Assembly (NCBI RefSeq): GCF_019550795.1
Contig: NZ_CP080545.1
Location: forward strand, 1,879,501 to 1,943,500
Reading direction: 5' to 3'
DNA from: Paenibacillus sp. sptzw28
GTDB taxonomy: Bacteria > Bacillota > Bacilli > Paenibacillales > Paenibacillaceae
Length of the DNA stretch: 64,000 nucleotides
Translations under genes and position numbers: made by a program
In this document: in pieces, positions 1 to 64,000 of the stretch
Position numbering within the stretch: the first letter of the stretch is position 1
How the letters are laid out: the number at the start of each line of letters is the position of its first letter
Notes under the pieces: generated by a model
Told to the model about the DNA's origin: nothing
The model's input: the letters and a program-made list of their open reading frames with translations, nothing else
Database searches by the model: none

Positions 1-1
1 G

Positions 2-274
2 GTGGTCCACGGTTTCCGCGAGATCGGCCTGGAATGCCATGAGCCGCAAGGGGCGTTCTATGCATTTCCTTCCATTAAATCGACCGGACTCAGCTCGGAT
101 GAGTTCGCCACGGCACTGCTCAACGAGCGAAATGTAGCCGCCGTGCCCGGTGACGTATTCGGGCTTGGGGGAGAAGGATATTTGCGCTGTTCTTATGCCA
201 CCTCTGTGAGCCAGTTAACCGAAGCTATCGAGAGGATCGGAGCTTTTGTCCTTAATTTAAGGAAAAACAGGTAG
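2..274 (+). CDS. Class I/II aminotransferase, C-terminal part (5' end outside window)
   Basis: Only the last 90 residues are present; the gene starts upstream of the window. The fragment is the small C-terminal domain of a fold-type I PLP aminotransferase: 'QGAFYAFPSI' is followed by 'AAVPGDVFGLGGEGYLRCSY', in which the Arg is at the position that binds the substrate alpha-carboxylate in this family. It resembles the PatA/AspC-like branch that also includes the gene at 3222. The PLP lysine lies outside the window, so the substrate cannot be judged. The reading frame ends at TAG 272-274 and I see no clear intrinsic terminator before the next promoter. Confidence 0.85.
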   Translation: MVHGFREIGLECHEPQGAFYAFPSIKSTGLSSDEFATALLNERNVAAVPGDVFGLGGEGYLRCSYATSVSQLTEAIERIGAFVLNLRKNR

Positions 275-303
275 AAAAAAATATATTCAGAATTGTTATT
301 GTT

Positions 304-312
304 TGTTATAAT
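304..312 (+). promoter_or_regulatory. Extended -10 promoter before the Spo0E-like gene
   Basis: TGTTATAAT (TGn plus a consensus -10) sits in an AT-rich stretch about 80 bases upstream of the Spo0E-family start. No good -35 hexamer is visible, as is common for extended -10 promoters. Confidence 0.4.
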
Positions 313-390
313 TTAATAAAATCTTTATATTAAAAGGGTTGTCCAGGTGCAGATTTTATGATTCGCTGATTGATGACAGGAGGGATGGCA

Positions 391-633
391 ATGGCTTATG
401 CGGATTATGGTCTCACGTTTCATAATGACCCAGGTGCCATTTCAGCCAAGCAATTGTCCTCGTCAATGCGGATCTTAGAAGACGAAATCTACATGCTGCG
501 TACGAAGATGGAGCAATCGTACATGGAAGAGGAGACCTTTAATTCCGACAAAGTCATTGATCTCAGCCGCAAGCTCGATCTGAAGATCAACGAATATATG
601 AATTTCAAGCGAAGAAGGACAAAGCTGGTTTAA
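391..633 (+). CDS. Spo0E-family aspartyl-phosphate phosphatase
   Basis: A small protein of 80 residues carrying the Spo0E-family signature 'SRKLDLKINEYM' (family pattern S-x-x-L-D-x-x-I-x-x-Y) near its C-terminus. Family members fold as a two-helix hairpin and remove phosphate from Spo0A, holding back sporulation; the Ser and Asp of the signature are the key residues. I chose ATG 391 because AGGAGGG at 378-384 is correctly spaced for it, whereas the upstream ATG/TTG codons at 370-385 overlap the ribosome binding site. It has its own promoter and a terminator, so it is monocistronic. Its exact target response regulator is not provable from sequence; Spo0A is the family default. Confidence 0.85.
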   Translation: MAYADYGLTFHNDPGAISAKQLSSSMRILEDEIYMLRTKMEQSYMEEETFNSDKVIDLSRKLDLKINEYMNFKRRRTKLV

Positions 634-647
634 CGCCTATTGCTGAC

Positions 648-680
648 GAAGGAGTCCCTGCGGGGGCTTCTTTTCTTTTT
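648..680 (+). terminator. Intrinsic terminator after the Spo0E-like gene
   Basis: AGTCCC (653-658) pairs with GGGGCT (663-668), flanked by GAAG/CTTC and followed by a T-rich run. It lies inside an apparent in-frame 5' extension of the next gene, which argues against that extension being translated. Confidence 0.65.
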
Positions 681-735
681 CGGTCTTTTCTTTTGTGCTA
701 TATTTGACGTAGATATCAGATGTGGAGGGATTATT

Positions 736-1287
736 TTGTCTTGTTTGACCAGAGGAAGTAGAGCCGTTATCTCATTACTCGCACTGCTTTTATTATGCCT
801 GGCTATCTCAGGCTGCGGCTCCAATGCGGACCTTACCGTATTCGTCATGCCCAGGGAGTATATCCCGGACGGGGTAACGGATAAGGTGGAACAGAAGCTT
901 CAGGCCGCGTTCGGCGATGAGAAAACGATTCAAGTCAATGCTTCGCCGATGTATAATGAACAGAAGCTGATCGTTGAAATCGCAGCCGGAGGAAACGGGA
1001 TTCTTGTTCTTCCGAAGGAAAAGCTCGCAGGCATGCTTTCACAAGGCCCGGCTCTTCAGCTGGACAAGTGGTTTAAGGCATCGGATTATCCAACCGGCGT
1101 AATGGAAAGCGATCTCGGCGACTCGAAAAAACCGAATGTCGTAAAAGGATTGTTTGCAATCCCGCTTGAAAAGACTATTTTCAAGGATGCAGGCTATGGC
1201 GAAAAAGATATTTTTGTCATTATTCCAGCCAATGCGCCGGATGTGGACTTATCCGTCCAGGTGTTAAAGGAGCTTATAAAAAAATGA
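736..1287 (+). CDS. Predicted lipoprotein of unknown function
   Basis: I choose the TTG start at 736 (ribosome binding site GGAGGGA at 724-730). The N-terminus is then a short positive region, a hydrophobic stretch, and the lipobox 'AISGC', so the mature protein would be a lipid-anchored extracytoplasmic protein of about 160 residues. The remainder is soluble, with no recognisable catalytic motif. It ends in an ATGA overlap with the cob(I)alamin adenosyltransferase gene, so the two are translationally coupled. I do not recognise a family. A role in cobalamin handling is possible from position only. Confidence 0.7.
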   Translation: MSCLTRGSRAVISLLALLLLCLAISGCGSNADLTVFVMPREYIPDGVTDKVEQKLQAAFGDEKTIQVNASPMYNEQKLIVEIAAGGNGILVLPKEKLAGMLSQGPALQLDKWFKASDYPTGVMESDLGDSKKPNVVKGLFAIPLEKTIFKDAGYGEKDIFVIIPANAPDVDLSVQVLKELIKK

Positions 1288-1859
1288 GATTATATACGCG
1301 AACGGGAGACGAAGGACAAACATCGGTAAAAGGCGGACGCGTCCGTAAAGACGATATACGCATCGAAGCCTACGGCACGATCGACGAATTGAACTCTTTC
1401 GTCGGACAAGCTGCAGCAGCTGCATCGGCAACAGGGGCGCTCGAGGAACTCAGCCAACAGCTGATGGAAATTCAGCAGGAGCTGTTCGATTGCGGTTCGG
1501 ATTTGGCTTTCGCCGATCCGGAAGGCCGTGATTTCAAGATGAAAGCTGAGCCGGTAGCTCGGCTCGAGAGCTGGATCGACGCACATATCGCAGCAGCGCC
1601 GGAGGTGACCCGCTTTATCCTGCCGGGCGGCAGCGAGGTTTCCGCGCTGCTGCACGTATGCCGGACCGTGTGCCGGAGAGCGGAGCGCCGCGTCGTGACG
1701 CTCTCGGGCGAACTGCCTGTCAACGTCGATGCGCAGAAATATATGAACAGGCTGTCGGATTATTTCTTTGCAGCCGCACGGGCAGCGAATGCCGCGCTGG
1801 GTGTGCCTGATACGGAGTATATCCGGAGCGCCGAAGTGTTCCGCAAACGAAAAAAATGA
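1284..1859 (+). CDS. PduO-type ATP:cob(I)alamin adenosyltransferase
   Basis: Transfers the adenosyl group of ATP to cob(I)alamin to form adenosylcobalamin, in the cytoplasm. The N-terminal 'YTRTGDEGQTSV' and 'RIEAYGTIDELN' and the C-terminal 'PGGSEVSALLHVCRTVCRRA' are the conserved blocks of the PduO/MMAB trimeric family (ATP-binding loop, then the Arg-rich helix at the active site). Length (191 residues) is normal. It overlaps the preceding lipoprotein gene and the following pseudouridine synthase gene by ATGA at both ends. It resembles B. subtilis YvqK. No upstream cobalamin riboswitch was noticed. Confidence 0.93.
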   Translation: MRLYTRTGDEGQTSVKGGRVRKDDIRIEAYGTIDELNSFVGQAAAAASATGALEELSQQLMEIQQELFDCGSDLAFADPEGRDFKMKAEPVARLESWIDAHIAAAPEVTRFILPGGSEVSALLHVCRTVCRRAERRVVTLSGELPVNVDAQKYMNRLSDYFFAAARAANAALGVPDTEYIRSAEVFRKRKK

Positions 1860-2815
1860 GCGATGCTGCATATTATAAACCACTGATACTCGAAGTGGCA
1901 GCGGAGGATGACGGCAAGACGGTGCGAACAGTGCTGGAACGGCGGCTTGGCGTATCCCGCAAGCTGCTGTCGCGGCTGAAGCTGACCGAGCATGGGATCA
2001 CCTTGAACGGCAGAAGGGTCTATACGAACGAACGGGTTCGCCAGGGCGATAGTTTGGCGCTGCGCATGGAACAGGAGCAGTCGGATGACATACTGCCGGA
2101 ACCGATGCCTCTCGATATTGTATACGAGGACCCCGAATTGTTGATCGTGAACAAGCCGCCGGGTATAGTCGTACACCCGACCCATGGTCATTACACCGGC
2201 ACCCTCGCGAACGGGGTTGTACACCATTGGCGTGAGCGGGGGGAAATCGTGCGTTTCCGCCCGATACACAGGCTCGACGAGGAAACGTCAGGACTTGTGG
2301 CGATTGCCAAGAATCCTTATGTTCATCAACAGCTGTCGGAACAGATGCAGTCCGGCGAAGTGGATAAACGTTACCGCGCTTATGTTTATGGCCGGCCGGC
2401 CGCTGCTTCCGGGACGGTCGATGCGCCTATCGACCGCAATCCGGAGGCACCGCATATCCGGATCGTAATGCCGGAAGGTTATCCCTCGGTCACGCACTAT
2501 GAGACGGAAGCCATTTATGGAGACGGAGCAGCCGCCAAGGTCAAGCTGAAGCTGGAGACCGGAAGAACCCATCAGATTCGCGTACATATGAAGTACATCG
2601 GCTGCCCGTTAATCGGGGATAAGCTGTACGGCTATGCCGCGGAAGAAGGAGCTGCCGAAGGGGGCTCCGCAGAGCTGGAAGCTGCAGTCCGGCGCCAGGC
2701 GCTCCATGCGGCCACGCTGGGCTTTACGCATCCTATAACACGCAAATACATCGAATTTGAAGCCGACCTCCCGCAGGATCTGCGGCGGTTGGAAGCAACG
2801 CTTCGGGAGCTATGA
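1856..2815 (+). CDS. RluA-family pseudouridine synthase
   Basis: Isomerises specific uridines in structured RNA (rRNA or tRNA) to pseudouridine. An S4-like RNA-binding segment occupies roughly residues 20-70 ('LGVSRKLLSRLKLTEHGI'). The catalytic motif 'RPIHRLDEETSGL' follows, with the catalytic Asp at residue 141. The later 'LETGRTHQIRVHMKYIGCPL' is the conserved uridine-pocket region. Length of 319 residues matches RluD/YlyB/YjbO-type enzymes. It overlaps the upstream gene by ATGA. Which uridine it modifies cannot be told from the sequence. Confidence 0.93.
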   Translation: MSDAAYYKPLILEVAAEDDGKTVRTVLERRLGVSRKLLSRLKLTEHGITLNGRRVYTNERVRQGDSLALRMEQEQSDDILPEPMPLDIVYEDPELLIVNKPPGIVVHPTHGHYTGTLANGVVHHWRERGEIVRFRPIHRLDEETSGLVAIAKNPYVHQQLSEQMQSGEVDKRYRAYVYGRPAAASGTVDAPIDRNPEAPHIRIVMPEGYPSVTHYETEAIYGDGAAAKVKLKLETGRTHQIRVHMKYIGCPLIGDKLYGYAAEEGAAEGGSAELEAAVRRQALHAATLGFTHPITRKYIEFEADLPQDLRRLEATLREL

Positions 2816-2837
2816 CAGAATTGGAGATTACGACAAG

Positions 2838-3200
2838 ATGAAAAAGCTGACGATATTTGAATATCCGAAATGCGGAACCTGCCGCAGCGCCAATAAAGTG
2901 CTTAAGGGGAAAGGCTACGAGCTGGAATCGCTTAACGTCTTCGAGACGGCTCCTTCAGCAGATACACTGGAAGGCATTATCAAGCTGAGCGGCCTTGAAG
3001 TGAAAAAGTTTTTCAACACTTCGGGAGAAGCATATAAGGAAATGAACCTGAAGGACAAGCTGCCGGGAATGTCCGAGCGGGAGAAAATCGAGCTTCTCGC
3101 TTCAAACGGAAGACTGATTAAGAGACCGGTCGTGACTGACGGCTCAAAAGTAACGGTCGGCTTCAAAGAGGATGAATTCAGCCGTGTTTGGGGCGGTTGA
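2838..3200 (+). CDS. ArsC/Spx-fold protein, YusI-like
   Basis: A thioredoxin-fold protein of 120 residues in the ArsC/Spx superfamily. It begins 'LTIFEYPKCGTCRSANKVL' with a CxxC pair, and 'LEVKKFFNTSGEAY' and 'GRLIKRPVVTDG' are the conserved family blocks; the RP-containing block is the cis-Pro region. The match to my memory of B. subtilis YusI is close along its whole length. Start ATG 2838 is chosen because the CxxC domain needs no longer N-terminus and TTGGAGAT precedes it. Whether it reduces arsenate is unknown; a redox or regulatory role is equally possible. Confidence 0.88.
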   Translation: MKKLTIFEYPKCGTCRSANKVLKGKGYELESLNVFETAPSADTLEGIIKLSGLEVKKFFNTSGEAYKEMNLKDKLPGMSEREKIELLASNGRLIKRPVVTDGSKVTVGFKEDEFSRVWGG

Positions 3201-3221
3201 CCGGAGGAAGGAGCTTTCAAG

Positions 3222-4424
3222 GTGACGAAGAAAATATGGCGGGCCGACCGGCTCTCCAGGCTGGGCTCGTCGATATTTGCCGAGGTGGCGGAGTGGAAGA
3301 AAGAAGCCCGTGCTTTGGGCCATGACGTTATCGACCTGAGTATCGGCAGTCCTGACCTGCCTCCTTCGGAGCCGGTTCGGCAAGCATTGAGTGAAGCGGT
3401 GCTGCGCGAGGATGCTTATGCCTACCCTTCTTCGAAAGGCAGTGCTGCCTTTATGAAGCAGGCCGCAGAGTGGCTATCCTTCCGCTTCGGTATTGTAGTT
3501 GATCCAGAGAGCGAGATGCTGCCGCTAATGGGCTCGCAGGACGGCTTGGGCCATTTGGCACTCTCCTTATGTAATCCAGGGGATATTGCTTTAGTCCCGG
3601 ATCCCGGTTATCCCGTATATGCTGCGGGACTGGCTTTAGCCGGCGTAGAGCCTTATCCGATGCCGCTCCGTGAGGAGAACGGATTTCTGCCGGATTTTGA
3701 AGCGATCCCGGATGATGTCTGGCGAAAAGCGAAATTTATGCTGCTCAATTATCCGAGCAATCCGGTATCTGCAGTGGCGGACCTCGCCTTTTTTACCAAA
3801 GCCGTTACGATCGCAAAGCAGCATGGCGTATTGGTTGTGCATGATTTGGCTTATTCGGAAATGGCCTTTGATGGCTACCGGCCGCCGAGCATTTTGCAGG
3901 TGGAGGGGGCCAAGGAGGCGGCAGTGGAGTTTCATTCGTTGTCCAAGAGCTTCAATATGGCCGGCTGCCGAATCGGTTTTCTCGCGGGCAGCAGAGAAGC
4001 CGTCGGAGCGCTTAGGGAGCTCAAGGCAAACATCGACTACGGTGTTTTTCTTCCGGTTCAGGAAGCCGCTATCACTGCGCTCCGGCAGGATATGGCCGGG
4101 ATGACTGAATCCGCAGGAGTGCTTTATGAAAAGCGGAGGGATGCTTTTCTGAAAGCATTGGGTGAAGAAGGCTGGCAGGCAGCCAAACCGAAGGCGACGA
4201 TGTTCGTATGGGCGCAGCTGCCCACCATGTGTTGGAGCTTGCCCGTAACATGGGACTCTCGTCGCATTTCCCGGGAAATGCTTAGCCGAGCGGGAGTGGC
4301 TGTCATTCCCGGTGATGCTTTTGGAACCGAAGGTGAAGGTTACGTCCGCATCGCGCTGGTCGAGAGTGAGGAGCGTTTAATCGAAGCGGCGAGGCGAATC
4401 GGCCGGTTTATCCGGGGAGAGTAG
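3222..4424 (+). CDS. Class I/II PLP aminotransferase with an anomalous segment
   Basis: A fold-type I aminotransferase. It shows 'DLSIGSPDLPPSEPVR' at the N-terminus, 'SSKGSAAFMKQAA', the PLP-lysine motif 'SLSKSFNMAGCRIGF', and the carboxylate-binding Arg in 'GEGYVRIALV'. It is most like the PatA/LL-diaminopimelate aminotransferase branch. GTG 3222 follows GGAGGAAGGAG. Residues about 335-350 ('MCWSLPVTWDSRRI') do not look like the family, while another reading frame of the same bases gives the family-like 'VLELARNMGLSSHF', suggesting a -1/+1 compensated frameshift between 4222 and 4275. The frame is restored before 'SRAGVAVIPGDAFG', so the enzyme may still be active. Confidence 0.88.
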   Translation: MTKKIWRADRLSRLGSSIFAEVAEWKKEARALGHDVIDLSIGSPDLPPSEPVRQALSEAVLREDAYAYPSSKGSAAFMKQAAEWLSFRFGIVVDPESEMLPLMGSQDGLGHLALSLCNPGDIALVPDPGYPVYAAGLALAGVEPYPMPLREENGFLPDFEAIPDDVWRKAKFMLLNYPSNPVSAVADLAFFTKAVTIAKQHGVLVVHDLAYSEMAFDGYRPPSILQVEGAKEAAVEFHSLSKSFNMAGCRIGFLAGSREAVGALRELKANIDYGVFLPVQEAAITALRQDMAGMTESAGVLYEKRRDAFLKALGEEGWQAAKPKATMFVWAQLPTMCWSLPVTWDSRRISREMLSRAGVAVIPGDAFGTEGEGYVRIALVESEERLIEAARRIGRFIRGE

Positions 4425-4470
4425 CGGCGAAATCATTCTAATTTGATATAGTGAAAAGGGGAGCGAACGG

Positions 4471-5352
4471 ATGGAAAAGGTGGAGCAAGAAGGGAACAGA
4501 CTGCTGCTTGTCGATGGAATGGCGCTGCTTTTTCGGGCGTTTTTCGCCAACTCCTATGGCGGGACTGTAAGGCGTACGAGCGCCGGTGTGCCCGTAAATG
4601 CCGTATACGGCTTCGTTAAATATTTTATGGATGCGGTGCAAAGGTTTGAGCCGACGCACGTCGTCTGCTGCTGGGATATGGGAAGCAAGACGTTTCGGAC
4701 GTCACAATATGACGGCTATAAAGCGAACAGGCCGGACGCTCCGGACGATCTGATTCCCCAGTTCGATCTTGTGAAGGAAGTAGTCGAAAGCTTCGGAGTT
4801 CCGAACGTCGGGATCGTCGGATTTGAAGCGGACGACTGCATTGGAACGCTTGCGAAGCGTCACAGCCGGGACGCACAGGTGTATGTACTGTCGGGAGACC
4901 ATGACCTGCTTCAACTCGTGGATGACCGCATTACGGTCGTCATTATGAAGAAGGGGCAGGGCAATTATGCAGTATACACGCCGGAATTTTTGCTCGAGGA
5001 GCGTCAGCTGACTCCGGAGCAAATTATTTGCGTCAAAGGACTCATGGGAGATACGAGCGACAATTACCCGGGCGTTCGCGGCATCGGCGAGAAAACGGCT
5101 CACAAGCTTGTGCAGGAATACGGCTCGGTGGACGGGATTTTGGCCAATTTGGAGAGCCTATCCAAAACAATTCGCGCCAAGATAGAAGCCGATCTTGACA
5201 TGCTCCATTTGTCCCGCGATCTTGCCCGCATCCGCTGTGACGTGCCGGTAGAATTAGAATTCAATGGCTGCGGTTGGGCCGTTAACCGCGCCCAGGTCGT
5301 AAACAAGTTCGAAGAACTCGAATTCCGAAGCTTAATGGCATTAATTAGTTAA
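4471..5352 (+). CDS. 5'-3' exonuclease (FEN/PolA N-terminal-domain homologue)
   Basis: A stand-alone structure-specific 5'-3' exonuclease related to the N-terminal domain of DNA polymerase I. It begins 'RLLLVDGMALLFRAFFANS' (metal-binding Asp 15) and carries 'VVCCWDMG', 'VYVLSGDHDLLQLVDD' (acidic metal cluster) and the helix-hairpin-helix 'GVRGIGEKTAHKLVQEYG' for DNA binding. At 293 residues it is typical of YpcP-like proteins. Start ATG 4471 follows AAAAGGGGAGCG. It probably takes part in RNA-primer or flap removal beside PolA. It is the last gene of this + strand block, ending before a long stem-loop. Confidence 0.92.
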   Translation: MEKVEQEGNRLLLVDGMALLFRAFFANSYGGTVRRTSAGVPVNAVYGFVKYFMDAVQRFEPTHVVCCWDMGSKTFRTSQYDGYKANRPDAPDDLIPQFDLVKEVVESFGVPNVGIVGFEADDCIGTLAKRHSRDAQVYVLSGDHDLLQLVDDRITVVIMKKGQGNYAVYTPEFLLEERQLTPEQIICVKGLMGDTSDNYPGVRGIGEKTAHKLVQEYGSVDGILANLESLSKTIRAKIEADLDMLHLSRDLARIRCDVPVELEFNGCGWAVNRAQVVNKFEELEFRSLMALIS

Positions 5353-5378
5353 TATTCAAGATTCAATTAGTTGATACA

Positions 5379-5450
5379 ACAGACCCCATACGTGATCATT
5401 TGGAGCCTATCCTGCAGGGATGGCCGTTTGATACGCAAGGGGTCTGTTTT
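5379..5450 (+). terminator. Long-loop terminator between convergent genes
   Basis: ACAGACCCC (5379-5387) pairs with GGGGTCTGT (5439-5447) across a loop of about 50 bases, followed by TTTTGTTTA. It lies between the + strand exonuclease and the - strand FAH-family gene. The long loop makes it weaker than the other terminators in the window. Confidence 0.5.
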
Positions 5451-5452
5451 GT

Positions 5453-6106
5453 TTATTTCATTTCAATTAACAGCGGTCCGAATGTTTGTCCAAGACCTTC
5501 GTTCTTAACGTTCAGCTTCAGCTCAAGGGAATCACCATCGGCAATCGCGCCTACGCCAGCAGGGGTGCCGGTAAATATAATATCTCCCTCGCCAAGTCCC
5601 AGCCTCGGACCGATAAAATCAATCAACTGCTGAACCGAAAATATCATATCCTTCGGGCTGCCTGCTTGAACGATTTGCCCGTTCCTAATCAGACTGAATT
5701 CGATACGTTCAAAGCTATCGATGCCTGTGAACGGCTGAAAATCTGTGACCACGGCGGACCCGATAAACCCCTTGGCGGTTAACCAGGGATGTCTCTTCTC
5801 TTTCAGCTTTGTTTGCAGATCCCTTAGTGTCCAATCGATTCCGAGGGCAATGCCGTCAATACAATGCTCTATCGACGCACCCTGTTGATAGGTGCTGGCG
5901 ATTCTGATGACTACCTCAATTTCATAGTGAATTTCCCCAACTCCTCCGGGCAGCAGCAGCTTACCCTCCGCAGGATGGAGCGAATGAGTAGGTTTACTGA
6001 AGATCATAGGCTCATCCGGAATTTCATTACCCAGCTCCTTGGCATGAAGTGCATAATTTCGGCCAACGCAATAAATATTACGAATTTGCTCAAACGATTG
6101 CGGCAT
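5453..6106 (-). CDS. Fumarylacetoacetate hydrolase (FAH)-family protein
   Basis: A cytosolic metal-dependent hydrolase or decarboxylase of the FAH fold. '[18 protein letters not shown]' at the N-terminus, '[12 protein letters not shown]' (the acidic metal ligands) and '[13 protein letters not shown]' near the C-terminus are the classic blocks. I choose the ATG at 6106, which has GGAGG about 8 bases upstream; the apparent longer form would place that ribosome binding site inside the gene. The 217-residue length fits single-domain family members (acylpyruvase or oxaloacetate decarboxylase-like). Substrate cannot be assigned. It lies downstream of an FAD oxidoreductase on the same strand, 150 bases apart. 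Confidence 0.9.
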
Positions 6107-6256
6107 GGCATAATCCTCCATTCTCTTCATATGCCTCTACCTTTACACAAACATCTTTCAATTGCAAGAATGAGAATGGCTTGCGGTCACTTGCGTCAGT
6201 TGACATAAACTAAGAGAAGAAAATGAGTTTGATCACGGGCTTACTTGAGAGGGAAT

Positions 6257-7510
6257 TTAACCGTTTCCTCCTTGCAGAATACGGACAACTGTAGTCTCCA
6301 GATCCTCAGGTTCATTCGCGTAGTTATAGATTCCGAGAAAAGCCGAGGTCGCATCGGCATTGCTGCCGATCAGGCTGTTAACGGCAGTTTGGTCCGCAGT
6401 GAACGGAATGTTCTTGGTAAATTGGCAAGCAAGGCCGAAGCGCGACATCATTTTGGATTCCAGGGTCGACTGATAAAGGGCCGACATTATTTCCCACCTT
6501 GTTTGCCATTCCCGGGATGTGGATAAAACATCCGTCAATATCCGGCTGCCATATATCGCGTCGTGCATTCCTTGACCAACTGCGGGATCCTTGAAGGAGA
6601 GGGCGTCTCCAACCAGCGCCCATCCTTTCCCCATGCCGTCATACCAATCGTTGTCATAACCATGCAATCCCTTGACCGAACCGGCCAGACTCGCTCCTTG
6701 CAGTCTTTGCGGCAGCGGTGTCCGGGAGAGTCCGGCATTCACAAGATCGCGGAACCCTGTTTCCGGATGGGCTTTGAACCGCTCGATCCATTCCTTACTG
6801 CCGAGTGGAAACATGAGTCCGACGACGAACAAGTTATCGCTTGTCGGAAACACGATAGCGATAGTATCCTTCACTTTATAGAGCTCAACGCATCTCTCAC
6901 CCTCTTGCTGATAATCGGCGAAATAAGCGACATAGCTGGCGAAATCGGTCGGTACGCACATTTTCCGTTCGCTTTTGACAAGGGTTCGCACGGTTGAATT
7001 GCGGCCGTCGGCACCAACAACGAGCCTGGAAGTGAACTGCTTCTCCACGCCGTCACTATTCCGGCCGATAACACCAGTCACCGTCTCATTGTTCCATATC
7101 AAATCGGTGACACGAAACCCTTCTATTGCTGCAACCCCTTCCTGTGCTTTCGCATGCTCAAACAAGATGTGGTCGAGGTGTGTGCGGCGGATGCACAAAC
7201 AGTCCGCTTCACCTTCGACTTCCGGAAATATCCCGTCAATAACCGCCTCCTCGAATTGAATATAAGCCCGCTTGTATGTCGGTGTTCCGGTCTCCAGCAG
7301 ACGGTCCCAGACGCCCATCTCCCGAAGAAGCACAGCCGCATTATTGAAGAAGTTATGAGTCGAGAGCGTATCGCTCGGGAAACCCGACCGGTCCAGGAGG
7401 AGCACGTTAAAGCCTGCCTTCGAGAGTTCATAGGCAAGCGTCGATCCGGCCACCCTCGACCCAACAATAATGACGTCATATTTGGATTCTCTATGATGTC
7501 CATCCTTCAT
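6257..7510 (-). CDS. FAD-dependent oxidoreductase (PHBH/geranylgeranyl reductase-like)
   Basis: A flavoprotein with a Rossmann FAD-binding N-terminus 'VIIVGSRVAGSTLAYELSKA', a variant of GxGxxG in which one Gly is Arg-Val. The 'VVGADGRNSTVRTLV' DG motif and 'ALVGDALSFKDPAVGQGMHD' (FAD ribityl-binding GD motif) follow, the usual order for aromatic hydroxylase/UbiH or geranylgeranyl-reductase-type proteins. ATG 7510 is chosen because GGGAGGG lies just upstream. The substrate is unknown. The FAH-family gene downstream may act on a ring-cleavage or related product, but that is guilt by association only. Confidence 0.88.
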   Translation of the reverse strand: MKDGHHRESKYDVIIVGSRVAGSTLAYELSKAGFNVLLLDRSGFPSDTLSTHNFFNNAAVLLREMGVWDRLLETGTPTYKRAYIQFEEAVIDGIFPEVEGEADCLCIRRTHLDHILFEHAKAQEGVAAIEGFRVTDLIWNNETVTGVIGRNSDGVEKQFTSRLVVGADGRNSTVRTLVKSERKMCVPTDFASYVAYFADYQQEGERCVELYKVKDTIAIVFPTSDNLFVVGLMFPLGSKEWIERFKAHPETGFRDLVNAGLSRTPLPQRLQGASLAGSVKGLHGYDNDWYDGMGKGWALVGDALSFKDPAVGQGMHDAIYGSRILTDVLSTSREWQTRWEIMSALYQSTLESKMMSRFGLACQFTKNIPFTADQTAVNSLIGSNADATSAFLGIYNYANEPEDLETTVVRILQGGNG

Positions 7511-7649
7511 AAAATACCCTCCCTCGCAAACATAATGGCTACCTTTAATGTTATTCCAGAAAGCAGCAATATGACCAGTTACCAGGGTCAGCAAATGAGT
7601 CATGTGAACAGAGTCATGCGAACATCAAAGCGAACGGAATCTAACAAAA

Positions 7650-7687
7650 ACAAGCCGGCGCCTGATGGTTAACGGCGGCCGGCTTGT
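7650..7687 (-). terminator. Terminator of the small-protein unit (minus strand)
   Basis: ACAAGCCGGC (7650-7659) pairs with GCCGGCTTGT (7678-7687). Read on the - strand the stem is followed by TTTTTGTT, fitting the end of transcription from 8131/8479. Confidence 0.6.
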
Positions 7688-7690
7688 ATT

Positions 7691-7766
7691 AAATATAAGA
7701 AACCTTAGGTTTTCGCTATATTTCTCTTACCTTCCGAGTGAAGAAACCAACTCCGCGGCCAAAGAC
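7691..7766. repeat. Interspersed repeat, copy 1
   Basis: Begins AAATATAAGAAA, has a central TATTTCTC-like segment and ends ACTCCGCGGCCAAAG. The same blocks occur in the same order and spacing (59 versus 58 bases between the conserved ends) at 23037-23112. Both copies directly follow a hairpin whose 3' arm reads GCCGGCTT. Confidence 0.5.
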
Positions 7767-7822
7767 AGCAAAAGTAAGAAGAAGAGCACCCATGGTTCGT
7801 GCGGCGTGACAGTCAGTTCTTC

Positions 7823-8131
7823 CTATTCATCGCTGGACTCGATTTCTTTACCGTCAAGCTCCATTATTGCCTCAGGAGTCGCATTGCCTTCACCGCTGTC
7901 TCCAGGGTAGCCGCGTTCAAGACCTGCATGCAGCTCGCGGTTCTCGTAGTCGAATCGGTTAGGCGGCCTTTGGTCGACCCGCCACGGCGTGCTCTTGCCG
8001 AGCGATCTCGCATCGACGATGGAGCCGTAGGGGCCTTCCGGAAACTCTTCAGCGGTGAGGTCGTTTCGTTGTGATTCAACCGTCGTTAGATCCGTGTATA
8101 CTTCCCGATTTTCATCCTTGAATCCGCTCAT
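7823..8131 (-). CDS. Small acidic conserved protein of unknown function
   Basis: A 102-residue hydrophilic protein, rich in Glu and Asp, with no membrane segment or catalytic motif. It starts 'MSGFKDENREVYTDL' and carries 'EEFPEGPYG' and 'RSLGKSTPWRVDQ'. It resembles a small cytosolic protein that I recall from other Paenibacillus-type genomes. The start is well supported: AGGAGGG lies 8 bases upstream of ATG 8131. It follows the DUF3055-like gene on the same strand with a gap of about 50 bases and is followed by a terminator, so the two probably form one transcript. Confidence 0.75.
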   Translation of the reverse strand: MSGFKDENREVYTDLTTVESQRNDLTAEEFPEGPYGSIVDARSLGKSTPWRVDQRPPNRFDYENRELHAGLERGYPGDSGEGNATPEAIMELDGKEIESSDE

Positions 8132-8182
8132 CGTGTTTTCCCTCCTGTAACGGCGCTCGTTTTCCGTTACAGTTTGCCCCGA

Positions 8183-8479
8183 TCAGTCGGTAAAATTCAC
8201 CGTTCCTACGACCAAGCCTAAAAATTGGTTCAAGTCTGCAGCCTCTTCTTCAGAAAGCTTGAAGACATGCTCCAAATAGCCTTCTTCCTCCAAATCGTCC
8301 TGGCCGACAATGGCGGTACGGCCGCTTTGCAAATCGGTTACAAGCTTCTTTCCGTAAAAACGGTTAGTAGACGTGATCGCAAGGTCAAATCGCTTGACGC
8401 TTGGGGAAATAAACGTAACGAATCGGGTCGACGTTTCCTCGGTCGTGTCGGACATAAAATCATAATCAGGCAACAGCAT
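8183..8479 (-). CDS. DUF3055/SAV0927-family protein
   Basis: A 98-residue cytosolic protein. 'TRFVTFISPSVKRFDLAI', 'RFYGKKLVTDLQSGRTAIVG' and 'DLEEEGYLEHVFKLSEEEA' match the small Bacillales family I know as DUF3055 (SAV0927-like). Function is unknown. ATG 8479 has an excellent AAAGGAGGA ribosome binding site 8-9 bases upstream. A sigma-A promoter is visible at 8544-8573 on the - strand, divergent from the HRDC gene's promoter. Confidence 0.8.
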   Translation of the reverse strand: MLLPDYDFMSDTTEETSTRFVTFISPSVKRFDLAITSTNRFYGKKLVTDLQSGRTAIVGQDDLEEEGYLEHVFKLSEEEAADLNQFLGLVVGTVNFTD

Positions 8480-8543
8480 GTGGGTGGTTCCTCCTTTAAA
8501 TCATTACATAAAGCCGCATATCACGGATAAGTATGTTCGTCCT

Positions 8544-8573
8544 ATCATAGCACTCGGCCAACTCCGGGAGCAA
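8544..8573 (-). promoter_or_regulatory. Sigma-A promoter for the DUF3055-like gene
   Basis: On the - strand TTGCTC (8573-8568), an 18-base spacer, and TATGAT (8549-8544). It points at the gene starting at 8479 and is back-to-back with the + strand promoter at 8605. Confidence 0.5.
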
Positions 8574-8604
8574 CATCTATAGCCGCTTGATTGATGGATT
8601 TCTG

Positions 8605-8633
8605 TTGCCATGCAGCCTGCGCTGTGCTATGAT
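8605..8633 (+). promoter_or_regulatory. Sigma-A promoter ahead of a short terminated leader
   Basis: TTGCCA (8605-8610), a spacer of exactly 17 bases, and TATGAT (8628-8633). The predicted start near 8640 lies only about 65 bases before a strong intrinsic terminator and 120 bases before the HRDC-protein start codon. Confidence 0.6.
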
Positions 8634-8661
8634 GTGAGCAATCAAATCAATGAACGTGGGG

Positions 8662-8706
8662 AAGCACCCTTCTAGCCGTCACCGGCCGGAAGGGTGCTTT
8701 TTTTTG
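8662..8706 (+). terminator. Strong intrinsic terminator inside the HRDC gene leader
   Basis: AAGCACCCTTC (8662-8672) pairs perfectly with GAAGGGTGCTT (8689-8699), followed by eight T residues. It sits between a good promoter and the start codon at 8764, so it either attenuates that gene or ends a separate RNA of about 65 nt. Confidence 0.85.
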
Positions 8707-8763
8707 TTCGCATTTCAACCGTTCATTCGTTTGGTGAAAAATCATTTGCGGAGGGGTTCAAAT

Positions 8764-9762
8764 ATGCAAGTCGTATTTCTAAACACGTTTGAAAAAATGG
8801 AAGCGGACGGCCGCGCCCTGCAGGCGCAGCTATCGATCTGCGAGCAGGATGGCGTATGGTCGGTTATATGGACTGATTCCCCAAACGGCAAGGCTGACCG
8901 CCAGGCGGTTTGGTTCGAAGGCGGATCCTGGGAGGAGATGATGGCCGCCTTCCGTCATGGCGTCGCCATTCAGATGGGGGGAGGCTACTCCCCGTTGCTT
9001 GACGGCATGCTAGACGACCGCCGAACAGTGACCGGGACGGGAAGCTTATACTCGATGCTCCAATGCTATGGAGAAATCAATGCCAATCAGGATTTGTATG
9101 ACGCGCTTCGCGAGTGGCGCCGGGCGAGAGCCGTGTCCGACAAGAAGTCGGCATACCTCGTTGCCACGAACAGGATGCTTTGGATGATAAGCGCCTTCAT
9201 TCCGCAGCAGCCCGATGAACTGAATCAAATTCCGGGGTGGGGAGAAGCAAAGCAAGCGTCATTCGGCGAAGATGTACTCGCCATTACGCGCCGCTTCGAG
9301 CGTAATACGTCATTTCCTCTTGACTGGGTTGCAGAATCACTGGATCAACAGGCCTATACGCAATGGCTATTCAAGCAAAAGGAAAACAAATATAAAACTC
9401 AAATGGACAAGCAGCAGGAGAAACGTCTTCTACTGGGGGCAATTGCGGAAGGTAAATCTCTCGCTGAGCTCCAGACCCAGCTTGAGATGCCTCGCCGTGA
9501 TTTGATGGAGCGTATTGAGAAGCTCGAGACGGAGGGATATGACATGGAGCCGCTGATTGAACGCGAGCTCGAGCAGATGCCGGAATCGGAGCAGCTGCTC
9601 GTCTGGGATGCGCTTCTTAGTGTGGGCGACCAATATTTAAAGCCGGTATTGTACAAAGTATATGGGGAAGATTCAGTTCAAGGAAAACCCCTCGATTTGC
9701 TGTATGACCGTTTAAGACTGATCCGTCTGCGCTACCGCCGCACAAAGCCGGAAGCGATGTAA
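8764..9762 (+). CDS. HRDC-domain protein with RQC/HTH-like C-terminus, no helicase core
   Basis: A 332-residue cytosolic protein. Residues about 110-182 ('LREWRRARAVSDKKSAYLVA' through 'IPGWGEAKQASFGEDVLAI') form an HRDC domain, the nucleic-acid-binding module at the end of RecQ helicases and RNase D. Residues about 225-300 ('LLGAIAEGKSLAELQTQLEM' and following) resemble the helicase-associated HTH found next to HRDC domains. No Walker A or DEAH-type motif is present. Start ATG 8764 follows GGAGGGG. Likely a DNA-binding accessory or regulator; its actual role is unknown. Expression would have to pass the upstream terminator. Confidence 0.78.
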   Translation: MQVVFLNTFEKMEADGRALQAQLSICEQDGVWSVIWTDSPNGKADRQAVWFEGGSWEEMMAAFRHGVAIQMGGGYSPLLDGMLDDRRTVTGTGSLYSMLQCYGEINANQDLYDALREWRRARAVSDKKSAYLVATNRMLWMISAFIPQQPDELNQIPGWGEAKQASFGEDVLAITRRFERNTSFPLDWVAESLDQQAYTQWLFKQKENKYKTQMDKQQEKRLLLGAIAEGKSLAELQTQLEMPRRDLMERIEKLETEGYDMEPLIERELEQMPESEQLLVWDALLSVGDQYLKPVLYKVYGEDSVQGKPLDLLYDRLRLIRLRYRRTKPEAM

Positions 9763-9818
9763 GGCGTTGGAACCCGTCGCCTGAGGCCTGAAAGCCTGCC
9801 GCTTGTGCGATGATTGCA

Positions 9819-10817
9819 TCAATTAGCGTCTGACCAGATGGGATCGGCAAATCGAATCTCTGCTCCGCTGTCACAGGGAAGCCCGGTTTCGTAGGAGCGG
9901 TTGCCGATAGCTGCCGCGACCGCTTCACGAAGCTTGCAATGGATAAGAGTATCATAGCTGATCGGCTGATCGGCGAATTTCTCTTGTTCACGGAACCAAA
10001 GAAGTATTGCCGTTGTAACCGCTTTACCTTCTTCCATCGCGCGATCCCACATATCCCAGACACTCTCGTTTTTCATCTGTATCCCATCTGTAGGATCCAG
10101 CCAAGGCCGTGCCGATTCGTTTAAAATATCAAGCGGCGGAATGTCGCGTTTATAGACGAGCGGCTCGATTTTCCGGAAGGTCAGCATTCTTCGGATTCCA
10201 GTCGGATCATAAAATAAACGCTGGGCACGGATCATGTCCCGCATCGCGATTCTCCAGTGCTCGCGCCTGATATAAGAAGCAAGCTCGGGATAGTGGACAG
10301 CGGTAATTTGTTCAAAGGCATCCACAATTACGTCCGGGAGCTCTCCCTCATTGTTGATTTCGCGCCAAACCTCCGTTTTCCATGTTTCGATCCCGATCAG
10401 CTTTCTCACTATAAGCGTATCCATCATCACTTCGAATCGCTGGTGATCCCATTTGCGGAAGCCGGACCGGCTGAAAACATAAGGATGCATGTTTCGGTCC
10501 AGAATGTGATGCAGCACGAAACCCAAGGTATAGACCAAAGCGGGATTGGGCTTTGAATCGTCCGAAGGGTGCAGGCTTACCGCATCCAGCAGGTCCATAA
10601 GCACGGGACCGCAGTGGCGGCTGTGCATCTCGCTGCCCAGCCTGTTCATTGTCTTATCTTTTTGCCATGGAAGAAAACGGTGATAGAATAAGAAATCCGG
10701 TCCCTGGCAGCCCATGTTGAACATCCGTTTCAGCGAAGGAGCTGCAATTAATTGTTTTTCGCCAATCGAATCCAAGACCTTTTGCCCAAAAATGAAATGG
10801 GTCCATACATTCGGCAT
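9819..10817 (-). CDS. Zinc-dependent phospholipase C-family protein
   Basis: A 332-residue protein of the zinc-dependent phospholipase C fold. The N-terminal 'MPNVWTHFIFGQKVLD' supplies the early Trp-Thr-His, 'MGCQGPDFLFYHRFLPW' supplies the QGPD metal-binding block, and 'LGFVLHHILDRNMHPYVF' supplies further His/Asp ligands. No signal peptide is seen, unlike secreted alpha-toxin-type enzymes, so it probably acts inside the cell. ATG 10817 is chosen over an upstream ATG because GGGGAGGAG is correctly placed for it and Met-Pro-Asn-Val-Trp is the usual family N-terminus. Substrate is unknown. It converges on the HRDC gene. Confidence 0.82.
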   Translation of the reverse strand: MPNVWTHFIFGQKVLDSIGEKQLIAAPSLKRMFNMGCQGPDFLFYHRFLPWQKDKTMNRLGSEMHSRHCGPVLMDLLDAVSLHPSDDSKPNPALVYTLGFVLHHILDRNMHPYVFSRSGFRKWDHQRFEVMMDTLIVRKLIGIETWKTEVWREINNEGELPDVIVDAFEQITAVHYPELASYIRREHWRIAMRDMIRAQRLFYDPTGIRRMLTFRKIEPLVYKRDIPPLDILNESARPWLDPTDGIQMKNESVWDMWDRAMEEGKAVTTAILLWFREQEKFADQPISYDTLIHCKLREAVAAAIGNRSYETGLPCDSGAEIRFADPIWSDAN

Positions 10818-10974
10818 ACTCTGCTTCTCCTCCCCGGGACTATTGTTCGACATTTATTTTCATTTTCTCTCATGAACATCAAAGGAATAGTATACTTGTC
10901 CTGGCCAATTTAGTATAATACAAATCAAATAGTGGAAATTACTCGAATCAAGTCGAAAAGGGGGCTACCTCGCG

Positions 10975-11436
10975 GTGAAGGCGGAATATATTAATCCCTT
11001 CTTAGAGTCCGCTAAAATTGTCATCGAACAGATGATTCAAATTCGTCCGGCAACAGGACATCTGGGCGTAAAGGATGTTAAATTCGTTGAGAATTACATA
11101 TGGATTCAGATTGGCCTCAACGGCCAAATGAACGGCGATATTGTATTTGGCTTAAGCGAGCAAGTAGCGATGAAGATCATTTCGGCGATGATGGGCGGTT
11201 ACGTTATATCAGAAATTGACGAAATGGGCAGAAGTGCGATTTCCGAGCTTGGTAATATGATTAGCGGAAACGCGAGTACGATACTGTTTAATCAAGGCAT
11301 TCGGGTCGATATCACCCCGCCTAAAGTCCTGCATTCGGCACAATCCGCAGGCTTTGCCACACAGAAAGCCCTTACAATTCCGCTGATTATGGATGGAATT
11401 GGCGAATTGGATATACAGGTCCTAATTGCATCGTAA
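10975..11436 (+). CDS. cheX: CheX-type chemotaxis phosphatase
   Basis: A 153-residue member of the CheC/CheX/FliY family that dephosphorylates CheY-P. The catalytic pattern S-x3-E-x2-N is visible in 'SAISELGNMISGNAS', placed as in CheX. 'INPFLESAKIVIEQM' is a typical CheX N-terminus. Start GTG 10975 follows AAGGGGG. It is monocistronic with its own terminator and is not next to other chemotaxis genes, which is common for CheX-like proteins in this group. Confidence 0.88.
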   Translation: MKAEYINPFLESAKIVIEQMIQIRPATGHLGVKDVKFVENYIWIQIGLNGQMNGDIVFGLSEQVAMKIISAMMGGYVISEIDEMGRSAISELGNMISGNASTILFNQGIRVDITPPKVLHSAQSAGFATQKALTIPLIMDGIGELDIQVLIAS

Positions 11437-11444
11437 CATGTTTT

Positions 11445-11469
11445 AAGCTCCTGCGGGAGCTTTTTTTAT
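11445..11469 (+). terminator. Intrinsic terminator after cheX
   Basis: AAGCTCC (11445-11451), loop TGCG, GGAGCTT (11456-11462), then a run of T. Confidence 0.9.
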
Positions 11470-11569
11470 TATTTGAAAGGCGGAGGTTCCGCAAGATTGA
11501 GGATGAGAATAAGACATTTTTTTGCCTAAATGTACCGGTTGCAGTAAACTGAAGATCAGGTGATACAAG

Positions 11570-12343
11570 TTGATAAAGGGCAAAATTGTATTCATAACCG
11601 GAGCGACCAGCGGAATTGGGGAAGTAACTGCAAAACTGCTGTCCGCCCGCGGAGCGGTCCCGATTTTGACGGGAAGAAATGAGCGTAAGTTGATGGCTGC
11701 GGCTGCATCGATTACCGGCAGGCATGGTTATTATAAGCTTGATGTGACCGATAATGAAGAGGTCCGTCGGGTGATTGAACGGGCCGTGTCCGATTTTGGG
11801 AGAATCGATGTGCTGATTAATAATGCCGGTTTCGGCCATTTTGAGCTATTTGACGATTCGCCGGTTGAGCGTTTTGCGAGCATGATGGATACAAATTATA
11901 TGGGCATTGTCCGCTGTGCGAAAGCAGTGCTTCCTTTTATGAAGCGGCAGGGCGGCGGCCATATCGTCAATATCGCTTCCATGGCGGGAAAGTTAAGCAC
12001 TCCGAAAACGTCCGGCTATGCGGCCACAAAGCATGCCGTATTGGGTCTTACCAATGCGATGAGGTCGGAGCTGGCCCCGATGGGTATAGCGGTCTCGGCG
12101 GTCAACCCCGGTCCGATCGATACTCCTTTCCTTCAGCTGGCGGATCCCGAAGGGACATATTCCGACAGTATTCGCGGCTACATGCTCACACCGGTGAAGG
12201 TGGCGGAAGCCATTGTGAAGGTTATCGAAAGGCGTACGCCGGAGGTGGACCTGCCGTTATGGGCAGCGGTCGGGATTCGTCTTTATGGACTGTTTCCGCG
12301 TCTGGCCGATCGACTCGCAGGCCGGTGGCTTAATCGCAAATAA
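11570..12343 (+). CDS. Short-chain dehydrogenase/reductase (SDR)
   Basis: A classical SDR, 257 residues. The NAD(P)-binding 'TGATSGIG' is at residues 10-17, 'NNAG' at 84-87, the catalytic Ser at about 137, and Tyr150-x3-Lys154 in 'YAATK'. 'PGPIDTPF' follows as usual. Arg36 soon after strand 2 hints at NADPH preference. It resembles the YqjQ-like oxidoreductases of Bacillales; the substrate is unknown. The start is a TTG at 11570 with an AGGTGAT ribosome binding site. The DEAD-box helicase gene starts 28 bases downstream and may be co-transcribed. Confidence 0.9.
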   Translation: MIKGKIVFITGATSGIGEVTAKLLSARGAVPILTGRNERKLMAAAASITGRHGYYKLDVTDNEEVRRVIERAVSDFGRIDVLINNAGFGHFELFDDSPVERFASMMDTNYMGIVRCAKAVLPFMKRQGGGHIVNIASMAGKLSTPKTSGYAATKHAVLGLTNAMRSELAPMGIAVSAVNPGPIDTPFLQLADPEGTYSDSIRGYMLTPVKVAEAIVKVIERRTPEVDLPLWAAVGIRLYGLFPRLADRLAGRWLNRK

Positions 12344-12371
12344 ACGCTTATTTATAGAAATGAGGGGCATA

Positions 12372-13901
12372 ATGAACGCAACATGGGAAACTTTTGGGCT
12401 TCACCCGCAGCTGACGGAGGCGCTCAAGATAAACGGAATTAAAACGCCGACACCGGTGCAGGAAGCAGCTATCCCCCTGCTGCTGGAAGGTCGGGATGTG
12501 TCGGCGAAATCACAGACGGGAACGGGCAAGACTCTCGCATATATACTGCCGGCACTGCAGCTGGTCGACGTCAAGAATACAGCGGTTCAGGTAATGGTAC
12601 TTGCGCCGACACAAGAGCTGGCCATGCAGATATTCCGCGTGGCGGAGAACTATGGCGGGGAATTAGGTATAAAAGTCCAGCAGCTGATAGGCGGGGCTTC
12701 GATGCAGCGGCAGGTTGAGAAATTAAAGCAGCATCCTCATGTCGTGATTGGAACGCCAGGGCGTATTCATGAGATTGTGACGACAGGCAAACTGAAACTT
12801 CATCATATTCGGCTAATGATCATCGATGAAGCGGATCAGGTGTTTAATCTCGGTTCTACCAAAGAAGTGGAAACGCTGCTTAAAGGAATGGTGAGGGACA
12901 GACAAATCGCGTTCTTCTCTGCAACCCGGCCGCTGGAGATGGAGAAAGTGGAAGAAAGGTGGATGAGCAGCCCCGAGCGGGTCGATGTTACAGAGGATTA
13001 TAATGCGCTGGAGAATGTCGAGCATTATTACCTTGTTTGCGATAAGCGGGATAAAGTAGATACGGCAAGGCGGCTTATTCGGATGCTGGAGCCGAAATCA
13101 GCGCTTCTCTTTATTAACGAAACCGATGAGATCGCCAACTACGAAGCGAAATTCGGGTATGAGGGTTTTACGGTAGAGACCCTTTACGGGGATGCGGACA
13201 AACAGCGTCGCGCAGGTACGTTAGCCCGGTTTCGAGAAGGCCGATGCCAGCTGCTGATAGCAACTGACATTGCGGCGAGGGGACTTGATATCGTCGATTT
13301 GCCTCTTGTCGTACATCTGGATCCGGCGCTCGATGCAGACCACTACGTACACCGCTCGGGCCGCACCGGCCGCATGGGCAAGCCCGGCACCGTAGTGTCC
13401 ATCGTAACTCAGCAGCAGTTGTTTATCATGGATAAATTCCGAAAGCAGCTGGGTATCGATCTGCGGGAGAGAACGATGTACCGCGGCCGCTTAACGGAAC
13501 CAGGGGACCTAAAGGGCGGGCGCGCCGTTCCGCAAGCGCTCCGGAGCGATCGTAACACCGCAACCGGGGGACATGCCGACCTGACGAAGTCTGAACGGCA
13601 GGGCGGTTCCCCGGATGTTGTCGGGGAACCGCGTACACCTGTAACCGGCAGTCGCCCGTTGCAGACTAGCGGCCGGCAGCAGGGGGCAGATACCCCAAGA
13701 AAGCAGGGGCAATTGTTTAACGGTGCAGATGCCGGGCAAGGCGGCGGCAAGCAGAAGAAGCCGGCGAAAGGCGGACAAGCCGCGCAAACCCGAGACAAAC
13801 CGGCCAAATCAGCGCGGGAGAGGGAACGAGACCGTAAAGACAAGGGCGCGCCGAAGTGGCTGAAGGCCAAGCGCAATGACAGCGCTAAGAGCGATGACTA
13901 A
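12372..13901 (+). CDS. DEAD-box RNA helicase with long basic tail (YfmL-like core)
   Basis: ATP-dependent RNA helicase. In order: Q motif ('GIKTPTPVQEAAIP'), Walker A 'SQTGTGKT' (about 47-54), 'TPGR', DEAD box 'IIDEADQVF' (152-155), SAT (183-185), 'ATDIAARGLDI' and 'HRSGRTGR' (327-334). The core matches B. subtilis YfmL, which ends near residue 375. Here a further 135 or so residues follow, rich in Gly, Arg, Lys, Gln and Pro with no fold, a likely RNA-binding disordered tail as in cold-shock or ribosome-assembly helicases. ATG 12372 follows GAGGGG. No RNA-recognition domain of the CshA/DbpA type is visible. Confidence 0.92.
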   Translation: MNATWETFGLHPQLTEALKINGIKTPTPVQEAAIPLLLEGRDVSAKSQTGTGKTLAYILPALQLVDVKNTAVQVMVLAPTQELAMQIFRVAENYGGELGIKVQQLIGGASMQRQVEKLKQHPHVVIGTPGRIHEIVTTGKLKLHHIRLMIIDEADQVFNLGSTKEVETLLKGMVRDRQIAFFSATRPLEMEKVEERWMSSPERVDVTEDYNALENVEHYYLVCDKRDKVDTARRLIRMLEPKSALLFINETDEIANYEAKFGYEGFTVETLYGDADKQRRAGTLARFREGRCQLLIATDIAARGLDIVDLPLVVHLDPALDADHYVHRSGRTGRMGKPGTVVSIVTQQQLFIMDKFRKQLGIDLRERTMYRGRLTEPGDLKGGRAVPQALRSDRNTATGGHADLTKSERQGGSPDVVGEPRTPVTGSRPLQTSGRQQGADTPRKQGQLFNGADAGQGGGKQKKPAKGGQAAQTRDKPAKSARERERDRKDKGAPKWLKAKRNDSAKSDD

Positions 13902-13927
13902 TCAAAGCGCTGACAAGCGCGATGACA

Positions 13928-13992
13928 AGGCTAACCCAATCAGAGTTAGTTAGTCCACGCGCGATGTGAGGCTAACCGAATCAGAGTTAGTT
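13928..13992 (+). repeat. Tandem imperfect 24-bp repeat with internal dyad
   Basis: Copies at 13928-13951 and 13969-13992 differ at one base (AGGCTAACC[C/G]AATCAGAG, continuing GTTAGTT) and start 41 bases apart. Each contains CTAAC and GTTAG as an inverted pair, so each can form a small hairpin. Confidence 0.6.
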
Positions 13993-14096
13993 CCAACTGC
14001 GCTGCGCGATTAACCGCGATCAAAAGCAGCGTACAATCAAGGTGCTTCTGTTAATTGCTGAGCTTTACTGCCGGGCAGGGCTAAATGCACATAAAC

Positions 14097-14132
14097 AATG
14101 GCTGTCGAGATGACTCGACAGCCATTATTATA
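14097..14132 (+). terminator. Hairpin terminator, helicase side of the intergenic region
   Basis: AATGGCTGTCGAG (14097-14109), loop ATGA, CTCGACAGCCATT (14114-14126): a perfect 13-bp stem followed by ATTATATA. The T-run is poor, so efficiency is uncertain. Confidence 0.65.
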
Positions 14133-14443
14133 TACCGGCAGTTTAACGCGGTACAGCAGTGAAATCTAAAGTAAACCCTCACATTTGTCAATAGACAGGA
14201 TGAACGGAAGACCTGATATTCGCTGGCCATAATTGAGTGAGCAGGTTTAGTCGATTATTGCCTACAGCCTGAAAGTAACCATTTTTCTCCTCAGTTCTGT
14301 GTCAATTGAAAATAGTGAAGTGTAAGAATCGTATAGTGCCTTATCTTCAGAGAAGCCCTTGAATGCCTATGCTGCACCGGATTTGAAATCCGCTGTAATT
14401 GTACAAGGCGGTGGAAAAATGGTAACAAATCGAAAAAATCCTG

Positions 14444-14472
14444 TTGAGCGAAAGCGCAATAAAGATTATCTT
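14444..14472 (+). promoter_or_regulatory. Possible weak sigma-A promoter of the GH35-GH29 operon
   Basis: TTGAGC (14444-14449), 17-base spacer, TATCTT (14467-14472), about 70 bases before the GH35 start. Imperfect hexamers fit an activator-dependent promoter, but the call is weak. Confidence 0.3.
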
Positions 14473-14544
14473 TTGGCTAACCCGATTCGGGTTTCTTGAA
14501 GGTATACCCATCTCTAAATACGGACATCCGGAGGCAGCAATATC

Positions 14545-16302
14545 ATGTTTAGCTTTGAGAAAAGTGAATTTTACGATCGGGACAAAACGGTTCGCATTCT
14601 TTCGGGCGCCATTCATTATTTCCGGGTTGTACCGGAGTATTGGCGTGACCGGCTCCTTAAGCTGAGAGCATGCGGTTTGAATACGGTCGAAACTTACATT
14701 CCCTGGAATTTTCATGAACCTGAAGAAGGGGAGTTCCATTTTGACGGGATGGCCAATGTTGTCCGGTTCATTGAAACCGCCGGAGAACTTGGTTTGTACG
14801 TTATCGTCCGTCCAAGCCCGTATATTTGCGCCGAATGGGAGTTCGGCGGGCTGCCCGCGTGGCTGCTGGCGGATTCGGATATGCAGCTTCGCTGCTATCA
14901 TCAGCCGTTCCTGGACAGGGTGAATGCTTATTATGACGTGCTAATGCCAAAGCTGAAGCCGCTTCTGTGTACGAATGGCGGGCCGGTCATTGCCGTTCAA
15001 ATCGAGAATGAATACGGCAGCTACGGGAACGATGCCCGGTATCTGGAGTACCTTAAACACGCTTTAACCGATCGCGGAATCGATGTTCTGCTGTTCACTT
15101 CCGACGGACCGACAGACGCACTGCTCCAGGGAGGTTCGATTCCAGGTACGCTGGCTACCGTCAATTTCGGATCGCAGCCCGTTTCTTCCTTCGCCAAGCT
15201 GCGGGAATATCAAGCGGATGCTCCGCTCATGTGCATGGAGTTTTGGAACGGTTGGTTCGACCATTGGGGAAAGGGCCATCATACCCGGGATGCAGGGGAT
15301 GTAGCGCAAGTGTTCGAAGAGATGCTCAAAGAGCAAGCATCCGTTAATTTCTATATGTTTCATGGCGGAACGAATTTCGGATTCTACAATGGCGCGAACT
15401 GCCAAACTTATAACCATTATGAACCGACCATAACAAGTTACGACTATGATTCACTGCTTGATGAAGCAGGCGAGCCGACGGAGAAATATTTTGCCGTGCG
15501 GGAAGTGATTTCGCGGTATTCCGATATCGGTGAATATGAACCGCCGGAGAGAATCGGCAGACAGGCTTACGGTGAAGTCGCGATGGAGGAGCAAGCCGGA
15601 TTATTTGAGAATCTGGACAGGCTTTCAACGCCGTTTCGCTCAGCGACACCTCTGCCGATGGAGAAAGCGGGTCAAAATTACGGTTTCATCATGTATACGA
15701 CTCGAATTACAGGTCCGCGTCCGGCTGAGGAGCTTCACCTTCAGGACGTCCGCGACCGTGCAATGGTTTTCCTTGACGATGCGTTAATCGGCATTATCGA
15801 ACGGGCGGAGAAGGAGCAAACCGTATCTTTCTCCGTTCCGGCTGAAGGAGCGACACTAAGTATCCTCGTCGAAAATATGGGGCGGATCAACTATGGTCCA
15901 TATTTGAAAGATGCCAAGGGAATAACGGAAGGCGTCCGGCTCGGCTTTCAATTTTTGTTCGATTGGACGATTCGTCCCCTTCCTTTGAAGGATTTATCAA
16001 ATGTAACGTACGGTAACACTTATGTACAAACACAGCCGTTATTTTACAGGGGAACTCTTCATACCGAGACTGCGCTAGACACGTTTATCGATATGGGCGG
16101 CTGGACCAAAGGGGTCGTATTTATCAACGGCTTCAACCTGGGCCGGTATTGGAACAAAGGACCGCAGCGAACCTTATACGTTCCCGGCCCCTTACTGCGC
16201 AAAGGCGAGAACGAAATAATCGTATTCGAGCTGCACGGAACCCGGCAGCGCTCGATAACTTTCACGGATAAGCCAATACTGAATCAACTGATGGAGGAAT
16301 AA
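14545..16302 (+). CDS. GH35 beta-galactosidase, cytoplasmic
   Basis: Hydrolyses terminal beta-linked galactose. The GH35 barrel occupies about residues 1-320: 'SGAIHYFRVVPEYW', 'ICAEWEFGGLPAWL', acid/base Glu156 in 'QIENEYGSYG', and nucleophile Glu232 in 'MEFWNGWFDHWG'. Beta-sandwich domains follow. At 585 residues it matches the short bacterial/animal-type GH35 enzymes that prefer beta-1,3- or beta-1,4-galactosides on oligosaccharides. No signal peptide, so it works on imported sugar. CGGAGG precedes ATG 14545. It is the first gene of the operon and is followed after 3 bases by the isomerase gene. Confidence 0.93.
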   Translation: MFSFEKSEFYDRDKTVRILSGAIHYFRVVPEYWRDRLLKLRACGLNTVETYIPWNFHEPEEGEFHFDGMANVVRFIETAGELGLYVIVRPSPYICAEWEFGGLPAWLLADSDMQLRCYHQPFLDRVNAYYDVLMPKLKPLLCTNGGPVIAVQIENEYGSYGNDARYLEYLKHALTDRGIDVLLFTSDGPTDALLQGGSIPGTLATVNFGSQPVSSFAKLREYQADAPLMCMEFWNGWFDHWGKGHHTRDAGDVAQVFEEMLKEQASVNFYMFHGGTNFGFYNGANCQTYNHYEPTITSYDYDSLLDEAGEPTEKYFAVREVISRYSDIGEYEPPERIGRQAYGEVAMEEQAGLFENLDRLSTPFRSATPLPMEKAGQNYGFIMYTTRITGPRPAEELHLQDVRDRAMVFLDDALIGIIERAEKEQTVSFSVPAEGATLSILVENMGRINYGPYLKDAKGITEGVRLGFQFLFDWTIRPLPLKDLSNVTYGNTYVQTQPLFYRGTLHTETALDTFIDMGGWTKGVVFINGFNLGRYWNKGPQRTLYVPGPLLRKGENEIIVFELHGTRQRSITFTDKPILNQLMEE

Positions 16303-16305
16303 ACA

Positions 16306-17169
16306 ATGAAGCTTGGACTAAGCACTTACAGCCTGCAGAGCGCCCTTAACCGCAAGGAAATGTCCGTAGTCGATATTATTCGCTGGGTCGCTGGGCAAGG
16401 CGGCGAGCATGTTGAAATTGTGCCTCTAGGGTTTGATTTGATCGATCGCCCGGAACTGGTGGAGGAGATCCGCATCGCTGCGGAAAAAGCGAATATTGAG
16501 CTTTCGAATTATGCAGTCAGCGCTAATTTCGCTCAGGAAGATCCGGAGAAATATGAACAGGAAATCCTCACAACCATGCGTCATGTCGATGTAGCCCGGG
16601 ATCTGGGCGTCAAGCGTATGCGCCACGACGTCGCGTCGCGCCCCACCGCGCAAGCCACGGTCGAGCAATTCGAGAAAGACTTGCCCGCATTGGTCGCCGC
16701 TTGCCGGCGGGTAGCCGATTATGCCGGGCAATTCGGCATTGTTACGAGCGTGGAAAACCACGGCTATTATATTCAGGCAAGCGAACGCGTGCGCCGTTTG
16801 ATCCATGAAGTCGACCGCGATAATTTCAAAACAACGCTTGATATCGGAAATTTTCTATGCGTGGATGAGGATCCGCTAAGCGCCGTTACGTATAATGTGC
16901 CCTTCGCCTCCATGGTTCATGTCAAGGATTTCTATCGCCGTCCCGCGACTTATAACCCCGGCGAAGGCTGGTTTCGTTCGGCATACGGCAACTATCTGCG
17001 CGGAGCCATAGCCGGGCAAGGAGATATTCCTGTCGCCGAAGCTTTGCGGATCGTGAAGCAGTCCGGTTACGACGGTTATATTTCGATTGAGTTCGAAGGC
17101 ATGGAAGAATGTCGAACCGGCTCGAGAATCGCCATGGACAATGTCCGAAGATTATGGAATCAGGCGTAA
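16306..17169 (+). CDS. Sugar phosphate isomerase/epimerase-like TIM-barrel protein
   Basis: A 287-residue xylose-isomerase-like TIM barrel (AP endonuclease 2 fold). It begins 'KLGLSTYSLQSALNR'; 'VTSVENHGYY', 'TTLDIGNFLCVDEDPL', 'MVHVKDFYRRPATY' and 'GYDGYISIEFEG' are the barrel strands carrying the metal ligands (Glu, Asp, His, Glu). Members interconvert keto and aldo sugars or epimerise them. Ribosome binding site TGGAGGA lies before ATG 16306. Its place between two glycosidases suggests it processes a released monosaccharide, but which one (for example fucose or a 3-keto sugar) is not shown. Confidence 0.85.
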   Translation: MKLGLSTYSLQSALNRKEMSVVDIIRWVAGQGGEHVEIVPLGFDLIDRPELVEEIRIAAEKANIELSNYAVSANFAQEDPEKYEQEILTTMRHVDVARDLGVKRMRHDVASRPTAQATVEQFEKDLPALVAACRRVADYAGQFGIVTSVENHGYYIQASERVRRLIHEVDRDNFKTTLDIGNFLCVDEDPLSAVTYNVPFASMVHVKDFYRRPATYNPGEGWFRSAYGNYLRGAIAGQGDIPVAEALRIVKQSGYDGYISIEFEGMEECRTGSRIAMDNVRRLWNQA

Positions 17170-17192
17170 ATATTCAACGGGAGGAAACCTTG

Positions 17193-18446
17193 ATGAATGA
17201 CAGGCCATTGGCAGTGCCTTCGAAGCAGCAGCTTGCCTGGCAGGACTTGGGGCTGGGAATGTTCTGCCACTTCGGTTTGAATACATTTTGCGACCGGGAG
17301 TGGGGAGAAGGCAAGGATACTCCTGCCAATTTCAATCCGACAGAGCTTGATGCCGGCCAGTGGGCGAGAACGGCGAAGCGCGCGGGCTTTTCGTATTTGA
17401 TGCTGACAGCCAAGCACCATGACGGATTTTGCCTGTGGCAAACGGATACGACCGATTATTCGGTCAAATCCAGTCCATGGAAGGACGGTCAAGGAGACGT
17501 CGTCCGCGAATGTGCTGAAGCTTGCAGGAAGGAAGGCTTGCTGTTCGGGATATACCTCTCCCCCTGGGACAGGCATGATCCGAGATATCCGGACAGGGAA
17601 GCTTACGATGATTTATACTGCGCCCAATTGACCGAGCTCCTGACTCAGTACGGACCGCTCGTCGAATTATGGTTTGACGGTGCCGGATCGGAAGGAAGGG
17701 AATACGACTGGCCCAGAGTAATGGCTTTGGTTCAAAAATATCAGCCGGAAGCGATGGTCTTTAATATGGGAGCCCCGACGGTGCGGTGGGTAGGCAATGA
17801 AGACGGCATAGCGCCATATCCATGCTGGAATACCGCTGCTGAAGCACGAGTGAGCATGTTCACGAACGATATGACCGCGTGGCTTCCGGAAACGCCGGAT
17901 TGGGTTCCTGCGGAGTGCCCGGTCCCGATTCGCGGCAATCACTGGTTCTGGCACCCGAATGACCAGACCCCTCTTCGTCCGCTCGAAGAGTTAATGGATA
18001 TGTATAATCGCTCTGTCGGACACGGTGCAACGCTGCTCCTTAATCTTGCGCCGGATAACCGGGGGCTGTTCCCGGAGGAAGAAGTCGTCCGCGTCATAGA
18101 GTTTGGAGACGAGATCAGATCCAGATACGCGAAGCCGCTAGCGGTGACAGGCGGAACAGGACAAACTGTAACCGTCCGGCTTGAGACGGAGACGGAGATT
18201 GACCATGTCATTCTCATGGAGAAGATCGAGCTCGGGGAACGTGTCCGCGACTATGTGCTGGAAGCGGAGCGAAATGGCGAGTGGGTTGAGCTTGTCAAAG
18301 GAAGCGCGATCGGTCACAAAAAAATCGATTCGTTCGCGGCTGTTCGGACAAAGGAAATCCGCATTCGCATCCTGCAAAGTGTCGGAGAACCGTTCATCCG
18401 TTCGCTTGCCGTCTATTACGTAAACAAGGGGAAACGGCATGCTTGA
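17193..18446 (+). CDS. GH29 alpha-L-fucosidase with C-terminal discoidin-like domain
   Basis: Retaining alpha-L-fucosidase of GH29. The N-terminal barrel shows 'GMFCHFGLNTF', 'TAKHHDGFCLW' (about 72-82, substrate-binding His pair) and nucleophile Asp162 in 'LVELWFDGAGS'. Residues from about 320 on are a beta-sandwich resembling the F5/8 C-type module common in the GH29-B subgroup, which acts on branched alpha-1,3/1,4-fucose (Lewis-type). Subgroup assignment is inference. ATG 17193 follows GGGAGG. The 3' end overlaps cutC by 8 bases, so translation is coupled. No signal peptide. Confidence 0.9.
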   Translation: MNDRPLAVPSKQQLAWQDLGLGMFCHFGLNTFCDREWGEGKDTPANFNPTELDAGQWARTAKRAGFSYLMLTAKHHDGFCLWQTDTTDYSVKSSPWKDGQGDVVRECAEACRKEGLLFGIYLSPWDRHDPRYPDREAYDDLYCAQLTELLTQYGPLVELWFDGAGSEGREYDWPRVMALVQKYQPEAMVFNMGAPTVRWVGNEDGIAPYPCWNTAAEARVSMFTNDMTAWLPETPDWVPAECPVPIRGNHWFWHPNDQTPLRPLEELMDMYNRSVGHGATLLLNLAPDNRGLFPEEEVVRVIEFGDEIRSRYAKPLAVTGGTGQTVTVRLETETEIDHVILMEKIELGERVRDYVLEAERNGEWVELVKGSAIGHKKIDSFAAVRTKEIRIRILQSVGEPFIRSLAVYYVNKGKRHA

Positions 18447-19140
18447 GATCATAGCTGAAAGCTTGTCTGACGCAATCGCCGCCGAAGCGGGAGGGGCGGA
18501 CCGTATAGAGCTGGTTTCCGCGCTGTCGGAGGGTGGTTTGACGCCCAGCCATGGTCTGATTTCGGAGGTCTTGAGCGCTTTAACCATCCCTGTCCACGTC
18601 ATGGTGAGACCGCACAGCCGGTCATTTTGTTACGACAGCAACGATATTGCCGTGATGTGCGCAGATATTCGCAGCATCAAGGGCCTGAAAGCGAACGGAA
18701 TTGTGGTCGGCGCTCTGACACCTTATAACAAAGTCGATCATTCCGCAATGAGTTTCCTGCTGCAGGAAGCGGATGGGTTGTCGGTAACCTTTCACAGGGC
18801 TTTCGATCGGATTGCCGATCGGGAGGAAGCGCTGAGGGAGATTGCGAGGTATCCGCAAATCAGGCATATTCTGACTTCGGGCGGACAAAATAGTGTGTTG
18901 GATTCCGTTGATGAGATTATACGGCTGAGAAACCTTGCGGAGCAGCATGGTTTAACGATCCTTGCAGGCAGCGGGCTCACAATCCCCTCCCTGGAATCCT
19001 TCGTGCACGCATCAGGCGTATCCGAGGTCCACCTCGGAACGGGAGTCAGAGCCGTCCATGAGGGCTTGGATGTTGTCGATACCGGGAAAGTCGCGCTCGC
19101 GAGATCCAGATTGTACGACGCCTTGCAGAAGAAACTCTGA
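18439..19140 (+). CDS. cutC: CutC-family protein
   Basis: A 233-residue TIM-barrel of the CutC family. 'MLEIIAESLSDAIAAEAGGA' and 'RIELVSALSEGGLTPSHGLI' at the N-terminus, 'HVMVRPHSRSFCYD', and 'VTFHRAFDRIADREEAL' are the conserved blocks. The family is annotated as copper homeostasis, but evidence for a copper role in bacteria is thin and a metabolic enzyme role is plausible. Here it overlaps the fucosidase gene and precedes a mannosidase gene, a context that favours a sugar-related function. That is inference. Confidence 0.9.
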   Translation: MLEIIAESLSDAIAAEAGGADRIELVSALSEGGLTPSHGLISEVLSALTIPVHVMVRPHSRSFCYDSNDIAVMCADIRSIKGLKANGIVVGALTPYNKVDHSAMSFLLQEADGLSVTFHRAFDRIADREEALREIARYPQIRHILTSGGQNSVLDSVDEIIRLRNLAEQHGLTILAGSGLTIPSLESFVHASGVSEVHLGTGVRAVHEGLDVVDTGKVALARSRLYDALQKKL

Positions 19141-19182
19141 TCTGCGGGCTGAATAGTGATTTTTATAAGGAAGGTGATTGCA

Positions 19183-20481
19183 ATGAATTTACCCGAATCT
19201 GTACGGGAAGTGATTGAGCGGGCGGAGAAGGATCTTGCCCACAATCCGAAGCTTCTGCATATGTTCAAGCAGTGTTATCCGAACACGCTGGAGACGACGA
19301 CCCGTCTGATGAATGACGGCACGACTTTTGTTTTTACCGGAGATATTCCTGCGATGTGGCTGCGGGATTCCAGTGCTCAAGTACGTCATTATTTGCCGCT
19401 TGCCGCGAAAGACCCGGAGCTTCAGCGAATCATCGAGGGGCTCGTGAAACGCCAACTAATGTACATCGGCATCGATCCTTATGCAAACGCGTTTAACGAA
19501 ACGGCTAACAACAACCGCTATGATGACGACCTCACCGAGCTGAGCGAGCCTAATCCTTGGGCATGGGAAAGAAAATACGAGATCGATTCGTTGTGTTATC
19601 CGATTCAGCTCAGTTATTTATACTGGAAGGAAACGGGGATCACTGCGCTCTTCGATGATACCTACAAACAAACAATGCAGGCAATTATTCGGTTGTGGCA
19701 GGCAGAGCAGAGGCATTTTGAGCAGTCGCCTTACCGCTTTACCCGGTTAACCGGCCCCAAGACCGATACCGTGATCAATAAGGGAATGGGGATGCCGGTT
19801 AACTATACCGGCATGACATGGTCGGGCTTCCGTCCAAGCGACGACGCGTGCACATTCGGTTATTTGATTCCGGCCAATATGTTCGCCAGTGTAGTCCTGG
19901 GCTACATGGCGGAAATCGCTGTTAATGTGTATGGTGATTTGCCGCTTAAAGAAGAGGCGGAGGGTCTGAAGGAAGAAATCGACCATGGCATCCGAACCTA
20001 CGGAATTTACCGTCATCCGGTGTATGGAGATATATATGCCTACGAGACCGACGGCTTCGGCAATTATAATCTGATGGACGATGCGAATGTGCCGAGTCTG
20101 CTTTCAATCCCCTATCTCGGCTATACGACGAAAGAGGATCCCGTCTATTTAAACACAAGACGATTCATTCTGAGCAAATCGAATCCATATTATTACGAGG
20201 GAAGCTATGCCAAAGGAATTGGCAGTCCACATACCCCTCCGCAATATATATGGCCGATTGCCCTGAGTATGCAGGCGCTGACATCGACGGATCCGCAGGA
20301 AATCGCAGAAATCATCGAAACGTTAACCGCAACCGACGGCGATACCGGTTACATGCACGAGGGTTTCAGCGTCCATAATCCGAGTGAATTCACTAGGCCC
20401 TGGTTTGCCTGGGCGAACAGCTTGTTCGGGGAACTCATCTATACTTGCATGATCGAGAATCGACTCGGCGCCGGTAAGTAA
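19183..20481 (+). CDS. GH125 exo-alpha-1,6-mannosidase
   Basis: Inverting alpha-mannosidase of GH125 (formerly DUF1237), which removes alpha-1,6-linked mannose from N-glycan cores in characterised Streptococcus and Clostridium enzymes. The (alpha/alpha)6-barrel signature 'FTGDIPAMWLRDSSAQVRHY' is at about 51-70; 'ANNNRYDDD', 'WSGFRPSDDACTFGYLIPAN' and 'GYMHEGFSVHNPSEFTRPWF' are the other conserved blocks, the last near the catalytic base. Length (432) is normal, with no signal peptide. ATG 19183 follows AAGGAAGGTGAT. It is one of the two strongest N-glycan markers in the locus; the other is GH38 at 31756. Confidence 0.94.
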   Translation: MNLPESVREVIERAEKDLAHNPKLLHMFKQCYPNTLETTTRLMNDGTTFVFTGDIPAMWLRDSSAQVRHYLPLAAKDPELQRIIEGLVKRQLMYIGIDPYANAFNETANNNRYDDDLTELSEPNPWAWERKYEIDSLCYPIQLSYLYWKETGITALFDDTYKQTMQAIIRLWQAEQRHFEQSPYRFTRLTGPKTDTVINKGMGMPVNYTGMTWSGFRPSDDACTFGYLIPANMFASVVLGYMAEIAVNVYGDLPLKEEAEGLKEEIDHGIRTYGIYRHPVYGDIYAYETDGFGNYNLMDDANVPSLLSIPYLGYTTKEDPVYLNTRRFILSKSNPYYYEGSYAKGIGSPHTPPQYIWPIALSMQALTSTDPQEIAEIIETLTATDGDTGYMHEGFSVHNPSEFTRPWFAWANSLFGELIYTCMIENRLGAGK

Positions 20482-20506
20482 TAAGCAGAGCGGGAAGAGG
20501 GACGAT

Positions 20507-21523
20507 ATGGAAACAGAGACTTCGGTAAGACTGGTCGAAGAATACCGCGGCGGAGTATTGGAAAACGTTTATTACGGGCATATTTGCGCGGTTAACGAGG
20601 AAGGGAACGTCATCTTAAGCGCCGGAGATCCGGAATGGGTCACCTATCTGCGCTCTGCAGCAAAACCGATCCAAGCCATTCCGGCTTTCGTCCAGGGCTG
20701 CGATGAAGAATTCGGCCTTGAGGACCGGGACAAAGCCATCATGATGGCTTCTCACCGAGCCGAATCATATCATGTTGCCGCTCTTGAATCGATGCTGCAA
20801 AAAATCGGCGTTGAAGAGGATAGTCTGGCCTGCGGCTCGACATACCCACTCAGCCCGGCGGCAAGGGACGACTTGGTGTTCCGCCATATGCCCAAGAGAA
20901 AGCTATACCATAATTGTTCAGGTAAGCATTTGGGCATTCTTGCGCTATGCAAAAGCAAAGGCTATCCGCTTCAAGGATACAGCGAGCTAGGACATCCGGC
21001 GCAGCTGGAAATCGCGGAAGCGGTCGCTTCCCTGTCAGGCTGTCCTTCAGGCCGGATTCATACCGGCGTCGACGGCTGTGGACTACCGGTCGTCGCAATG
21101 CCCCTTCGGTACATGGCAGTCATGTATATGAAGCTCGCTTGCCCGGACAGAATCGAATCGGAGCCTGTTAGAAAAGCCGTTACTCGAATATCGGGTTTGA
21201 TGAACGACTATTCCGAGATGATTTCCGCTCCATGGTTTATTTGTTCGAATTTGCTCCGCGATCCGAACATTGTGGCTAAAGGAGGCGCGAAGGGTGTCTA
21301 CTGCTTCGGTCTCCGCAAAGAAAGGATCGCCTTCGCATTAAAGGTGCTGGACGGGTCGGAGGAGAAGTGGCCGCTTATTATCGCCGCCATTCTCGAGCAA
21401 ATCGGCTATGACAACCGTGAGACGATAGAACGCATGTATGTGCTGGCACCGCCGGAGGTTAAGAATGACAGCCAGGCGGCGGTAGGATGGAATAAAGCCG
21501 TGTTTAAGTTGAAATCGCACTAA
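20507..21523 (+). CDS. Asparaginase, Rhizobium etli-type family (PF06089-like)
   Basis: A 338-residue cytoplasmic protein of the thermolabile L-asparaginase II family that is unrelated to E. coli AnsA/AnsB. Hallmarks are 'VTYLRSAAKPIQAIPAFVQG' (Ser-x-x-Lys catalytic pair), 'MMASHRAESYHV', 'KLYHNCSGKHLGILALC' and 'GVDGCGLPVVAMPLRYMA'. It would release ammonia from L-asparagine or an N-substituted amide. Being placed between a GH125 mannosidase and a GH29 fucosidase (25- and 28-base gaps) is notable, because N-glycans are attached through asparagine. The true substrate in this context is unproven. Confidence 0.9.
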   Translation: METETSVRLVEEYRGGVLENVYYGHICAVNEEGNVILSAGDPEWVTYLRSAAKPIQAIPAFVQGCDEEFGLEDRDKAIMMASHRAESYHVAALESMLQKIGVEEDSLACGSTYPLSPAARDDLVFRHMPKRKLYHNCSGKHLGILALCKSKGYPLQGYSELGHPAQLEIAEAVASLSGCPSGRIHTGVDGCGLPVVAMPLRYMAVMYMKLACPDRIESEPVRKAVTRISGLMNDYSEMISAPWFICSNLLRDPNIVAKGGAKGVYCFGLRKERIAFALKVLDGSEEKWPLIIAAILEQIGYDNRETIERMYVLAPPEVKNDSQAAVGWNKAVFKLKSH

Positions 21524-21551
21524 AAATTGTAATGCCGGGAGGAACTTTTCA

Positions 21552-22964
21552 ATGAGCGAACACACCGCAGCTCCGCACGAAGAAGAGCGGGATGAAACCC
21601 AGGAAGTGGAGAATGGCGTCCACAATTTCAGCAGTGAATCCGATTATGTTGTGCCGGACAATCCTCTTATCCGGGAGCGCCTGGAATGGTTTAAGGATCA
21701 GAAGCTCGGAATCATGATGCATTGGGGGCCTTATTCTCAAATTGGGGTCGTCGAATCATGGGCGCTGAGCGACGAGGACGGCGTTTGGTCCCGCAACGAT
21801 ATCGATTGGGAGCAGGACAGCGAGGAATTCAAGCGTCAATATTTCGGCCTTAACCGTACGTTTAATCCTATTCGTTTTCAGCCGGAATTATGGGCGGAGC
21901 TGGCTGCCGAAGGCGGATTCAAGTATCTGATTTTTACTACCAAGCACCATGACGGATTTTGCATGTGGGACACACATACGACGGATTATCGGATCACCGG
22001 TCCCGAAACACCTTTTCACACGCACAAATACGCTGACATATGCAGAAACCTCTTTGATGCTTTCCGTGCCAAGGGACTTGCCATTGCAACCTATTTCTCG
22101 AAAGCGGACTGGCATACACCCTATTATTGGGCACCCGGGATGGCGAGGGGACGTGATATGTGGCGTGGGCCCTCATACGATCCCGAAGCGTATCCCTGGC
22201 TGTGGGACAGCTTTGTCCGCTTTACGCATGATCAAATCATGGAATTGATGTCCAAATACGGCCGCATCGATGTACTGTGGCTGGATGCCGGTTGGGTGAG
22301 AGAAGGCAGCCGGGTCGGCCAGGATATCAAGCTCGGCGAAGTTGTGGAAAAAGCGCGTGAGCTTCAGCCTTGGCTGCTGTCAGCGGATAGGACGGTAGGC
22401 GGCCCTTACGAAAATTATGTAACTCCCGAACAAACGATTCCGGACGGTCCGCTGAATGTACCGTGGGAGAGCTGCATCACGATGGGCACCTCCTTCTCGT
22501 TCAGGTACGAGGATAAATACAAATCCGTGCGTCAATTGGTTCATATACTGCTTGAAGTTGTGGCAAAAGGCGGCAACCTGGCTTTGAATGTGGGACCGCA
22601 GCCGGACGGACGTCTGCCTGAAGGCGCAGTAAAGCGGATCAAGGAACTCGGAGTCTGGATGAACACATATGGCGAAGCTGTATATGGGACACGAATCTGC
22701 GCGCCGTATTTTACGGACAGATGCGCCTTTACACGTAAAGAAAACAAGGTGTACTGCTCTTATATGTATCCGGGCCCGGACGCTCCGGTAACGGAATATG
22801 TCACGGTTCCCTATACGGAGCAGGTAACCGGCGTGGAGCTGGTCGGCAGCGGAGAGAGCCTCGAATACCGCTCTTCGGAAGAAGGATTGGTTATTCGCCT
22901 CCCGCAGGGAGTTCTATCTGAAAAGGCGCCGATCGCACACGTTTTCCGTTTCAGTGAGAGTTAA
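21552..22964 (+). CDS. GH29 alpha-L-fucosidase, second copy
   Basis: A 470-residue GH29 enzyme, clearly different from the one at 17193. 'GIMMHWGPYSQIGVVESW', 'TTKHHDGFCMWDTHTTDY' and nucleophile Asp245 in 'DVLWLDAGWV' define the family. 'VAKGGNLALNVGPQPDGRLP' is the conserved barrel end, and a short beta-sandwich replaces the discoidin-like domain. This architecture is closer to the broad-specificity GH29-A group. Having one of each type suggests two fucose linkages are removed. Start ATG 21552 follows GGGAGGA. It is the last gene of the first operon. Confidence 0.92.
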   Translation: MSEHTAAPHEEERDETQEVENGVHNFSSESDYVVPDNPLIRERLEWFKDQKLGIMMHWGPYSQIGVVESWALSDEDGVWSRNDIDWEQDSEEFKRQYFGLNRTFNPIRFQPELWAELAAEGGFKYLIFTTKHHDGFCMWDTHTTDYRITGPETPFHTHKYADICRNLFDAFRAKGLAIATYFSKADWHTPYYWAPGMARGRDMWRGPSYDPEAYPWLWDSFVRFTHDQIMELMSKYGRIDVLWLDAGWVREGSRVGQDIKLGEVVEKARELQPWLLSADRTVGGPYENYVTPEQTIPDGPLNVPWESCITMGTSFSFRYEDKYKSVRQLVHILLEVVAKGGNLALNVGPQPDGRLPEGAVKRIKELGVWMNTYGEAVYGTRICAPYFTDRCAFTRKENKVYCSYMYPGPDAPVTEYVTVPYTEQVTGVELVGSGESLEYRSSEEGLVIRLPQGVLSEKAPIAHVFRFSES

Positions 22965-22997
22965 TTTATTTATGGTAAAATATTAGGCTTTACACCC

Positions 22998-23035
22998 AAG
23001 AAGCTGGCGACGAATGAACGTTCGCCGGCTTCTTT
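22998..23035 (+). terminator. Hairpin at the end of the GH35-GH29 operon
   Basis: AAGAAGCTGGCGA (22998-23010) pairs with TCGCCGGCTTCTT (23023-23035 region), 13 bp with one G-T wobble. The T-run is weak, and a repeat element follows directly. Confidence 0.55.
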
Positions 23036-23036
23036 G

Positions 23037-23112
23037 AAATATAAGAAAGTATATTTTGCACTATACTTCGCTTTTATTTCTCCGGAATGAACCGCACTCC
23101 GCCGCCAAAGGA
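23037..23112. repeat. Interspersed repeat, copy 2
   Basis: AAATATAAGAAA (23037-23048), TTTATTTCTCCG in the middle, ACTCCGCCGCCAAAG near the end. It matches the order and spacing of the copy at 7691-7766. Within this copy GTATA/TATAC and GCCGCC/GGCGT form small inverted pairs. Confidence 0.5.
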
Positions 23113-23159
23113 CGGCGTTAGCCGGTTCACTTTGGTAAATTCTAATACATGCGCAAAGC

Positions 23160-23189
23160 TTGTCCACAATGTTTGGGGATAAGTATAAT
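23160..23189 (+). promoter_or_regulatory. Sigma-A promoter of the AraC-type regulator
   Basis: TTGTCC (23160-23165), 18-base spacer, TATAAT (23184-23189), with a predicted start about 30 bases before the GTG at 23228. The good hexamers suggest constant basal expression of the regulator, separate from the operon it controls. Confidence 0.6.
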
Positions 23190-23227
23190 AAAGAGAGAGC
23201 GCATAAAAGGGAAGGGGGATTTATAAC

Positions 23228-25444
23228 GTGAATAAAAATTGGTTTCGTCAGCTGCTGTTTTCCTATCTCCCCGCTTTTTTCGGCATCACGATGATATTGT
23301 TTTTTTTGTTTTTCCAAACCTTAAACGAACAGAACCGGAAAGAAGCCATAAAAGCCAACGAGTTTCTCTCCCAACAGGTTATCCGGTACTCTGACAATAC
23401 TTTAAAGCTGATTGATTACAGGGTCGTACGGGAAATTCTCACCAACCCGGTCGTTTCGCGGTTTTTCGCCCCTGGAGACAATGATGTTTATGCAAACATG
23501 CAGGCACTTAAAGTCATGGATGATATAAAATTTAATTATCCCATTATTGATTCCGTTTATTTCGTAAGGTTGAAGGATAATTACGTGCTGGGTGACGGTT
23601 CCAGCGCGCTCTCGGATTTTCCCGACTTGCAATTCATCGACCAATATAAGAACAAAAAAATGTCGGATAAATGGACGGGGGAACGTGATTATAAAGCCTA
23701 TGCCAATGTGGCCCCCAAGAAAGTCATTACCTTGGTTAGAGCAGTCCCTTATTCAGGTCAAAAGCAAGGCTTTTTCGTAGTTAATGTAAGCTTATCCAAT
23801 CTCAAGAATTCCATTAGCCAGATGTACAACTCCAACATCAGTTTTGTTCGTCTGGTAGACAATCAAGGTCATAATTTACTCGGAAATGACAAAGGGGCAG
23901 CCGATAAGAACGAAGTGTTCTCACAATTCACCTCTCCTTATACCGGCTGGAAAGTGGAAAGCGGACTTATCAGCAAAGGCGGTATCAAGTTCGCCCTCAA
24001 CTTCTACAGCGTATGGGTGATTCTGGCTTTCGCTGCAGTAATTCTGGGCGTCATATGGGTTATCCATGTGACCAGAAGGAACTACCAGCCGATCCAGCAG
24101 ATCGTGTCGCTCATCCAGACCAATTCCCTCAAGAATGAGACGAACGGGAAAAAGAGCGAGGGTGAGTTCGGGTTTATTCAAAATACGTTGGTACATTTGA
24201 TGGAAGAAACAGAGAAATTCCGAATGCAGAACCAGAAAAATTTGATTTTGCAAAAAAAATACCGCTTTCAAGAGGTTATGGAAGGAAACGCGCCGATCAA
24301 GGAAAGTGAATGGATTTCCGAGCTTAAGAAATACGACCTCCAGGTTGAAGGCAAGACCGCCTTCGTGCAATCCTATGAGATGGACGGTTATCAGAACTTC
24401 ACACAAATGTACAGCCAGCACGATCAATCACTGCTCAAGTTTACTTTGTTTATCGTGGTGCTTGAAACGGCCCAAAATCATAATGCCGCTGTATGGGCGG
24501 AGTGGACGGCGGACAATCGGCTTTCATCCATCATTTGGGCGCCCGAGGATTCGGACCCGGGAGAAATTCAGGTTGCGATTGCCGAGTCGGTGCGCGGGTG
24601 GATTGAGCAGAATCTGAGCTTTACCGTAACGATCGGACAAGGGGACTCGGCTGAAACGCTGGAGGAAATACGCCAATCCTATGAAAAGGCCGGTGATTTG
24701 CTGCAGTTTAAAGCGGTCCTTGGCCCGAACAGGATTATCTGTCCGGAAGACAGCGTGAGACCGCCGCAGAATGAAATTAATGAATATTTCTATACGATCT
24801 ATTCGCTTTCGCAGTCGTTACGCTTATCCGATGACGAGTGGACCCGGCATTTGAGCCTGTTGTTCGAGCAAATTCGAAGCTCTCTTTCCTCCCGTAAAGA
24901 AGTCAAAAGCCTGATGCAATTTTTGCAGCAGCATTTGGAACGGGAATTCCTGGAGTTGTCCAAAGAGTATCGCCATATATGGAAATCCACCCAAGGCGAG
25001 CTGCTTGGGCTTGGCAAACAATGGGAGACGGTGGACGAGCTGGAGGCCGGCTGCACCCGCATATTCGAAACGATGTATAACAATATGCATGCGCTGAGGG
25101 ATTCTTACAGCAACAGGGCCGTGATCGGAGATATCCGGAATTATATCGAAGAGAATTTCGCCAATCCGGATCTTTCGCTTGATTATTTGAGTGAAAAATT
25201 CCAGTTGAATGCGAAAAATGTGAGCAAAATGTTTAAAGAGGAATTCGGCGAGAATTTCGTTGATTTCCTTATCGGCCTTCGTATGAACAGTGCGAAAAGA
25301 ATGCTTACCGAAACTCATAAATCGATGCAGGAAATCAGTCTCGAGGTCGGCTATTACAACTACAATTCCTTTAACCGCGCCTTTAAAAACGTGGTGGGAC
25401 TATCCCCACGAGATTACCGAAAGCAGGGAAGCGAATCCGCTTAG
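23228..25444 (+). CDS. Membrane-bound AraC-family regulator with extracytoplasmic sensor
   Basis: A 738-residue one-component sensor-regulator. TM1 lies at about 10-32 ('LPAFFGITMILFFLFF'). An extracellular Cache-like region follows to about 255, then TM2 ('VWVILAFAAVILGVIWVIHV'), a linker, and a C-terminal AraC/XylS double helix-turn-helix from about 635 ('LDYLSEKFQLNAKNVSKMF' and 'EISLEVGYYNYNSFNRAFK'). Such proteins sit beside LplA/LplB/YtcP-type sugar ABC transporters and sense their glycan. GTG 23228 follows GGGAAGGGGG. It has its own promoter and terminator and lies between the two enzyme clusters it most likely controls. Confidence 0.9.
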   Translation: MNKNWFRQLLFSYLPAFFGITMILFFLFFQTLNEQNRKEAIKANEFLSQQVIRYSDNTLKLIDYRVVREILTNPVVSRFFAPGDNDVYANMQALKVMDDIKFNYPIIDSVYFVRLKDNYVLGDGSSALSDFPDLQFIDQYKNKKMSDKWTGERDYKAYANVAPKKVITLVRAVPYSGQKQGFFVVNVSLSNLKNSISQMYNSNISFVRLVDNQGHNLLGNDKGAADKNEVFSQFTSPYTGWKVESGLISKGGIKFALNFYSVWVILAFAAVILGVIWVIHVTRRNYQPIQQIVSLIQTNSLKNETNGKKSEGEFGFIQNTLVHLMEETEKFRMQNQKNLILQKKYRFQEVMEGNAPIKESEWISELKKYDLQVEGKTAFVQSYEMDGYQNFTQMYSQHDQSLLKFTLFIVVLETAQNHNAAVWAEWTADNRLSSIIWAPEDSDPGEIQVAIAESVRGWIEQNLSFTVTIGQGDSAETLEEIRQSYEKAGDLLQFKAVLGPNRIICPEDSVRPPQNEINEYFYTIYSLSQSLRLSDDEWTRHLSLLFEQIRSSLSSRKEVKSLMQFLQQHLEREFLELSKEYRHIWKSTQGELLGLGKQWETVDELEAGCTRIFETMYNNMHALRDSYSNRAVIGDIRNYIEENFANPDLSLDYLSEKFQLNAKNVSKMFKEEFGENFVDFLIGLRMNSAKRMLTETHKSMQEISLEVGYYNYNSFNRAFKNVVGLSPRDYRKQGSESA

Positions 25445-25476
25445 GCATCGGAAGCGAGGGCATAAAGATAAAGAAT

Positions 25477-25517
25477 CCTTGAAACCAACCGGCCAGCGGT
25501 AGTTTCAAGGGTTTTTT
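25477..25517 (+). terminator. Intrinsic terminator after the regulator gene
   Basis: CCTTGAAAC (25477-25485) pairs with GTTTCAAGG (25502-25510), then GTTTTTTGC. It separates the regulator from the transporter operon. Confidence 0.85.
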
Positions 25518-25540
25518 GCATTACGAAAAAGGATGAGTCG

Positions 25541-25624
25541 ATGAAAAATGCAAAAACGGCGAAATACATCTCTTTTATCGCAGGTACTTTGGTCTTTTTA
25601 GCCCGTGCGAAAATTGTGTTATGA
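25541..25624 (+). CDS. Possible small hydrophobic leader peptide (27 residues)
   Basis: ATG 25541 is preceded at correct spacing by AAAAAGGATG. The frame begins 'MKNAKTAKYISFIAGT', has one hydrophobic segment and ends at TGA 25622. It lies just after the regulator's terminator and before the permease gene, and I see no promoter for it in the short gap, so it would depend on read-through or a hidden promoter. No family recognised. It may be chance. Confidence 0.25.
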   Translation: MKNAKTAKYISFIAGTLVFLARAKIVL

Positions 25625-25663
25625 ACGAATCTTACAAATTGATGGAGTGAAGGGCGAGAGGTA

Positions 25664-25709
25664 GAATCGATTTGCAGCCGGAAATGTTGAGTTCCGGTAA
25701 ATTCGATTC
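25664..25709 (+). promoter_or_regulatory. Nested inverted repeat just upstream of the transporter genes
   Basis: Outer arms GAATCGA (25664-25670) and TCGATTC (25703-25709); inner arms CCGGAA (25678-25683) and TTCCGG (25692-25697). The structure ends 4 bases before the permease ribosome binding site (25714-25720). It may be an operator or an mRNA hairpin affecting translation. Confidence 0.45.
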
Positions 25710-25727
25710 AAATAAGGAGACATGCGG

Positions 25728-26648
25728 ATGTACCAAAGCAACAGCAGCAAAACATTAATTAAAGTAAAACGGCACTGGGAACTGTATCTCCTTGTACTTC
25801 TACCGGTGCTTTACCTGCTGATATTCAAGTATATCCCGATGGTTGGCGTTCAAATCGCGTTTAAAGATTTTAATGTCATCAAAGGGATTTGGGGCAGTCC
25901 TTTTGTCGGACTTAAACACTTTAAGGAGTTTTTCGATTCGCCTAACTTCTGGCTGCTCATCAAGAATACGATCGGCATCAGCTTCTATTCCCTGATTGCG
26001 GGCTTTCCGGTTCCCATCGTGCTGGCACTCGCGCTCAATGAGGTCAGAACGGGCTTCTTCAAGCGTTCGGTCCAAATGATCACCTACGCGCCTCACTTCA
26101 TATCAACGGTCGTCATGGTTTCGATCATTATTCTGATGCTGTCACCGCATGTGGGAATCGTAGACCACTTCTTCACGTTACTCGGGATGCCGATGACCAA
26201 TTTTATGGGGATTCCGGAATATTTCAAATCCATATACGTATGGTCCGGCATCTGGCAGGAGATGGGTTACGCGTCCATCATTTATATCGCGGCGCTCGCT
26301 GGAGTCGATCCTTCACTGTACGAAGCGGCACGGATCGACGGAGCGTCAAGATGGAAAAAAATCATTCATATCGATTTGCCTTCTCTTATTCCGATCACAG
26401 TTATTATGTTGATTTTAAGCTTGGGAAGCGTGATGGGCGTAGGGTTTGAAAAAATATATCTGATGCAAAACCCGCTAAATGCAAGCTCATCCGAGGTCAT
26501 ATCCACCTACGTTTACAAAGTTGGTTTACTCGGAGCGAACTTCAGTTTTTCCGCGGCGGTGGGGCTGTTTAATTCCGTCATTAACCTTATCTTGCTGTTG
26601 ACGGTAAATTTCTTTGCCCGTAAAGTTTCGGAAACGAGTTTGTGGTAG
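25728..26648 (+). CDS. Sugar ABC transporter permease, LplB type
   Basis: Integral membrane protein of 306 residues with six predicted helices. 'HWELYLLVLLPVLYLLIFKY' is the first helix, typical of LplB-like permeases of oligosaccharide importers. The EAA loop 'YEAARIDGASRWKKIIHIDL', which contacts the ATPase, is intact. I start at ATG 25728 because the ribosome binding site AAGGAGA at 25714 is too close to the earlier in-frame ATG at 25722. It forms an importer with the next two genes. No ATP-binding subunit is nearby, as is usual in Bacillales, where a shared MsmX-type ATPase serves such systems. Confidence 0.93.
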   Translation: MYQSNSSKTLIKVKRHWELYLLVLLPVLYLLIFKYIPMVGVQIAFKDFNVIKGIWGSPFVGLKHFKEFFDSPNFWLLIKNTIGISFYSLIAGFPVPIVLALALNEVRTGFFKRSVQMITYAPHFISTVVMVSIIILMLSPHVGIVDHFFTLLGMPMTNFMGIPEYFKSIYVWSGIWQEMGYASIIYIAALAGVDPSLYEAARIDGASRWKKIIHIDLPSLIPITVIMLILSLGSVMGVGFEKIYLMQNPLNASSSEVISTYVYKVGLLGANFSFSAAVGLFNSVINLILLLTVNFFARKVSETSLW

Positions 26649-26664
26649 AAAGGGGCGGGCACTT

Positions 26665-27564
26665 GTGTTCAATAAAAACAAAATTAAAGAGTCTTTCGGC
26701 GACCGTGTTCTTCTCGGTGTCATCTATCTGCTGCTTTCAGCGATCATGCTAACGGTCTTATATCCGCTGATCTACATTCTCAGTTCGTCGTTCAGCTCTC
26801 CCAACGCGGTCGTATCCGGCCAGGTCTGGCTGTTACCGGTCGAACTGTCGTTTAAAGCGTATAAGTCGATTTTTCAAAGCTCGCAGCTGATGCTCGGTTA
26901 CTGGAACAGTATTATCTATACAGTTGTCGGAACATTCATTAACGTCTTGTTTACGGTGCTTCTTGCGTTCCCGCTGGCTCAAAAAGGGTTTGTCGGACGC
27001 AAGATCATTATGATGATGATGATGTTCACCCTGTTCTTTGACGGCGGGCTGATTCCTACCTATTTGCTCGTTAAAAACCTTCATATGCTGGATACCCGCT
27101 GGGCCTTGTGGCTGCCTGGAGCGCTATCGGTCTTTCAGGTCATCGTGGCCAGGACCTTCTTCCAGACCTCCATTCCGGAAGAGCTCGCGGAAGCGGCGCA
27201 AATAGACGGTGCCCGGGATTCACGCTACCTGATCAGCATCGTGCTTCCTTTGTCCAAACCGATTATCGCCGTCATGACGCTTATGTACGCGGTCGGACAT
27301 TGGAACGCTTATTTCGACGCTTTGATCTATTTGCGGTCTGAGAATTTGTTCCCTCTGCAGTACGTACTGCGAAACATGCTTATCCTGAACGCGGCCGATC
27401 CGGAAATGCTGGCGAACACGGCGCAGAAGCTCAGGGACCAGGGCTTCGAGCAGGTGCTCAAGTACGCGCTCATAGTAGTTGCATGCGTTCCTGTCATGAT
27501 TATGTATCCTTTCGTGCAGAAGCATTTTGTCAAGGGTGTCATGATCGGTTCCTTGAAAGGTTAA
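26665..27564 (+). CDS. Sugar ABC transporter permease, YtcP type
   Basis: The partner permease, 299 residues, with six predicted helices. 'VIYLLLSAIMLTVLYPLIYI' is helix 1, 'MMMMMFTLFFDGGLIPTYLL' is a characteristic block of YtcP-like proteins, and 'EELAEAAQIDGARDSRYLIS' is the EAA loop. GTG 26665 is chosen as start, preceded by GAAAGGGGCGGG; it follows the first permease by 16 bases. It should heterodimerise with the LplB-type permease to form the import channel. Confidence 0.93.
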   Translation: MFNKNKIKESFGDRVLLGVIYLLLSAIMLTVLYPLIYILSSSFSSPNAVVSGQVWLLPVELSFKAYKSIFQSSQLMLGYWNSIIYTVVGTFINVLFTVLLAFPLAQKGFVGRKIIMMMMMFTLFFDGGLIPTYLLVKNLHMLDTRWALWLPGALSVFQVIVARTFFQTSIPEELAEAAQIDGARDSRYLISIVLPLSKPIIAVMTLMYAVGHWNAYFDALIYLRSENLFPLQYVLRNMLILNAADPEMLANTAQKLRDQGFEQVLKYALIVVACVPVMIMYPFVQKHFVKGVMIGSLKG

Positions 27565-27701
27565 ATTAAGCCTATGTAAACTCTGTATGGAGGTGATGGC
27601 CGAAGAGAAGGTAGTACCGGACCACAGCACCACTGCATCATGGCTTCACAGTATTACAGATATTCCAAACTTTTAGGGTAAATATTAAGGAGGAGTCTGT
27701 T

Positions 27702-29369
27702 TTGAAAAGGTCATTGTGGCTAACGCTTGTAATTGTGTTGATCAGCAGTATTGTGCTTTCAGCTTGCTCGGGCAATAAAACCGGTAATACAACCACCGGC
27801 GGCACTGGAAGTAATAAAGAGACAGGCAATACTGGCAGCGAACAACCTGCAGCGCCCGTGGATATCACTTTCTTTGCGCCTCAAGGTAAAGCACCATTGC
27901 AAGACAACGATTATACAAAATTGATTGAAAAGAAGTTCAACGTTAATATTAAATGGGACCTTGCTCCCGCTGACGCTTTGAAGGACCGCAGGCAGCTGCT
28001 TCTGGCAAGCGGCGACTATCCGGAAGTATTCCTGGAAGGCAAGTTCAACAATACGGACATCCAGACCTACAGCAAGCAAGGCGTATTCATTCCGCTCAAC
28101 GACCTGATCGATAAATACGCACCGAATATCAAGAAGGTGATGGATGAGAAGCCGTATTTCAAAGACGCTATTACATCGCCGGACGGCAACATTTACGGGC
28201 TTCCCCGCCTCAATGAGTGCTACCACTGCACGTACTCGCAGAAGTACTGGATGAACAAAGAGTGGCTGGACAAGCTCGGTTTGAAGGTACCGACGACGAC
28301 GGACGAATTGTACACCGTTCTGAAAGCCTTCAAAACGCAAGATCCGAACGGCAATAAGAAAGCGGACGAAATCCCGCTCACGGGCGCTCCAAACAAATAT
28401 GTTTGGAACGGAAACATCGACGCATTCCTGATGAACTCCTTTATCTATAACGACAACGATAAGTATTTGACGGTTAAGGACGGCAAGGTCGATTTCGCGG
28501 CAAACAAGCCGGAGTGGAAGGAAGGCCTCGCCTACATGCACAAGCTGTATAAGGAAGGCTTGATCGACCCTGCTGCGTTTACGCAGAACGATCAGGCTAT
28601 CGGACAGCTCGGCAACCGCCAAGGCGATGAAATCGTCGGCTCCATTACCACTGCGCTGCTCAGCTATCTGCTTAACGTTGGGGACGATAAAATAACCCGC
28701 CACAAGCACTGGGTCATCGTACCGCCGCTTAAAGGGCCGAACGGCGTTCAGCTTGCCGGCGTTTCGCAGGGTCTCGGCGAGTTCGAAATGACGATCACGA
28801 ACAAAGCAAGCGAAGCGCAGCAAATTGCGGCGATCAAAATCGCCGACTATGCGTACAGCGAAGAAGGCGCTTTGTACAGCGAATACGGACCGACGGAAGG
28901 AATCGGCTGGACCAAAGCGCAGCCGGGCGAGAAGAACATCTGGGGACAGCCGGCGAAATACAGCTTTGAGAGACTGAAGAAGCTGCCTGACAACGTGGTT
29001 AGAAACGACAGCTGGTCGCTGATGGGTCCAAAAAATATGTCCAAGGAATTCCGCGAAATGTTCGCTTATTCGCAGGATCCGCTCAGTTCGAAAGGCTACG
29101 AAACGCGTTTGGCGCGTGCGACGAAGGAATATGAGCCGTACGCTCCAAAAGAATACTATCCGGCAGCTTCCTGGATACGTCCGGATGACACCGATAGCGC
29201 AGCCCAACTGACGACATCTGTCAAGGATTATGTAACAAACAGCATGGCTCAGTTCATTATCGGGAACAAAGACATCGATAAAGACTGGGATGCTTATGTG
29301 AAAGGCTTTGACGGTCTGAACCTGACGAAATATATTCAGATCTATCAGGACGCGATTCAGAAAAAATAA
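27702..29369 (+). CDS. Extracellular solute-binding lipoprotein of the glycan importer
   Basis: A 555-residue LplA/YtcQ-type substrate-binding protein. The lipobox 'VLSAC' follows a hydrophobic signal, so it is anchored outside the membrane; a Gly/Thr/Asn-rich linker follows. 'DITFFAPQGKAPLQDNDYTK', 'LASGDYPEVFLEG' and 'YGLPRLNECYHCTYSQKYWM' are typical of this large binding-protein group, which takes oligosaccharides rather than simple sugars. TTG 27702 follows AAGGAGGA. A strong hairpin right after the stop codon may stabilise its mRNA relative to the downstream genes. Confidence 0.92.
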   Translation: MKRSLWLTLVIVLISSIVLSACSGNKTGNTTTGGTGSNKETGNTGSEQPAAPVDITFFAPQGKAPLQDNDYTKLIEKKFNVNIKWDLAPADALKDRRQLLLASGDYPEVFLEGKFNNTDIQTYSKQGVFIPLNDLIDKYAPNIKKVMDEKPYFKDAITSPDGNIYGLPRLNECYHCTYSQKYWMNKEWLDKLGLKVPTTTDELYTVLKAFKTQDPNGNKKADEIPLTGAPNKYVWNGNIDAFLMNSFIYNDNDKYLTVKDGKVDFAANKPEWKEGLAYMHKLYKEGLIDPAAFTQNDQAIGQLGNRQGDEIVGSITTALLSYLLNVGDDKITRHKHWVIVPPLKGPNGVQLAGVSQGLGEFEMTITNKASEAQQIAAIKIADYAYSEEGALYSEYGPTEGIGWTKAQPGEKNIWGQPAKYSFERLKKLPDNVVRNDSWSLMGPKNMSKEFREMFAYSQDPLSSKGYETRLARATKEYEPYAPKEYYPAASWIRPDDTDSAAQLTTSVKDYVTNSMAQFIIGNKDIDKDWDAYVKGFDGLNLTKYIQIYQDAIQKK

Positions 29370-29385
29370 CGATTGACCAGCGGAA

Positions 29386-29416
29386 GAGGAAGTATAACCT
29401 TCGGGTTTACTTCCTC
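29386..29416 (+). other. UUCG-capped intergenic hairpin after the binding-protein gene
   Basis: GAGGAAGTATAACC (29386-29399), loop TTCG, GGTTTACTTCCTC (29404-29416), with one bulge. There is no T-run, so it is more likely an mRNA-stabilising or partial processing element than a full terminator. Confidence 0.6.
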
Positions 29417-29450
29417 CTGCTTGTCTTTGGACATACAAAGGAGAGAAAGT

Positions 29451-31751
29451 ATGGATTACAGGGACTCGTCGCTGCCGGCGGCGGAACGGGCGAAGAGCCT
29501 GCTTGCCTTGATGACGGTTGAAGAGAAAATCGGACAATTAATTCAACCGTTCGGCTGGAAGACGTACCACAAGGATAATGGTACAATTTCACTTGATGAA
29601 GACTTCAAGAAACAGGTTGCAAACGGCGGCGTAGGTTCATTATACGGCGTGCTGCGTGCAGACCCATGGACCGAGGTTACGCTTGAGAACGGACTGTCAC
29701 CCGAAGAGGGCGCTCATGCGGTTAATGAGATTCAGCGCTATGCGATTGAGTATTCGCGGCTCGGAATTCCGATTCTGTTCGGAGAGGAATGCTCGCACGG
29801 ACATATGGCGATTGGCGCGACTGTATTTCCGGTACCGATTCTGCTTGGCAGCACGTGGAATATCGACCTGTACCGGGAAATGTGCCGCGCCGTTGCAGCC
29901 GAGACCCGCGCTCAAGGCGGCAGCGCAACCTATTCTCCCGTACTGGATGTTGTCCGGGACCCCCGTTGGGGACGGACAGAGGAGTGCTTCGGCGAAGATC
30001 CGTATATGATCGGTGAGTTTGCAGTAGCTGCCGTGCAGGGACTTCAGGGCGAGAGGCTTGACAGCGACACCAGTGTTATTGCAACATTGAAGCATTTTGT
30101 GGCTTACGGAAGCTCGGAAGGCGGACGGAATGCGGGCCCTGTTCATATGGGCCTGCGCGAACTGCATGAGAACGATCTTCTCCCGTTTCGTAAAGGGGTC
30201 GAGGCTGGAGCTCTTTCCGTTATGACCGCTTACAACGAGATAGACGGCGTTCCTTGCACATCAAGCGAATATTTGCTGCAGCAGCTGCTCAGGAACGAAT
30301 GGGGCTTTGACGGGTTCGTCATTACGGACTGCGGCGCTATCAATATGTTAGCCTACGGCCATGATATAGCGGAGGACGGCGAGGAAGCGGCCGCTATCTC
30401 CCTGAAAGCCGGGGTCGACATGGAGATGTCGGGCGAAATGTTCGGAAAGCACCTTCTTTCGGCACTGGAGAACAAGACCGTTACTGAGGATGAGCTCGAT
30501 ACTGCCGTAAAACGCGTACTGGAGATCAAGTTTCTCCTCGGATTGTTTGAACGGCCGTATGTCGATCCTCGTCAAGCGGCGGAAATCATAGGCAGTCATG
30601 AGCATGTTGAACTTGCGCGCCAGGTTGCCCGCGAAGGGATCGTTTTATTGAAAAATGACGGCGGCGCTCTTCCTCTTGATAAGGAAAAAGGCAAGATTGC
30701 CGTGATCGGACCGAACGCGAATCATATTTACAACCAGCTTGGCGATTATACGTCTCCGCAGGCTCGTCAGCAGGTTGTCACGTTATTGGACGGTATAGTC
30801 AATAAATTAGGCGGCGGTGATGACCGAATTCTATATGCGCCGGGATGCCGGATCAAAGGGGATTCCAGAGAGGGATTCGAGCGGGCGCTCGATTGCGCCG
30901 CACAAGCCGACGTTGTCGTGCTGGCGCTTGGCGGATCAAGCGCACGGGATTTCGGCGAAGGTACGATCGATCTGCGAACGGGCGCTTCCGTCGTAACAGA
31001 GCATTCGTGGAGCGATATGGAATGCGGCGAAGGCATTGACCGGACCGGCCTTCATTTGCTCGGCGTTCAGCTGGAATTGGCGCAAGAAATTCACAAGTTA
31101 GGGAAACCTGTTATTATCGTGTATATCAATGGCCGTCAGATTGTAGAGCCGTGGATTGACGAGCATGCGCATGCGATTATCGAAGCATGGTATCCGGGGC
31201 AGGAAGGCGGCAACGCTATTGCCGATATCTTGTTCGGCGATTACAATCCTTCCGGCCGATTGACCGTTTCCGTACCCAAAGACGTCGGCCAGCTGCCCGT
31301 TTACTACAACGCCAAGAGAAGCAGGGGCAAACGGTATTTGGAAACCGATGTGAAGCCCCGTTATCCGTTTGGTTTCGGCTTAAGCTATACGTCCTTCGAC
31401 TACGACGGATTGACTGTTTCTCCGGAGCTCATCCCTGCGGATGGGGAAGCGACCGTGACGGTGAACGTTACGAATACTGGAGCTGTCGCAGGCACGGAAG
31501 TGGTGCAGCTGTATGTCTCCGATAAGGTGAGCTCCGTCACCCGGCCTGTGAAAGAGCTGAAAGGCTTCCGCAAGGTGACGCTCGAACCGGGCGAGACAAG
31601 GAAGGTTGCCTTTACGCTTGCGAAGGAGCATTTGCAGCTGTTCGACCAGCAGCTCCGGCCGGTTGTCGAAGAGGGAGAATTCCGCATCATGGTCGGAAGA
31701 AACTCCGAGGATTTCATTACAGCGTCTTTAATCGTTAAGAACGAGGTGTAA
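29451..31751 (+). CDS. GH3 beta-glycosidase (beta-glucosidase/beta-xylosidase type)
   Basis: A 766-residue three-domain GH3 enzyme: an N-terminal barrel with nucleophile Asp293 in 'FDGFVITDCGAINML', an alpha/beta sandwich ('GKIAVIGPNANHIYNQLGDY'), and a C-terminal fibronectin-III-like domain ('VTVNVTNTGAVAGTEVVQLY'). 'KHFVAYG' and 'SPVLDVVRDPRWGRTEECFG' are conserved sugar-binding blocks. No signal peptide. The domain set fits beta-glucosidases and beta-xylosidases rather than beta-N-acetylglucosaminidases. In an N-glycan setting a beta-xylosidase role on plant-type glycans would make sense, but specificity cannot be read from sequence. ATG 29451 follows AAAGGAGAG. Confidence 0.9.
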   Translation: MDYRDSSLPAAERAKSLLALMTVEEKIGQLIQPFGWKTYHKDNGTISLDEDFKKQVANGGVGSLYGVLRADPWTEVTLENGLSPEEGAHAVNEIQRYAIEYSRLGIPILFGEECSHGHMAIGATVFPVPILLGSTWNIDLYREMCRAVAAETRAQGGSATYSPVLDVVRDPRWGRTEECFGEDPYMIGEFAVAAVQGLQGERLDSDTSVIATLKHFVAYGSSEGGRNAGPVHMGLRELHENDLLPFRKGVEAGALSVMTAYNEIDGVPCTSSEYLLQQLLRNEWGFDGFVITDCGAINMLAYGHDIAEDGEEAAAISLKAGVDMEMSGEMFGKHLLSALENKTVTEDELDTAVKRVLEIKFLLGLFERPYVDPRQAAEIIGSHEHVELARQVAREGIVLLKNDGGALPLDKEKGKIAVIGPNANHIYNQLGDYTSPQARQQVVTLLDGIVNKLGGGDDRILYAPGCRIKGDSREGFERALDCAAQADVVVLALGGSSARDFGEGTIDLRTGASVVTEHSWSDMECGEGIDRTGLHLLGVQLELAQEIHKLGKPVIIVYINGRQIVEPWIDEHAHAIIEAWYPGQEGGNAIADILFGDYNPSGRLTVSVPKDVGQLPVYYNAKRSRGKRYLETDVKPRYPFGFGLSYTSFDYDGLTVSPELIPADGEATVTVNVTNTGAVAGTEVVQLYVSDKVSSVTRPVKELKGFRKVTLEPGETRKVAFTLAKEHLQLFDQQLRPVVEEGEFRIMVGRNSEDFITASLIVKNEV

Positions 31752-31755
31752 CCAT

Positions 31756-34700
31756 ATGTATCGTATTCTTAGATTTATCAAGCACTTATCTCATAAACAA
31801 TGGCTCGAAGAGGTGCCGGTACGCGACCTGGAAATGCGGAAAGCCCGTTATATCACGCCGGGTGAATATCAATTTTATCCGGACGGGGACGGCCTCTACA
31901 CGACAGACCGGCTGGACGGCAAGCATGGCGTCACTTATTTCCTGAAGAAACAAATTGAAATTCCGCATCATTGGGGATCGGGTTCGATTGGTCTGCTCGC
32001 CGAGGGCGGAGGAGAAGGTCTGCTTAGAGTAAACGGCGCGTCCTATCACGGTCTCGACCGGAACCACCCATTCGTCCCGCTGTTCTTAAGCGCAATCGGC
32101 AATAATCCGCTGCTTGAAATCGAGCTGTACGATCCGATTCCGGAACCGGTCGATCCGTTAAATGCGCAAGCTACGATCAACCCGCCGGTTCACAGCTTTT
32201 CGATCCGGCTCGTACGTGTCAACAAGCCGCTGCAGAGTTTGTTATACAGCGTCAAGGTTGCCTATGAAGCGATGCTTCAGCTTCCCGAGAAGGATCTGCT
32301 CCGGTCGAGGATGATGAGCGCCTTGTATGAAACGATGGAAGAAACGGAGCCCTTTCTTGAAAGCCGCTTCAATGACGGAGAATGGCTGCAGTCGGCGGAG
32401 GAAGGGTTGAAGGAACGCATTCAAGCATTGGCGCCGGAACAGCGCGCCTACGGATTAATGCATATGGTGGGCCAATCGCATATCGATGTCGCCTGGTTAT
32501 GGCCTGTACGGGAAACCGTCCGCAAGGTCAGTCGTACATTCTCTACGATGACGACACTGATGGATGAGTATCCCGATTTCATCTATTCACAGAGCCAGCC
32601 GCTGCTGTATGCGTTCGCGAAGGAACACGATCCTGCCTTATATGAGAAGATCAAAGCGCGAATCGCCGAAGGCCGCTGGGAATTGGTCGGCGGCATGTGG
32701 GTAGAGCCGGATTTAAATATTCCAAGCGGAGAGTCTCTGGTGCGCCAAATGCTTTACGGGCAAAACTTCTACCAGGAAGAATTCGGCAAGACCTCCCAAA
32801 TCGAATGGCTGCCGGATACGTTCGGTTACTGCGCTTCGCTTCCGCAAATGTTAAAGCTTGCGGGCATTGATTATTTTATGACGACGAAATTGAATTGGAA
32901 CGATACCAACAAGTTCCCTTACGAGCTGTTCCACTGGGTAGGCATTGACGGAACGTCCATTGTTTCGTACTTGAACCATGGCTTAAACGAGCATACAAGA
33001 CCGGGCGATATTCAGGAGCACTGGCAAGAGTTTCGTCAGAAGGACAAGCTCGATGAGCTGATGCTACTTTACGGGCATGGAGACGGCGGAGGCGGAGTTA
33101 CACGCGAAATGATCGAATTCACTCAGCGTTCTCCTCTCATGCCGGGTTTGCCGGAGAGCAGGTTCAGCACGGCGGCGGCTTTCTTTGAAGAAGTCGGCAA
33201 AATCGGCGATACGCTGCCACAGTGGCACGGCGACTTATATTTGGAGCTGCATCGCGGAACCTATACAACGCATGCGCGAAACAAACGCAGCAACCGCAAG
33301 GCGGAGGTGCTTTACCGCGAGGCGGAGATTTGGAGCCGTATGGCGGCCCCGTATCTGGCCGGGGAACAGGCAAACTTCGGCCGAGAGGCTCTTCGCGAAG
33401 GCTGGAAGCTGATTCTGCTCAACCAGTTCCATGACATCATTCCGGGTACTGCGATCACGGAGACCTATGTAACGTCGGCAACTGAGTATGAGCAGATATT
33501 CAGGCTGGGGAAAGAATGCGAAGAACAGTCGCTGCGCACGATCGCGGCGCAAGTATCGACTGCAGGAGAAGGAACGCCTTATGTCGTGTTCAACAGTCTC
33601 GGCTGGAACCGGACTGAAGTGGTAACGATCGACGGTGACGCCGAAGCTCGCAGCCTAAGTGCATTCGATCATGCGGGAAATCGTCTGCAAAGCGATGTCC
33701 ACTGCGATGATCCGACTTCAGGCAGGTATACGCTGTCGGTAAAAGTTCCGTCAATTCCCGCCTTCGGCTACACGACGATTTGGCTGAGAGAATCAGAGGA
33801 TTCAGCTGCAGGCCACGTCGTTTCGACCGCAAATCCTGCAAGCAATGTGCTGGGTGACGCGTGGGAAACGGAACAGTACCGGCTTGAATTCAATTCCAAG
33901 GGGGAGATTACGCGCTGGCTGGACAAAACCGCGGGTCGCGAGCTTCTGCCCGCCGGGTCGATCGCCAATGAGCTGCAATTTTTCCACGATAAGCCGCTCT
34001 CCTGGGATGCCTGGGATATCGATCCCCGGTTTGAGTCACAGCGTGCCGGCGAAGTTGAACTGGTCAAGAAGGAGCTCGTCTCCAAAGGCAAGGCAGCCGA
34101 TGTGCTAAGATTCGAGTGGCTGTTAAACAACTCCGCCATCGCGCAGGACATCATCATTTACCATCATCAGAAGCGCGTCGATTTCAAAACCCGCGTGCTG
34201 TGGAACGAGGATCATAAATTACTCAAGGTTGCATTCCCGGTTGATGTGGTTGCGAATAAAGCTGCCTATGAAATTCCATTCGGTGCCCTTGAACGGCCAA
34301 CCCATAACAACACAAGCTGGGAGCAAGCCCAGTTTGAGGTTTGCGGCCACCGCTGGGCCGATATGTCCGAAGGCGGCTACGGCGTCAGCCTGCTCAATGA
34401 TTGCAAGTACGGCTATGATATCAAAGGGAATACGCTCCGGTTATCCCTGCTGCGCTCGCCGAAATGGCCGGATGTCACCGCCGATCAAGGCGAACATGAA
34501 TTCACGTACTCCTTGTATCCGCACGAGCAGGATTGGCGTGGAGCGGAGGTTGTCCGCAGGGCCGCGGAGCTTAACCACCCTGTAACCGTGGTTCCTGCTC
34601 CGGCGGGGAATGAAGCTGAAGTTGCCGGCAAAGACAGGCTGCCAAGCAAGCAATCTCTCATTCAGTTTGAGAGCCGCTCGGCGGTGCTTGATACGGTTAA

Positions 34701-34908
34701 AGAGGCGGAAGCAGGAGAAGGCACCATTGTCCGCTTCTACGAATCTACCGGGAGCCGGGATACGGTATTGTTCCGTTTGCCGGAATCTGCGGTTAAAGCC
34801 TATGTAATTAACTTGCTTGAGGATGAACTGGAGCCGCTCGAAATTAAAGACGGCATAATTCGATTATCGTTCAAGCCTTTCGAGATCAAATCGGTCAAAT
34901 ATTTGTAA
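31756..34908 (+). CDS. GH38 alpha-mannosidase
   Basis: A 1050-residue zinc-dependent retaining alpha-mannosidase. An N-terminal accessory domain is followed by the catalytic domain with zinc ligands His242 and Asp244 in 'VGQSHIDVAWLWPVRET' and nucleophile Asp354 in 'EWLPDTFGYCASLPQ'. 'LLYGHGDGGGGVT' carries a further zinc His, and large beta domains make up the C-terminal half. Cytoplasmic (no signal). Together with GH125 it would remove alpha-1,2/1,3/1,6-linked mannose from N-glycan oligosaccharides. It starts 4 bases after the GH3 stop and is the last gene before a strong terminator. Confidence 0.94.
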   Translation: MYRILRFIKHLSHKQWLEEVPVRDLEMRKARYITPGEYQFYPDGDGLYTTDRLDGKHGVTYFLKKQIEIPHHWGSGSIGLLAEGGGEGLLRVNGASYHGLDRNHPFVPLFLSAIGNNPLLEIELYDPIPEPVDPLNAQATINPPVHSFSIRLVRVNKPLQSLLYSVKVAYEAMLQLPEKDLLRSRMMSALYETMEETEPFLESRFNDGEWLQSAEEGLKERIQALAPEQRAYGLMHMVGQSHIDVAWLWPVRETVRKVSRTFSTMTTLMDEYPDFIYSQSQPLLYAFAKEHDPALYEKIKARIAEGRWELVGGMWVEPDLNIPSGESLVRQMLYGQNFYQEEFGKTSQIEWLPDTFGYCASLPQMLKLAGIDYFMTTKLNWNDTNKFPYELFHWVGIDGTSIVSYLNHGLNEHTRPGDIQEHWQEFRQKDKLDELMLLYGHGDGGGGVTREMIEFTQRSPLMPGLPESRFSTAAAFFEEVGKIGDTLPQWHGDLYLELHRGTYTTHARNKRSNRKAEVLYREAEIWSRMAAPYLAGEQANFGREALREGWKLILLNQFHDIIPGTAITETYVTSATEYEQIFRLGKECEEQSLRTIAAQVSTAGEGTPYVVFNSLGWNRTEVVTIDGDAEARSLSAFDHAGNRLQSDVHCDDPTSGRYTLSVKVPSIPAFGYTTIWLRESEDSAAGHVVSTANPASNVLGDAWETEQYRLEFNSKGEITRWLDKTAGRELLPAGSIANELQFFHDKPLSWDAWDIDPRFESQRAGEVELVKKELVSKGKAADVLRFEWLLNNSAIAQDIIIYHHQKRVDFKTRVLWNEDHKLLKVAFPVDVVANKAAYEIPFGALERPTHNNTSWEQAQFEVCGHRWADMSEGGYGVSLLNDCKYGYDIKGNTLRLSLLRSPKWPDVTADQGEHEFTYSLYPHEQDWRGAEVVRRAAELNHPVTVVPAPAGNEAEVAGKDRLPSKQSLIQFESRSAVLDTVKEAEAGEGTIVRFYESTGSRDTVLFRLPESAVKAYVINLLEDELEPLEIKDGIIRLSFKPFEIKSVKYL

Positions 34909-34912
34909 CTTT

Positions 34913-34960
34913 AAGCTCCTCGCGCCAGCCTGCTTTCTTCGGCGCGAGGAGCTTATTTAT
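34913..34960 (+). terminator. Terminator of the transporter-GH3-GH38 operon
   Basis: AAGCTCCTCGCGCC (34913-34926) pairs perfectly with GGCGCGAGGAGCTT (34941-34954), then ATTTATGTTTT. Confidence 0.8.
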
Positions 34961-35061
34961 GTTTTCAGCGTCTCATGGGGTAGCAGAATGGGTAATAGAA
35001 AATAAGCCTGCTGGGCGGTGCAGGCCGTTTGTAAAAAAAATCGAAAGGAAGTGAACCTTTC

Positions 35062-35595
35062 ATGATGGAACATGCGAAGAGGGTAGCTTTCTTGCTCGCG
35101 AACGATTTCGAAGATTCTGAAATGAAAAATCCTTACGAAGCTATCGTGAAAAACGGTCACGAAGCGGTCATCATCGGCCTTACGAAAGGTGCTGAGCTAA
35201 CCGGTAAGAATGGTACGGTCTCATACACCTCTCATTTATCCGCGGCAGAAGCGGATCCGGCTGACTACGATGCGGTAATAATTCCCGGGGGCGGGTCGCC
35301 GTCGCATTTGCTGGACAGTGAGCACATCATCGAATTTATACAGAAAATGGACAAAGAAGGAAAAACGATCGCGGCGATCTGCCACGGGCCGCAGCTTCTT
35401 GCTAAAGCTCAGCTGCTGGATGGACGCAACTTGACGGCATTTCCCGAGCTTCATGCCGAAATCAACGACGCAGGCGGCCGGTTTATCGATAAAGCCGTCG
35501 TTGTTGACGAGAATCTCATTACTTCGCGCACGCCGGAAGATGAACCGTTCTTTATCGAAGAGACGATTAATCAGCTCGGCGTTGCCGCTTACTGA
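35062..35595 (+). CDS. DJ-1/PfpI-family protein (general stress protein 18-like)
   Basis: A 177-residue DJ-1/PfpI fold. The nucleophile elbow is 'TIAAICHGPQLLAKAQ' with the conserved Cys, and 'YDAVIIPGGGSPSHLL' supplies the glycine-rich loop. It resembles B. subtilis YfkM/YraA, stress-induced proteins with protein or methylglyoxal deglycase-like roles. Either ATG 35062 or ATG 35065 may start it; GGAAGTG lies upstream. It is monocistronic, ending at a bidirectional terminator shared with the small minus-strand gene. Confidence 0.9.
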   Translation: MMEHAKRVAFLLANDFEDSEMKNPYEAIVKNGHEAVIIGLTKGAELTGKNGTVSYTSHLSAAEADPADYDAVIIPGGGSPSHLLDSEHIIEFIQKMDKEGKTIAAICHGPQLLAKAQLLDGRNLTAFPELHAEINDAGGRFIDKAVVVDENLITSRTPEDEPFFIEETINQLGVAAY

Positions 35596-35648
35596 GTCGG
35601 GAGTGAAACCGTCTCTCTGAAACGATTGAATCACTGAAGCAGCAGAAA

Positions 35649-35688
35649 AAAACCGGAAGCGCAGTCAGATGCGCTTCCGGTTTTAATG
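35649..35688. terminator. Bidirectional terminator between PfpI gene and small minus-strand ORF
   Basis: AAAACCGGAAGCGC (35649-35662) pairs perfectly with GCGCTTCCGGTTTT (35671-35684). T-runs exist on both strands, and the longer one (eight T) serves the - strand. Confidence 0.85.
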
Positions 35689-35690
35689 CA

Positions 35691-35771
35691 TTATGATTTC
35701 CCTGAACCGCTTGCCAGCCCGATGATCATCACGATGAGCATGAGTAGTTGAATGAGCAGCTCTGCTCCCAT
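35691..35771 (-). CDS. 26-residue single-membrane-helix peptide
   Basis: On the - strand ATG 35771 follows GGAGG with a 7-base spacer, and the frame runs to TAA at 35693-35691. The peptide starts 'MGAELLIQLLMLIVMIIGLA' and ends in a short Ser/Gly/Lys tail: one hydrophobic helix with a single acidic residue near the start. It has its own terminator (35649-35688) and an AT-rich possible promoter near 35858-35886, so it looks like a complete transcription unit. No family recognised. Candidates are a small membrane-protein regulator, a sporulation membrane peptide, or a type I toxin-like peptide. No convincing antisense RNA promoter was seen. Confidence 0.6.
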   Translation of the reverse strand: MGAELLIQLLMLIVMIIGLASGSGKS

Positions 35772-35857
35772 TTCATAACCTCCATGTCAATGCGTAATGC
35801 TCCTTCGCGCCGGTTCTCCTCTCTCATACTTCCGTTTTACGTCTCCCGATACCATAT

Positions 35858-35886
35858 ATATTTTATAACATCGCATTTAATGACAA
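35858..35886 (-). promoter_or_regulatory. Possible promoter for the 26-residue peptide
   Basis: On the - strand TTGTCA (35886-35881) is followed after 15 bases by TAAAAT or after 17 by AAATAT in a very AT-rich stretch. The spacing of the better -10 is short, so this is tentative. Confidence 0.35.
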
Positions 35887-35911
35887 GATCTTGATCGGCT
35901 GTTTCGGCTGC

Positions 35912-37369
35912 TTACCCGCAAGTACAGTTAAGTACGGGCTTGCGGGCGGCCGTGGTTTCGTCGAGCCGCTTGACGACCGTATCGTATGGGGCGTTAACAA
36001 CGAGTTCCGGGCTCGATTCGGCTTCCCGGGCGATTTGAATCATCGTATCGATGAAGGCGTCGAGCGTTTCCTTGCTTTCCGTCTCCGTCGGTTCGATCAT
36101 GATGGCTTCCTCGACATTGAGCGGAAAATAAATGGTCGGCGGATGGTAACCGAAATCGAGCAGCCGCTTGGCCACATCCAGTGTGCGTACGCCATACTGC
36201 TTCAGCTTTCGGCCTGACAGCACGAATTCGTGCTTGCATACGCCCGGATACGGAACTTCATAGTAAGGCGCGAGCCGGTGCATCATATAGTTGGCGTTCA
36301 GCACCGCACACTCCGATACCCGGCGCAGTCCCTCCGGCCCGTAGGTCCGTATATAGGTATAAGCCCGCACGAGAATACCGAAATTGCCGTAATAGGCTTT
36401 GACCCTGCCTATCGATTGCGGGCGGTCATAGTCCCAGAAGAACGTCCCGTCCGCTTTCTTGCCGACAACAGGTTTCGGCAGAAACGGAATGAGCCTGCTT
36501 TTCACCCCGACAGGTCCCGCACCCGGTCCGCCTCCTCCATGGGGCGTGCTCATCGTTTTGTGGAGATTTAAATGGACCACGTCGAAGCCCATATCGCCTG
36601 GCCTTGCAATTCCCATAATTGCGTTGGAGTTGGCGCCGTCATAATACAGCAGCCCTCCTGCCTCGTGCACGATTTGGGCGATTTCCCGAATATCCTTTTC
36701 AAACAGGCCCAGGGTGCTCGGATTCGTCAGCATCAATGCTGCAGTATCGTTGCCGACAGCCGCGCGCAGCGCATCCAGATCGACCATGCCCTGCAAATTG
36801 GACTTTATCGTAATCGTTTCAAAGCCGGCGACTGTTGCGCTGGCCGGGTTCGTCCCGTGCGACGAATCGGGGACGATCACTTTGGTGCGGGTCTCGCCGC
36901 GGCTCTCGTGATAGGCGCGAATCAGCATTAGGCCGGTCCATTCGCCATGCGCTCCTGCGGCGGGCTGCAGCGAGACCATGTCCATGCCCGTCAGGGAAGC
37001 CAGATCATTCTGGAGCGTAAATAGCAGCTCGAGAGCGCCCTGAATGCTTTCCTCGGGCTGATACGGGTGAATCTTGGCAAACCCCGGAAACCTGGCGGTG
37101 TCTTCGTTGATCTTCGGATTGTATTTCATCGTGCAGGATCCGAGCGGGTAGAAGCCGTTGTCGACCCCGAAGTTACGGCGCGATAATTCCGTGTAATGGC
37201 GGATGACATCGACCTCGTACACTTCAGGAAGCTCAGCCGGACGGCTGCGCAGCAAAGACGCTGGGATTAACTCGGACGGGTCGGTCTCCGGTACGTCGCA
37301 TTCGGGCAAAGAGTAGGCGACCCGGCCTGGTTTGCTCATTTCGAAAATTAACGCTTTCTCGGGTTTCAT
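35912..37369 (-). CDS. gcvPB: Glycine dehydrogenase (decarboxylating) subunit 2
   Basis: The PLP-binding half of the two-subunit glycine cleavage P-protein, which decarboxylates glycine and passes the aminomethyl group to lipoylated GcvH. The PLP lysine is in '[20 protein letters not shown]'. '[17 protein letters not shown]' and '[20 protein letters not shown]' are conserved. Length of 485 is standard. Its ATG overlaps the gcvPA stop (ATGA at 37366-37369), so the two subunits are translationally coupled. It is the last gene of the riboswitch-controlled gcvT-gcvPA-gcvPB operon. Confidence 0.97.
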
Positions 37370-38733
37370 ATACAGGCCTCCTCCAGTTCGCGGATGAATG
37401 AATCGATTTCATCCTTCGTTCTTCGTTCCGTGACGGCGATCAGCATGTGTCCCTGCAGCTCAGGGTAAGCGGCCCCGAGATCATAGCCCCCGATATAACC
37501 GGCCCGGAGCAGCTTGGCGTTCACGGCTTGAACATCCGCGGATTCCGGCAGCCTAACTACGAATTCGTTGAAGAACGGGGCCTGGAACGGCGTTGTCAGC
37601 CCCGGGTGTGCGGCGTCCGGGCTGCTCATCTGTCCGGCGGCGTAGTGCGTTTTGCGCACATTGAGAAGTGCCACGTCATGCATTCCTTGTTTACCCATTG
37701 TCGACATATAGACGGAAGCGCAAAGCGCAAGCAGCGCCTGATTGGAGCAAATATTCGAGGTCGCCTTCTCCCGCCGGATATGCTGCTCACGCGCCTGAAG
37801 CGTCAGAACAAAGCCGCGCTTGCCGTCCCGATCGACCGTCTGCCCTACGATTCGTCCCGGAATGCGGCGCATAAGCGGCTCCGATACGGCGAAGAAGCCG
37901 CATGTCGGTCCGCCGAGCGAAGCGGGGATGCCGAGCGGCTGCGCATCGCCGACGACTACGTCCGCGCCCAGCACGCCGGGAGATTCAAGCAGCCCGAGCG
38001 ACAGCGGATTGGTGCTCAGCACGAGAAGGCCTTTCTTCGAATGGACCAAGGGCTCGATGGCCCGGACATCCTCAATGCAGCCGAAGAAATTCGGGCTTTG
38101 GAGCACTACCGCCGCGGTTTCTTCCGATATAGCCGCTTCCAGCCTCCCGATATCAGTAACGCCGTTCGTGCAGCCGACCTCGATCACATCGAGATTTAAG
38201 CCGCGTGCCGATGTAAGCAGAATCTCCCGGGCCTCCGGATGTACGCTGCGGGAGACGATTATTTGTTTGCGCTTGGTTGCGCCGCTTGCGAGGGCAGCCG
38301 CTTCCGCCAGTGCGGTGGCGCCGTCGTACATGCTTGCATTGGCTACCGCCATGCCGGTCAATTCGCATATATACGATTGAAATTCGAAAATCGCCTGAAG
38401 CTCGCCTTGGCTGATTTCAGGCTGATAGGGAGTATATGCGGTATAAAATTCGGAACGCGAGATGATGTGGTTGATAACGACAGGGATATGATGATCATAA
38501 ATTCCCGCCCCTAGAAAGCTCGTGTACCGGTCAAAATCGGCGTTGCGGTCCGATAGCGACCGCATATGCTTAAGCAAGGCCGGCTCGCTCATCGCATCCG
38601 AGATTTCCATGACGCCATCATAGCGGACCTCATCCGGGATGTCGGAAAAAAGCTGCTCGACGGAGTCCACGCCGATTGTGCTCAGCATTTCGGCTTGATC
38701 CTGCTCCGTCATCGGCAAATATCGATGCTTCAT
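37366..38733 (-). CDS. gcvPA: Glycine dehydrogenase (decarboxylating) subunit 1
   Basis: The other half of the heterotetrameric P-protein, 455 residues. It begins '[20 protein letters not shown]', and '[20 protein letters not shown]', '[20 protein letters not shown]' and '[15 protein letters not shown]' are diagnostic of GcvPA. It lacks the PLP lysine, as expected. The start codon shares one base with the gcvT stop (TAATG), and the 3' end overlaps gcvPB. Confidence 0.97.
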
Positions 38734-39857
38734 TACGTTTTCGCTCCTTTACCGGTTGAAGGTGAGTTTTTGTAAAAAGGGGCTTTGACGATACGCGCCT
38801 TTAGCATTTTGCCGCGTATTTCCACGTACACTTCCGTATCAAGAGCGCTGTATGCAGCATCGATCAGAGCAAGTCCCAGGCTGCGCTTCAGCGTCGGGGA
38901 CTGCGTTCCGGTCGTGACCTCGCCGATAAGGGAGCCGTCGGCATAGACGGAATAATGCGGCCGCGGAATGCCGCGATCGACCAGCTCAAGGCCGACAAGC
39001 TTACGCGTCACACCTGCCTGCTTCTGCGCGGCGAGCACATCGCGGCCGATGAAATCACCCTTGTCCAGCTTGACGAAGAAGCCAAGGCCCGCCTCAAGCG
39101 GAGTAATATCAGGAGAGAGCTCCTGTCCGTACAGAGGCAGCTTGGCTTCGAAGCGGAGCGTATCGCGGGCCCCGAGCCCGGCCGGGATGAGACCGTCCGA
39201 CCTGCCCGCATCCAGCAGACCTGTCCATATGAGCCCGGCCTTGCCGGCCTCGGCATAAATTTCAAAACCGTCTTCGCCGGTGTAGCCGGTACGGGATACG
39301 AGTGCGGGAACACCGCAAATAATAATATTATCCTTAAAATGGAAAGATGACAGCGACTGCACGGGTGCACCGGTGACACGGGATAGGACAGCTTCGGCCA
39401 GCGGGCCCTGGAGTGCGAGAAGCGCAGTCTCGTCCGATTTATTCTCGATTTGAACGCCGCCTGCTGCATGGCCGCGCAGCCAGGCCAGATCTTTATCAAT
39501 ATTGGATGCGTTAACCACGAGCATGAACCGGTCTGCAGCCAGCTTATAAACGAGCAGGTCGTCGACCGCGCCGCCCTCGGGATAACACATCAGCGTGTAC
39601 TGGGCTTGGCCCGGAGACAAACGTGTCACATCGTTGGTCGTCATTTGCTGCAGGAAGGCTTCGGCGGACTGGCCGGTTACGATAAATTCACCCATATGCG
39701 ATACGTCAAACAATCCGGCTTGGCCGCGTACGGCATCATGCTCCCGTTGAATGCCGTAAAACTGGACGGGGAGCTCCCATCCGCCAAAGTCGATGCAGCG
39801 TGCGGCAGGGTAATCGGCATAGAACGGGAAAAGCGGCGTGCGCTTCAGGCTGTTCAT
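38733..39857 (-). CDS. gcvT: Aminomethyltransferase (glycine cleavage T-protein)
   Basis: Transfers the methylene group from aminomethyl-lipoyl-GcvH to tetrahydrofolate, releasing ammonia. '[20 protein letters not shown]' opens the protein, '[15 protein letters not shown]' and '[15 protein letters not shown]' form the folate-binding core with the catalytic Asp region, and '[18 protein letters not shown]' is the conserved Arg block. I start at ATG 39857, which has GAGGTGAAG upstream; a longer in-frame reading would run into the riboswitch. The 374-residue length is normal. First gene of the operon. Confidence 0.96.
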
Positions 39858-39882
39858 CTCTTCACCTCGTTTTCTGGATATG

Positions 39883-39952
39883 AAAAAAGACAGGCAAAAG
39901 GAATCGATATGCCCGCACATATGCGCGCATAACCGCCCTTCCGCTCTGTCCT
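39883..39952 (-). terminator. Riboswitch expression platform: conditional terminator before gcvT
   Basis: Read on the - strand, GGACAG at the 3' end of the second aptamer can pair instead with CTGTCT next to a run of six T (39885-39892 region), with AAGG/CCTT extending the stem. That makes a terminator competing with the aptamer's closing helix, fitting an ON switch for glycine. The pairing is my reading and has not been folded by software. Confidence 0.5.
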
Positions 39953-40150
39953 TTGTACCTGAGAGTTACCTCACAAAATATCCGGATGACTATCTGTGTC
40001 ATCTTTGTGTGAGTTTCACCTTGGGTGATCCTTAACTTTAGGATTCTCTCCAGAGATGCGTCCGGCATAGGTCCTTTTGCCTGAGAGATTCACCTGAATA
40101 GGCTTACTCCTTCGGCGTTACCTGTAATGCGGTAATCTCTCCCTGTACCA
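39943..40150 (-). promoter_or_regulatory. Tandem glycine riboswitch of the gcvT operon
   Basis: Two glycine aptamers in series on the - strand. Aptamer 1 (about 40147-40071) shows GGGAGAGATTACC, GCCGAAGGAG and CTCTCAGGCAAAAGGACC. Aptamer 2 (about 40057-39943) shows CTGGAGAGA, CACCCAAGGTGAAAC and CTCTCAGGTACAAAGGACAG. These are the recognised conserved blocks of the gcvT motif. Glycine binding is expected to raise expression of gcvT-gcvPA-gcvPB. Confidence 0.97.
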
Positions 40151-40194
40151 TCATCCGCTTATTCAGTTGTCGTAATTAACCTCTATATAGCATC

Positions 40195-40225
40195 ATTATA
40201 AACGTTTCTCGTCGAAATGTGTCAA
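40195..40225 (-). promoter_or_regulatory. Sigma-A promoter of the gcvT operon
   Basis: On the - strand a perfect TTGACA (40225-40220) and a perfect TATAAT (40200-40195) with a 19-base spacer, about 45 bases upstream of the first aptamer. The long spacer would lower strength. Confidence 0.65.
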
Positions 40226-40325
40226 CCTATATTTTTGGCTATGTTAAACGATGAGTTGATTTTTGATATCCAGGAACGGACGTTTTATGATTATAGGTAT
40301 AATCATGGGAGAGGGTGAGTTATGA

Positions 40326-40889
40326 ATGAGAAAGAATCTTGAATCCCAGATCGGAGAAGTTCTGTCAGTTAGCCGCAATGCAACGCATAGCTTTAGTAAA
40401 CAGACTTTCGAGGCTATTAGGCTCCTCGCTGGTCTAGGAGTGGAAGCCGATGCACACATGGGAAAGAGCGTAAAGCATCGTTCACGCGTAGCACAAAATC
40501 CGAATCAACCGAACCTTCGCCAGGTTCACTTACTTCACTCGGAGTTATTCGACGAACTACGTGATGCAGGTTTTCACGTCGAGTTTGGGCAGTTAGGTGA
40601 AAACATTACAACGCGAGGGATAAATTTGCTCGGACTGCCAACAGGAACAAAGCTTTATATCGGTAAGATAGCAGTAATTGAAATTACGGGACTGCGCAAT
40701 CCTTGTGTACAAATAGATAATTTCCAGACAGGGCTATTGAGTGCAGTTTTGGACCACGATCAATACGGAAACCTGGTCCGAAAGGCTGGAGTAATGGGTA
40801 TAGTGTTAACTGGGGGAGAAGTCCGAGCCGGGGACCCAATCCGCGTTAGCCTGCCAGCGGAACCATTTCGCCCTCTCGAACGGGTCTGA
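40326..40889 (+). CDS. MOSC-domain protein
   Basis: A 187-residue protein consisting of a MOSC domain. 'LGVEADAHMGKSVKHRS', 'GQLGENITTRGINLLGLPTG', 'ITGLRNPCVQIDNF' (the conserved Cys is the expected sulfur-carrying residue) and 'GGEVRAGDPIRV' are present in the usual order. MOSC proteins handle sulfur or molybdenum-cofactor-related chemistry and detoxify N-hydroxylated bases in some cases (YiiM/YuaD-like). ATG 40326 is chosen because the ATG four bases earlier opens only a very short frame. Transcribed divergently from gcvT. Confidence 0.88.
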   Translation: MRKNLESQIGEVLSVSRNATHSFSKQTFEAIRLLAGLGVEADAHMGKSVKHRSRVAQNPNQPNLRQVHLLHSELFDELRDAGFHVEFGQLGENITTRGINLLGLPTGTKLYIGKIAVIEITGLRNPCVQIDNFQTGLLSAVLDHDQYGNLVRKAGVMGIVLTGGEVRAGDPIRVSLPAEPFRPLERV

Positions 40890-41123
40890 CACCGCCCAAA
40901 CTGAGGAATTACTGTTCAGCAAAAAGAGACATAGTTGAATACAACGGCCCATTCACGACGTCAGATAACCCTGCGCATACGGCGCTTCCAATATCATTTG
41001 CAAATATGCGGATTTGTCTGCAGCTTGCCATGCTTTCGAAGTCTAGGTGTCAATTGATCGAACGGACCAAATTCAAGATTTCAGCGGTTATTTTTTAATT
41101 CTTTATGTTTTCTGTCAGCTATA
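40890..41123. other. Gene-free stretch after the MOSC gene
   Basis: No gene, terminator or repeat that I can support. A 10-bp palindrome (ATTTGCAAAT near 40996) and an AT-rich run near 41090 are visible but explain nothing. The next recognisable element is the promoter at 41124. Confidence 0.4.
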
Positions 41124-41153
41124 TTGACATTGCCGAGACGGTTGATTTATGCT
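41124..41153 (+). promoter_or_regulatory. Sigma-A promoter of the gcvH leader
   Basis: Perfect TTGACA (41124-41129), 18-base spacer, TATGCT (41148-41153). Transcription would start near 41160, about 200 bases before gcvH. Confidence 0.55.
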
Positions 41154-41159
41154 TTGGGA

Positions 41160-41315
41160 GATACAGGAACAGGAAGCGGTACCACCATTCGATGAAGCTC
41201 CGTAGAGCGTGAAGGTCACTGAAGGTGAAGGGCTTGCCGGTTCCGACAGTGAGCGTACGCTTGAGGTTTACAGGGCGGAGAAAAGGCGGCATCGCCTTCT
41301 CTCTGTCCTTTTTGT
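41160..41315 (+). ncRNA. Candidate structured leader or small RNA upstream of gcvH
   Basis: Bounded by a promoter (41124-41153) and an intrinsic terminator (41277-41315), about 155 nt. Inside, TCACTG (41216-41221) pairs with CAGTGA (41247-41252), AGCGTACGCT is self-complementary, and CTCCG (41198-41202) is complementary to CGGAG (41276-41280) at the base of the terminator's 5' arm, which would give an antiterminator. It does not match the glycine riboswitch or any RNA class I recognise. Either a cis-acting attenuator for gcvH-lipM or a separate sRNA. Confidence 0.4.
41277..41315 (+). terminator. Intrinsic terminator upstream of gcvH
   Basis: GGAGAAAAGGCG (41277-41288), loop GCAT, CGCCTTCTCTCT (41293-41304): 12 pairs with one A-C mismatch, then GTCC and TTTTT. 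It lies 46 bases before the gcvH start codon, between it and the only good promoter seen. Confidence 0.75.
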
Positions 41316-41361
41316 TATACTTATTCATACCGCACAATACTTTGGAAAAGAGGCGTAAACG

Positions 41362-41751
41362 ATGAGTGAAGTTAGAGATGGGCTGGCATACAGCGACGAG
41401 CACGAATGGGTGCAATCGATTGAAGGTAACACAGTACGGATCGGCATTACCGATTATGCGCAAAGCCAGCTCGGCGACATCGTATTCGTCGAATTTCCGG
41501 AACCCGGAACGAAGGTCGCGGCAGGAGACAGCATGGGGACGATTGAATCGGTCAAGACCGTCTCGGAGCTGTACTGTCCAGTTCCCGGTACGGTAACGAA
41601 AGTGAATGAAACGTTGGTGGATTTACCGGAGCTGATCAACAGTGAACCGTACGATGGGGGCTGGATCGTCGAGGTGGCTGTGGAAGGCAGCGTTGACGAT
41701 GCGCTTAAGAAGCTGCTGACCGCAGAGGGCTACCGCGCGATCGCCGATTAA
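41362..41751 (+). CDS. gcvH: Glycine cleavage system H protein
   Basis: The lipoyl carrier of the glycine cleavage complex, shuttling the aminomethyl and dihydrolipoyl intermediates between P-, T- and L-proteins. In Bacillales it is also the platform on which octanoate is attached for lipoate synthesis. 129 residues; lipoyl Lys65 lies in 'GTIESVKTVSELY'. 'SDEHEWVQSIEGNTVRIGIT' is the standard N-terminus. AGAGGCG precedes ATG 41362. It is encoded apart from gcvT-gcvPA-gcvPB, next to lipM, 66 bases downstream. Confidence 0.97.
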   Translation: MSEVRDGLAYSDEHEWVQSIEGNTVRIGITDYAQSQLGDIVFVEFPEPGTKVAAGDSMGTIESVKTVSELYCPVPGTVTKVNETLVDLPELINSEPYDGGWIVEVAVEGSVDDALKKLLTAEGYRAIAD

Positions 41752-41817
41752 GAGTGTTTAGTTGAATGGAAATGAAGAGTATGGTGAGTCGGAATGCAGC
41801 GGAAGGGCGGACGAGCA

Positions 41818-42660
41818 ATGCAGTGGAGATACATACATACCGGCAGCCGTCCTCCGGCTGAAAATATGGCTATCGACGAAGCGATGCTCATCGCCCACAG
41901 CGAGGGCGGAACGCCCCCGACAGTCCGGTTCTACGGGTGGAATCCGCCGACACTCTCGATCGGCTACTTTCAACGGGCGGAGCGCGAGGTTGATCTGCAA
42001 ATGGTGCGCGGGCGCGGCGTAGGCTTTGTGCGGCGGGCGACCGGCGGACGGGCGGTGCTGCATGATCAAGAGCTTACGTACAGCATCATCGTTTCAGAGT
42101 CCTATCCCGGCGTCCCGAAGAGTGTAACGGAGGCTTACCGTGTGCTGAGCTCCGGGCTTTTGCACGGTTTCCGCAAACTGGGACTGGATGCGGTCATGGT
42201 CGGACTTGCAAAGACCGATGGTGATTCGGCAGGCATTCCCGCCGATGTTTCCTCCGCCTGCTTCGACTCCCCCTCCCGTTACGAGCTCGTCGTAGAGGGC
42301 CGCAAAATTGCCGGAAGCGCGCAAATGCGCTCCAAAGGCGTCATTTTGCAGCATGGTTCCGTTCTTCTCGATGTTGACACCGATCTGCTGTTCGATTTGC
42401 TGCGCTTTTCCAGCGTCAGGGCGAAGGACCGGATGAAGCAATCCTTCAAGGAGAAAGCCGCCGCCATAAACACTTGTCTGGCGGAGAAGGGGAAGCCGCC
42501 AATTACGATAAAAGATGCTGAAGAAGCGTTTCGTGACGGGTTTGCCGAAGGGCTTGACGCAGAGCTTGCCGAAGATGAAATGACCGGTTATGAGCAAGGA
42601 CTTGCTCAGCGGCTCCTGGAGCAAAAATACAGTACGGACGATTGGAATTTCCGTCGTTAA
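41818..42660 (+). CDS. lipM: Octanoyltransferase LipM
   Basis: Transfers octanoate from acyl carrier protein to GcvH, the first step of lipoate assembly in Bacillales. The BPL/LplA fold is seen in 'VRFYGWNPPTLSIGYFQ', 'FVRRATGGRAVLHDQELTYS' and 'YELVVEGRKIAGSAQMRSKG'. The catalytic Cys is Cys148 in 'SSACFDSPSRYEL', matching the LipM cysteine, which separates it from lipoate ligases. The match to my memory of B. subtilis LipM runs the full length. I start at ATG 41818, since LipM begins Met-Gln; an in-frame ATG at 41794 is possible. Adjacent to its protein substrate gene gcvH. Confidence 0.93.
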   Translation: MQWRYIHTGSRPPAENMAIDEAMLIAHSEGGTPPTVRFYGWNPPTLSIGYFQRAEREVDLQMVRGRGVGFVRRATGGRAVLHDQELTYSIIVSESYPGVPKSVTEAYRVLSSGLLHGFRKLGLDAVMVGLAKTDGDSAGIPADVSSACFDSPSRYELVVEGRKIAGSAQMRSKGVILQHGSVLLDVDTDLLFDLLRFSSVRAKDRMKQSFKEKAAAINTCLAEKGKPPITIKDAEEAFRDGFAEGLDAELAEDEMTGYEQGLAQRLLEQKYSTDDWNFRR

Positions 42661-42689
42661 AAAAAATAACCTCAAATAATTGCGAAACT

Positions 42690-42720
42690 GGAGCGCGTTC
42701 ACAGACGCCGCTCCTTTTTT
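42690..42720 (+). terminator. Terminator after lipM
   Basis: GGAGCG pairs with CGCTCC around a partly paired loop, followed by six T. Confidence 0.75.
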
Positions 42721-42804
42721 CATAGATCCTGCGAAGGTCATCGTGTTACATACCGCAAAGAAGACCTGTAAGAAGCCTATAACGTTATTTTCAGCAACTT
42801 ATTG

Positions 42805-43257
42805 CTATAATAACAAATTAATTTCTACTGCTTCAACTTCATAATCTGATTCTTTATAAGGTGTTACCCAAAATTCCAGTTTAGGATAGTCCCCTGCTCC
42901 AGTCGGTTTTACATGTTTGCCCAATTCAGAAGCTGAAATTAAGGTTTTTAAATTTGTATCTTTTGGGATATATATTTTTGTTCTTTCTGTGATTACAATA
43001 TGACCGTTTCTTTCTGAAGAACCACTATAAGAATCTATAAATTTTTCAAAGACAGGTTCTTGAGGACGAAAATCAAGAAGCATTAAAGTATAAAGAATTC
43101 CTAGTTCCTTTGAATAATCGCTTTTACTTTGGTCTACCAGACTAAGCATCTCTCCACTGTAATGATACAACGTTTCGGATTCAAATTCGTTATCGTCTTG
43201 AGAACAAGCAGAAAGGATGGATGATAAAAAAACACATAGAAGAAGCATTTTGCTCAA
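42805..43257 (-). CDS. Small predicted lipoprotein of unknown function
   Basis: A 150-residue protein with a signal peptide and the lipobox 'ILSAC', hence lipid-anchored outside the membrane. The mature part is acidic then mixed, with no family I recognise. TTG 43257 is the start, since AGGAGGTG lies 5-6 bases upstream. By eye its base composition looks more AT-rich than that of its neighbours, and it stands alone between lipM and an AraC regulator gene, which together suggest recent acquisition. Confidence 0.7.
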   Translation of the reverse strand: MSKMLLLCVFLSSILSACSQDDNEFESETLYHYSGEMLSLVDQSKSDYSKELGILYTLMLLDFRPQEPVFEKFIDSYSGSSERNGHIVITERTKIYIPKDTNLKTLISASELGKHVKPTGAGDYPKLEFWVTPYKESDYEVEAVEINLLL

Positions 43258-43398
43258 AATAGCACCTCCTGTTTTTCCTGTTCAACAAAATGTTCATTAC
43301 TTTATATAGAAAGCGGCTCTCTTCAATAACCTCTACCTCGGCTTTAGCGTATGTGCCAACTGAGTGTGTTTCGATCGTATTTGTGTACCTTGATTATA

Positions 43399-44202
43399 TT
43401 AAAGCTTCGTCACGCGATATTCGGCAGGAGAAATGCCGTGTTTTTGCCGGAATACCCGGTAGAAATAAGAGTAGCTGCCGAATCCGCATGTTTCGGCGAT
43501 CTGCTCCAGCGTCATCGTACTGAACTTCATTCGTTCCATTGCCATGGACAAACGGACATTGTGAGTATATTGAATAATCGTCATGCCGAAGCATTCCTTA
43601 AACAGGTGAATCGTACGCGACACGCTCAGCTTGACATGGCCGGCAATATCCCGAATGAGGAAAGGTTCGCCAGCCCGTTCGTCGATGAAATTTTTCATTC
43701 TTGTGGCGATGAACGATTTTCCTTGCAGCGCGGACTGGGTGATCATCGCCCGGTCAAGTCCGAGACAGAGAGCGCGCAGCAAATAATCGGCCATTTCCCT
43801 GTCCTCTTCCAGAAACCGGCGTTTCTCCAGTATTAGTGCCCGCCAGGTCGACAGCAGTCTCTCATCGGCAACGACCTTTGCCTTCCGGGGACGTTCCTTT
43901 CGGTTCCACCACTCATCCACCCAAAGTCCCCGGCAGATGACAAAATAATCCCCGCTGGACACTCCGGCGCCTCCGTTATCCTGATCTGTGTTATGTCCGT
44001 AAATGTTAAGCTGGTACGAATCGCCGGGCTTGAACAGCATTAAATCGCCGGATTCGATACGCTGCATTTTGCCTTCTACCAGCGCTTCGCATGAGCCTTC
44101 TGTTTGTAGGCGGAATACATAAGCATGAAGTCCGTCAGGATACCCGAGTTCAAAAGGTTCGGAATGATAGGAATAGCTGCAGTGCATAATTTCAGAGAAC
44201 AT
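43399..44202 (-). CDS. AraC-family transcriptional regulator with cupin sensor
   Basis: A 267-residue regulator. Residues about 15-100 form a cupin-like effector domain ('VEGKMQRIESGDLMLFKPGD'), and the last 100 or so form the AraC double helix-turn-helix ('IRDIAGHVKLSVSRTIHLF' and 'LEQIAETCGFGSYSYFYRVF'). I start at ATG 44202, where GAGG lies 8 bases upstream and the protein begins 'MFSEIMHCSYSYH'; in-frame ATGs further upstream lack a ribosome binding site. It is divergent from a sugar isomerase/oxidoreductase pair, which it most likely activates. Confidence 0.88.
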   Translation of the reverse strand: MFSEIMHCSYSYHSEPFELGYPDGLHAYVFRLQTEGSCEALVEGKMQRIESGDLMLFKPGDSYQLNIYGHNTDQDNGGAGVSSGDYFVICRGLWVDEWWNRKERPRKAKVVADERLLSTWRALILEKRRFLEEDREMADYLLRALCLGLDRAMITQSALQGKSFIATRMKNFIDERAGEPFLIRDIAGHVKLSVSRTIHLFKECFGMTIIQYTHNVRLSMAMERMKFSTMTLEQIAETCGFGSYSYFYRVFRQKHGISPAEYRVTKL

Positions 44203-44280
44203 GGCGTCGACCTCATTTTTAATAGCAATATTGTTCATGTTATTATTATATTCTACATCTCGAAACCGACGCTTTTCCAC

Positions 44281-44286
44281 TATAAT
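44281..44286 (+). promoter_or_regulatory. -10 element of the isomerase-oxidoreductase operon
   Basis: A perfect TATAAT with no recognisable -35, about 50 bases before the GTG at 44332. A missing -35 next to a divergent AraC regulator is the usual sign of an activated promoter. Confidence 0.4.
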
Positions 44287-44331
44287 TGTAGTCAGATAGG
44301 TAAACTAATAATGGAAGGATGTCAGCTAACA

Positions 44332-45099
44332 GTGAAAATCGGATTGCAATTGTATACCGTTCGCGATGACACAGCCGCAGATTTTCCCGGCACACTGCGC
44401 CAGATTGCTGCGATGGGCTATCAAGGGGTGGAATTCGCCGGATATGGTAACGCTTCTGCTGAAGAGATGCGCGATTTGTTGAAGGAGCTTGGACTGGAGG
44501 CATTCGGCAGCCATGTTAGCCTTCAGCGTCTGGAGGAAAATCTGGACGAGGAAATCGCCTACCTGAAAACGGTCGGCGCAAGCTATGTGATTTGTCCGTA
44601 TTTGACGGCCGAGCAGCTTAGCGGCGGGGAAGCCTTCTGGCGCGGGCTGTTCAAGAAATTCGAAGGATTCGGGGAGCGGCTTCGGAAGGAAGGGCTTCAG
44701 TTTGCGTATCATAATCACGACTTTGAATTTGCGGACAAGATTGACGGCGAATTCGTATTCGATTCCATGTACAGCTCCGTTGATGCGGATTTGCTCAAAG
44801 TGGAGATGGACATCGGCTGGGTACAATATGCGGGGCAAGACCCTCTTGCCTACATCGCTAAATATAAGGGCCGTCTGCCGCTGCTTCACCTGAAGGATTT
44901 CCGCAATGGAGAGCCTGGGGCGCGAATCGATACCGTCGAACTGGGAGAAGGAGACTTGGCTCTTCACGATATTATCGGATCGGCCAAGCAGGCGGAAGTG
45001 GATTGGCTCATTGTAGAACAGGACACCTGTGCGAATCCTCCGCTGGAATCCGTTCGAACGAGTATGAAATGGCTGGAAAGCAACGGTTATAAAGCCTAA
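44332..45099 (+). CDS. Sugar phosphate isomerase/epimerase (inosose/IolE-like TIM barrel)
   Basis: A 255-residue xylose-isomerase-like TIM barrel. It begins 'KIGLQLYTVRDDTAADFPGT'; 'FAYHNHDFEF', 'KVEMDIGWVQYAGQDPLAY', 'LHLKDFRNG' and 'WLIVEQDTC' carry the metal-binding residues. GTG 44332 is preferred over an ATG 21 bases earlier, because AAGGATG precedes it and homologues begin at this point. It is paired with a Gfo/Idh/MocA oxidoreductase 45 bases downstream, a combination typical of 3-keto sugar or inositol-like catabolism. Exact substrate unknown. Confidence 0.88.
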   Translation: MKIGLQLYTVRDDTAADFPGTLRQIAAMGYQGVEFAGYGNASAEEMRDLLKELGLEAFGSHVSLQRLEENLDEEIAYLKTVGASYVICPYLTAEQLSGGEAFWRGLFKKFEGFGERLRKEGLQFAYHNHDFEFADKIDGEFVFDSMYSSVDADLLKVEMDIGWVQYAGQDPLAYIAKYKGRLPLLHLKDFRNGEPGARIDTVELGEGDLALHDIIGSAKQAEVDWLIVEQDTCANPPLESVRTSMKWLESNGYKA

Positions 45100-45144
45100 A
45101 CAGGCTATCATTTTCCTATAAAATAAAGAGGAGTCATGTGAATA

Positions 45145-46164
45145 ATGGACAAGATTAAGGTTGCGGTTGTCGGCTGCGGAGCTATTGCTCAAAGACGGCA
45201 TATTCCGGAATATGCGGCTAATCCGAACGTGGAGTTTGTCGCTTTCTGCGATCCGGTGACGGAACGCGCGCAGAAATATGCGAATAAATACGGAGCGAAG
45301 GCTTATTCGAGTTATGAGGACATGCTGAGTGAAATTAAACCGGATGCGGTAAGTGTATGCACCCCGAATGCACTGCATGCCCCGGTTGCGATCGCAGCGG
45401 CAGAAGCCGGAGCGCATGTGCTCGTCGAGAAGCCGATGGCCGCCTCCGATGCGGAAGCGGAGGCTATGATCGAAGCCGCCCGCAGCAATAACGTCTTCCT
45501 GATGGTGGGCCATAACCAGCGGCTGATGCCGCCGCATGTCAAGGCGAAAGAGCTGCTGCAGAAGGGCCATCTCGGCAGGGTGCTGACATTCCGTACGTCC
45601 TTCGGCCACCCTGGACCCGAGTATTGGAGCGTAGACGGACCGGGAAGCTGGTTTTTCCGCAAGGAAGAAGCGGTTATGGGTGCGATGGGCGATTTGGGCG
45701 TGCACAAATCCGATTTGATCCGTTATTTGCTTGACGATGAAGTCGCCCAAGTAACCGGTTTTATCGGCACATTGGATAAGAAAGGCACGGAAGTGGACGA
45801 TAACGCTACCTGTCTTCTCCGGATGAGAAGCGGCGCGATCGGCACGCTTGTGGCAAGCTGGACTTATTACAAGGGCGAGGATAACAGTACCGTACTTTGG
45901 TGCGAGAAGGGCGTCATGAAGATCGGCACTGATCCTCATGATCAAATCATAGTAGAGCTGACGAACGGATCGGTTGAACGATATAATGTCGGCGCAATCT
46001 CTACCAACGATAAACAGGAGACAAGCGGTGTCGTAGACGCATTTATCAACAGTCTGATCACGAACACGCCTCCTTCTATTTCAGGAGAAGAAGGCAGAAA
46101 GTCGCTGGCCGTAATTCTGGCCGCTTTCGAATCGCAGGAAACCGGCAGAGTGATCAATCTGTAA
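45145..46164 (+). CDS. Gfo/Idh/MocA-family oxidoreductase
   Basis: NAD(P)-dependent sugar or polyol dehydrogenase, 339 residues. The Rossmann part starts 'KIKVAVVGCGAIAQRRHIPE', followed by 'VSVCTPNALHAPVAIAAAEA' and the conserved 'HVLVEKPMAASDAEA' (the EKP motif). The C-terminal alpha/beta domain has 'GAMGDLGVHKSDLIRYLL', with the Asp-x3-His typical of the catalytic site. GAGGAG precedes ATG 45145. Operon partner of the isomerase upstream. Confidence 0.92.
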   Translation: MDKIKVAVVGCGAIAQRRHIPEYAANPNVEFVAFCDPVTERAQKYANKYGAKAYSSYEDMLSEIKPDAVSVCTPNALHAPVAIAAAEAGAHVLVEKPMAASDAEAEAMIEAARSNNVFLMVGHNQRLMPPHVKAKELLQKGHLGRVLTFRTSFGHPGPEYWSVDGPGSWFFRKEEAVMGAMGDLGVHKSDLIRYLLDDEVAQVTGFIGTLDKKGTEVDDNATCLLRMRSGAIGTLVASWTYYKGEDNSTVLWCEKGVMKIGTDPHDQIIVELTNGSVERYNVGAISTNDKQETSGVVDAFINSLITNTPPSISGEEGRKSLAVILAAFESQETGRVINL

Positions 46165-46202
46165 GGCTGAGTTAAGCATGCGAAAAACCCGATAATCATA
46201 AG

Positions 46203-46235
46203 ATAAGCCTCCCCTGACGGGGAGGCTTATTAAAT
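46203..46235. terminator. Terminator between convergent oxidoreductase and spo0M genes
   Basis: ATAAGCCTCCCC (46203-46214), loop TGAC, GGGGAGGCTTAT (46219-46230), a perfect 12-bp stem. T-runs are modest on both sides. Confidence 0.75.
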
Positions 46236-46237
46236 TA

Positions 46238-47008
46238 TCAGCAATAGCGTGCGATGGTGTCCGCAAGCAGCTTCGCGACACCCTGCGGACCGGCCTCAAG
46301 CTCCCGGCCCGACAGCCGAATGCGCACGAACGATTCATCCATGTCGAGCGCCTCGGAGAGAAAGCTGGAAAGCCCCCGTGCCCGGCGGTCGATCTGCAGC
46401 AGCAGCTCCAGTCCTCCATCGCTGCCGCCTAAGAACATAACCTCCAGTTCATCCAAGCGTCCGCGAAACTGCCCGCCCGGCGCGAACTCAAACTCCTGGA
46501 CAAACGGCAGCTGTCCGCCGTGCTTGTAGGAATGCTCGCAGTCGGCTTTGCGGAGCCGAAAGTCAAGAAGCTCAAGCGCTTCAAATACCGTCCTAATCTG
46601 AGGTGTAGGGACTACCTCGATCCGGTCGTTGTCACCGGGGTCAACGCCTCCGCGGATATCCAGTTCCGTTTTTACCCAGACCGGCGTTCTGCCGATCGAG
46701 AGCGGAGTGTTCTCCGGCAGAACGAAACTGAATGGAACCTCACGGTTCTCGCCTGACTGCAGCATGAACGGAGCGCTTACATGAAATCGTGCGACTTCGC
46801 CATGCTTATAATATTTATTGTCGCCCGATTCCTTCAAATATTCCGTCATGACAGACAAAGAGATCGCTTCGATTCGCTGCTCCACACTGCCGCCCTTGAT
46901 CCGGACGACGCCGTTGATAGTTTCCCCCGGAGCGTACCGGGTTTTCTCCAAAAGCGTATCGATTTGCGCAGCTCCGATTCCAATGCTTGCTAATAACCGG
47001 TTAAACAT
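46238..47008 (-). CDS. spo0M: Sporulation-control protein Spo0M
   Basis: A 256-residue arrestin-like beta-sandwich protein of the Spo0M family. 'RLLASIGIGAAQIDTLLEKT', 'GETINGVVRIKGGSVEQ', 'VPFSFVLPENTPLS' and 'VWVKTELDIRGGVDPGDND' are diagnostic. In B. subtilis it affects sporulation efficiency and cell envelope or cytoskeleton behaviour by an unclear mechanism. ATG 47008 follows GGAGGGG. A sigma-W-like promoter is visible upstream. Confidence 0.95.
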   Translation of the reverse strand: MFNRLLASIGIGAAQIDTLLEKTRYAPGETINGVVRIKGGSVEQRIEAISLSVMTEYLKESGDNKYYKHGEVARFHVSAPFMLQSGENREVPFSFVLPENTPLSIGRTPVWVKTELDIRGGVDPGDNDRIEVVPTPQIRTVFEALELLDFRLRKADCEHSYKHGGQLPFVQEFEFAPGGQFRGRLDELEVMFLGGSDGGLELLLQIDRRARGLSSFLSEALDMDESFVRIRLSGRELEAGPQGVAKLLADTIARYC

Positions 47009-47054
47009 TGTAACCCCTCCAATTTTCGGATAATGAATACCGTACTTAGCGTAT

Positions 47055-47081
47055 TACGATGAAGGGTCAAAACAGGTTTCA
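47055..47081 (-). promoter_or_regulatory. Sigma-W-type (ECF) promoter of spo0M
   Basis: On the - strand TGAAAC (47081-47076), a 17-base spacer and CGTA (47058-47055) match the ECF sigma-W consensus, about 40-50 bases before the start codon. As I recall, B. subtilis spo0M is also partly sigma-W dependent. Confidence 0.6.
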
Positions 47082-47126
47082 CTATCGGTATCGGCATTGC
47101 GCTGCACTCCCTGGAAGAGGCTAGTA

Positions 47127-47945
47127 TTACGGCTTCAGAGGAAGTCTGTTCGCTTCGCGGATGAGGGAGAAATATTGATCCGCCAGAACGGCTTTAAACT
47201 CCGGTCCGAGCGATTCGGTAATGGCCACGACATCCGAGGGTGTCATGCTCCAGGCAAGCAGTCCAATTGAGACGAACATCGGTGAATTCCCGTCCCAGTT
47301 CGCTTTGGCCTCCGCCAAGATGTTCTTGCCGTCTTGTGCGGTGCTGATACCCTGGATTGTCGACACGGGGAGGTCTCCGTTCATCAATTCCACGCCATAC
47401 CGGTTCTCCCAGCTGAGGAACAGTCCGGGGGCATCATATTCATCCCGATAGGCGGCAGACCTCAGTTCGCTCAGCGGAACGTTCTGACCGTCGATTCGGT
47501 TTAGCACGTAAGGAATCGTTATTCCGGTCTTTCTCAAATAGGAGTAAGACCGCTTCAGGAAATCAGGGAACGTATTGTCCGGCCAAGCATTCGGGTAGAA
47601 ATACCCGGCGCCCGAAGGCCCGGCGATGAGCAGGTCGTTCTCCGTTGCGCCCGATTGGTAATAATTCAAAATGGCGGGAGCGCCGTCGTAAAGCAACGGA
47701 CTCGAAGTCCAGTTGATCGGTACCTTTCCGCGGTTCGGGTCATCCCAAATATTCCGCATCCGGTGCTGGTTGTACTGGAAATTGTCGCCCTCGCTGAACG
47801 TGTACGTGACATAAATCTTATTTTCCAGCGTCGGCGCTTTGAACGGCTTTAATACGGAAGGATTAGCCTTCGTTCCGGAAAATACAGTCATGTTGCTGAA
47901 CCAATCCTCGACTGGCAAGCTGAAGAAAAACGAAGGCATTAGCAT
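47127..47945 (-). pseudogene. GxGYxYP-family protein, 5'-truncated remnant
   Basis: The reading frame carries the name-giving motif in 'AGPSGAGYFYPNAWPDNTF', preceded by 'YVTYTFSEGDNFQYNQHRMR' and 'GKVPINWTSSPLLYDGAPA'. These belong to the C-terminal half of GxGYxYP proteins, secreted or cytoplasmic putative glycosidases usually well over 500 residues long. The first Met has no ribosome binding site, and an in-frame TGA lies 24 bases upstream (47969-47967). Only 237 bases separate it from the HAD gene, not enough for the missing half. So it is most likely a decayed gene. The frame stays open for about 45 codons beyond that TGA. Confidence 0.7.
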
Positions 47946-48106
47946 CGGCTTTGAATCGCTAAGCGGTCAGGACCGCATCAACTCGGTCGGCGGGGCGATA
48001 TATGGGCCGATCAGGAGCGGATCGCCGCGATGGAGAACGCCCGTAAAATCCTTCGCCCGAACGGTATCAGCGTCATATCGGCCTACAATGCCGGTGATGT
48101 GATGGC

Positions 48107-48148
48107 AAAGCGCGCACGGCGGAGGTCAGCGGCACCGCCGTGCGCTTT
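48107..48148 (-). terminator. GC-rich hairpin after the HAD gene
   Basis: AAAGCGCGCACGGCGG (48107-48122) pairs with CCGCCGTGCGCTTT (48135-48148) with a 2-base bulge. It lies 35 bases beyond the HAD stop codon on the - strand; the T-run is poor. Confidence 0.5.
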
Positions 48149-48182
48149 CTATAACCGTTGGAACCGGAATCAAGCTGCTTAG

Positions 48183-48782
48183 TTAGTCCGAAGCCGTCCC
48201 GAATAAGAGGGAAAACACCTTCTCGGTCCAGTCTCCTTGCGGATCCGCAAGCAATGTGTTCCAACCTAGAATAGAGGCCTGTTCAAAGTTTTTCGCCTGA
48301 TCGTCAACGAACAGGACGTTTCGGGTTGAAGCGAGATTGGAGACAGCACATTCATATATAGCCGGATGCGGTTTGGAGCAGCCGACCGTGCTGGAGACGG
48401 TCACGCTCTTTAAGCAGGGCCGTATAGAATCTATAATCGGAGAAAGCCATTCGATCCGATGATTGCTCAACAGATGGATATCGATGTCCCGGCACCATTC
48501 GTTAAGCTTGTCTAAAGCGGGCAAAGGCTTTAAATTCATGGCCAGCAACCGGCGCGCTTGGCCGGGGTCCGCTGAAGGCAATTGCTTGCTCAGCCAGCTC
48601 CAGAATTCCTCCTCCGCTATTTCTCCGGTCCATAATGACTCACTTATCTCCCGCCTGTAATTCGCATACAACCGGTCATAGGGGACTTCCGCCTGCCCGG
48701 CAAGCTCCCGCCAGAATAGAGGACTTAAATTCGTAACCAGCACACCGCCGGCATCCAGGACAAGCTGTGGCTTGACGGTCAT
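48183..48782 (-). CDS. HAD-family hydrolase
   Basis: A 199-residue haloacid dehalogenase-fold phosphatase. Motif I is 'LVLDAGGVLV' (Asp nucleophile; the usual second Asp is replaced by Gly, as in several dehalogenase/epoxide-hydrolase-like members). 'LLSNHRIEW' is motif II, a Lys in the 'SVTVSSTVGCSKPHPAIYE' region is motif III, and 'NVLFVDDQAKNFEQA' is motif IV. The cap domain is a helical C1 type. ATG 48782 follows GGGAGG. Substrate unknown. Transcribed divergently from coaD. Confidence 0.87.
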   Translation of the reverse strand: MTVKPQLVLDAGGVLVTNLSPLFWRELAGQAEVPYDRLYANYRREISESLWTGEIAEEEFWSWLSKQLPSADPGQARRLLAMNLKPLPALDKLNEWCRDIDIHLLSNHRIEWLSPIIDSIRPCLKSVTVSSTVGCSKPHPAIYECAVSNLASTRNVLFVDDQAKNFEQASILGWNTLLADPQGDWTEKVFSLLFGTASD

Positions 48783-48814
48783 TTCGCCAACCTCCCATTG
48801 TGAAAGATGTCCAC

Positions 48815-48823
48815 AGTATAACA
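48815..48823 (-). promoter_or_regulatory. Extended -10 promoter for the HAD gene
   Basis: TGTTATACT on the - strand (48823-48815), TGn plus a good -10, about 30 bases before the start codon. Confidence 0.35.
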
Positions 48824-48888
48824 AATTCTCCGCTATACAGTTACAGCATGAAATTAATTATTCAAAATCTCCTCTATCAGCCGGGATG

Positions 48889-48897
48889 TGCTACAAT
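48889..48897 (+). promoter_or_regulatory. Extended -10 promoter for coaD
   Basis: TGCTACAAT (TGn plus -10), 32 bases before the coaD start; no good -35. Confidence 0.4.
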
Positions 48898-48928
48898 TTA
48901 AGGAAAACGAGCGAGAGGTGGAACTCCT

Positions 48929-49426
48929 ATGAAGGCCGTTTATGCGGGAAGCTTCGATCCGATCACGCTCGGTCACGTTTCGGTTATTGAACGTGCTTTC
49001 AAACTGTTTGATACGATTCACATCGTAGTGGCGAATAACCGCGAAAAGCAGCATTTGTTCTCGCTGGAGCAGCGTACGGATTTGGTCAGACGGTCCATTC
49101 CGGAGCAATTAACCGAACGAACCGTTATTTCCCCGTTTGAAGGAATTGTTGCGGATTACATTAATGCGAACGGAATAAGCGCCGTTATCCGGGGGATTCG
49201 CAATGCGACGGATTTGGAGTATGAGCTTCAGCTGGAACAATATATCCGAAACACGACAGATGCCGAAACGGTGTACATGTCTCCTTACACGCAGCATATG
49301 CAGACGAACAGCTCGCTTGTCCGAATGTTCTTCAGATCGGGCAAGCACGAGCTGGCGAGCCATTACATGGTACCGGGCGCTTACGCTCTGGCGTTACTTT
49401 ACGAATTGGGGGCGGACAATCAATGA
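48929..49426 (+). CDS. coaD: Phosphopantetheine adenylyltransferase (CoaD family)
   Basis: Catalyses the penultimate step of coenzyme A synthesis, joining AMP to 4'-phosphopantetheine. The nucleotidyltransferase fold shows 'YAGSFDPITLGH' with the T/HxGH motif at 13-16 and 'VIRGIRNATDLEYELQL'. The C-terminal ATP-binding motif is 'TNSSLVRMF' where ISSSxVK is usual, and the stretch before it is unlike ordinary CoaD. Length (165) is normal. So it may be a diverged paralogue rather than the main enzyme; whether another coaD exists elsewhere is unknown from this window. GAGAGGTGG precedes ATG 48929, and it overlaps the next gene by ATGA. Confidence 0.82.
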   Translation: MKAVYAGSFDPITLGHVSVIERAFKLFDTIHIVVANNREKQHLFSLEQRTDLVRRSIPEQLTERTVISPFEGIVADYINANGISAVIRGIRNATDLEYELQLEQYIRNTTDAETVYMSPYTQHMQTNSSLVRMFFRSGKHELASHYMVPGAYALALLYELGADNQ

Positions 49427-50163
49427 ATATAACGGTTCTTGGTCCATGGGGCGCATATCCGAAAGCAGGCGAAGCTACGGCGGGGTATTTGCTTGAGCAT
49501 GAGGGCCGCTGCTTACTCATCGATTGCGGCAGCGGCGTGCTTGCGCAGGTGCAGAGGTATAAGCGGCTTGACGAGCTGGACGGCGTATACATTTCACATA
49601 AGCATCACGATCATACAGCCGACCTCGGTTGCCTTCAGTATGCAAGTTTAATCGATATGGATTTGGGCAATCGGAGTCAAACACTTCCGATTTATTATGC
49701 TGCCGAGCTGGACGTCGACTTAACCCATAAATCGATGCCGGGGTCCGAAATCCGCAGAATTGGTGACGGTGAAACGATGCGGGACGGCAGCCTGGATTTC
49801 ACTTTTTTCAAGACGTTCCACGAGGCATATTGCCTGGGTTTGATAATACAGTTCGGGAAACGAAAGATTGTCTACACGGCGGATACGTATTTTCACGAGT
49901 CGCTTATTCCACACTGTGCGGATGCGGATGTGTTAATCGTGGAAACGTCTTTCTACAAAAGCATCAAGGATGCGAGAAAGTACGGCCATATGAACAGTGT
50001 CGAGGCTGGACAGCTGGCGAAGGAAGCGGGCGTGAAAAAGGCCGTTTTGACGCATTTGCCGCATTTCGGCTTTGTGGACCGGCTTGCCTCGGAATTCGGT
50101 GAAGTCTACAAAGGCGATATTGAGACCGCGTTTTGCGGTATGGAAATTGAGATCGATATATAA
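49423..50163 (+). CDS. Metallo-beta-lactamase-fold hydrolase (YhfI-like)
   Basis: A 246-residue MBL-fold protein. 'YISHKHHDHTADLGCLQ' gives the HxHxDH zinc site (His59, His61, Asp63, His64), 'VYTADTYFHESLIPH' the bridging Asp, and 'AVLTHLPHFG' the last His. It resembles B. subtilis YhfI, related to RNase Z-like and phosphodiesterase members. It overlaps coaD by 4 bases. It is likely cytosolic, and its substrate is unknown (a nucleotide-like phosphodiester is plausible by fold). Confidence 0.87.
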   Translation: MNITVLGPWGAYPKAGEATAGYLLEHEGRCLLIDCGSGVLAQVQRYKRLDELDGVYISHKHHDHTADLGCLQYASLIDMDLGNRSQTLPIYYAAELDVDLTHKSMPGSEIRRIGDGETMRDGSLDFTFFKTFHEAYCLGLIIQFGKRKIVYTADTYFHESLIPHCADADVLIVETSFYKSIKDARKYGHMNSVEAGQLAKEAGVKKAVLTHLPHFGFVDRLASEFGEVYKGDIETAFCGMEIEIDI

Positions 50164-50170
50164 AAACACA

Positions 50171-50203
50171 AAAACGCCAACCGAGAGCCGGTCGGCGTTT
50201 TTG
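50171..50203. terminator. Bidirectional terminator
   Basis: AAAACGCC and ACCG pair with CGGT and GGCGTTTT (one A-C mismatch) around AGAG; T-runs flank both sides. It separates the convergent MBL-fold and phosphodiester glycosidase genes. Confidence 0.85.
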
Positions 50204-50229
50204 CTGTTCTATAGGGTTTATATTACGGT

Positions 50230-51303
50230 CTATTTAAAAAACAAAAAGTTCGTCGCCAGTGCCCGAAGAGCGCCATCCGACGGATGGTTAATGACACGGC
50301 CGTTAAAGATGAGCGAGGAAGATCCCCCTCCGTCCAGGTTATAGCCGTCCACAGCGCCGAATCTGGAGAGCAGTATTTGCATCTCCTCCAGCGTCGCTCC
50401 CGAGCTGCCGCTTTCGTTATACCCGTCGATGACGAGAAACAGCAGTTGATTGTCCTTGTAGTTTGCAATTACCGTTCTTGGAGCTCGCAGCGGACTTGAC
50501 TGCCATTTGGCCGGAATGGGCTGCGTTACGCCGTTTTTAAGCAGTACCGGGACGAAGGATGCGCCGAATTTCGGTTTTTGACTGTCCAGCTGAGCTCTAT
50601 CCTGATATTTGCCGCCGATCAGCTTCATGCTCTCATTGAGTCCGACAAAGAACAGGTCCTTATAGGTCGGCTCGAAGCCGCTCAAATATTTGCCGTCTAT
50701 TACAGTTGTGCTGAGCGGGTACCGCTTTCCCCGGTCGTCCGAGAAGCCGCCGGCGTTAACGCCGGCAATGGCATTGTAACGCTTCACGGCGGCAAGCGTC
50801 GTCTCAGCGCCGCCGAATTTATCTTTGCCCAGCACCATCTTCATTGCGTTGTCGGTCTTCAGCTTGACTTTAAGCGCATAGCCGCTGAAGTTCTCTGCAT
50901 GAACGGCGAACAGCTGCGCCCGCAAGTTATCGGACTGTATGCTTTGAAGAGGGGTCCCGATTTTCCGGGTAATTCTGGCATCATATATTTTTTCCGGCCT
51001 GTCCGCCTGAGCGGAAGCAGTCCTTACTATCGCACTCATTGTCTCGTTCGTTGCATGATAAAGCTCGACCGTCCGTTTGATGGACTTGGCTGTGCCAATA
51101 GCCGTATGTTTTGCATGATCAAGCCCCGTAAGCAGATTCTTCGTCGCGGCAGGAATAACCGGAAGGCTTACGGTTTTTGCCGGAAAAGCTTCTTGAGGCA
51201 GCGTGAAAGTCATGTTCGATACCAACAAGTAAATCATCAGACCGATAAAAGGAGCACAGGTTAGCATACATAAACGGTTGACCTGTTTGACCGTGATCAT
51301 CAT
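50230..51303 (-). CDS. Phosphodiester glycosidase (NAGPA-domain) membrane protein
   Basis: A 357-residue protein with one N-terminal membrane helix ('MLTCAPFIGLMIYLLVSNMT') and an extracytoplasmic NAGPA/phosphodiester glycosidase domain. 'YNAIAGVNAGGFSDDRGKRY', 'LLFLVIDGYNESGSSGATLE' and 'FGAVDGYNLDGGGSSSLIFN' are the conserved blocks (the Gly-rich catalytic loop is last). Such proteins act on cell-wall or exopolysaccharide phosphodiesters and are often annotated as exopolysaccharide biosynthesis proteins. It overlaps the upstream coiled-coil gene by ATGA, so the pair is translationally coupled. Confidence 0.88.
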   Translation of the reverse strand: MMITVKQVNRLCMLTCAPFIGLMIYLLVSNMTFTLPQEAFPAKTVSLPVIPAATKNLLTGLDHAKHTAIGTAKSIKRTVELYHATNETMSAIVRTASAQADRPEKIYDARITRKIGTPLQSIQSDNLRAQLFAVHAENFSGYALKVKLKTDNAMKMVLGKDKFGGAETTLAAVKRYNAIAGVNAGGFSDDRGKRYPLSTTVIDGKYLSGFEPTYKDLFFVGLNESMKLIGGKYQDRAQLDSQKPKFGASFVPVLLKNGVTQPIPAKWQSSPLRAPRTVIANYKDNQLLFLVIDGYNESGSSGATLEEMQILLSRFGAVDGYNLDGGGSSSLIFNGRVINHPSDGALRALATNFLFFK

Positions 51304-51722
51304 TTGAGCACATCCAGGTCTTTTTGCAGCTCGTTCAGCTTCTTCTGTACATCGCTTATTTGGGTATACAGCTTATTGCTGTTGTCAGTCTTGCTGCTCG
51401 CGTTATCCTTGGAGAATTCCAGCAGCTCGTTAAGCGCGTCCACTTTACCCTGAACCTTCGATATTTCACTCGAGAAATTCGTCTCCAGTTTTTTTAGCTG
51501 CGCTTCGTAATCGGTTTGCATCGCTGCGATTTGCTGCGCGGTTTGGTGCCCGATCTCGACTGTCAGCTTCTGCTTGATCTTGCCCGTATACCAAATCGTG
51601 CCCAGCAGGCCTGCGGCAATCAGTAGTACCCAAACGGCAAGGAACAAGGGGACGGACGACCTGTTTTTTCGCGGTCGCGGCTCATAGTCGCTTTGTGTCG
51701 ACGTCTGGATGTCAGTATTCAT
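51300..51722 (-). CDS. Membrane-anchored coiled-coil protein
   Basis: A 140-residue protein with a short polar and basic N-terminus, one transmembrane helix ('LFLAVWVLLIAAGLLGTIWY', about 26-45), then a predicted coiled coil to the C-terminus ('AMQTDYEAQLKKLETNFSSE' and onward). Topology suggests the coiled coil is outside. Its coupling to the phosphodiester glycosidase (ATGA) suggests it spaces or tethers that enzyme in the wall. No family recognised. Confidence 0.75.
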   Translation of the reverse strand: MNTDIQTSTQSDYEPRPRKNRSSVPLFLAVWVLLIAAGLLGTIWYTGKIKQKLTVEIGHQTAQQIAAMQTDYEAQLKKLETNFSSEISKVQGKVDALNELLEFSKDNASSKTDNSNKLYTQISDVQKKLNELQKDLDVLK

Positions 51723-52204
51723 TTTTCAATCAATCTCCTCTTAATTTTCTTCAATTATAGAGACGCAGTCTCTGGGAAAAAGTTTCAGTTTACTTTTGGC
51801 TGAATCTATATTTTAACATAAAAAAAGAAGGAAGGCAGGCCGATAGAGTCGAACTTTAGAACGAACTTTATAAAAAGATAGATCTATGATAACCTTATAG
51901 AAACGTGTATCATAGAGGGTTATCCGTGATACAAACAGATGAGTAAAAAGGACCGGACAGATTTCATTCAAGCATAAGCCGAGCAGGACATAAATTTCAT
52001 TGAGCGAATTATAGGGTCTGCCGATATGAAAATAATGGATTGAGGAAATCGAACCGGATTATGCTAAACTTGTATTTTATAGGAGAAACTTCTCACAACG
52101 GTTTGATCGAGCTTATCCTATCCCATCCCATCATCGGCAGCTGTGCAGGAAGATAGAACAATGCGTGGAGATGCCGGTAGTAAACAAAGTACGGTGATTA
52201 ATCT
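51723..52204. other. Long non-coding region upstream of the Sda-PAS kinase
   Basis: About 480 bases with no supported gene. It holds two interlocked inverted repeats (51888-51933). The rest is AT-rich. Several -10-like sequences occur near 52055-52080, but none has a convincing -35. Length and structure suggest complex control of the kinase gene. Confidence 0.45.
51888..51933 (+). promoter_or_regulatory. Interlocked inverted repeats (switch-like or operator)
   Basis: GATAACC (51888-51894) pairs with GGTTATC (51918-51924); TGTATCA (51906-51912) pairs with TGATACA (51927-51933). The arms alternate, so both stems cannot form as simple hairpins at once. Either alternative RNA structures or overlapping DNA-binding sites. 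Confidence 0.45.
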
Positions 52205-53392
52205 ATGCTCCAGAAAGTCAGCGACGATGAGATACTTGACATTTACCTTAAAAGCATTGAAGGTGATACCGATCGGGATTTCCTGCTTATACTGGAAGTT
52301 GAATTAAAGCGGAGGAAGTTGCTAGAAAGGGCGAATCGGGAGTGGAAACCATTGAAAAGTTTCGGTAATTCGGAGTTGGATTTTTCCCAATTAGTAAAAT
52401 ACTCGCTCGATACCATTTTCGTACTTCAAGATTGCAAGGTGATTTATGTCAACCAGGCCGCATTTGACCTGCTTGGCCTAAAATATCCCGATCAGATTAT
52501 CGGCGTAGAATTCGATCGTTTTTTACATCCTGTTTTCCACGATATCTTCCGCGAACGGCTCGAAAGAGTCGGCAGAGGGGAAGTGACCGAGCTGATGGAG
52601 CAAAAAATGATCAAATCCGACGGTGAGATGATTGATGTTGAAGTGATGGCGGCCCCCTACATTGTAGACCATCAGACTCTCGCTCAAATCAGGGTTCGTG
52701 ACATTACGATACGAAAAAATACGGAGAGCAGAATTTATAACCTGGAGAAATTATCATCGATCGGTCAGATGGCAGCCGGCATAGCGCATGAGGTGAGAAA
52801 CCCGTTAACTACGGTGAAGGGGTTCTTCCAATTGCTGCAGAAGGAATTGAACCATTCTTACTTTCCGATCATCGTCGATGAATTGGATAACGCCATTAAG
52901 ACCTTAAACAATTTACTTCAGGTAGCTAAACCGGATTTCGACAATGAAGCGAACGTATCGATCAATCTATGCTCTGAGCTTGATTCGTTAATTTTTCTTT
53001 TCCAGGAAAAGCTTTACAACGTGACGGTGACCAAGATATTCCGGGACAGCGACCGGGAAGTTGTAGGAAAGAAGAACTTGATTTTAAAGGCTTTTTTCAA
53101 TCTCATTAAGAACGCGGTCGAAGCAATCGAGGGAAAAGGTGAAATCATAGTCGAACATTTCTACAAGAACGGCAGAATTCACGTCAAGATTCACGATACG
53201 GGCATGGGCATTCCGAAAGAGCAAATAAGAATTCTTGGAACTCCTTTCTTCTCCACCAAGACCGACGGTACCGGAATGGGTCTGACGCAGGTGTTTACTA
53301 CGATCCATGAACATGGCGGTCATGTCCACGTTGAAAGCGAACTAAGAAAAGGAACAATATTTTATGTTGAACTTCCCTGCAAGTCAGTATAA
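52205..53392 (+). CDS. Cytosolic PAS histidine kinase with N-terminal Sda-like antikinase domain
   Basis: A 395-residue soluble kinase of the KinA/KinE-like sporulation type. Residues 4-40 ('KVSDDEILDIYLKSIEG', 'DRDFLLILEVELKRRKL') align with the entire conserved part of Sda, the small protein that blocks sporulation kinases: SD, L, Y-K, E, RDF, E, KRR-L are shared. A PAS domain follows (about 58-170), then HisKA with His195 in 'AAGIAHEVRNPLTTVKG', N box Asn303 ('NLIKNAVEAI'), G1 'DTGMGIP' and G2 'GTGMGL'. No transmembrane segment and no receiver domain. It probably phosphorylates Spo0F. The fused antikinase is unusual. ATG 52205 has a weak GGTGAT ribosome binding site. Confidence 0.85.
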   Translation: MLQKVSDDEILDIYLKSIEGDTDRDFLLILEVELKRRKLLERANREWKPLKSFGNSELDFSQLVKYSLDTIFVLQDCKVIYVNQAAFDLLGLKYPDQIIGVEFDRFLHPVFHDIFRERLERVGRGEVTELMEQKMIKSDGEMIDVEVMAAPYIVDHQTLAQIRVRDITIRKNTESRIYNLEKLSSIGQMAAGIAHEVRNPLTTVKGFFQLLQKELNHSYFPIIVDELDNAIKTLNNLLQVAKPDFDNEANVSINLCSELDSLIFLFQEKLYNVTVTKIFRDSDREVVGKKNLILKAFFNLIKNAVEAIEGKGEIIVEHFYKNGRIHVKIHDTGMGIPKEQIRILGTPFFSTKTDGTGMGLTQVFTTIHEHGGHVHVESELRKGTIFYVELPCKSV

Positions 53393-53433
53393 AGAAAGTT
53401 AAAGCTGCTGCATCTACATAGGATAGAAAATTC

Positions 53434-53466
53434 CCCCCCTACGGCGTGAGCCGGCAGGGGGTTTTC
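53434..53466 (+). terminator. Terminator after the Sda-PAS kinase gene
   Basis: CCCCCT (53435-53440) pairs with AGGGGG (53456-53461), with an inner GGC/GCC pair, then TTTTCGTTT. Confidence 0.8.
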
Positions 53467-53514
53467 GTTTGCCTCCCAATTTCCGGTATAATGGTTCTCA
53501 TGAGGTGAATTGTG

Positions 53515-54279
53515 ATGGAACAGGTACTTGAAGTTGTTCAATTGACAGGCGGCTACAGTCCGCGCAAGCCTGTGCTCCACGGCTTGTCTTTCGAGGTTCG
53601 CGCCGGCGAAATGGTTGGCTTGATCGGACTTAACGGCGCAGGAAAAAGCACTGCGATCAAACATATTCTCGGGCTGATGCAGCCGCATCAAGGCGAGGTC
53701 CGAATACAAGGCTTGACACTGGAGCAGCATCCGGAGCAGTATCGCGGCGCTCTGGCCTATGTGCCGGAAACGCCGCTGCTCTTCGACGAGCTCACGGTTG
53801 AGGAGCATCTGCGGCTGACCGGTATGGCCTATGGGGTTGAGGAGCCGAGCTATGAAGAGAGAAGCGCACGGTTGATGGAGGAGTTCTATATGACGGGCAA
53901 ACGCGGTTCGTTCGCGGCGCACTTGTCCAAGGGAATGCGGCAGAAGGTAATGATCATGAACGCGCTCCTGGCCAGGCCTGCGCTGTATGTTATCGATGAA
54001 CCGTTTCTCGGTCTTGATCCGCTTGGGATCCGTTCGCTGCTGGATAAGCTGGTGGAGGTTACAAAGGAGGGTTCGGCCGTATTCATGAGCTCGCATATTC
54101 TCTCCACAGTGGAATCATACTGCCATCGTTTCATCGTCCTGCATCAAGGAGTCATAATCGCGCAGGGTACGCTGGAGGATGTATGTGCGGCTGCAGGTCT
54201 GCGGAGCGGGAGCGGCTCACTTGAGGAGGCTTTCTACCGGCTTGTAACGGATGGGGGATCAAATGGACCGGTCGGTTAG
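53515..54279 (+). CDS. ecsA: ABC transporter ATP-binding protein EcsA
   Basis: The ATPase of the Ecs exporter, needed in B. subtilis for secretion, regulated proteolysis, competence and sporulation. 254 residues: 'GLIGLNGAGKSTAIKHILGL' (Walker A), 'HLSKGMRQKVMIMNALLA' (signature) and 'ALYVIDEPFLGLDPLG' (Walker B) closely follow EcsA, as does 'YVPETPLLFDELTVEEHLRL'. I start at ATG 53515, with GAGGTG seven bases upstream. It overlaps ecsB by 17 bases. Confidence 0.93.
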   Translation: MEQVLEVVQLTGGYSPRKPVLHGLSFEVRAGEMVGLIGLNGAGKSTAIKHILGLMQPHQGEVRIQGLTLEQHPEQYRGALAYVPETPLLFDELTVEEHLRLTGMAYGVEEPSYEERSARLMEEFYMTGKRGSFAAHLSKGMRQKVMIMNALLARPALYVIDEPFLGLDPLGIRSLLDKLVEVTKEGSAVFMSSHILSTVESYCHRFIVLHQGVIIAQGTLEDVCAAAGLRSGSGSLEEAFYRLVTDGGSNGPVG

Positions 54280-55507
54280 GTCGCTCTGGAGCTCGCGGGC
54301 CGGCGCCTTCTGGCGGGAATCGATGCCCTACCTCCGTTATATGGCTCAGAGCGGCGTTCCCGGCGTAACAATCATGCTGCTGCTCGCAGGCGCGGCGGGA
54401 TATATATGGCTGCTGCAGCATATGCCTGCGGCATTTCCTTTTACGCTTACCGGCACAGCTGCGCTGACGCCGGTCGTCTGCTGGAGCCCGCTAAGGACAT
54501 GGCTGCGTGAGGCTGACGTCGTCTTTCTTGTGCCCCGAGAGGCGGAAATGAATGCGTATCTGCGACGGTCGTTTCTCTATAACGGCATCGCGGGTGTGAT
54601 TGCGGCGGCAGTCGTGTGTTTGATTTTCATTCCGCTGTATCTGCATGGCCCAGGGCAGTTGGCCGCGCCGCTGCTTCTTGCTGCGGCAGTTCTGCTCAAG
54701 CTGCTTAACAGCGCCGCTGCCTGGCGGGAGAGGCAGCTTGCATGGCGCGGAATGCGGCGCGGCGTCCGCATGCTGCGATGGGCGGTCACTGCCGTTGGAA
54801 TCGCCGCGCTGCTGCAAACAGCGCCATGGCGGGCGGCACTATACCTTATCGCGGCTGCCGGGTTGTTGGCGCTGCTCTACAGACGCCTGCAGCGTTATCC
54901 GCTGCCGTGGCTGACGCTAATCGCAGAAGAAGCGCGGACGCGGCGGAGATACTCGGTATTCTTCAGCGCCTTCATCGATGTGCCGGCGGAGAGTTCTCAG
55001 GTGGCTCCTCGCAGGTACGCGTCTTGGCTGGCTGCGCGAATCCGTTATGGCAAACCGAACGCATTTGTTTATTTGTATGCGTACACGCTGATTAGGACGG
55101 AGCTTGGCGGTATTCTGCTTCGGTTGACCGTCTTCGGCATTATCGCGGGCTGGCTTTCGGCGTATTCCGCATTGTGGTCGGGCTGGGGCGCTGCGGGCGT
55201 ATGCCTGCTGTTCGTCTGGTTTCTCGGGATACAGCTCGGTTCGCTGGCGCAGTCGCACCGTCACTCCGTGTGGCGGCATGTATATCCGCTGCCGGACAGC
55301 TCGCGTCTTGCGGCGCTGATCCGGATCGACCGCGCCGCTTCGCTGATTTGCGGCGCCGCGCTCTGGCTGCCGCATGCGCTGCTGCTCCCGGGCCGGGGCG
55401 CAGCAGCCCCGGCGGCAGCCGCAGCCGCTCTTATCGCCTGCTATGTGCTGGCGATAAGGCCGGGCCGGCTGAAGCGCAGCTACCGGAAAGCTTTAGAAGA
55501 GGATTAG
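54263..55507 (+). CDS. ecsB: ABC transporter permease EcsB
   Basis: Membrane partner of EcsA, 414 residues from ATG 54263, with about ten hydrophobic segments beginning 'VTIMLLLAGAAGYIWLLQHM'. 'VFLVPREAEMNAYLRRSFLY' is the EcsB-type conserved loop. GGGGGAT lies upstream of ATG 54263, inside the ecsA coding end, so the subunits are coupled. The gene is notably rich in GC and Ala codons in its second half. It exports an unknown substrate, probably linked to peptide or lipid handling at the membrane. Confidence 0.9.
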   Translation: MDRSVRSLWSSRAGAFWRESMPYLRYMAQSGVPGVTIMLLLAGAAGYIWLLQHMPAAFPFTLTGTAALTPVVCWSPLRTWLREADVVFLVPREAEMNAYLRRSFLYNGIAGVIAAAVVCLIFIPLYLHGPGQLAAPLLLAAAVLLKLLNSAAAWRERQLAWRGMRRGVRMLRWAVTAVGIAALLQTAPWRAALYLIAAAGLLALLYRRLQRYPLPWLTLIAEEARTRRRYSVFFSAFIDVPAESSQVAPRRYASWLAARIRYGKPNAFVYLYAYTLIRTELGGILLRLTVFGIIAGWLSAYSALWSGWGAAGVCLLFVWFLGIQLGSLAQSHRHSVWRHVYPLPDSSRLAALIRIDRAASLICGAALWLPHALLLPGRGAAAPAAAAAALIACYVLAIRPGRLKRSYRKALEED

Positions 55508-55645
55508 CCGCTTCGAATGGACAGCCGCCGTACACCCGGTGAGATTTTCACATACTTTTTCCACAATTTTGTCCGGTTTGTCCTACATACTCCGCTTACA
55601 CTGAACTATGCAGTACAATTTCAATCAGTGAAGGAGAAATGGACA

Positions 55646-56167
55646 ATGAAGAAGAGGTTAAAGGTTGCGGCGATTATGATCGGCCTCATGATGTTCGCAG
55701 GTGTAGGCAGCGCTTATGCCGACAATGCACCGGCAAACCCCGCAGCTAGCGGGAGCGGAGTGGTGTCCAAGCATGAGAATAAGCTTGAAGCGATGAAGGA
55801 GTTCCAGACCCAGCTTCATCAAATCGATAATTTAAAGGTAGATCAGCTTGGGCTCAAGTCGCAAATCGTTAATAAGCAGGACAATTTGATTGATTTGACC
55901 ATTGCGGCTAAAGAAAATGGCAACAAAGACGCTATCAAACAGGCTGCCGGGCTTCGTAAACAAATTAAGCCGATCAACGCAGAGATAAAGTCGCTGCATA
56001 AGAGCATAAAAAACCAACTGAAGTCGTTCCGCAAGGCCGAGAAAAAAGGTAAGTTCGAGCAAGCTAAAAGTCATATTAACAGCGCAATCGAAAAGTATGG
56101 CCAGCTTAATGCCAAGCTTGGACAGAAGAACGAACTGCTGGGCCAAATGATCACCGCTCTAAGCTAA
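55646..56167 (+). CDS. Secreted coiled-coil protein of unknown function
   Basis: A 173-residue protein with a clear Sec signal: Lys-Lys-Arg, hydrophobic 'VAAIMIGLMMFAGVGS', and cleavage after 'AYA'. The mature part is almost entirely helical, highly charged coiled coil ('EIKSLHKSIKNQLKSFRKAE' and similar), with heptad-like Leu/Ile spacing and no cysteines. ATG 55646 follows AAGGAG. It has its own terminator. Likely a cell-wall or extracellular structural or scavenging helix protein; no family recognised. Confidence 0.75.
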   Translation: MKKRLKVAAIMIGLMMFAGVGSAYADNAPANPAASGSGVVSKHENKLEAMKEFQTQLHQIDNLKVDQLGLKSQIVNKQDNLIDLTIAAKENGNKDAIKQAAGLRKQIKPINAEIKSLHKSIKNQLKSFRKAEKKGKFEQAKSHINSAIEKYGQLNAKLGQKNELLGQMITALS

Positions 56168-56182
56168 TACGGAATGTGAAAG

Positions 56183-56209
56183 CAAGGACAGGGCAGCCTG
56201 TCCTTTTTT
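56183..56209 (+). terminator. Terminator after the secreted coiled-coil gene
   Basis: AAGGACAGG (56183-56191), loop GCAG, CCTGTCCTT (56196-56204), then a run of T. Confidence 0.9.
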
Positions 56210-56278
56210 TCGTACAGAAAACATCAATTTTGAGCTATACTTTTCTTATCTGATTGAGGGAAGAACAGGGATTCCCTT

Positions 56279-56980
56279 ATGAACAAAACACAGAGGGTGG
56301 AGCCGGTGAAGCATATTTTTGTTGTCGATGACGAGAAAAGCATCAGGGATATTCTGAAAAAGTATATCGAAAACGAGGGTGATAAGGTCACGTTATTTGA
56401 CAACGGCAGCAGCGTACTCGCGGAAATCACCCGTATGAAGCCGGACCTGCTGGTCCTTGATATTATGATGCCGGGGGTAGGCGGTATGGAATTATGCAAG
56501 CAGATTCGCAAAACGAGCGATGTTCCGATCATCTTCGTCAGTGCCAAAGGCGAAGAGCTGGACCGGGTGCTGGGACTGGAGCTCGGAGCGGACGACTATC
56601 TGACCAAGCCGTTTAGCCCGCGGGAGCTGGTGGTCCGGATTAAAAATATTTTCAAAAGGCTGGATAAAGGTTATTCCGCCTCGGCGCTTGTCAAACTTCA
56701 GGACATTGAGCTGCACCCGGACAGGCGGCTTGTGCAGAAAGAGGGCCAGGAAATCAAGCTCACGTCAAGAGAGTTTGCGCTGTTTGAATTTCTTGCCGCT
56801 CACCGGAATTTGCCCTTTACACGGGATCAGCTCCTGCAGAAGGTTTGGGGCTACGACTATACCGGCGACGAGCGGTTAATCGACGATTTGGTCAAACGGA
56901 TCCGCAAGAAGCTGGCCGAGCATGATTCAGCGGTTCAAATCACAACGGTTTGGGGGTACGGCTACCGCCTTGACGCTTAA
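56279..56980 (+). CDS. OmpR-family response regulator
   Basis: A 233-residue two-domain regulator. Receiver: acidic pocket Asp17-Asp18 in 'IFVVDDEKS', phospho-acceptor Asp61 in 'LLVLDIMMPGVGG', Lys110 in 'DYLTKPFSPRELV'. The winged-helix DNA-binding domain ends with 'TTVWGYGYRLDA'. ATG 56279 is kept as start; an in-frame GTG at 56306 is possible but its GGAG lies only 3 bases away. The cognate kinase gene follows after 1 base. Confidence 0.92.
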   Translation: MNKTQRVEPVKHIFVVDDEKSIRDILKKYIENEGDKVTLFDNGSSVLAEITRMKPDLLVLDIMMPGVGGMELCKQIRKTSDVPIIFVSAKGEELDRVLGLELGADDYLTKPFSPRELVVRIKNIFKRLDKGYSASALVKLQDIELHPDRRLVQKEGQEIKLTSREFALFEFLAAHRNLPFTRDQLLQKVWGYDYTGDERLIDDLVKRIRKKLAEHDSAVQITTVWGYGYRLDA

Positions 56981-56981
56981 T

Positions 56982-58331
56982 ATGAGAATCGGCACCAAGC
57001 TGCAGCTTGGCAATCTGGCCCTTATAATTACGGTGCTTGCGATTACCGCGCTCTCGTTTCACGTCTTGTCCGGCCAGTATATGCTGAAGGAAGCCAGGTC
57101 GCAAATGAAGATCGATGCCGAAGCTTTCGCCAGATCGCTGAAAGGGCTAAAGTCTGATTCTGACCTAAGCGCAGCCCGGCGTATCATCAACCGGCACCAA
57201 CTAAGAATTCTAGGTCATGCGATTGACTCGAAGGTGATTGTTTTTGATAACGAGAACCGTATCCTGTATACTAACGTCGGCGCAGACGAAGTTCAGTCGA
57301 TTCAAAAGCTTGACCAGCAGGGCAACGCGGATTACCTGATTGAACGGCGATTAATTCGTTCGGAGGAAGGCGCAACCATTGGGCGCATTTTATTGGCGGT
57401 CCAGATCAAGGATGTAAACGATCTGAATCGTTTGCTTCGGAGAGCTCAGCTAGTCAGCGGTATAATTGGCGGAACGATAGCGCTTGGCATGGGCGCTTTG
57501 CTGGGCAGAAGCATAGCGCGGCCGATTCAGTCTTTGGCCGGGGGTATGCGGAGATTCTCGCCGCGTAAGGAGCTTCCGGAAATTGCCGTTCACAGCGGGG
57601 ACGAAATCGGAGAGCTGGCGGAATCGTTTATCGTGATGGCAGATAAGCTTAGGGCGAACGATAAGATGCAGACCGACTTCTTGCAGAATGCGTCCCATGA
57701 ATTGAAAACGCCGCTGATGGCCATTCAAGGAAACGCAGAGGCGATTAAAGACGGTATCGTCAGGGAGAGAGAGGCCGAGGAAAGCCTGGATGTCATCATA
57801 GCACAGTGCCAGCGGCTCAAGACGGTCGTTGACGAGTTGATCTATTTGACCCGGGTGGACCATCAGCCGGATGCGCTGCGCTTGGAGCCCGCTGCGATCG
57901 GGGAAATAATCGGTGAAGCGGCAGCCGGTGTTCGGGGATTGGCCGATCAGCAGGGGATTGCGATTATGGTGACGGGGGATCTAAATTCCGCAGGCGCTTT
58001 CGACCGCGAGAAGCTGAAGAGAGCTCTCATCAATATAATCGGCAATGGGATCCGTTATGCGAAGACGAAAGTAGTTGTGCAGGCTATTGCGAGAGCGGGA
58101 CAATTGGAAATCGTATGCGAGGACGATGGAAAGGGGTTATCGCCTGGAGAAGAGGAACGGATCTTCGACCGGTTCTATAAAGGAGAATACGGCGGTACGG
58201 GGATCGGGCTGGCGATTACCAAAGCGATCGTTGAGGCCCACGGCGGTTCGATTGCCGCCGACTCGGCGAATCCTGGGGTGGGAGCGGTCATACGTATCGT
58301 TTTACCGGCTGCTCAAGAGGTGAGGAAATGA
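56982..58331 (+). CDS. Membrane sensor histidine kinase
   Basis: A 449-residue sensor: TM1 (about 9-30), an extracellular domain of about 125 residues, TM2 ('LVSGIIGGTIALGMGALLG', about 157-175), a HAMP linker, then the kinase core with His239 in 'NASHELKTPLMAIQG', N box 'NIIGNGIRYA', G1 'DDGKGLSPGEEERIFDRFYK' and G2 'GGTGIGLAI'. No clear ribosome binding site is seen at ATG 56982, which lies 1 base after the regulator's stop, so translation is probably coupled. The signal is unknown. It overlaps the downstream acetyltransferase gene by ATGA. Confidence 0.92.
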   Translation: MRIGTKLQLGNLALIITVLAITALSFHVLSGQYMLKEARSQMKIDAEAFARSLKGLKSDSDLSAARRIINRHQLRILGHAIDSKVIVFDNENRILYTNVGADEVQSIQKLDQQGNADYLIERRLIRSEEGATIGRILLAVQIKDVNDLNRLLRRAQLVSGIIGGTIALGMGALLGRSIARPIQSLAGGMRRFSPRKELPEIAVHSGDEIGELAESFIVMADKLRANDKMQTDFLQNASHELKTPLMAIQGNAEAIKDGIVREREAEESLDVIIAQCQRLKTVVDELIYLTRVDHQPDALRLEPAAIGEIIGEAAAGVRGLADQQGIAIMVTGDLNSAGAFDREKLKRALINIIGNGIRYAKTKVVVQAIARAGQLEIVCEDDGKGLSPGEEERIFDRFYKGEYGGTGIGLAITKAIVEAHGGSIAADSANPGVGAVIRIVLPAAQEVRK

Positions 58332-59209
58332 AATATGTATATGATTACAAAACAAATGAGAGATACAGGGATAGTTTTAATCGACTTGCGCTGCAGATTT
58401 TTGGTATACAATTTGACGAGTGGTACAGAAAAGGATTGTGGGACGAGCGTTACATTTGCCATTCTTTCCTGTATGAAGATGAGATAGTGGCCAACGTTTC
58501 GATAAGTAAAATGGGGCTGGTCGTTAACGGCTTGAAGAAGAGTGCGATCCAAATCGGAACCGTGATGACCCATCCGGAATGCAGGGGAAGAGGGCTTTCG
58601 GCAAGCTTGATGAACCGCGTGCTGGAGCATTACGAACAGGATTGCGATTTTTTCTTTTTATTCGCGAATAAGAGCGTGCTTGATTTGTATCCGAAATTTG
58701 GCTTTAACACAGCCGCCGAATCGCAGTTCTCGCTGGATATCAAGGACATGCCGAGGGGAATGGGAAGTAACTCCCTACTACGAAAACTGAGTATTGAGGA
58801 AGAGGAAGATTTGAGTCTTATCGAAAGAAAGCTGCGAACGCGGAGGACTGTTTCCAGACGGTTTGGAGTTGAAAACGACCGGGGTATTTTTATGTTCCAT
58901 GCACTGAACATGTTCCGGGACTGCCTGTATTACTCAGAGAGCAGCCAAGCAATCATTGTCTGTAAGCACGAGGGAAAAACACTGCATTTATATGATGTAA
59001 TAAGCAGCGAAAATGTCGATTTTACAGGTTTGCTGATTGAAATAGGGGGTAACGATACGACAAATGTTCAATTTTATTTTACCCCGGATATATTCACCTG
59101 CGACGCAAAAGCCGAACCCCTTGATCAGAATGAAGATCAGCTGTTTGTTAAGTCGGCATCGATTGTTATCCCCTTAGAGTTTCGGTTCCCTCTTATTGCA
59201 CATGCATAA
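58328..59209 (+). CDS. GNAT-family N-acetyltransferase
   Basis: A 293-residue protein with an Eis-like GNAT domain in the first half: 'IGTVMTHPECRGRGLSASLM' is the acetyl-CoA-binding motif A (R/Q-x-x-G-x-G/A), and 'FFFLFANKSVLDLYPKFGF' is motif B. The second half resembles the sterol-carrier or second GNAT-like part of Eis-type enzymes. It is the third gene of a unit with the two-component system (ATGA overlap), so it is probably co-expressed with it. Substrate unknown; aminoglycosides, peptides or sugars are all possible for this family. Confidence 0.85.
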   Translation: MKYVYDYKTNERYRDSFNRLALQIFGIQFDEWYRKGLWDERYICHSFLYEDEIVANVSISKMGLVVNGLKKSAIQIGTVMTHPECRGRGLSASLMNRVLEHYEQDCDFFFLFANKSVLDLYPKFGFNTAAESQFSLDIKDMPRGMGSNSLLRKLSIEEEEDLSLIERKLRTRRTVSRRFGVENDRGIFMFHALNMFRDCLYYSESSQAIIVCKHEGKTLHLYDVISSENVDFTGLLIEIGGNDTTNVQFYFTPDIFTCDAKAEPLDQNEDQLFVKSASIVIPLEFRFPLIAHA

Positions 59210-59222
59210 GTTGACAAAAATG

Positions 59223-59258
59223 CAGCGCCGGAAAACATTAGTTCGTTTTCCGGCGCTG
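59223..59258. terminator. Bidirectional terminator
   Basis: CAGCGCCGGAAAAC (59223-59236) pairs perfectly with GTTTTCCGGCGCTG (59245-59258). Shared by the convergent acetyltransferase and aminotransferase genes. Confidence 0.75.
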
Positions 59259-59271
59259 AAGGCGGCTTGCA

Positions 59272-60585
59272 TTATTGGCTTGTCACTGTAACATCCTGCA
59301 CCGCTTTATGAATCGTGTCGAACAGCTCTTCAAGGTTCGGCTCCTCGATGCACGAGAAGGCAACGCGCAGATCGGTCTCGCCAAGTGCGATCGTCCCGAC
59401 TTCGTATTCCTCCAGCAGCTGCTTGCGCACCGTTTCGGCGCTGACGTTGTTCAGCTTCAGGCACATGAAATACCCGGAATTGAACGGGTAGTACGACCAT
59501 ATGTCGCCATAACGGCCGCTGTCCAGCAGCGACTTCACGCGATTGGCGCGGCCTTTCATAATTGCGGATTTCTCCGCCTTCTGAGCTTCGAATTCCGGAG
59601 ATTGCAGCGCGCGCAGCACGAATGTCTGCGACGGATGCGGACCGCTCGAAATTGTTGCACGGATTATGCCGAGCGTTTTCTGCTCGAGAGCCGTAAGCAT
59701 CGCTTCGGATTTTCCGGCATACGTAATGAAGCCGACACGGAACCCCCATACATATTCTTCCTTGGTCGCACCGTCAACCTTGACCGCGAGCACGCGGGGG
59801 TGCAGGTCGGCAAGCTTGCCGAACAGCGATTCATGCATGGAATCCTCGAAGAAGAGGCCGAAGTATGCGTCATCAGTGACAACTACGACGTTAACGCCGG
59901 CTTCAGCGGCATCGCGGATCGCGGCCACGATCTCCGCGCCTTCCTGTATGCCTGGCGTGTAGCCGGTCGGATTGTTCGGGAAATTAAGCACAACGATCGC
60001 TTTGCCTTTGTTCTTCTGGGCAAGAAGAGCCTCGCGCAGTCCTGCACTGTTGAAACGCTGGCTCTCGTTATAAAGCGGATATTCGACCATCACCGCACCG
60101 CGGCGTACGCCGAAAGTCAGCTCATAGTTCTCCCAGTTCTTGTTGGGGATAACTACCGCGTCACCCTCATCCGCGAAGAGATCGGCCACGATGCTCAGGC
60201 CATGTGTCAGTGCGTTCGTAACGACAGGATTGCCGAACGGCTTGCCTTCAAGCGAAGGATTCTCCTTCAGCATCTTGCTTCTCCAGGCAGTTCGGAGCTC
60301 CGGCTTGCCGGCCGGTGGCGCATATTCATAAATGTCCTTCGGATTGTACGAGGACAACGTCTCTTGAATGACTTTCAAATGCATCGGTTGACCGCCTTCG
60401 ATGGCGATGCCGATCGTGGCATTGAATTTCTTCGCCTTCGCTTTTGCTTCGGCCGATTGGCTTATAATGCCTTCCTTCGGAAAATAAATCGCTTTACCGA
60501 GTGATGACAGCATGGCATAGACATTTGCATTTTCCCGCTCAATCGTCTCGTTCAACTGCTGGGCAAGTGGGTTCATGGACCTCAT
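59272..60585 (-). CDS. Class I aminotransferase
   Basis: A 437-residue PLP enzyme. 'AIEGGQPMHLKVIQETLSSY', 'YAPPAGKPELRTAWRSKML', 'VVLNFPNNPTGYTPG' and 'VTDDAYFGLFFED' are fold-type I aminotransferase blocks. The PLP lysine is in 'KVDGATKEEYVWGFRVGF', and 'LRVAFSCI' holds the carboxylate-binding Arg. It is of the longer, MalY/aspartate-tyrosine-like type with substrate not assignable. ATG 60585 or ATG 60576 may be the start; GGAAGG is better placed for the first. A 15-bp perfect palindrome overlaps its likely promoter. Confidence 0.9.
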   Translation of the reverse strand: MRSMNPLAQQLNETIERENANVYAMLSSLGKAIYFPKEGIISQSAEAKAKAKKFNATIGIAIEGGQPMHLKVIQETLSSYNPKDIYEYAPPAGKPELRTAWRSKMLKENPSLEGKPFGNPVVTNALTHGLSIVADLFADEGDAVVIPNKNWENYELTFGVRRGAVMVEYPLYNESQRFNSAGLREALLAQKNKGKAIVVLNFPNNPTGYTPGIQEGAEIVAAIRDAAEAGVNVVVVTDDAYFGLFFEDSMHESLFGKLADLHPRVLAVKVDGATKEEYVWGFRVGFITYAGKSEAMLTALEQKTLGIIRATISSGPHPSQTFVLRALQSPEFEAQKAEKSAIMKGRANRVKSLLDSGRYGDIWSYYPFNSGYFMCLKLNNVSAETVRKQLLEEYEVGTIALGETDLRVAFSCIEEPNLEELFDTIHKAVQDVTVTSQ

Positions 60586-60640
60586 TCATCCTTCCAAATA
60601 TTTCATTCGTCTGATTTGGGCTCTAAAGGAAACCGTTTAG

Positions 60641-60655
60641 GTGATATTATATCAC
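60641..60655 (-). promoter_or_regulatory. Perfect 15-bp palindrome overlapping a -10 element
   Basis: GTGATATTATATCAC is a perfect 7-1-7 palindrome. On the - strand it contains TATAAT, so a protein bound here would block transcription of the aminotransferase gene. No good -35 is visible. Confidence 0.5.
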
Positions 60656-60791
60656 TTTTTAGGATACGAAGGCCATTAAAGAAGCAATTTTATCAACATT
60701 ATTTCACATGTCGGGCCGTTTAAAACCCGATTGCTGCCATAGACTTTCGAGTATGCTTCTGGGATGAGCAGGTATATGCGCTTGCACTCGC

Positions 60792-60821
60792 TTGCGTACC
60801 GATTTTCCGCTGGTGTATGAT
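60792..60821 (+). promoter_or_regulatory. Sigma-A promoter of the AraC gene
   Basis: TTGCGT (60792-60797), 18-base spacer, TATGAT (60816-60821), about 65 bases before the ATG at 60889. Confidence 0.5.
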
Positions 60822-60888
60822 GACAACGATAGAGGCTGCTAGCGACGGCTGCCTCGCCATAGTTTTGTTACGTTGAGGAGGAAGTTTC

Positions 60889-61674
60889 ATGCTGGATTGC
60901 GCGCCGTCTTCGTTCGTACTGTTGACGGCTTTTGCGAAGATCGTCTGCGAGCCCGGGTGGAAATGGCAGAAGCGCGAGAAACCGATGGCCAACTATGACT
61001 TGTTCTACGTCTGGAGCGGCGAAGGTGAGGTCGAGCTCAACGGCAAGCCCTTTCCGGTGGGCAAAGGAAGCTGCTTCCTCTTCAGGCCGGGGGATTTCAC
61101 AAGCGCCACGCACAATCCGCAGAAGCCGCTTGTTCTCACCTATATCCATTTCGACGTCAGCGAGACGGTGGAGCTTGTTCCGGACTCATACAGGCGGCTT
61201 CACGAGACTGTCGATTTCGAGCACCTGCTCTCCCGCTATGTGAGGCTGTTCCTCGTGAAGACCTATGCGGCAGAGGTTGAAGCGCAGCTCATACTCAAAC
61301 AGCTGATCATTCACCTGCTGCGGGAGGACCGGGAGGGTCCGGTAGAGCGCAAGGCGAGCAATCAGCTGACCGAAGCTATTCACGAAGTGGCCAATTTTAT
61401 CCGGCAAAATCCGGGGATTGCCCATCGTGTCGAGGATTTGGCGCAGCGTGCGCAGCTGTCTCCGCGGTATTTTTCGATTAAATTCAAGGAAATTATCGGA
61501 ACGTCGGTACAGACCTATATGATTCGCACACGGATCGAACGGGCGCAGCATTTGCTTATGCATGCGGGCATGAACGTGACTGAGGTGGCGGATGCGCTCG
61601 GTTACAGGGATATTTTCTTCTTCAGCAGACAGTTCAAGCAGTATACGGGAAAAAGCCCTTCGGAAATTCGGTGA
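60889..61674 (+). CDS. AraC-family transcriptional regulator
   Basis: A 261-residue regulator. The N-terminal cupin-like sensor has 'GEGEVELNGKPFPVGKGSCF' and 'LFRPGDFTSA'. The C-terminal AraC domain has 'VEDLAQRAQLSPRYFSIKFK' and 'VTEVADALGYRDIFFFSRQF' as its two helix-turn-helices. GAGGAGG precedes ATG 60889. Its target is not clear: it is divergent from the aminotransferase gene and convergent with the flavin-binding protein gene. Ends at a strong terminator. Confidence 0.9.
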   Translation: MLDCAPSSFVLLTAFAKIVCEPGWKWQKREKPMANYDLFYVWSGEGEVELNGKPFPVGKGSCFLFRPGDFTSATHNPQKPLVLTYIHFDVSETVELVPDSYRRLHETVDFEHLLSRYVRLFLVKTYAAEVEAQLILKQLIIHLLREDREGPVERKASNQLTEAIHEVANFIRQNPGIAHRVEDLAQRAQLSPRYFSIKFKEIIGTSVQTYMIRTRIERAQHLLMHAGMNVTEVADALGYRDIFFFSRQFKQYTGKSPSEIR

Positions 61675-61681
61675 TTTAATT

Positions 61682-61725
61682 AAAAAGCTTCGCCGTCGAC
61701 CTGGTCGATAGGCGAAGCTTTTTTC
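61682..61725. terminator. Bidirectional terminator
   Basis: AAAAAGCTTCGCC pairs with GGCGAAGCTTTTTT around a 16-base loop; T-runs on both strands. Shared by the convergent AraC and PNPOx-like genes. Confidence 0.85.
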
Positions 61726-61747
61726 GAGAGATTAGAAAATATTTTCG

Positions 61748-62377
61748 CTAATCGCCGATAGCATGCGGACAGTATCGGCGCATAAGCTCGATTGTCTCGG
61801 CATCCTGCGGAAGATTTCGCTCAGCGAGTCCGTCGGTAATTGCAGCTCTCGGCGCTTCCTTCAGGTTCTGTCCGAACTTGAATTTACCGCTCATCCGCTG
61901 TACGTCTATGCGGACGACAGCCACCCCTTTAAGCCGGGGGATGTAATCGGGATCGTCAGCGTCGATTGGCTTGTAGCCGCCTTCCGGCTGCAGCTTGCGC
62001 ATTAGCGCCTCCAGCGCGCGCGCCTTTTCGTGAGGATCGTCAACGATAACCGCATGGCCGTCCAGCCGTACGCATTTGAAGTATGCTGTTGCCGGGCAGG
62101 CCATCAGCGGATCGGAAAAGTAGGACGGTACTATTGCATATTCCTTGGCAACCGCGAACGTAACCGCCCCGCTTGCGGATAAATTGCTCATCTTCTCGCC
62201 GATCCGGCTTCCGTGGAAATAGATTGTTCCCTGGTGGTAGACATAGTTAAGGGGAGTGACGGATGGAAGCCCGTCCGCCCCGATGGTGCCAAGGAACCCA
62301 AAGCTCATTTCTTCAAGAAACGTCTCCAATTCCACCTTGTTCTCCTCATCATCGATTGCAAATTCTTTTCTGCGCAT
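61748..62377 (-). CDS. Pyridoxamine 5'-phosphate oxidase-like flavin-binding protein
   Basis: A 209-residue split-barrel protein of the PNPOx-like superfamily. 'FGFLGTIGADGLPSVTPLNY' and 'IYFHGSRIGEKMSNLSASGA' are the FMN-binding strands found in NimA/HugZ-like members, and 'ALMRKLQPEGGYKPID' is common in this subgroup. ATG 62377 is chosen because GGAGG lies at correct distance; an earlier in-frame ATG overlaps that site. It is divergent from a MocR-type regulator, which in other bacteria often controls such neighbours. True substrate unknown. Confidence 0.85.
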   Translation of the reverse strand: MRRKEFAIDDEENKVELETFLEEMSFGFLGTIGADGLPSVTPLNYVYHQGTIYFHGSRIGEKMSNLSASGAVTFAVAKEYAIVPSYFSDPLMACPATAYFKCVRLDGHAVIVDDPHEKARALEALMRKLQPEGGYKPIDADDPDYIPRLKGVAVVRIDVQRMSGKFKFGQNLKEAPRAAITDGLAERNLPQDAETIELMRRYCPHAIGD

Positions 62378-62445
62378 AGCAGCTTCCTCCATTCATTTAC
62401 TATTCCGGGCGCGCTTCGGTTGTAGCTATGAGCATACCGCCATTA

Positions 62446-62474
62446 TTGACATTAAAAAAGATCCAATTTAGAGT
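62446..62474 (+). promoter_or_regulatory. Sigma-A promoter of the MocR-type regulator
   Basis: Perfect TTGACA (62446-62451), 17-base spacer, TAGAGT (62469-62474). On the opposite strand TTTACT and TAATGT with a 17-base spacer overlap it, giving face-to-face promoters for the two divergent genes. Confidence 0.5.
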
Positions 62475-62564
62475 AAATTTATTAGACCAGTTTCTATGAT
62501 GCCTGCAGATCTGAGAAGAGTCTGACTTCAGGTATTTAACTTGAGTCGGCGGGAGGTGTTCTTT

Positions 62565-64000
62565 GTGGAGTCCCGGATTGCTTTCGACCGCTATTACAGG
62601 GAGCTTGGGAGAAAGTCGGAAGCGCTGTTTCAAGCCCTGCGCGAGGCGATTGTAGAGGGTGTGCTGACCGAAGGAATGCGATTGCCGTCGAGCCGCAAGC
62701 TTGCGGAGCTGTATAATCTGTCCCGGGGCTCGGTTAATCAGGCGTATGAGATGCTGATTGCCGAAGGCTTCGTCCGGACGGAAGCAGGCAGCGGCACGTT
62801 TGTGGCTTTTCGTGTTTCGGAGACGGCTGAGGCAAGGAGACGGGGAGAGATTAGCTCGGCGCCGATAGCGCTCTCCGGCTGGGCGCAACGCCTTGAAGCG
62901 GCCCGCAGGCCTGATGATAGCGGGGGACAAGAGGCAGCAGGGCAGATTGATTTCAATATCGGTCAGGTTGATCCGGGGCTGTTCCCGGTGGAGGGATGGA
63001 AGACGTCCCTTTACGCGGAAATTCGTGAAATGATGGACCACTGGCCCATTCCGGCTGCACCGCTCGAAGGATATATGCCGCTGCGCGAGGCAATCGCACA
63101 TGAGCTGCGGAGGTCTCGCGGGATCGACGCCGAACCGTCCCATCTGTTCATTACGAACGGCTCCATGCAGGCAATAGCGCTGCTTTCGCTGCTGCTCGTT
63201 TCTCCGGGCAGCGCAGTTGTGCTGGAGAATCCCGGTTATCCCGGCACAAAATCAGCTGTCCAGGCAGCCGGAGGCAGCATTATCGCAGCTCCTGTCGACG
63301 ACTGCGGCATCGTGCCGGCGGATTGGGCCGCACAACTGCTGTTCGTCACGCCTACGCGCCATTTTCCAAGCGGAGCGGTTCTGACGGCCGGTAGAAGGAA
63401 GGAACTGCTGGAGTGGGCTGGAACGCGCGGCGCTGTCATTGTGGAGGACGATTACGACAGCGAGCTTCGCTGGGGCGGACGACCGGCAGAACCGCTGAAG
63501 GCGCTCGACCGGGAGGGGAGAGTCGTCTACCTCGGGACATTTTCCAAAACGATGTATTCCGATTTGCGTATTGGTTATGCGGTGCTGCCGGAATCGCTTG
63601 TAGAGCCGTTCCGCCGAGCCAAAGCGCTGCTGGAGCCGTTACCTTCAGGTATGGCTGAGCAGCGAGCTTTGGCCAATTTTATGGCGAGCGGCGGTTATGC
63701 GCGACACTTGAGACGGATGCGGCGCGTGTGCGGACGGAGGCTCATCCGTTTCCAGGAACAAATGAACGGCAGGCTTGAACGATGGTTTCGTTGGGTGGAG
63801 ACCGATGCCGGGCTGCACCTGTATGCTCAGTGGCGCGGCGAAGCGGAAGACTATGCCCGGTTTCAGGCGGCATGCGGCAATGCAGGCGTGAGGTGGTCCG
63901 ATGGCGGAAGGTTCTGGATAGGGAAGAGGGAGTACTGCTCGGCGTTATTCGGCTTCTCCCATCTAACTGAAGAGATGATCGAGCTTGGAGCCTCCCGGAT
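62565..64000 (+). CDS. MocR-family (GntR-aminotransferase) regulator, 3' end outside window
   Basis: The frame is open from GTG 62565 to the window end (478 codons). The N-terminal GntR winged helix shows 'LREAIVEGVLTEGMRLPSSR' and 'LSRGSVNQAYEMLIAEGFV'. The rest is a fold-type I aminotransferase domain: 'FITNGSMQAIALLSLLLV', 'VIVEDDYDSELRW', and the PLP lysine in 'GTFSKTMYSDLRIGY'. GGGAGGTG precedes the GTG. Members such as PdxR and GabR use PLP as an effector. Divergence from a PNPOx-like gene fits a PdxR-like role but does not prove it. Confidence 0.92.
   Translation, partial: MESRIAFDRYYRELGRKSEALFQALREAIVEGVLTEGMRLPSSRKLAELYNLSRGSVNQAYEMLIAEGFVRTEAGSGTFVAFRVSETAEARRRGEISSAPIALSGWAQRLEAARRPDDSGGQEAAGQIDFNIGQVDPGLFPVEGWKTSLYAEIREMMDHWPIPAAPLEGYMPLREAIAHELRRSRGIDAEPSHLFITNGSMQAIALLSLLLVSPGSAVVLENPGYPGTKSAVQAAGGSIIAAPVDDCGIVPADWAAQLLFVTPTRHFPSGAVLTAGRRKELLEWAGTRGAVIVEDDYDSELRWGGRPAEPLKALDREGRVVYLGTFSKTMYSDLRIGYAVLPESLVEPFRRAKALLEPLPSGMAEQRALANFMASGGYARHLRRMRRVCGRRLIRFQEQMNGRLERWFRWVETDAGLHLYAQWRGEAEDYARFQAACGNAGVRWSDGGRFWIGKREYCSALFGFSHLTEEMIELGASR

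What the first reader, a model, noticed from the sequence alone, without database searches (positions are those of the whole stretch)
52205..53392. Sporulation-type kinase carrying an Sda-like antikinase domain on its own N-terminus
The first 40 residues align, from memory, with essentially the whole conserved part of B. subtilis Sda (shared SD, Y-K, E, RDF, E, KRR-L pattern), and are followed directly by PAS, HisKA (His195) and HATPase domains. Sda normally binds the dimerisation helices of KinA in trans and stops autophosphorylation. Fusing it to a kinase suggests built-in autoinhibition, a receptor for other kinases, or a decoy. Inference: a cis-acting checkpoint on the phosphorelay.
Basis: partly seen in the sequence, partly recalled or inferred. 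Interest (0 to 1): 0.8.

Follow-up and report, generated by a model that had tools for sequence, protein, structure and literature searches.

The report
Sporulation kinase with built-in Sda inhibitor
A bacterial enzyme of the kind that triggers spore formation carries, fused to its front end, a copy of the small protein that normally shuts such enzymes off, and the gene seems to keep a second start signal that would also make the enzyme without it.

Summary
Window 52205-53392 encodes an Sda-family helical hairpin (residues 4-41), a short linker, then PAS, HisKA (His195) and HATPase. The piece matches Pfam Sda at E 1e-4 (just under the curated cut-off) and B. subtilis Sda at E 9e-5. Modelled alone, its three best solved matches are the three Sda structures. 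Ten database relatives, 60-96% identical, carry it, nine over the cut-off. It is rare: 6 of 295 genomes of the family, 4 of 104 of a second family.

New here: directly after the Sda part all 10 distinct genes examined keep GGAG-N9-TTG, where most unfused relatives start. It is the only start-like site found in 8 of 8 genes scanned, and codon choice around it is unusually conserved, though not uniquely so. The gene may therefore make two proteins, Sda-kinase and bare kinase. That the tethered Sda inhibits its own kinase is plausible but untested. Several conserved Sda positions are changed, and a simple scan found no DnaA or LexA site shared by the upstream regions, so a DNA-damage checkpoint in cis is not supported.

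The parts
52205..53392 (+). Sda-PAS-HisKA-HATPase histidine kinase, 395 aa
   Evidence: ten relatives with the same architecture
52193..52197 (+). GGTGA, weak Shine-Dalgarno-like word of the long form, 7 nt before ATG 52205
   Evidence: AAAGTACGGTGA also precedes the ATG in L005
52214..52327 (+). Sda-like helical hairpin, residues 4-41 (predicted helices 7-19 and 24-36)
   Evidence: PF08970, PDB Sda sequences, model, isolated model matches 3d36_C, 3fyr_C, 1pv0
52328..52375 (+). linker, residues 42-57, pLDDT under 50 at 44-53
52338..52342 (+). GGGAG, internal Shine-Dalgarno-like word, 9 nt before the TTG
   Evidence: GGAG at this place in 10 of 10 distinct genes
52352..52354 (+). TTG (Leu50), proposed start of an Sda-free form of 346 aa
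   Evidence: two relatives whose DNA I could not see (P0004, P0010) are annotated as starting here
52382..52708 (+). PAS domain, residues about 60-168
52763..52936 (+). HisKA dimerisation/phosphoacceptor domain, residues 187-244; His195 at 52787-52789
   Evidence: specificity residues read by me as TTGFQL against the table
53075..53380 (+). HATPase_c domain, residues 291-392

Best explanation
An sda-type gene became joined in frame to the front of a soluble PAS histidine kinase of the Spo0 (sporulation phosphorelay) type in the Paenibacillales, and the kinase kept its old ribosome-binding site and TTG start. Shown by sequence: the fusion, its conservation, the predicted Sda fold, the nucleotide conservation of the internal site. 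Inferred: translation from ATG 52205 makes an Sda-tethered kinase whose hairpin docks near the phospho-histidine of its own dimer (or of a partner dimer) and holds autophosphorylation down; translation from TTG 52352 makes the bare, active kinase; the ratio of the two, and mixed dimers, set how much phosphate reaches Spo0F and Spo0A.
Against: No experiment; the models are monomers and no interface was computed. Sda sits on the DHp base, between the histidine and the hairpin bend (PMC8534201, passages), which by my estimate is far from a PAS N-terminus, so the linker may be too short to reach in cis. Positions 8 (L/M/H to E/Q), 16 (A to S/C, A in 2 of 12) and 19 (mostly L/M to E/G/S) depart from free Sda. 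The Sda part evolves faster than PAS (dN/dS 0.06-0.13) and HK (0.03-0.04). The internal start was noticed after looking; E46 and L50 are also conserved as amino acids. The codon test depends on window width: windows starting at -6 rank 14, 1, 5 and 17 of 379 for widths 6, 8, 11 and 14, and an equally deep trough lies at about +259 to +275 in HATPase without explanation. The tree needs two changes for the fusion label and only 3% of 200 bootstrap trees need one, because the unfused P0014 falls inside.
Confidence: 0.5

Rival explanations
1. Immunity by occupancy: the tethered, altered hairpin sits on its own DHp without blocking catalysis and keeps the two free Sda proteins of the cell off, so this kinase escapes the Sda checkpoint.
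For: The genome also has two free Sda genes; positions 8, 16 and 19 conserved in free Sda are changed in the fusions while other invariant residues stay.
Against: No interface data; the changed positions are not known from any call to be those that inhibit.
Confidence: 0.2
2. Trans-acting antikinase carried by a kinase: the Sda part mainly binds other sporulation kinases, in mixed complexes, rather than its own DHp.
For: Linker predicted disordered; Sda inhibits KinA and KinB as a separate protein (PMC8534201, passages).
Against: Would not need covalent fusion to an intact kinase core, which is the most conserved part.
Confidence: 0.12
3. The Sda-like hairpin has become an ordinary N-terminal cap of the PAS dimer (a dimerisation or signal-input helix pair) with no antikinase role.
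For: Weaker constraint than the rest and replaced positions; Pfam score in the window just below the cut-off.
Against: Nine of ten relatives exceed the cut-off; the isolated model matches Sda first; the linker to PAS is predicted disordered.
Confidence: 0.13
4. The internal GGAG-N9-TTG is only a fossil of the old kinase start, not used; one protein is made. This does not exclude the other readings of the Sda part.
For: It lies where most unfused relatives start, as a fossil would; codon conservation there is not unique in the gene.
Against: Kept in 10 of 10 distinct genes although codons between the clusters are largely replaced (same codon in 36-44% of shared residues between three representatives).
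Confidence: 0.35

Closest known systems
Sda (PF08970), 46-aa antikinase of B. subtilis; structures 1pv0, 3fyr, 3d36
   Same: Family-model match, predicted helical hairpin and residues D6, Y13, F25, E32, R36
   Different: Covalently fused to a kinase; no free C-terminus; positions 8, 16, 19 changed; no DnaA or LexA box shared upstream in a simple scan
Orphan PAS sporulation kinases (KinA/KinE type; Spo0 phosphorelay)
   Same: In the window not linked to a response regulator; PAS plus HisKA/HATPase; specificity residues read as TTGFQL, or TAGFQL in f6 members
   Different: Single PAS with an Sda hairpin in front; phosphotransfer not tested; in G391 and G392 a separate kinase-regulator pair lies nearby
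Unfused PAS kinases, many of Bacillaceae, some annotated 'sporulation sensor kinase A' or NtrB (P0013-P0120 without P0016)
   Same: 45-58% identical over 73-90% of the query
   Different: Most start where the internal TTG lies; none shows a precomputed Sda domain
CheA-L/CheA-S of E. coli
   Same: One histidine kinase gene, two forms with distinct roles (PMC11005335, passages)
   Different: There the short form loses the phosphorylation site (recalled); here it would lose the inhibitor

Membership tests
Sda (PF08970) | Match to the family model | tested here: met
   E 1e-4, 22.4 bits against cut-off 22.6 for the window piece, 17.3 in the whole protein, so just under the curated cut-off; 9 of 10 relatives over it
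Sda (PF08970) | Two-helix hairpin fold | tested here: met
Sda (PF08970) | Stand-alone small protein | tested here: not met
   Joined to the kinase in the 10 distinct genes seen, two of which are frameshifted
Sda (PF08970) | Inhibits autophosphorylation by binding the DHp domain | not testable with these tools
   needs protein assays
Sda regulation | Control by DnaA and LexA | tested here: inconclusive
   Consensus scan of ten upstream regions of 350 bases: no LexA-like match at 7 of 8, single 8-of-9 DnaA-like matches in G005 and G317 only
Orphan Spo0 sporulation kinase | HisKA with phospho-His and HATPase | tested here: met
   His195 invariant in 19 of 19 aligned rows
Orphan Spo0 sporulation kinase | Not next to other two-component genes; PAS domain | tested here: met
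   Met in the window: nearest regulator-kinase pair at 56279-58331, 2.9 kb away behind three ORFs. Less clear in f6: in G391 the next genes are a His_kinase protein and an AraC-type response regulator, 253 bases off, also near the gene in G392
Orphan Spo0 sporulation kinase | Specificity residues like verified sporulation kinases | tested here: met
   TTGFQL by my reading of the HisKA sequence against Table 1 of PMC6136694
Orphan Spo0 sporulation kinase | Phosphotransfer to Spo0F, effect on sporulation | not testable with these tools
   Spo0A and an SPOB_a match are in the genome; Spo0F was not searched for by its own model

The most novel reading that the evidence does not exclude
A single gene encodes both a sporulation kinase and its own tethered-antikinase version through two conserved translation starts, so that ribosome choice sets the ratio of inhibited to free kinase in mixed dimers: a translational rheostat on entry into sporulation that arose by fusing an inhibitor gene in front of its target while keeping the target's start.
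Probability: 0.33. Interest if true: 0.8.

Novelty: new variant of a known kind. Interest (0 to 1): 0.62.

Why it matters
Sda is known as a separate small inhibitor that acts in trans. Its fusion to a kinase gives a natural tethered arrangement in which the disputed mode of inhibition (steric or allosteric; PMC8534201, passages) could be studied in one chain. A retained internal start would show how an inhibitor-target fusion can stay functional, and can be tested by changing one codon. I found no paper on it: a search for 'Sda', 'histidine kinase', 'fused', 'N-terminal Sda', 'Sda domain', 'Sda-like' (at least 4 of 6 terms) and one for 'PF08970' returned none in the held library, which lacks most subscription papers; the listings showed no title on it.

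Tried and rejected
Chance match or wrong start: rejected and by conservation of the frame.

Short relatives as independent proof of the internal start: P0007 (342 aa) has the same kinase part as P0005, and G418/L123, which reads the same protein around this region, has an indel in a run of A inside the Sda part, so its short annotation is probably a consequence of that; P0004 and P0010 could not be checked, as I found no held DNA for them. I give these little weight.

Sigma-H promoter: a 14-of-15 match at 51983-52011 in the window, reached by 8 of 200 shuffles; G134 has 13 of 15 (3 of 200), six others have 12, and G005 and G215 none at 12 or more; not used. DnaA, LexA and Spo0A boxes: nothing shared.

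Other Sda fusions: two word-based searches limited to the Sda piece returned only P0001 (1 of 9 candidates) and P0012 itself (1 of 8); they need shared exact words, so they exclude little. A profile of eight fused Sda pieces over 392 genomes of the order: the five intact fusions there score 79.5-88.7 bits, the frameshifted G418 49.5, and the other listed matches lie in open frames of at most 133 aa; the list is cut, so weaker fusions may be missed.

VIA-align of the full model barely tests residues 1-53, hence the separate model.

One row (free_L010) is a false pick by my regular expression, not an Sda; it was left in the printed free column. In some searches I used 8 of the 11 loci: L040 and L123 were dropped for frameshifts, L042 as a copy of L121. 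In one search the internal E and L fell out of the invariant columns through a one-codon shift of the Cohnella linkers; one search shows the same shift (5 genes at column 50, 3 at column 49), which I count as one site.

Full report
Observation. The ORF at 52205-53392 (+) encodes 395 aa. Its first 52 residues match PF08970 Sda at E 1e-4, 22.4 bits against a cut-off of 22.6; in the whole protein the score is 17.3 bits. Against PDB sequences the same piece hits three entries, all Sda. It shares 15 of 38 residues with B. subtilis Sda and 0 of 500 shuffles reach that score. Then follow PAS, HisKA with His195, and HATPase.

Relatives. The protein search returned 2517 hits, 120 listed. Thirteen listed proteins form the fusion group: ten with the N-terminal piece and three annotated short. 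All ten match Sda and nine pass the cut-off, P0001 at 21.8 bits being the exception. In the genus of the window 3 of 22 genomes have a match at E<=1e-60, two of them fusions and one covering only the kinase part. The Sda part is present in the 10 distinct orthologs I read; L040/L041 has a frameshift in PAS and L123 one inside the Sda part. G005 is probably P. humicola, since its contig length equals that given for P0003.

Evolution. In a tree of 43 kinase parts the 14 fusion-group rows (13 proteins and the window) fall in one set of 15 with support 100/99; the extra row, P0014, is unfused, on a long branch, at an open fork (87/44). The tree needs two label changes and only 3% of 200 bootstrap trees need one, so either P0014 lost the Sda part, or it is misplaced, or there were two events; starred branches do not rule out one. 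The neighbourhoods share no gene across the three clusters (window and G005; Cohnella type; f6), only within clusters. In G391 the gene is followed on the same strand by a His_kinase protein and an AraC-type response regulator, and relatives of both lie near it in G392; in the window no two-component gene adjoins. Where synonymous change is not saturated, dN/dS of the Sda part is 0.20 to 0.36 (four of eight pairs), of PAS 0.06 to 0.13, of HK 0.03 to 0.04: the Sda part is kept as protein, less tightly than the kinase.

Internal start. Directly behind the Sda part, 11 of 11 loci, 10 of them distinct, read (C/A)(G/A)GGAG, nine bases, TTG; in the window GGGAG is at 52338-52342 and TTG at 52352, giving a 346-aa kinase. 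In eight intact distinct genes, 10 of 174 invariant residues other than Met and Trp keep one codon throughout, 0 of 25 for Leu and 2 of 13 for Glu. An in-frame start codon with a Shine-Dalgarno-like word in front occurs at 56 places over the eight genes; this place alone has it in 8 of 8, the annotated ATG has it in 6 of 8, the next site in 5 of 8. For codons of shared residues in seven within-cluster pairs, mismatch in the eight codons from -6 to +1 is 0.15 against a median of 0.42, rank 1 of 379 windows. The result depends on width: windows starting at -6 rank 14, 5 and 17 for widths 6, 11 and 14, while for width 11 the lowest window starts at -9 and still covers the site; a trough as deep lies at about +259 to +275 in HATPase, for which I have no explanation. 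The unfused relatives begin here too: of 107 listed, the YSL-type motif was found by my pattern in 64, and 52 of these start 15-20 residues before it, 27 of them 17 before. The simplest reading is that the fused gene kept the old kinase start.

Pathway. The kinase has a PAS domain and, in the window, is an orphan, which PMC6136694 gives as the signature of candidate Spo0 kinases; its specificity residues read TTGFQL (f6 members TAGFQL), as in Dtox_1918 and in KinA/KinE of that paper's Table 1 (passages; the reading of positions is mine). The genome has Spo0A, an SPOB_a match in an open frame of 248 aa and two free Sda genes. Sda binds the DHp base of KinA and KinB; whether it blocks by steric or allosteric means is disputed (PMC8534201, passages; primary papers not read).

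Mechanism. Most likely, the long form is held down by its own hairpin, or by that of its partner, and the short form is free; the balance of two starts sets kinase output. Steps shown: domains, conservation, fold prediction, nucleotide conservation. Steps inferred: translation from the TTG, docking, inhibition, phosphotransfer. Against it stand the changed positions 8, 16 and 19 of the hairpin in 12 fusion sequences, doubtful reach from the PAS end to the DHp base, and the lack of any experiment.

Novelty. Sda and PAS kinases are known kinds; precomputed domain lists already show both on some of these proteins. I found no paper on the fusion in the held library. I rate it a new variant of a known kind.

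Noticed in passing
G027, G057, G067 and 13 further genomes of genus g7: All 16 genomes without an Sda match among 295 of the family belong to one unnamed genus, g7, and no g7 genome has a match; with the fused-Sda profile g7 again appears only among the misses listed. A whole genus may lack Sda.
   Followed up: no
L002 1318-1650 (own genome 66599-66715): A second, divergent free Sda in an ORF of up to 110 aa; 18 of 22 genomes of the genus have two Sda matches, though I did not check that the second is of this type.
   Followed up: partly
L040/L041 (Cohnella rhizosphaerae): The fusion gene has a frameshift in PAS behind an intact Sda part; sequencing error or decay.
   Followed up: partly
window 53141-53179, residues about 313-325 of the kinase: A second stretch of unusually conserved codons, in HATPase, unexplained.
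   Followed up: no
window 56279-58331: A response regulator and histidine kinase pair 2.9 kb downstream, a normal two-gene unit, apparently unrelated to the kinase described.
   Followed up: no
L129 5347-7959: In G391 a His_kinase protein and an AraC-type response regulator follow the fusion gene on the same strand, 253 bases off; relatives of both lie near it in G392. Chance, or a functional link in f6.
   Followed up: partly
own genome 3959161-3959526 (-): A lone receiver domain in an open frame of 124 aa, a possible Spo0F.
   Followed up: no
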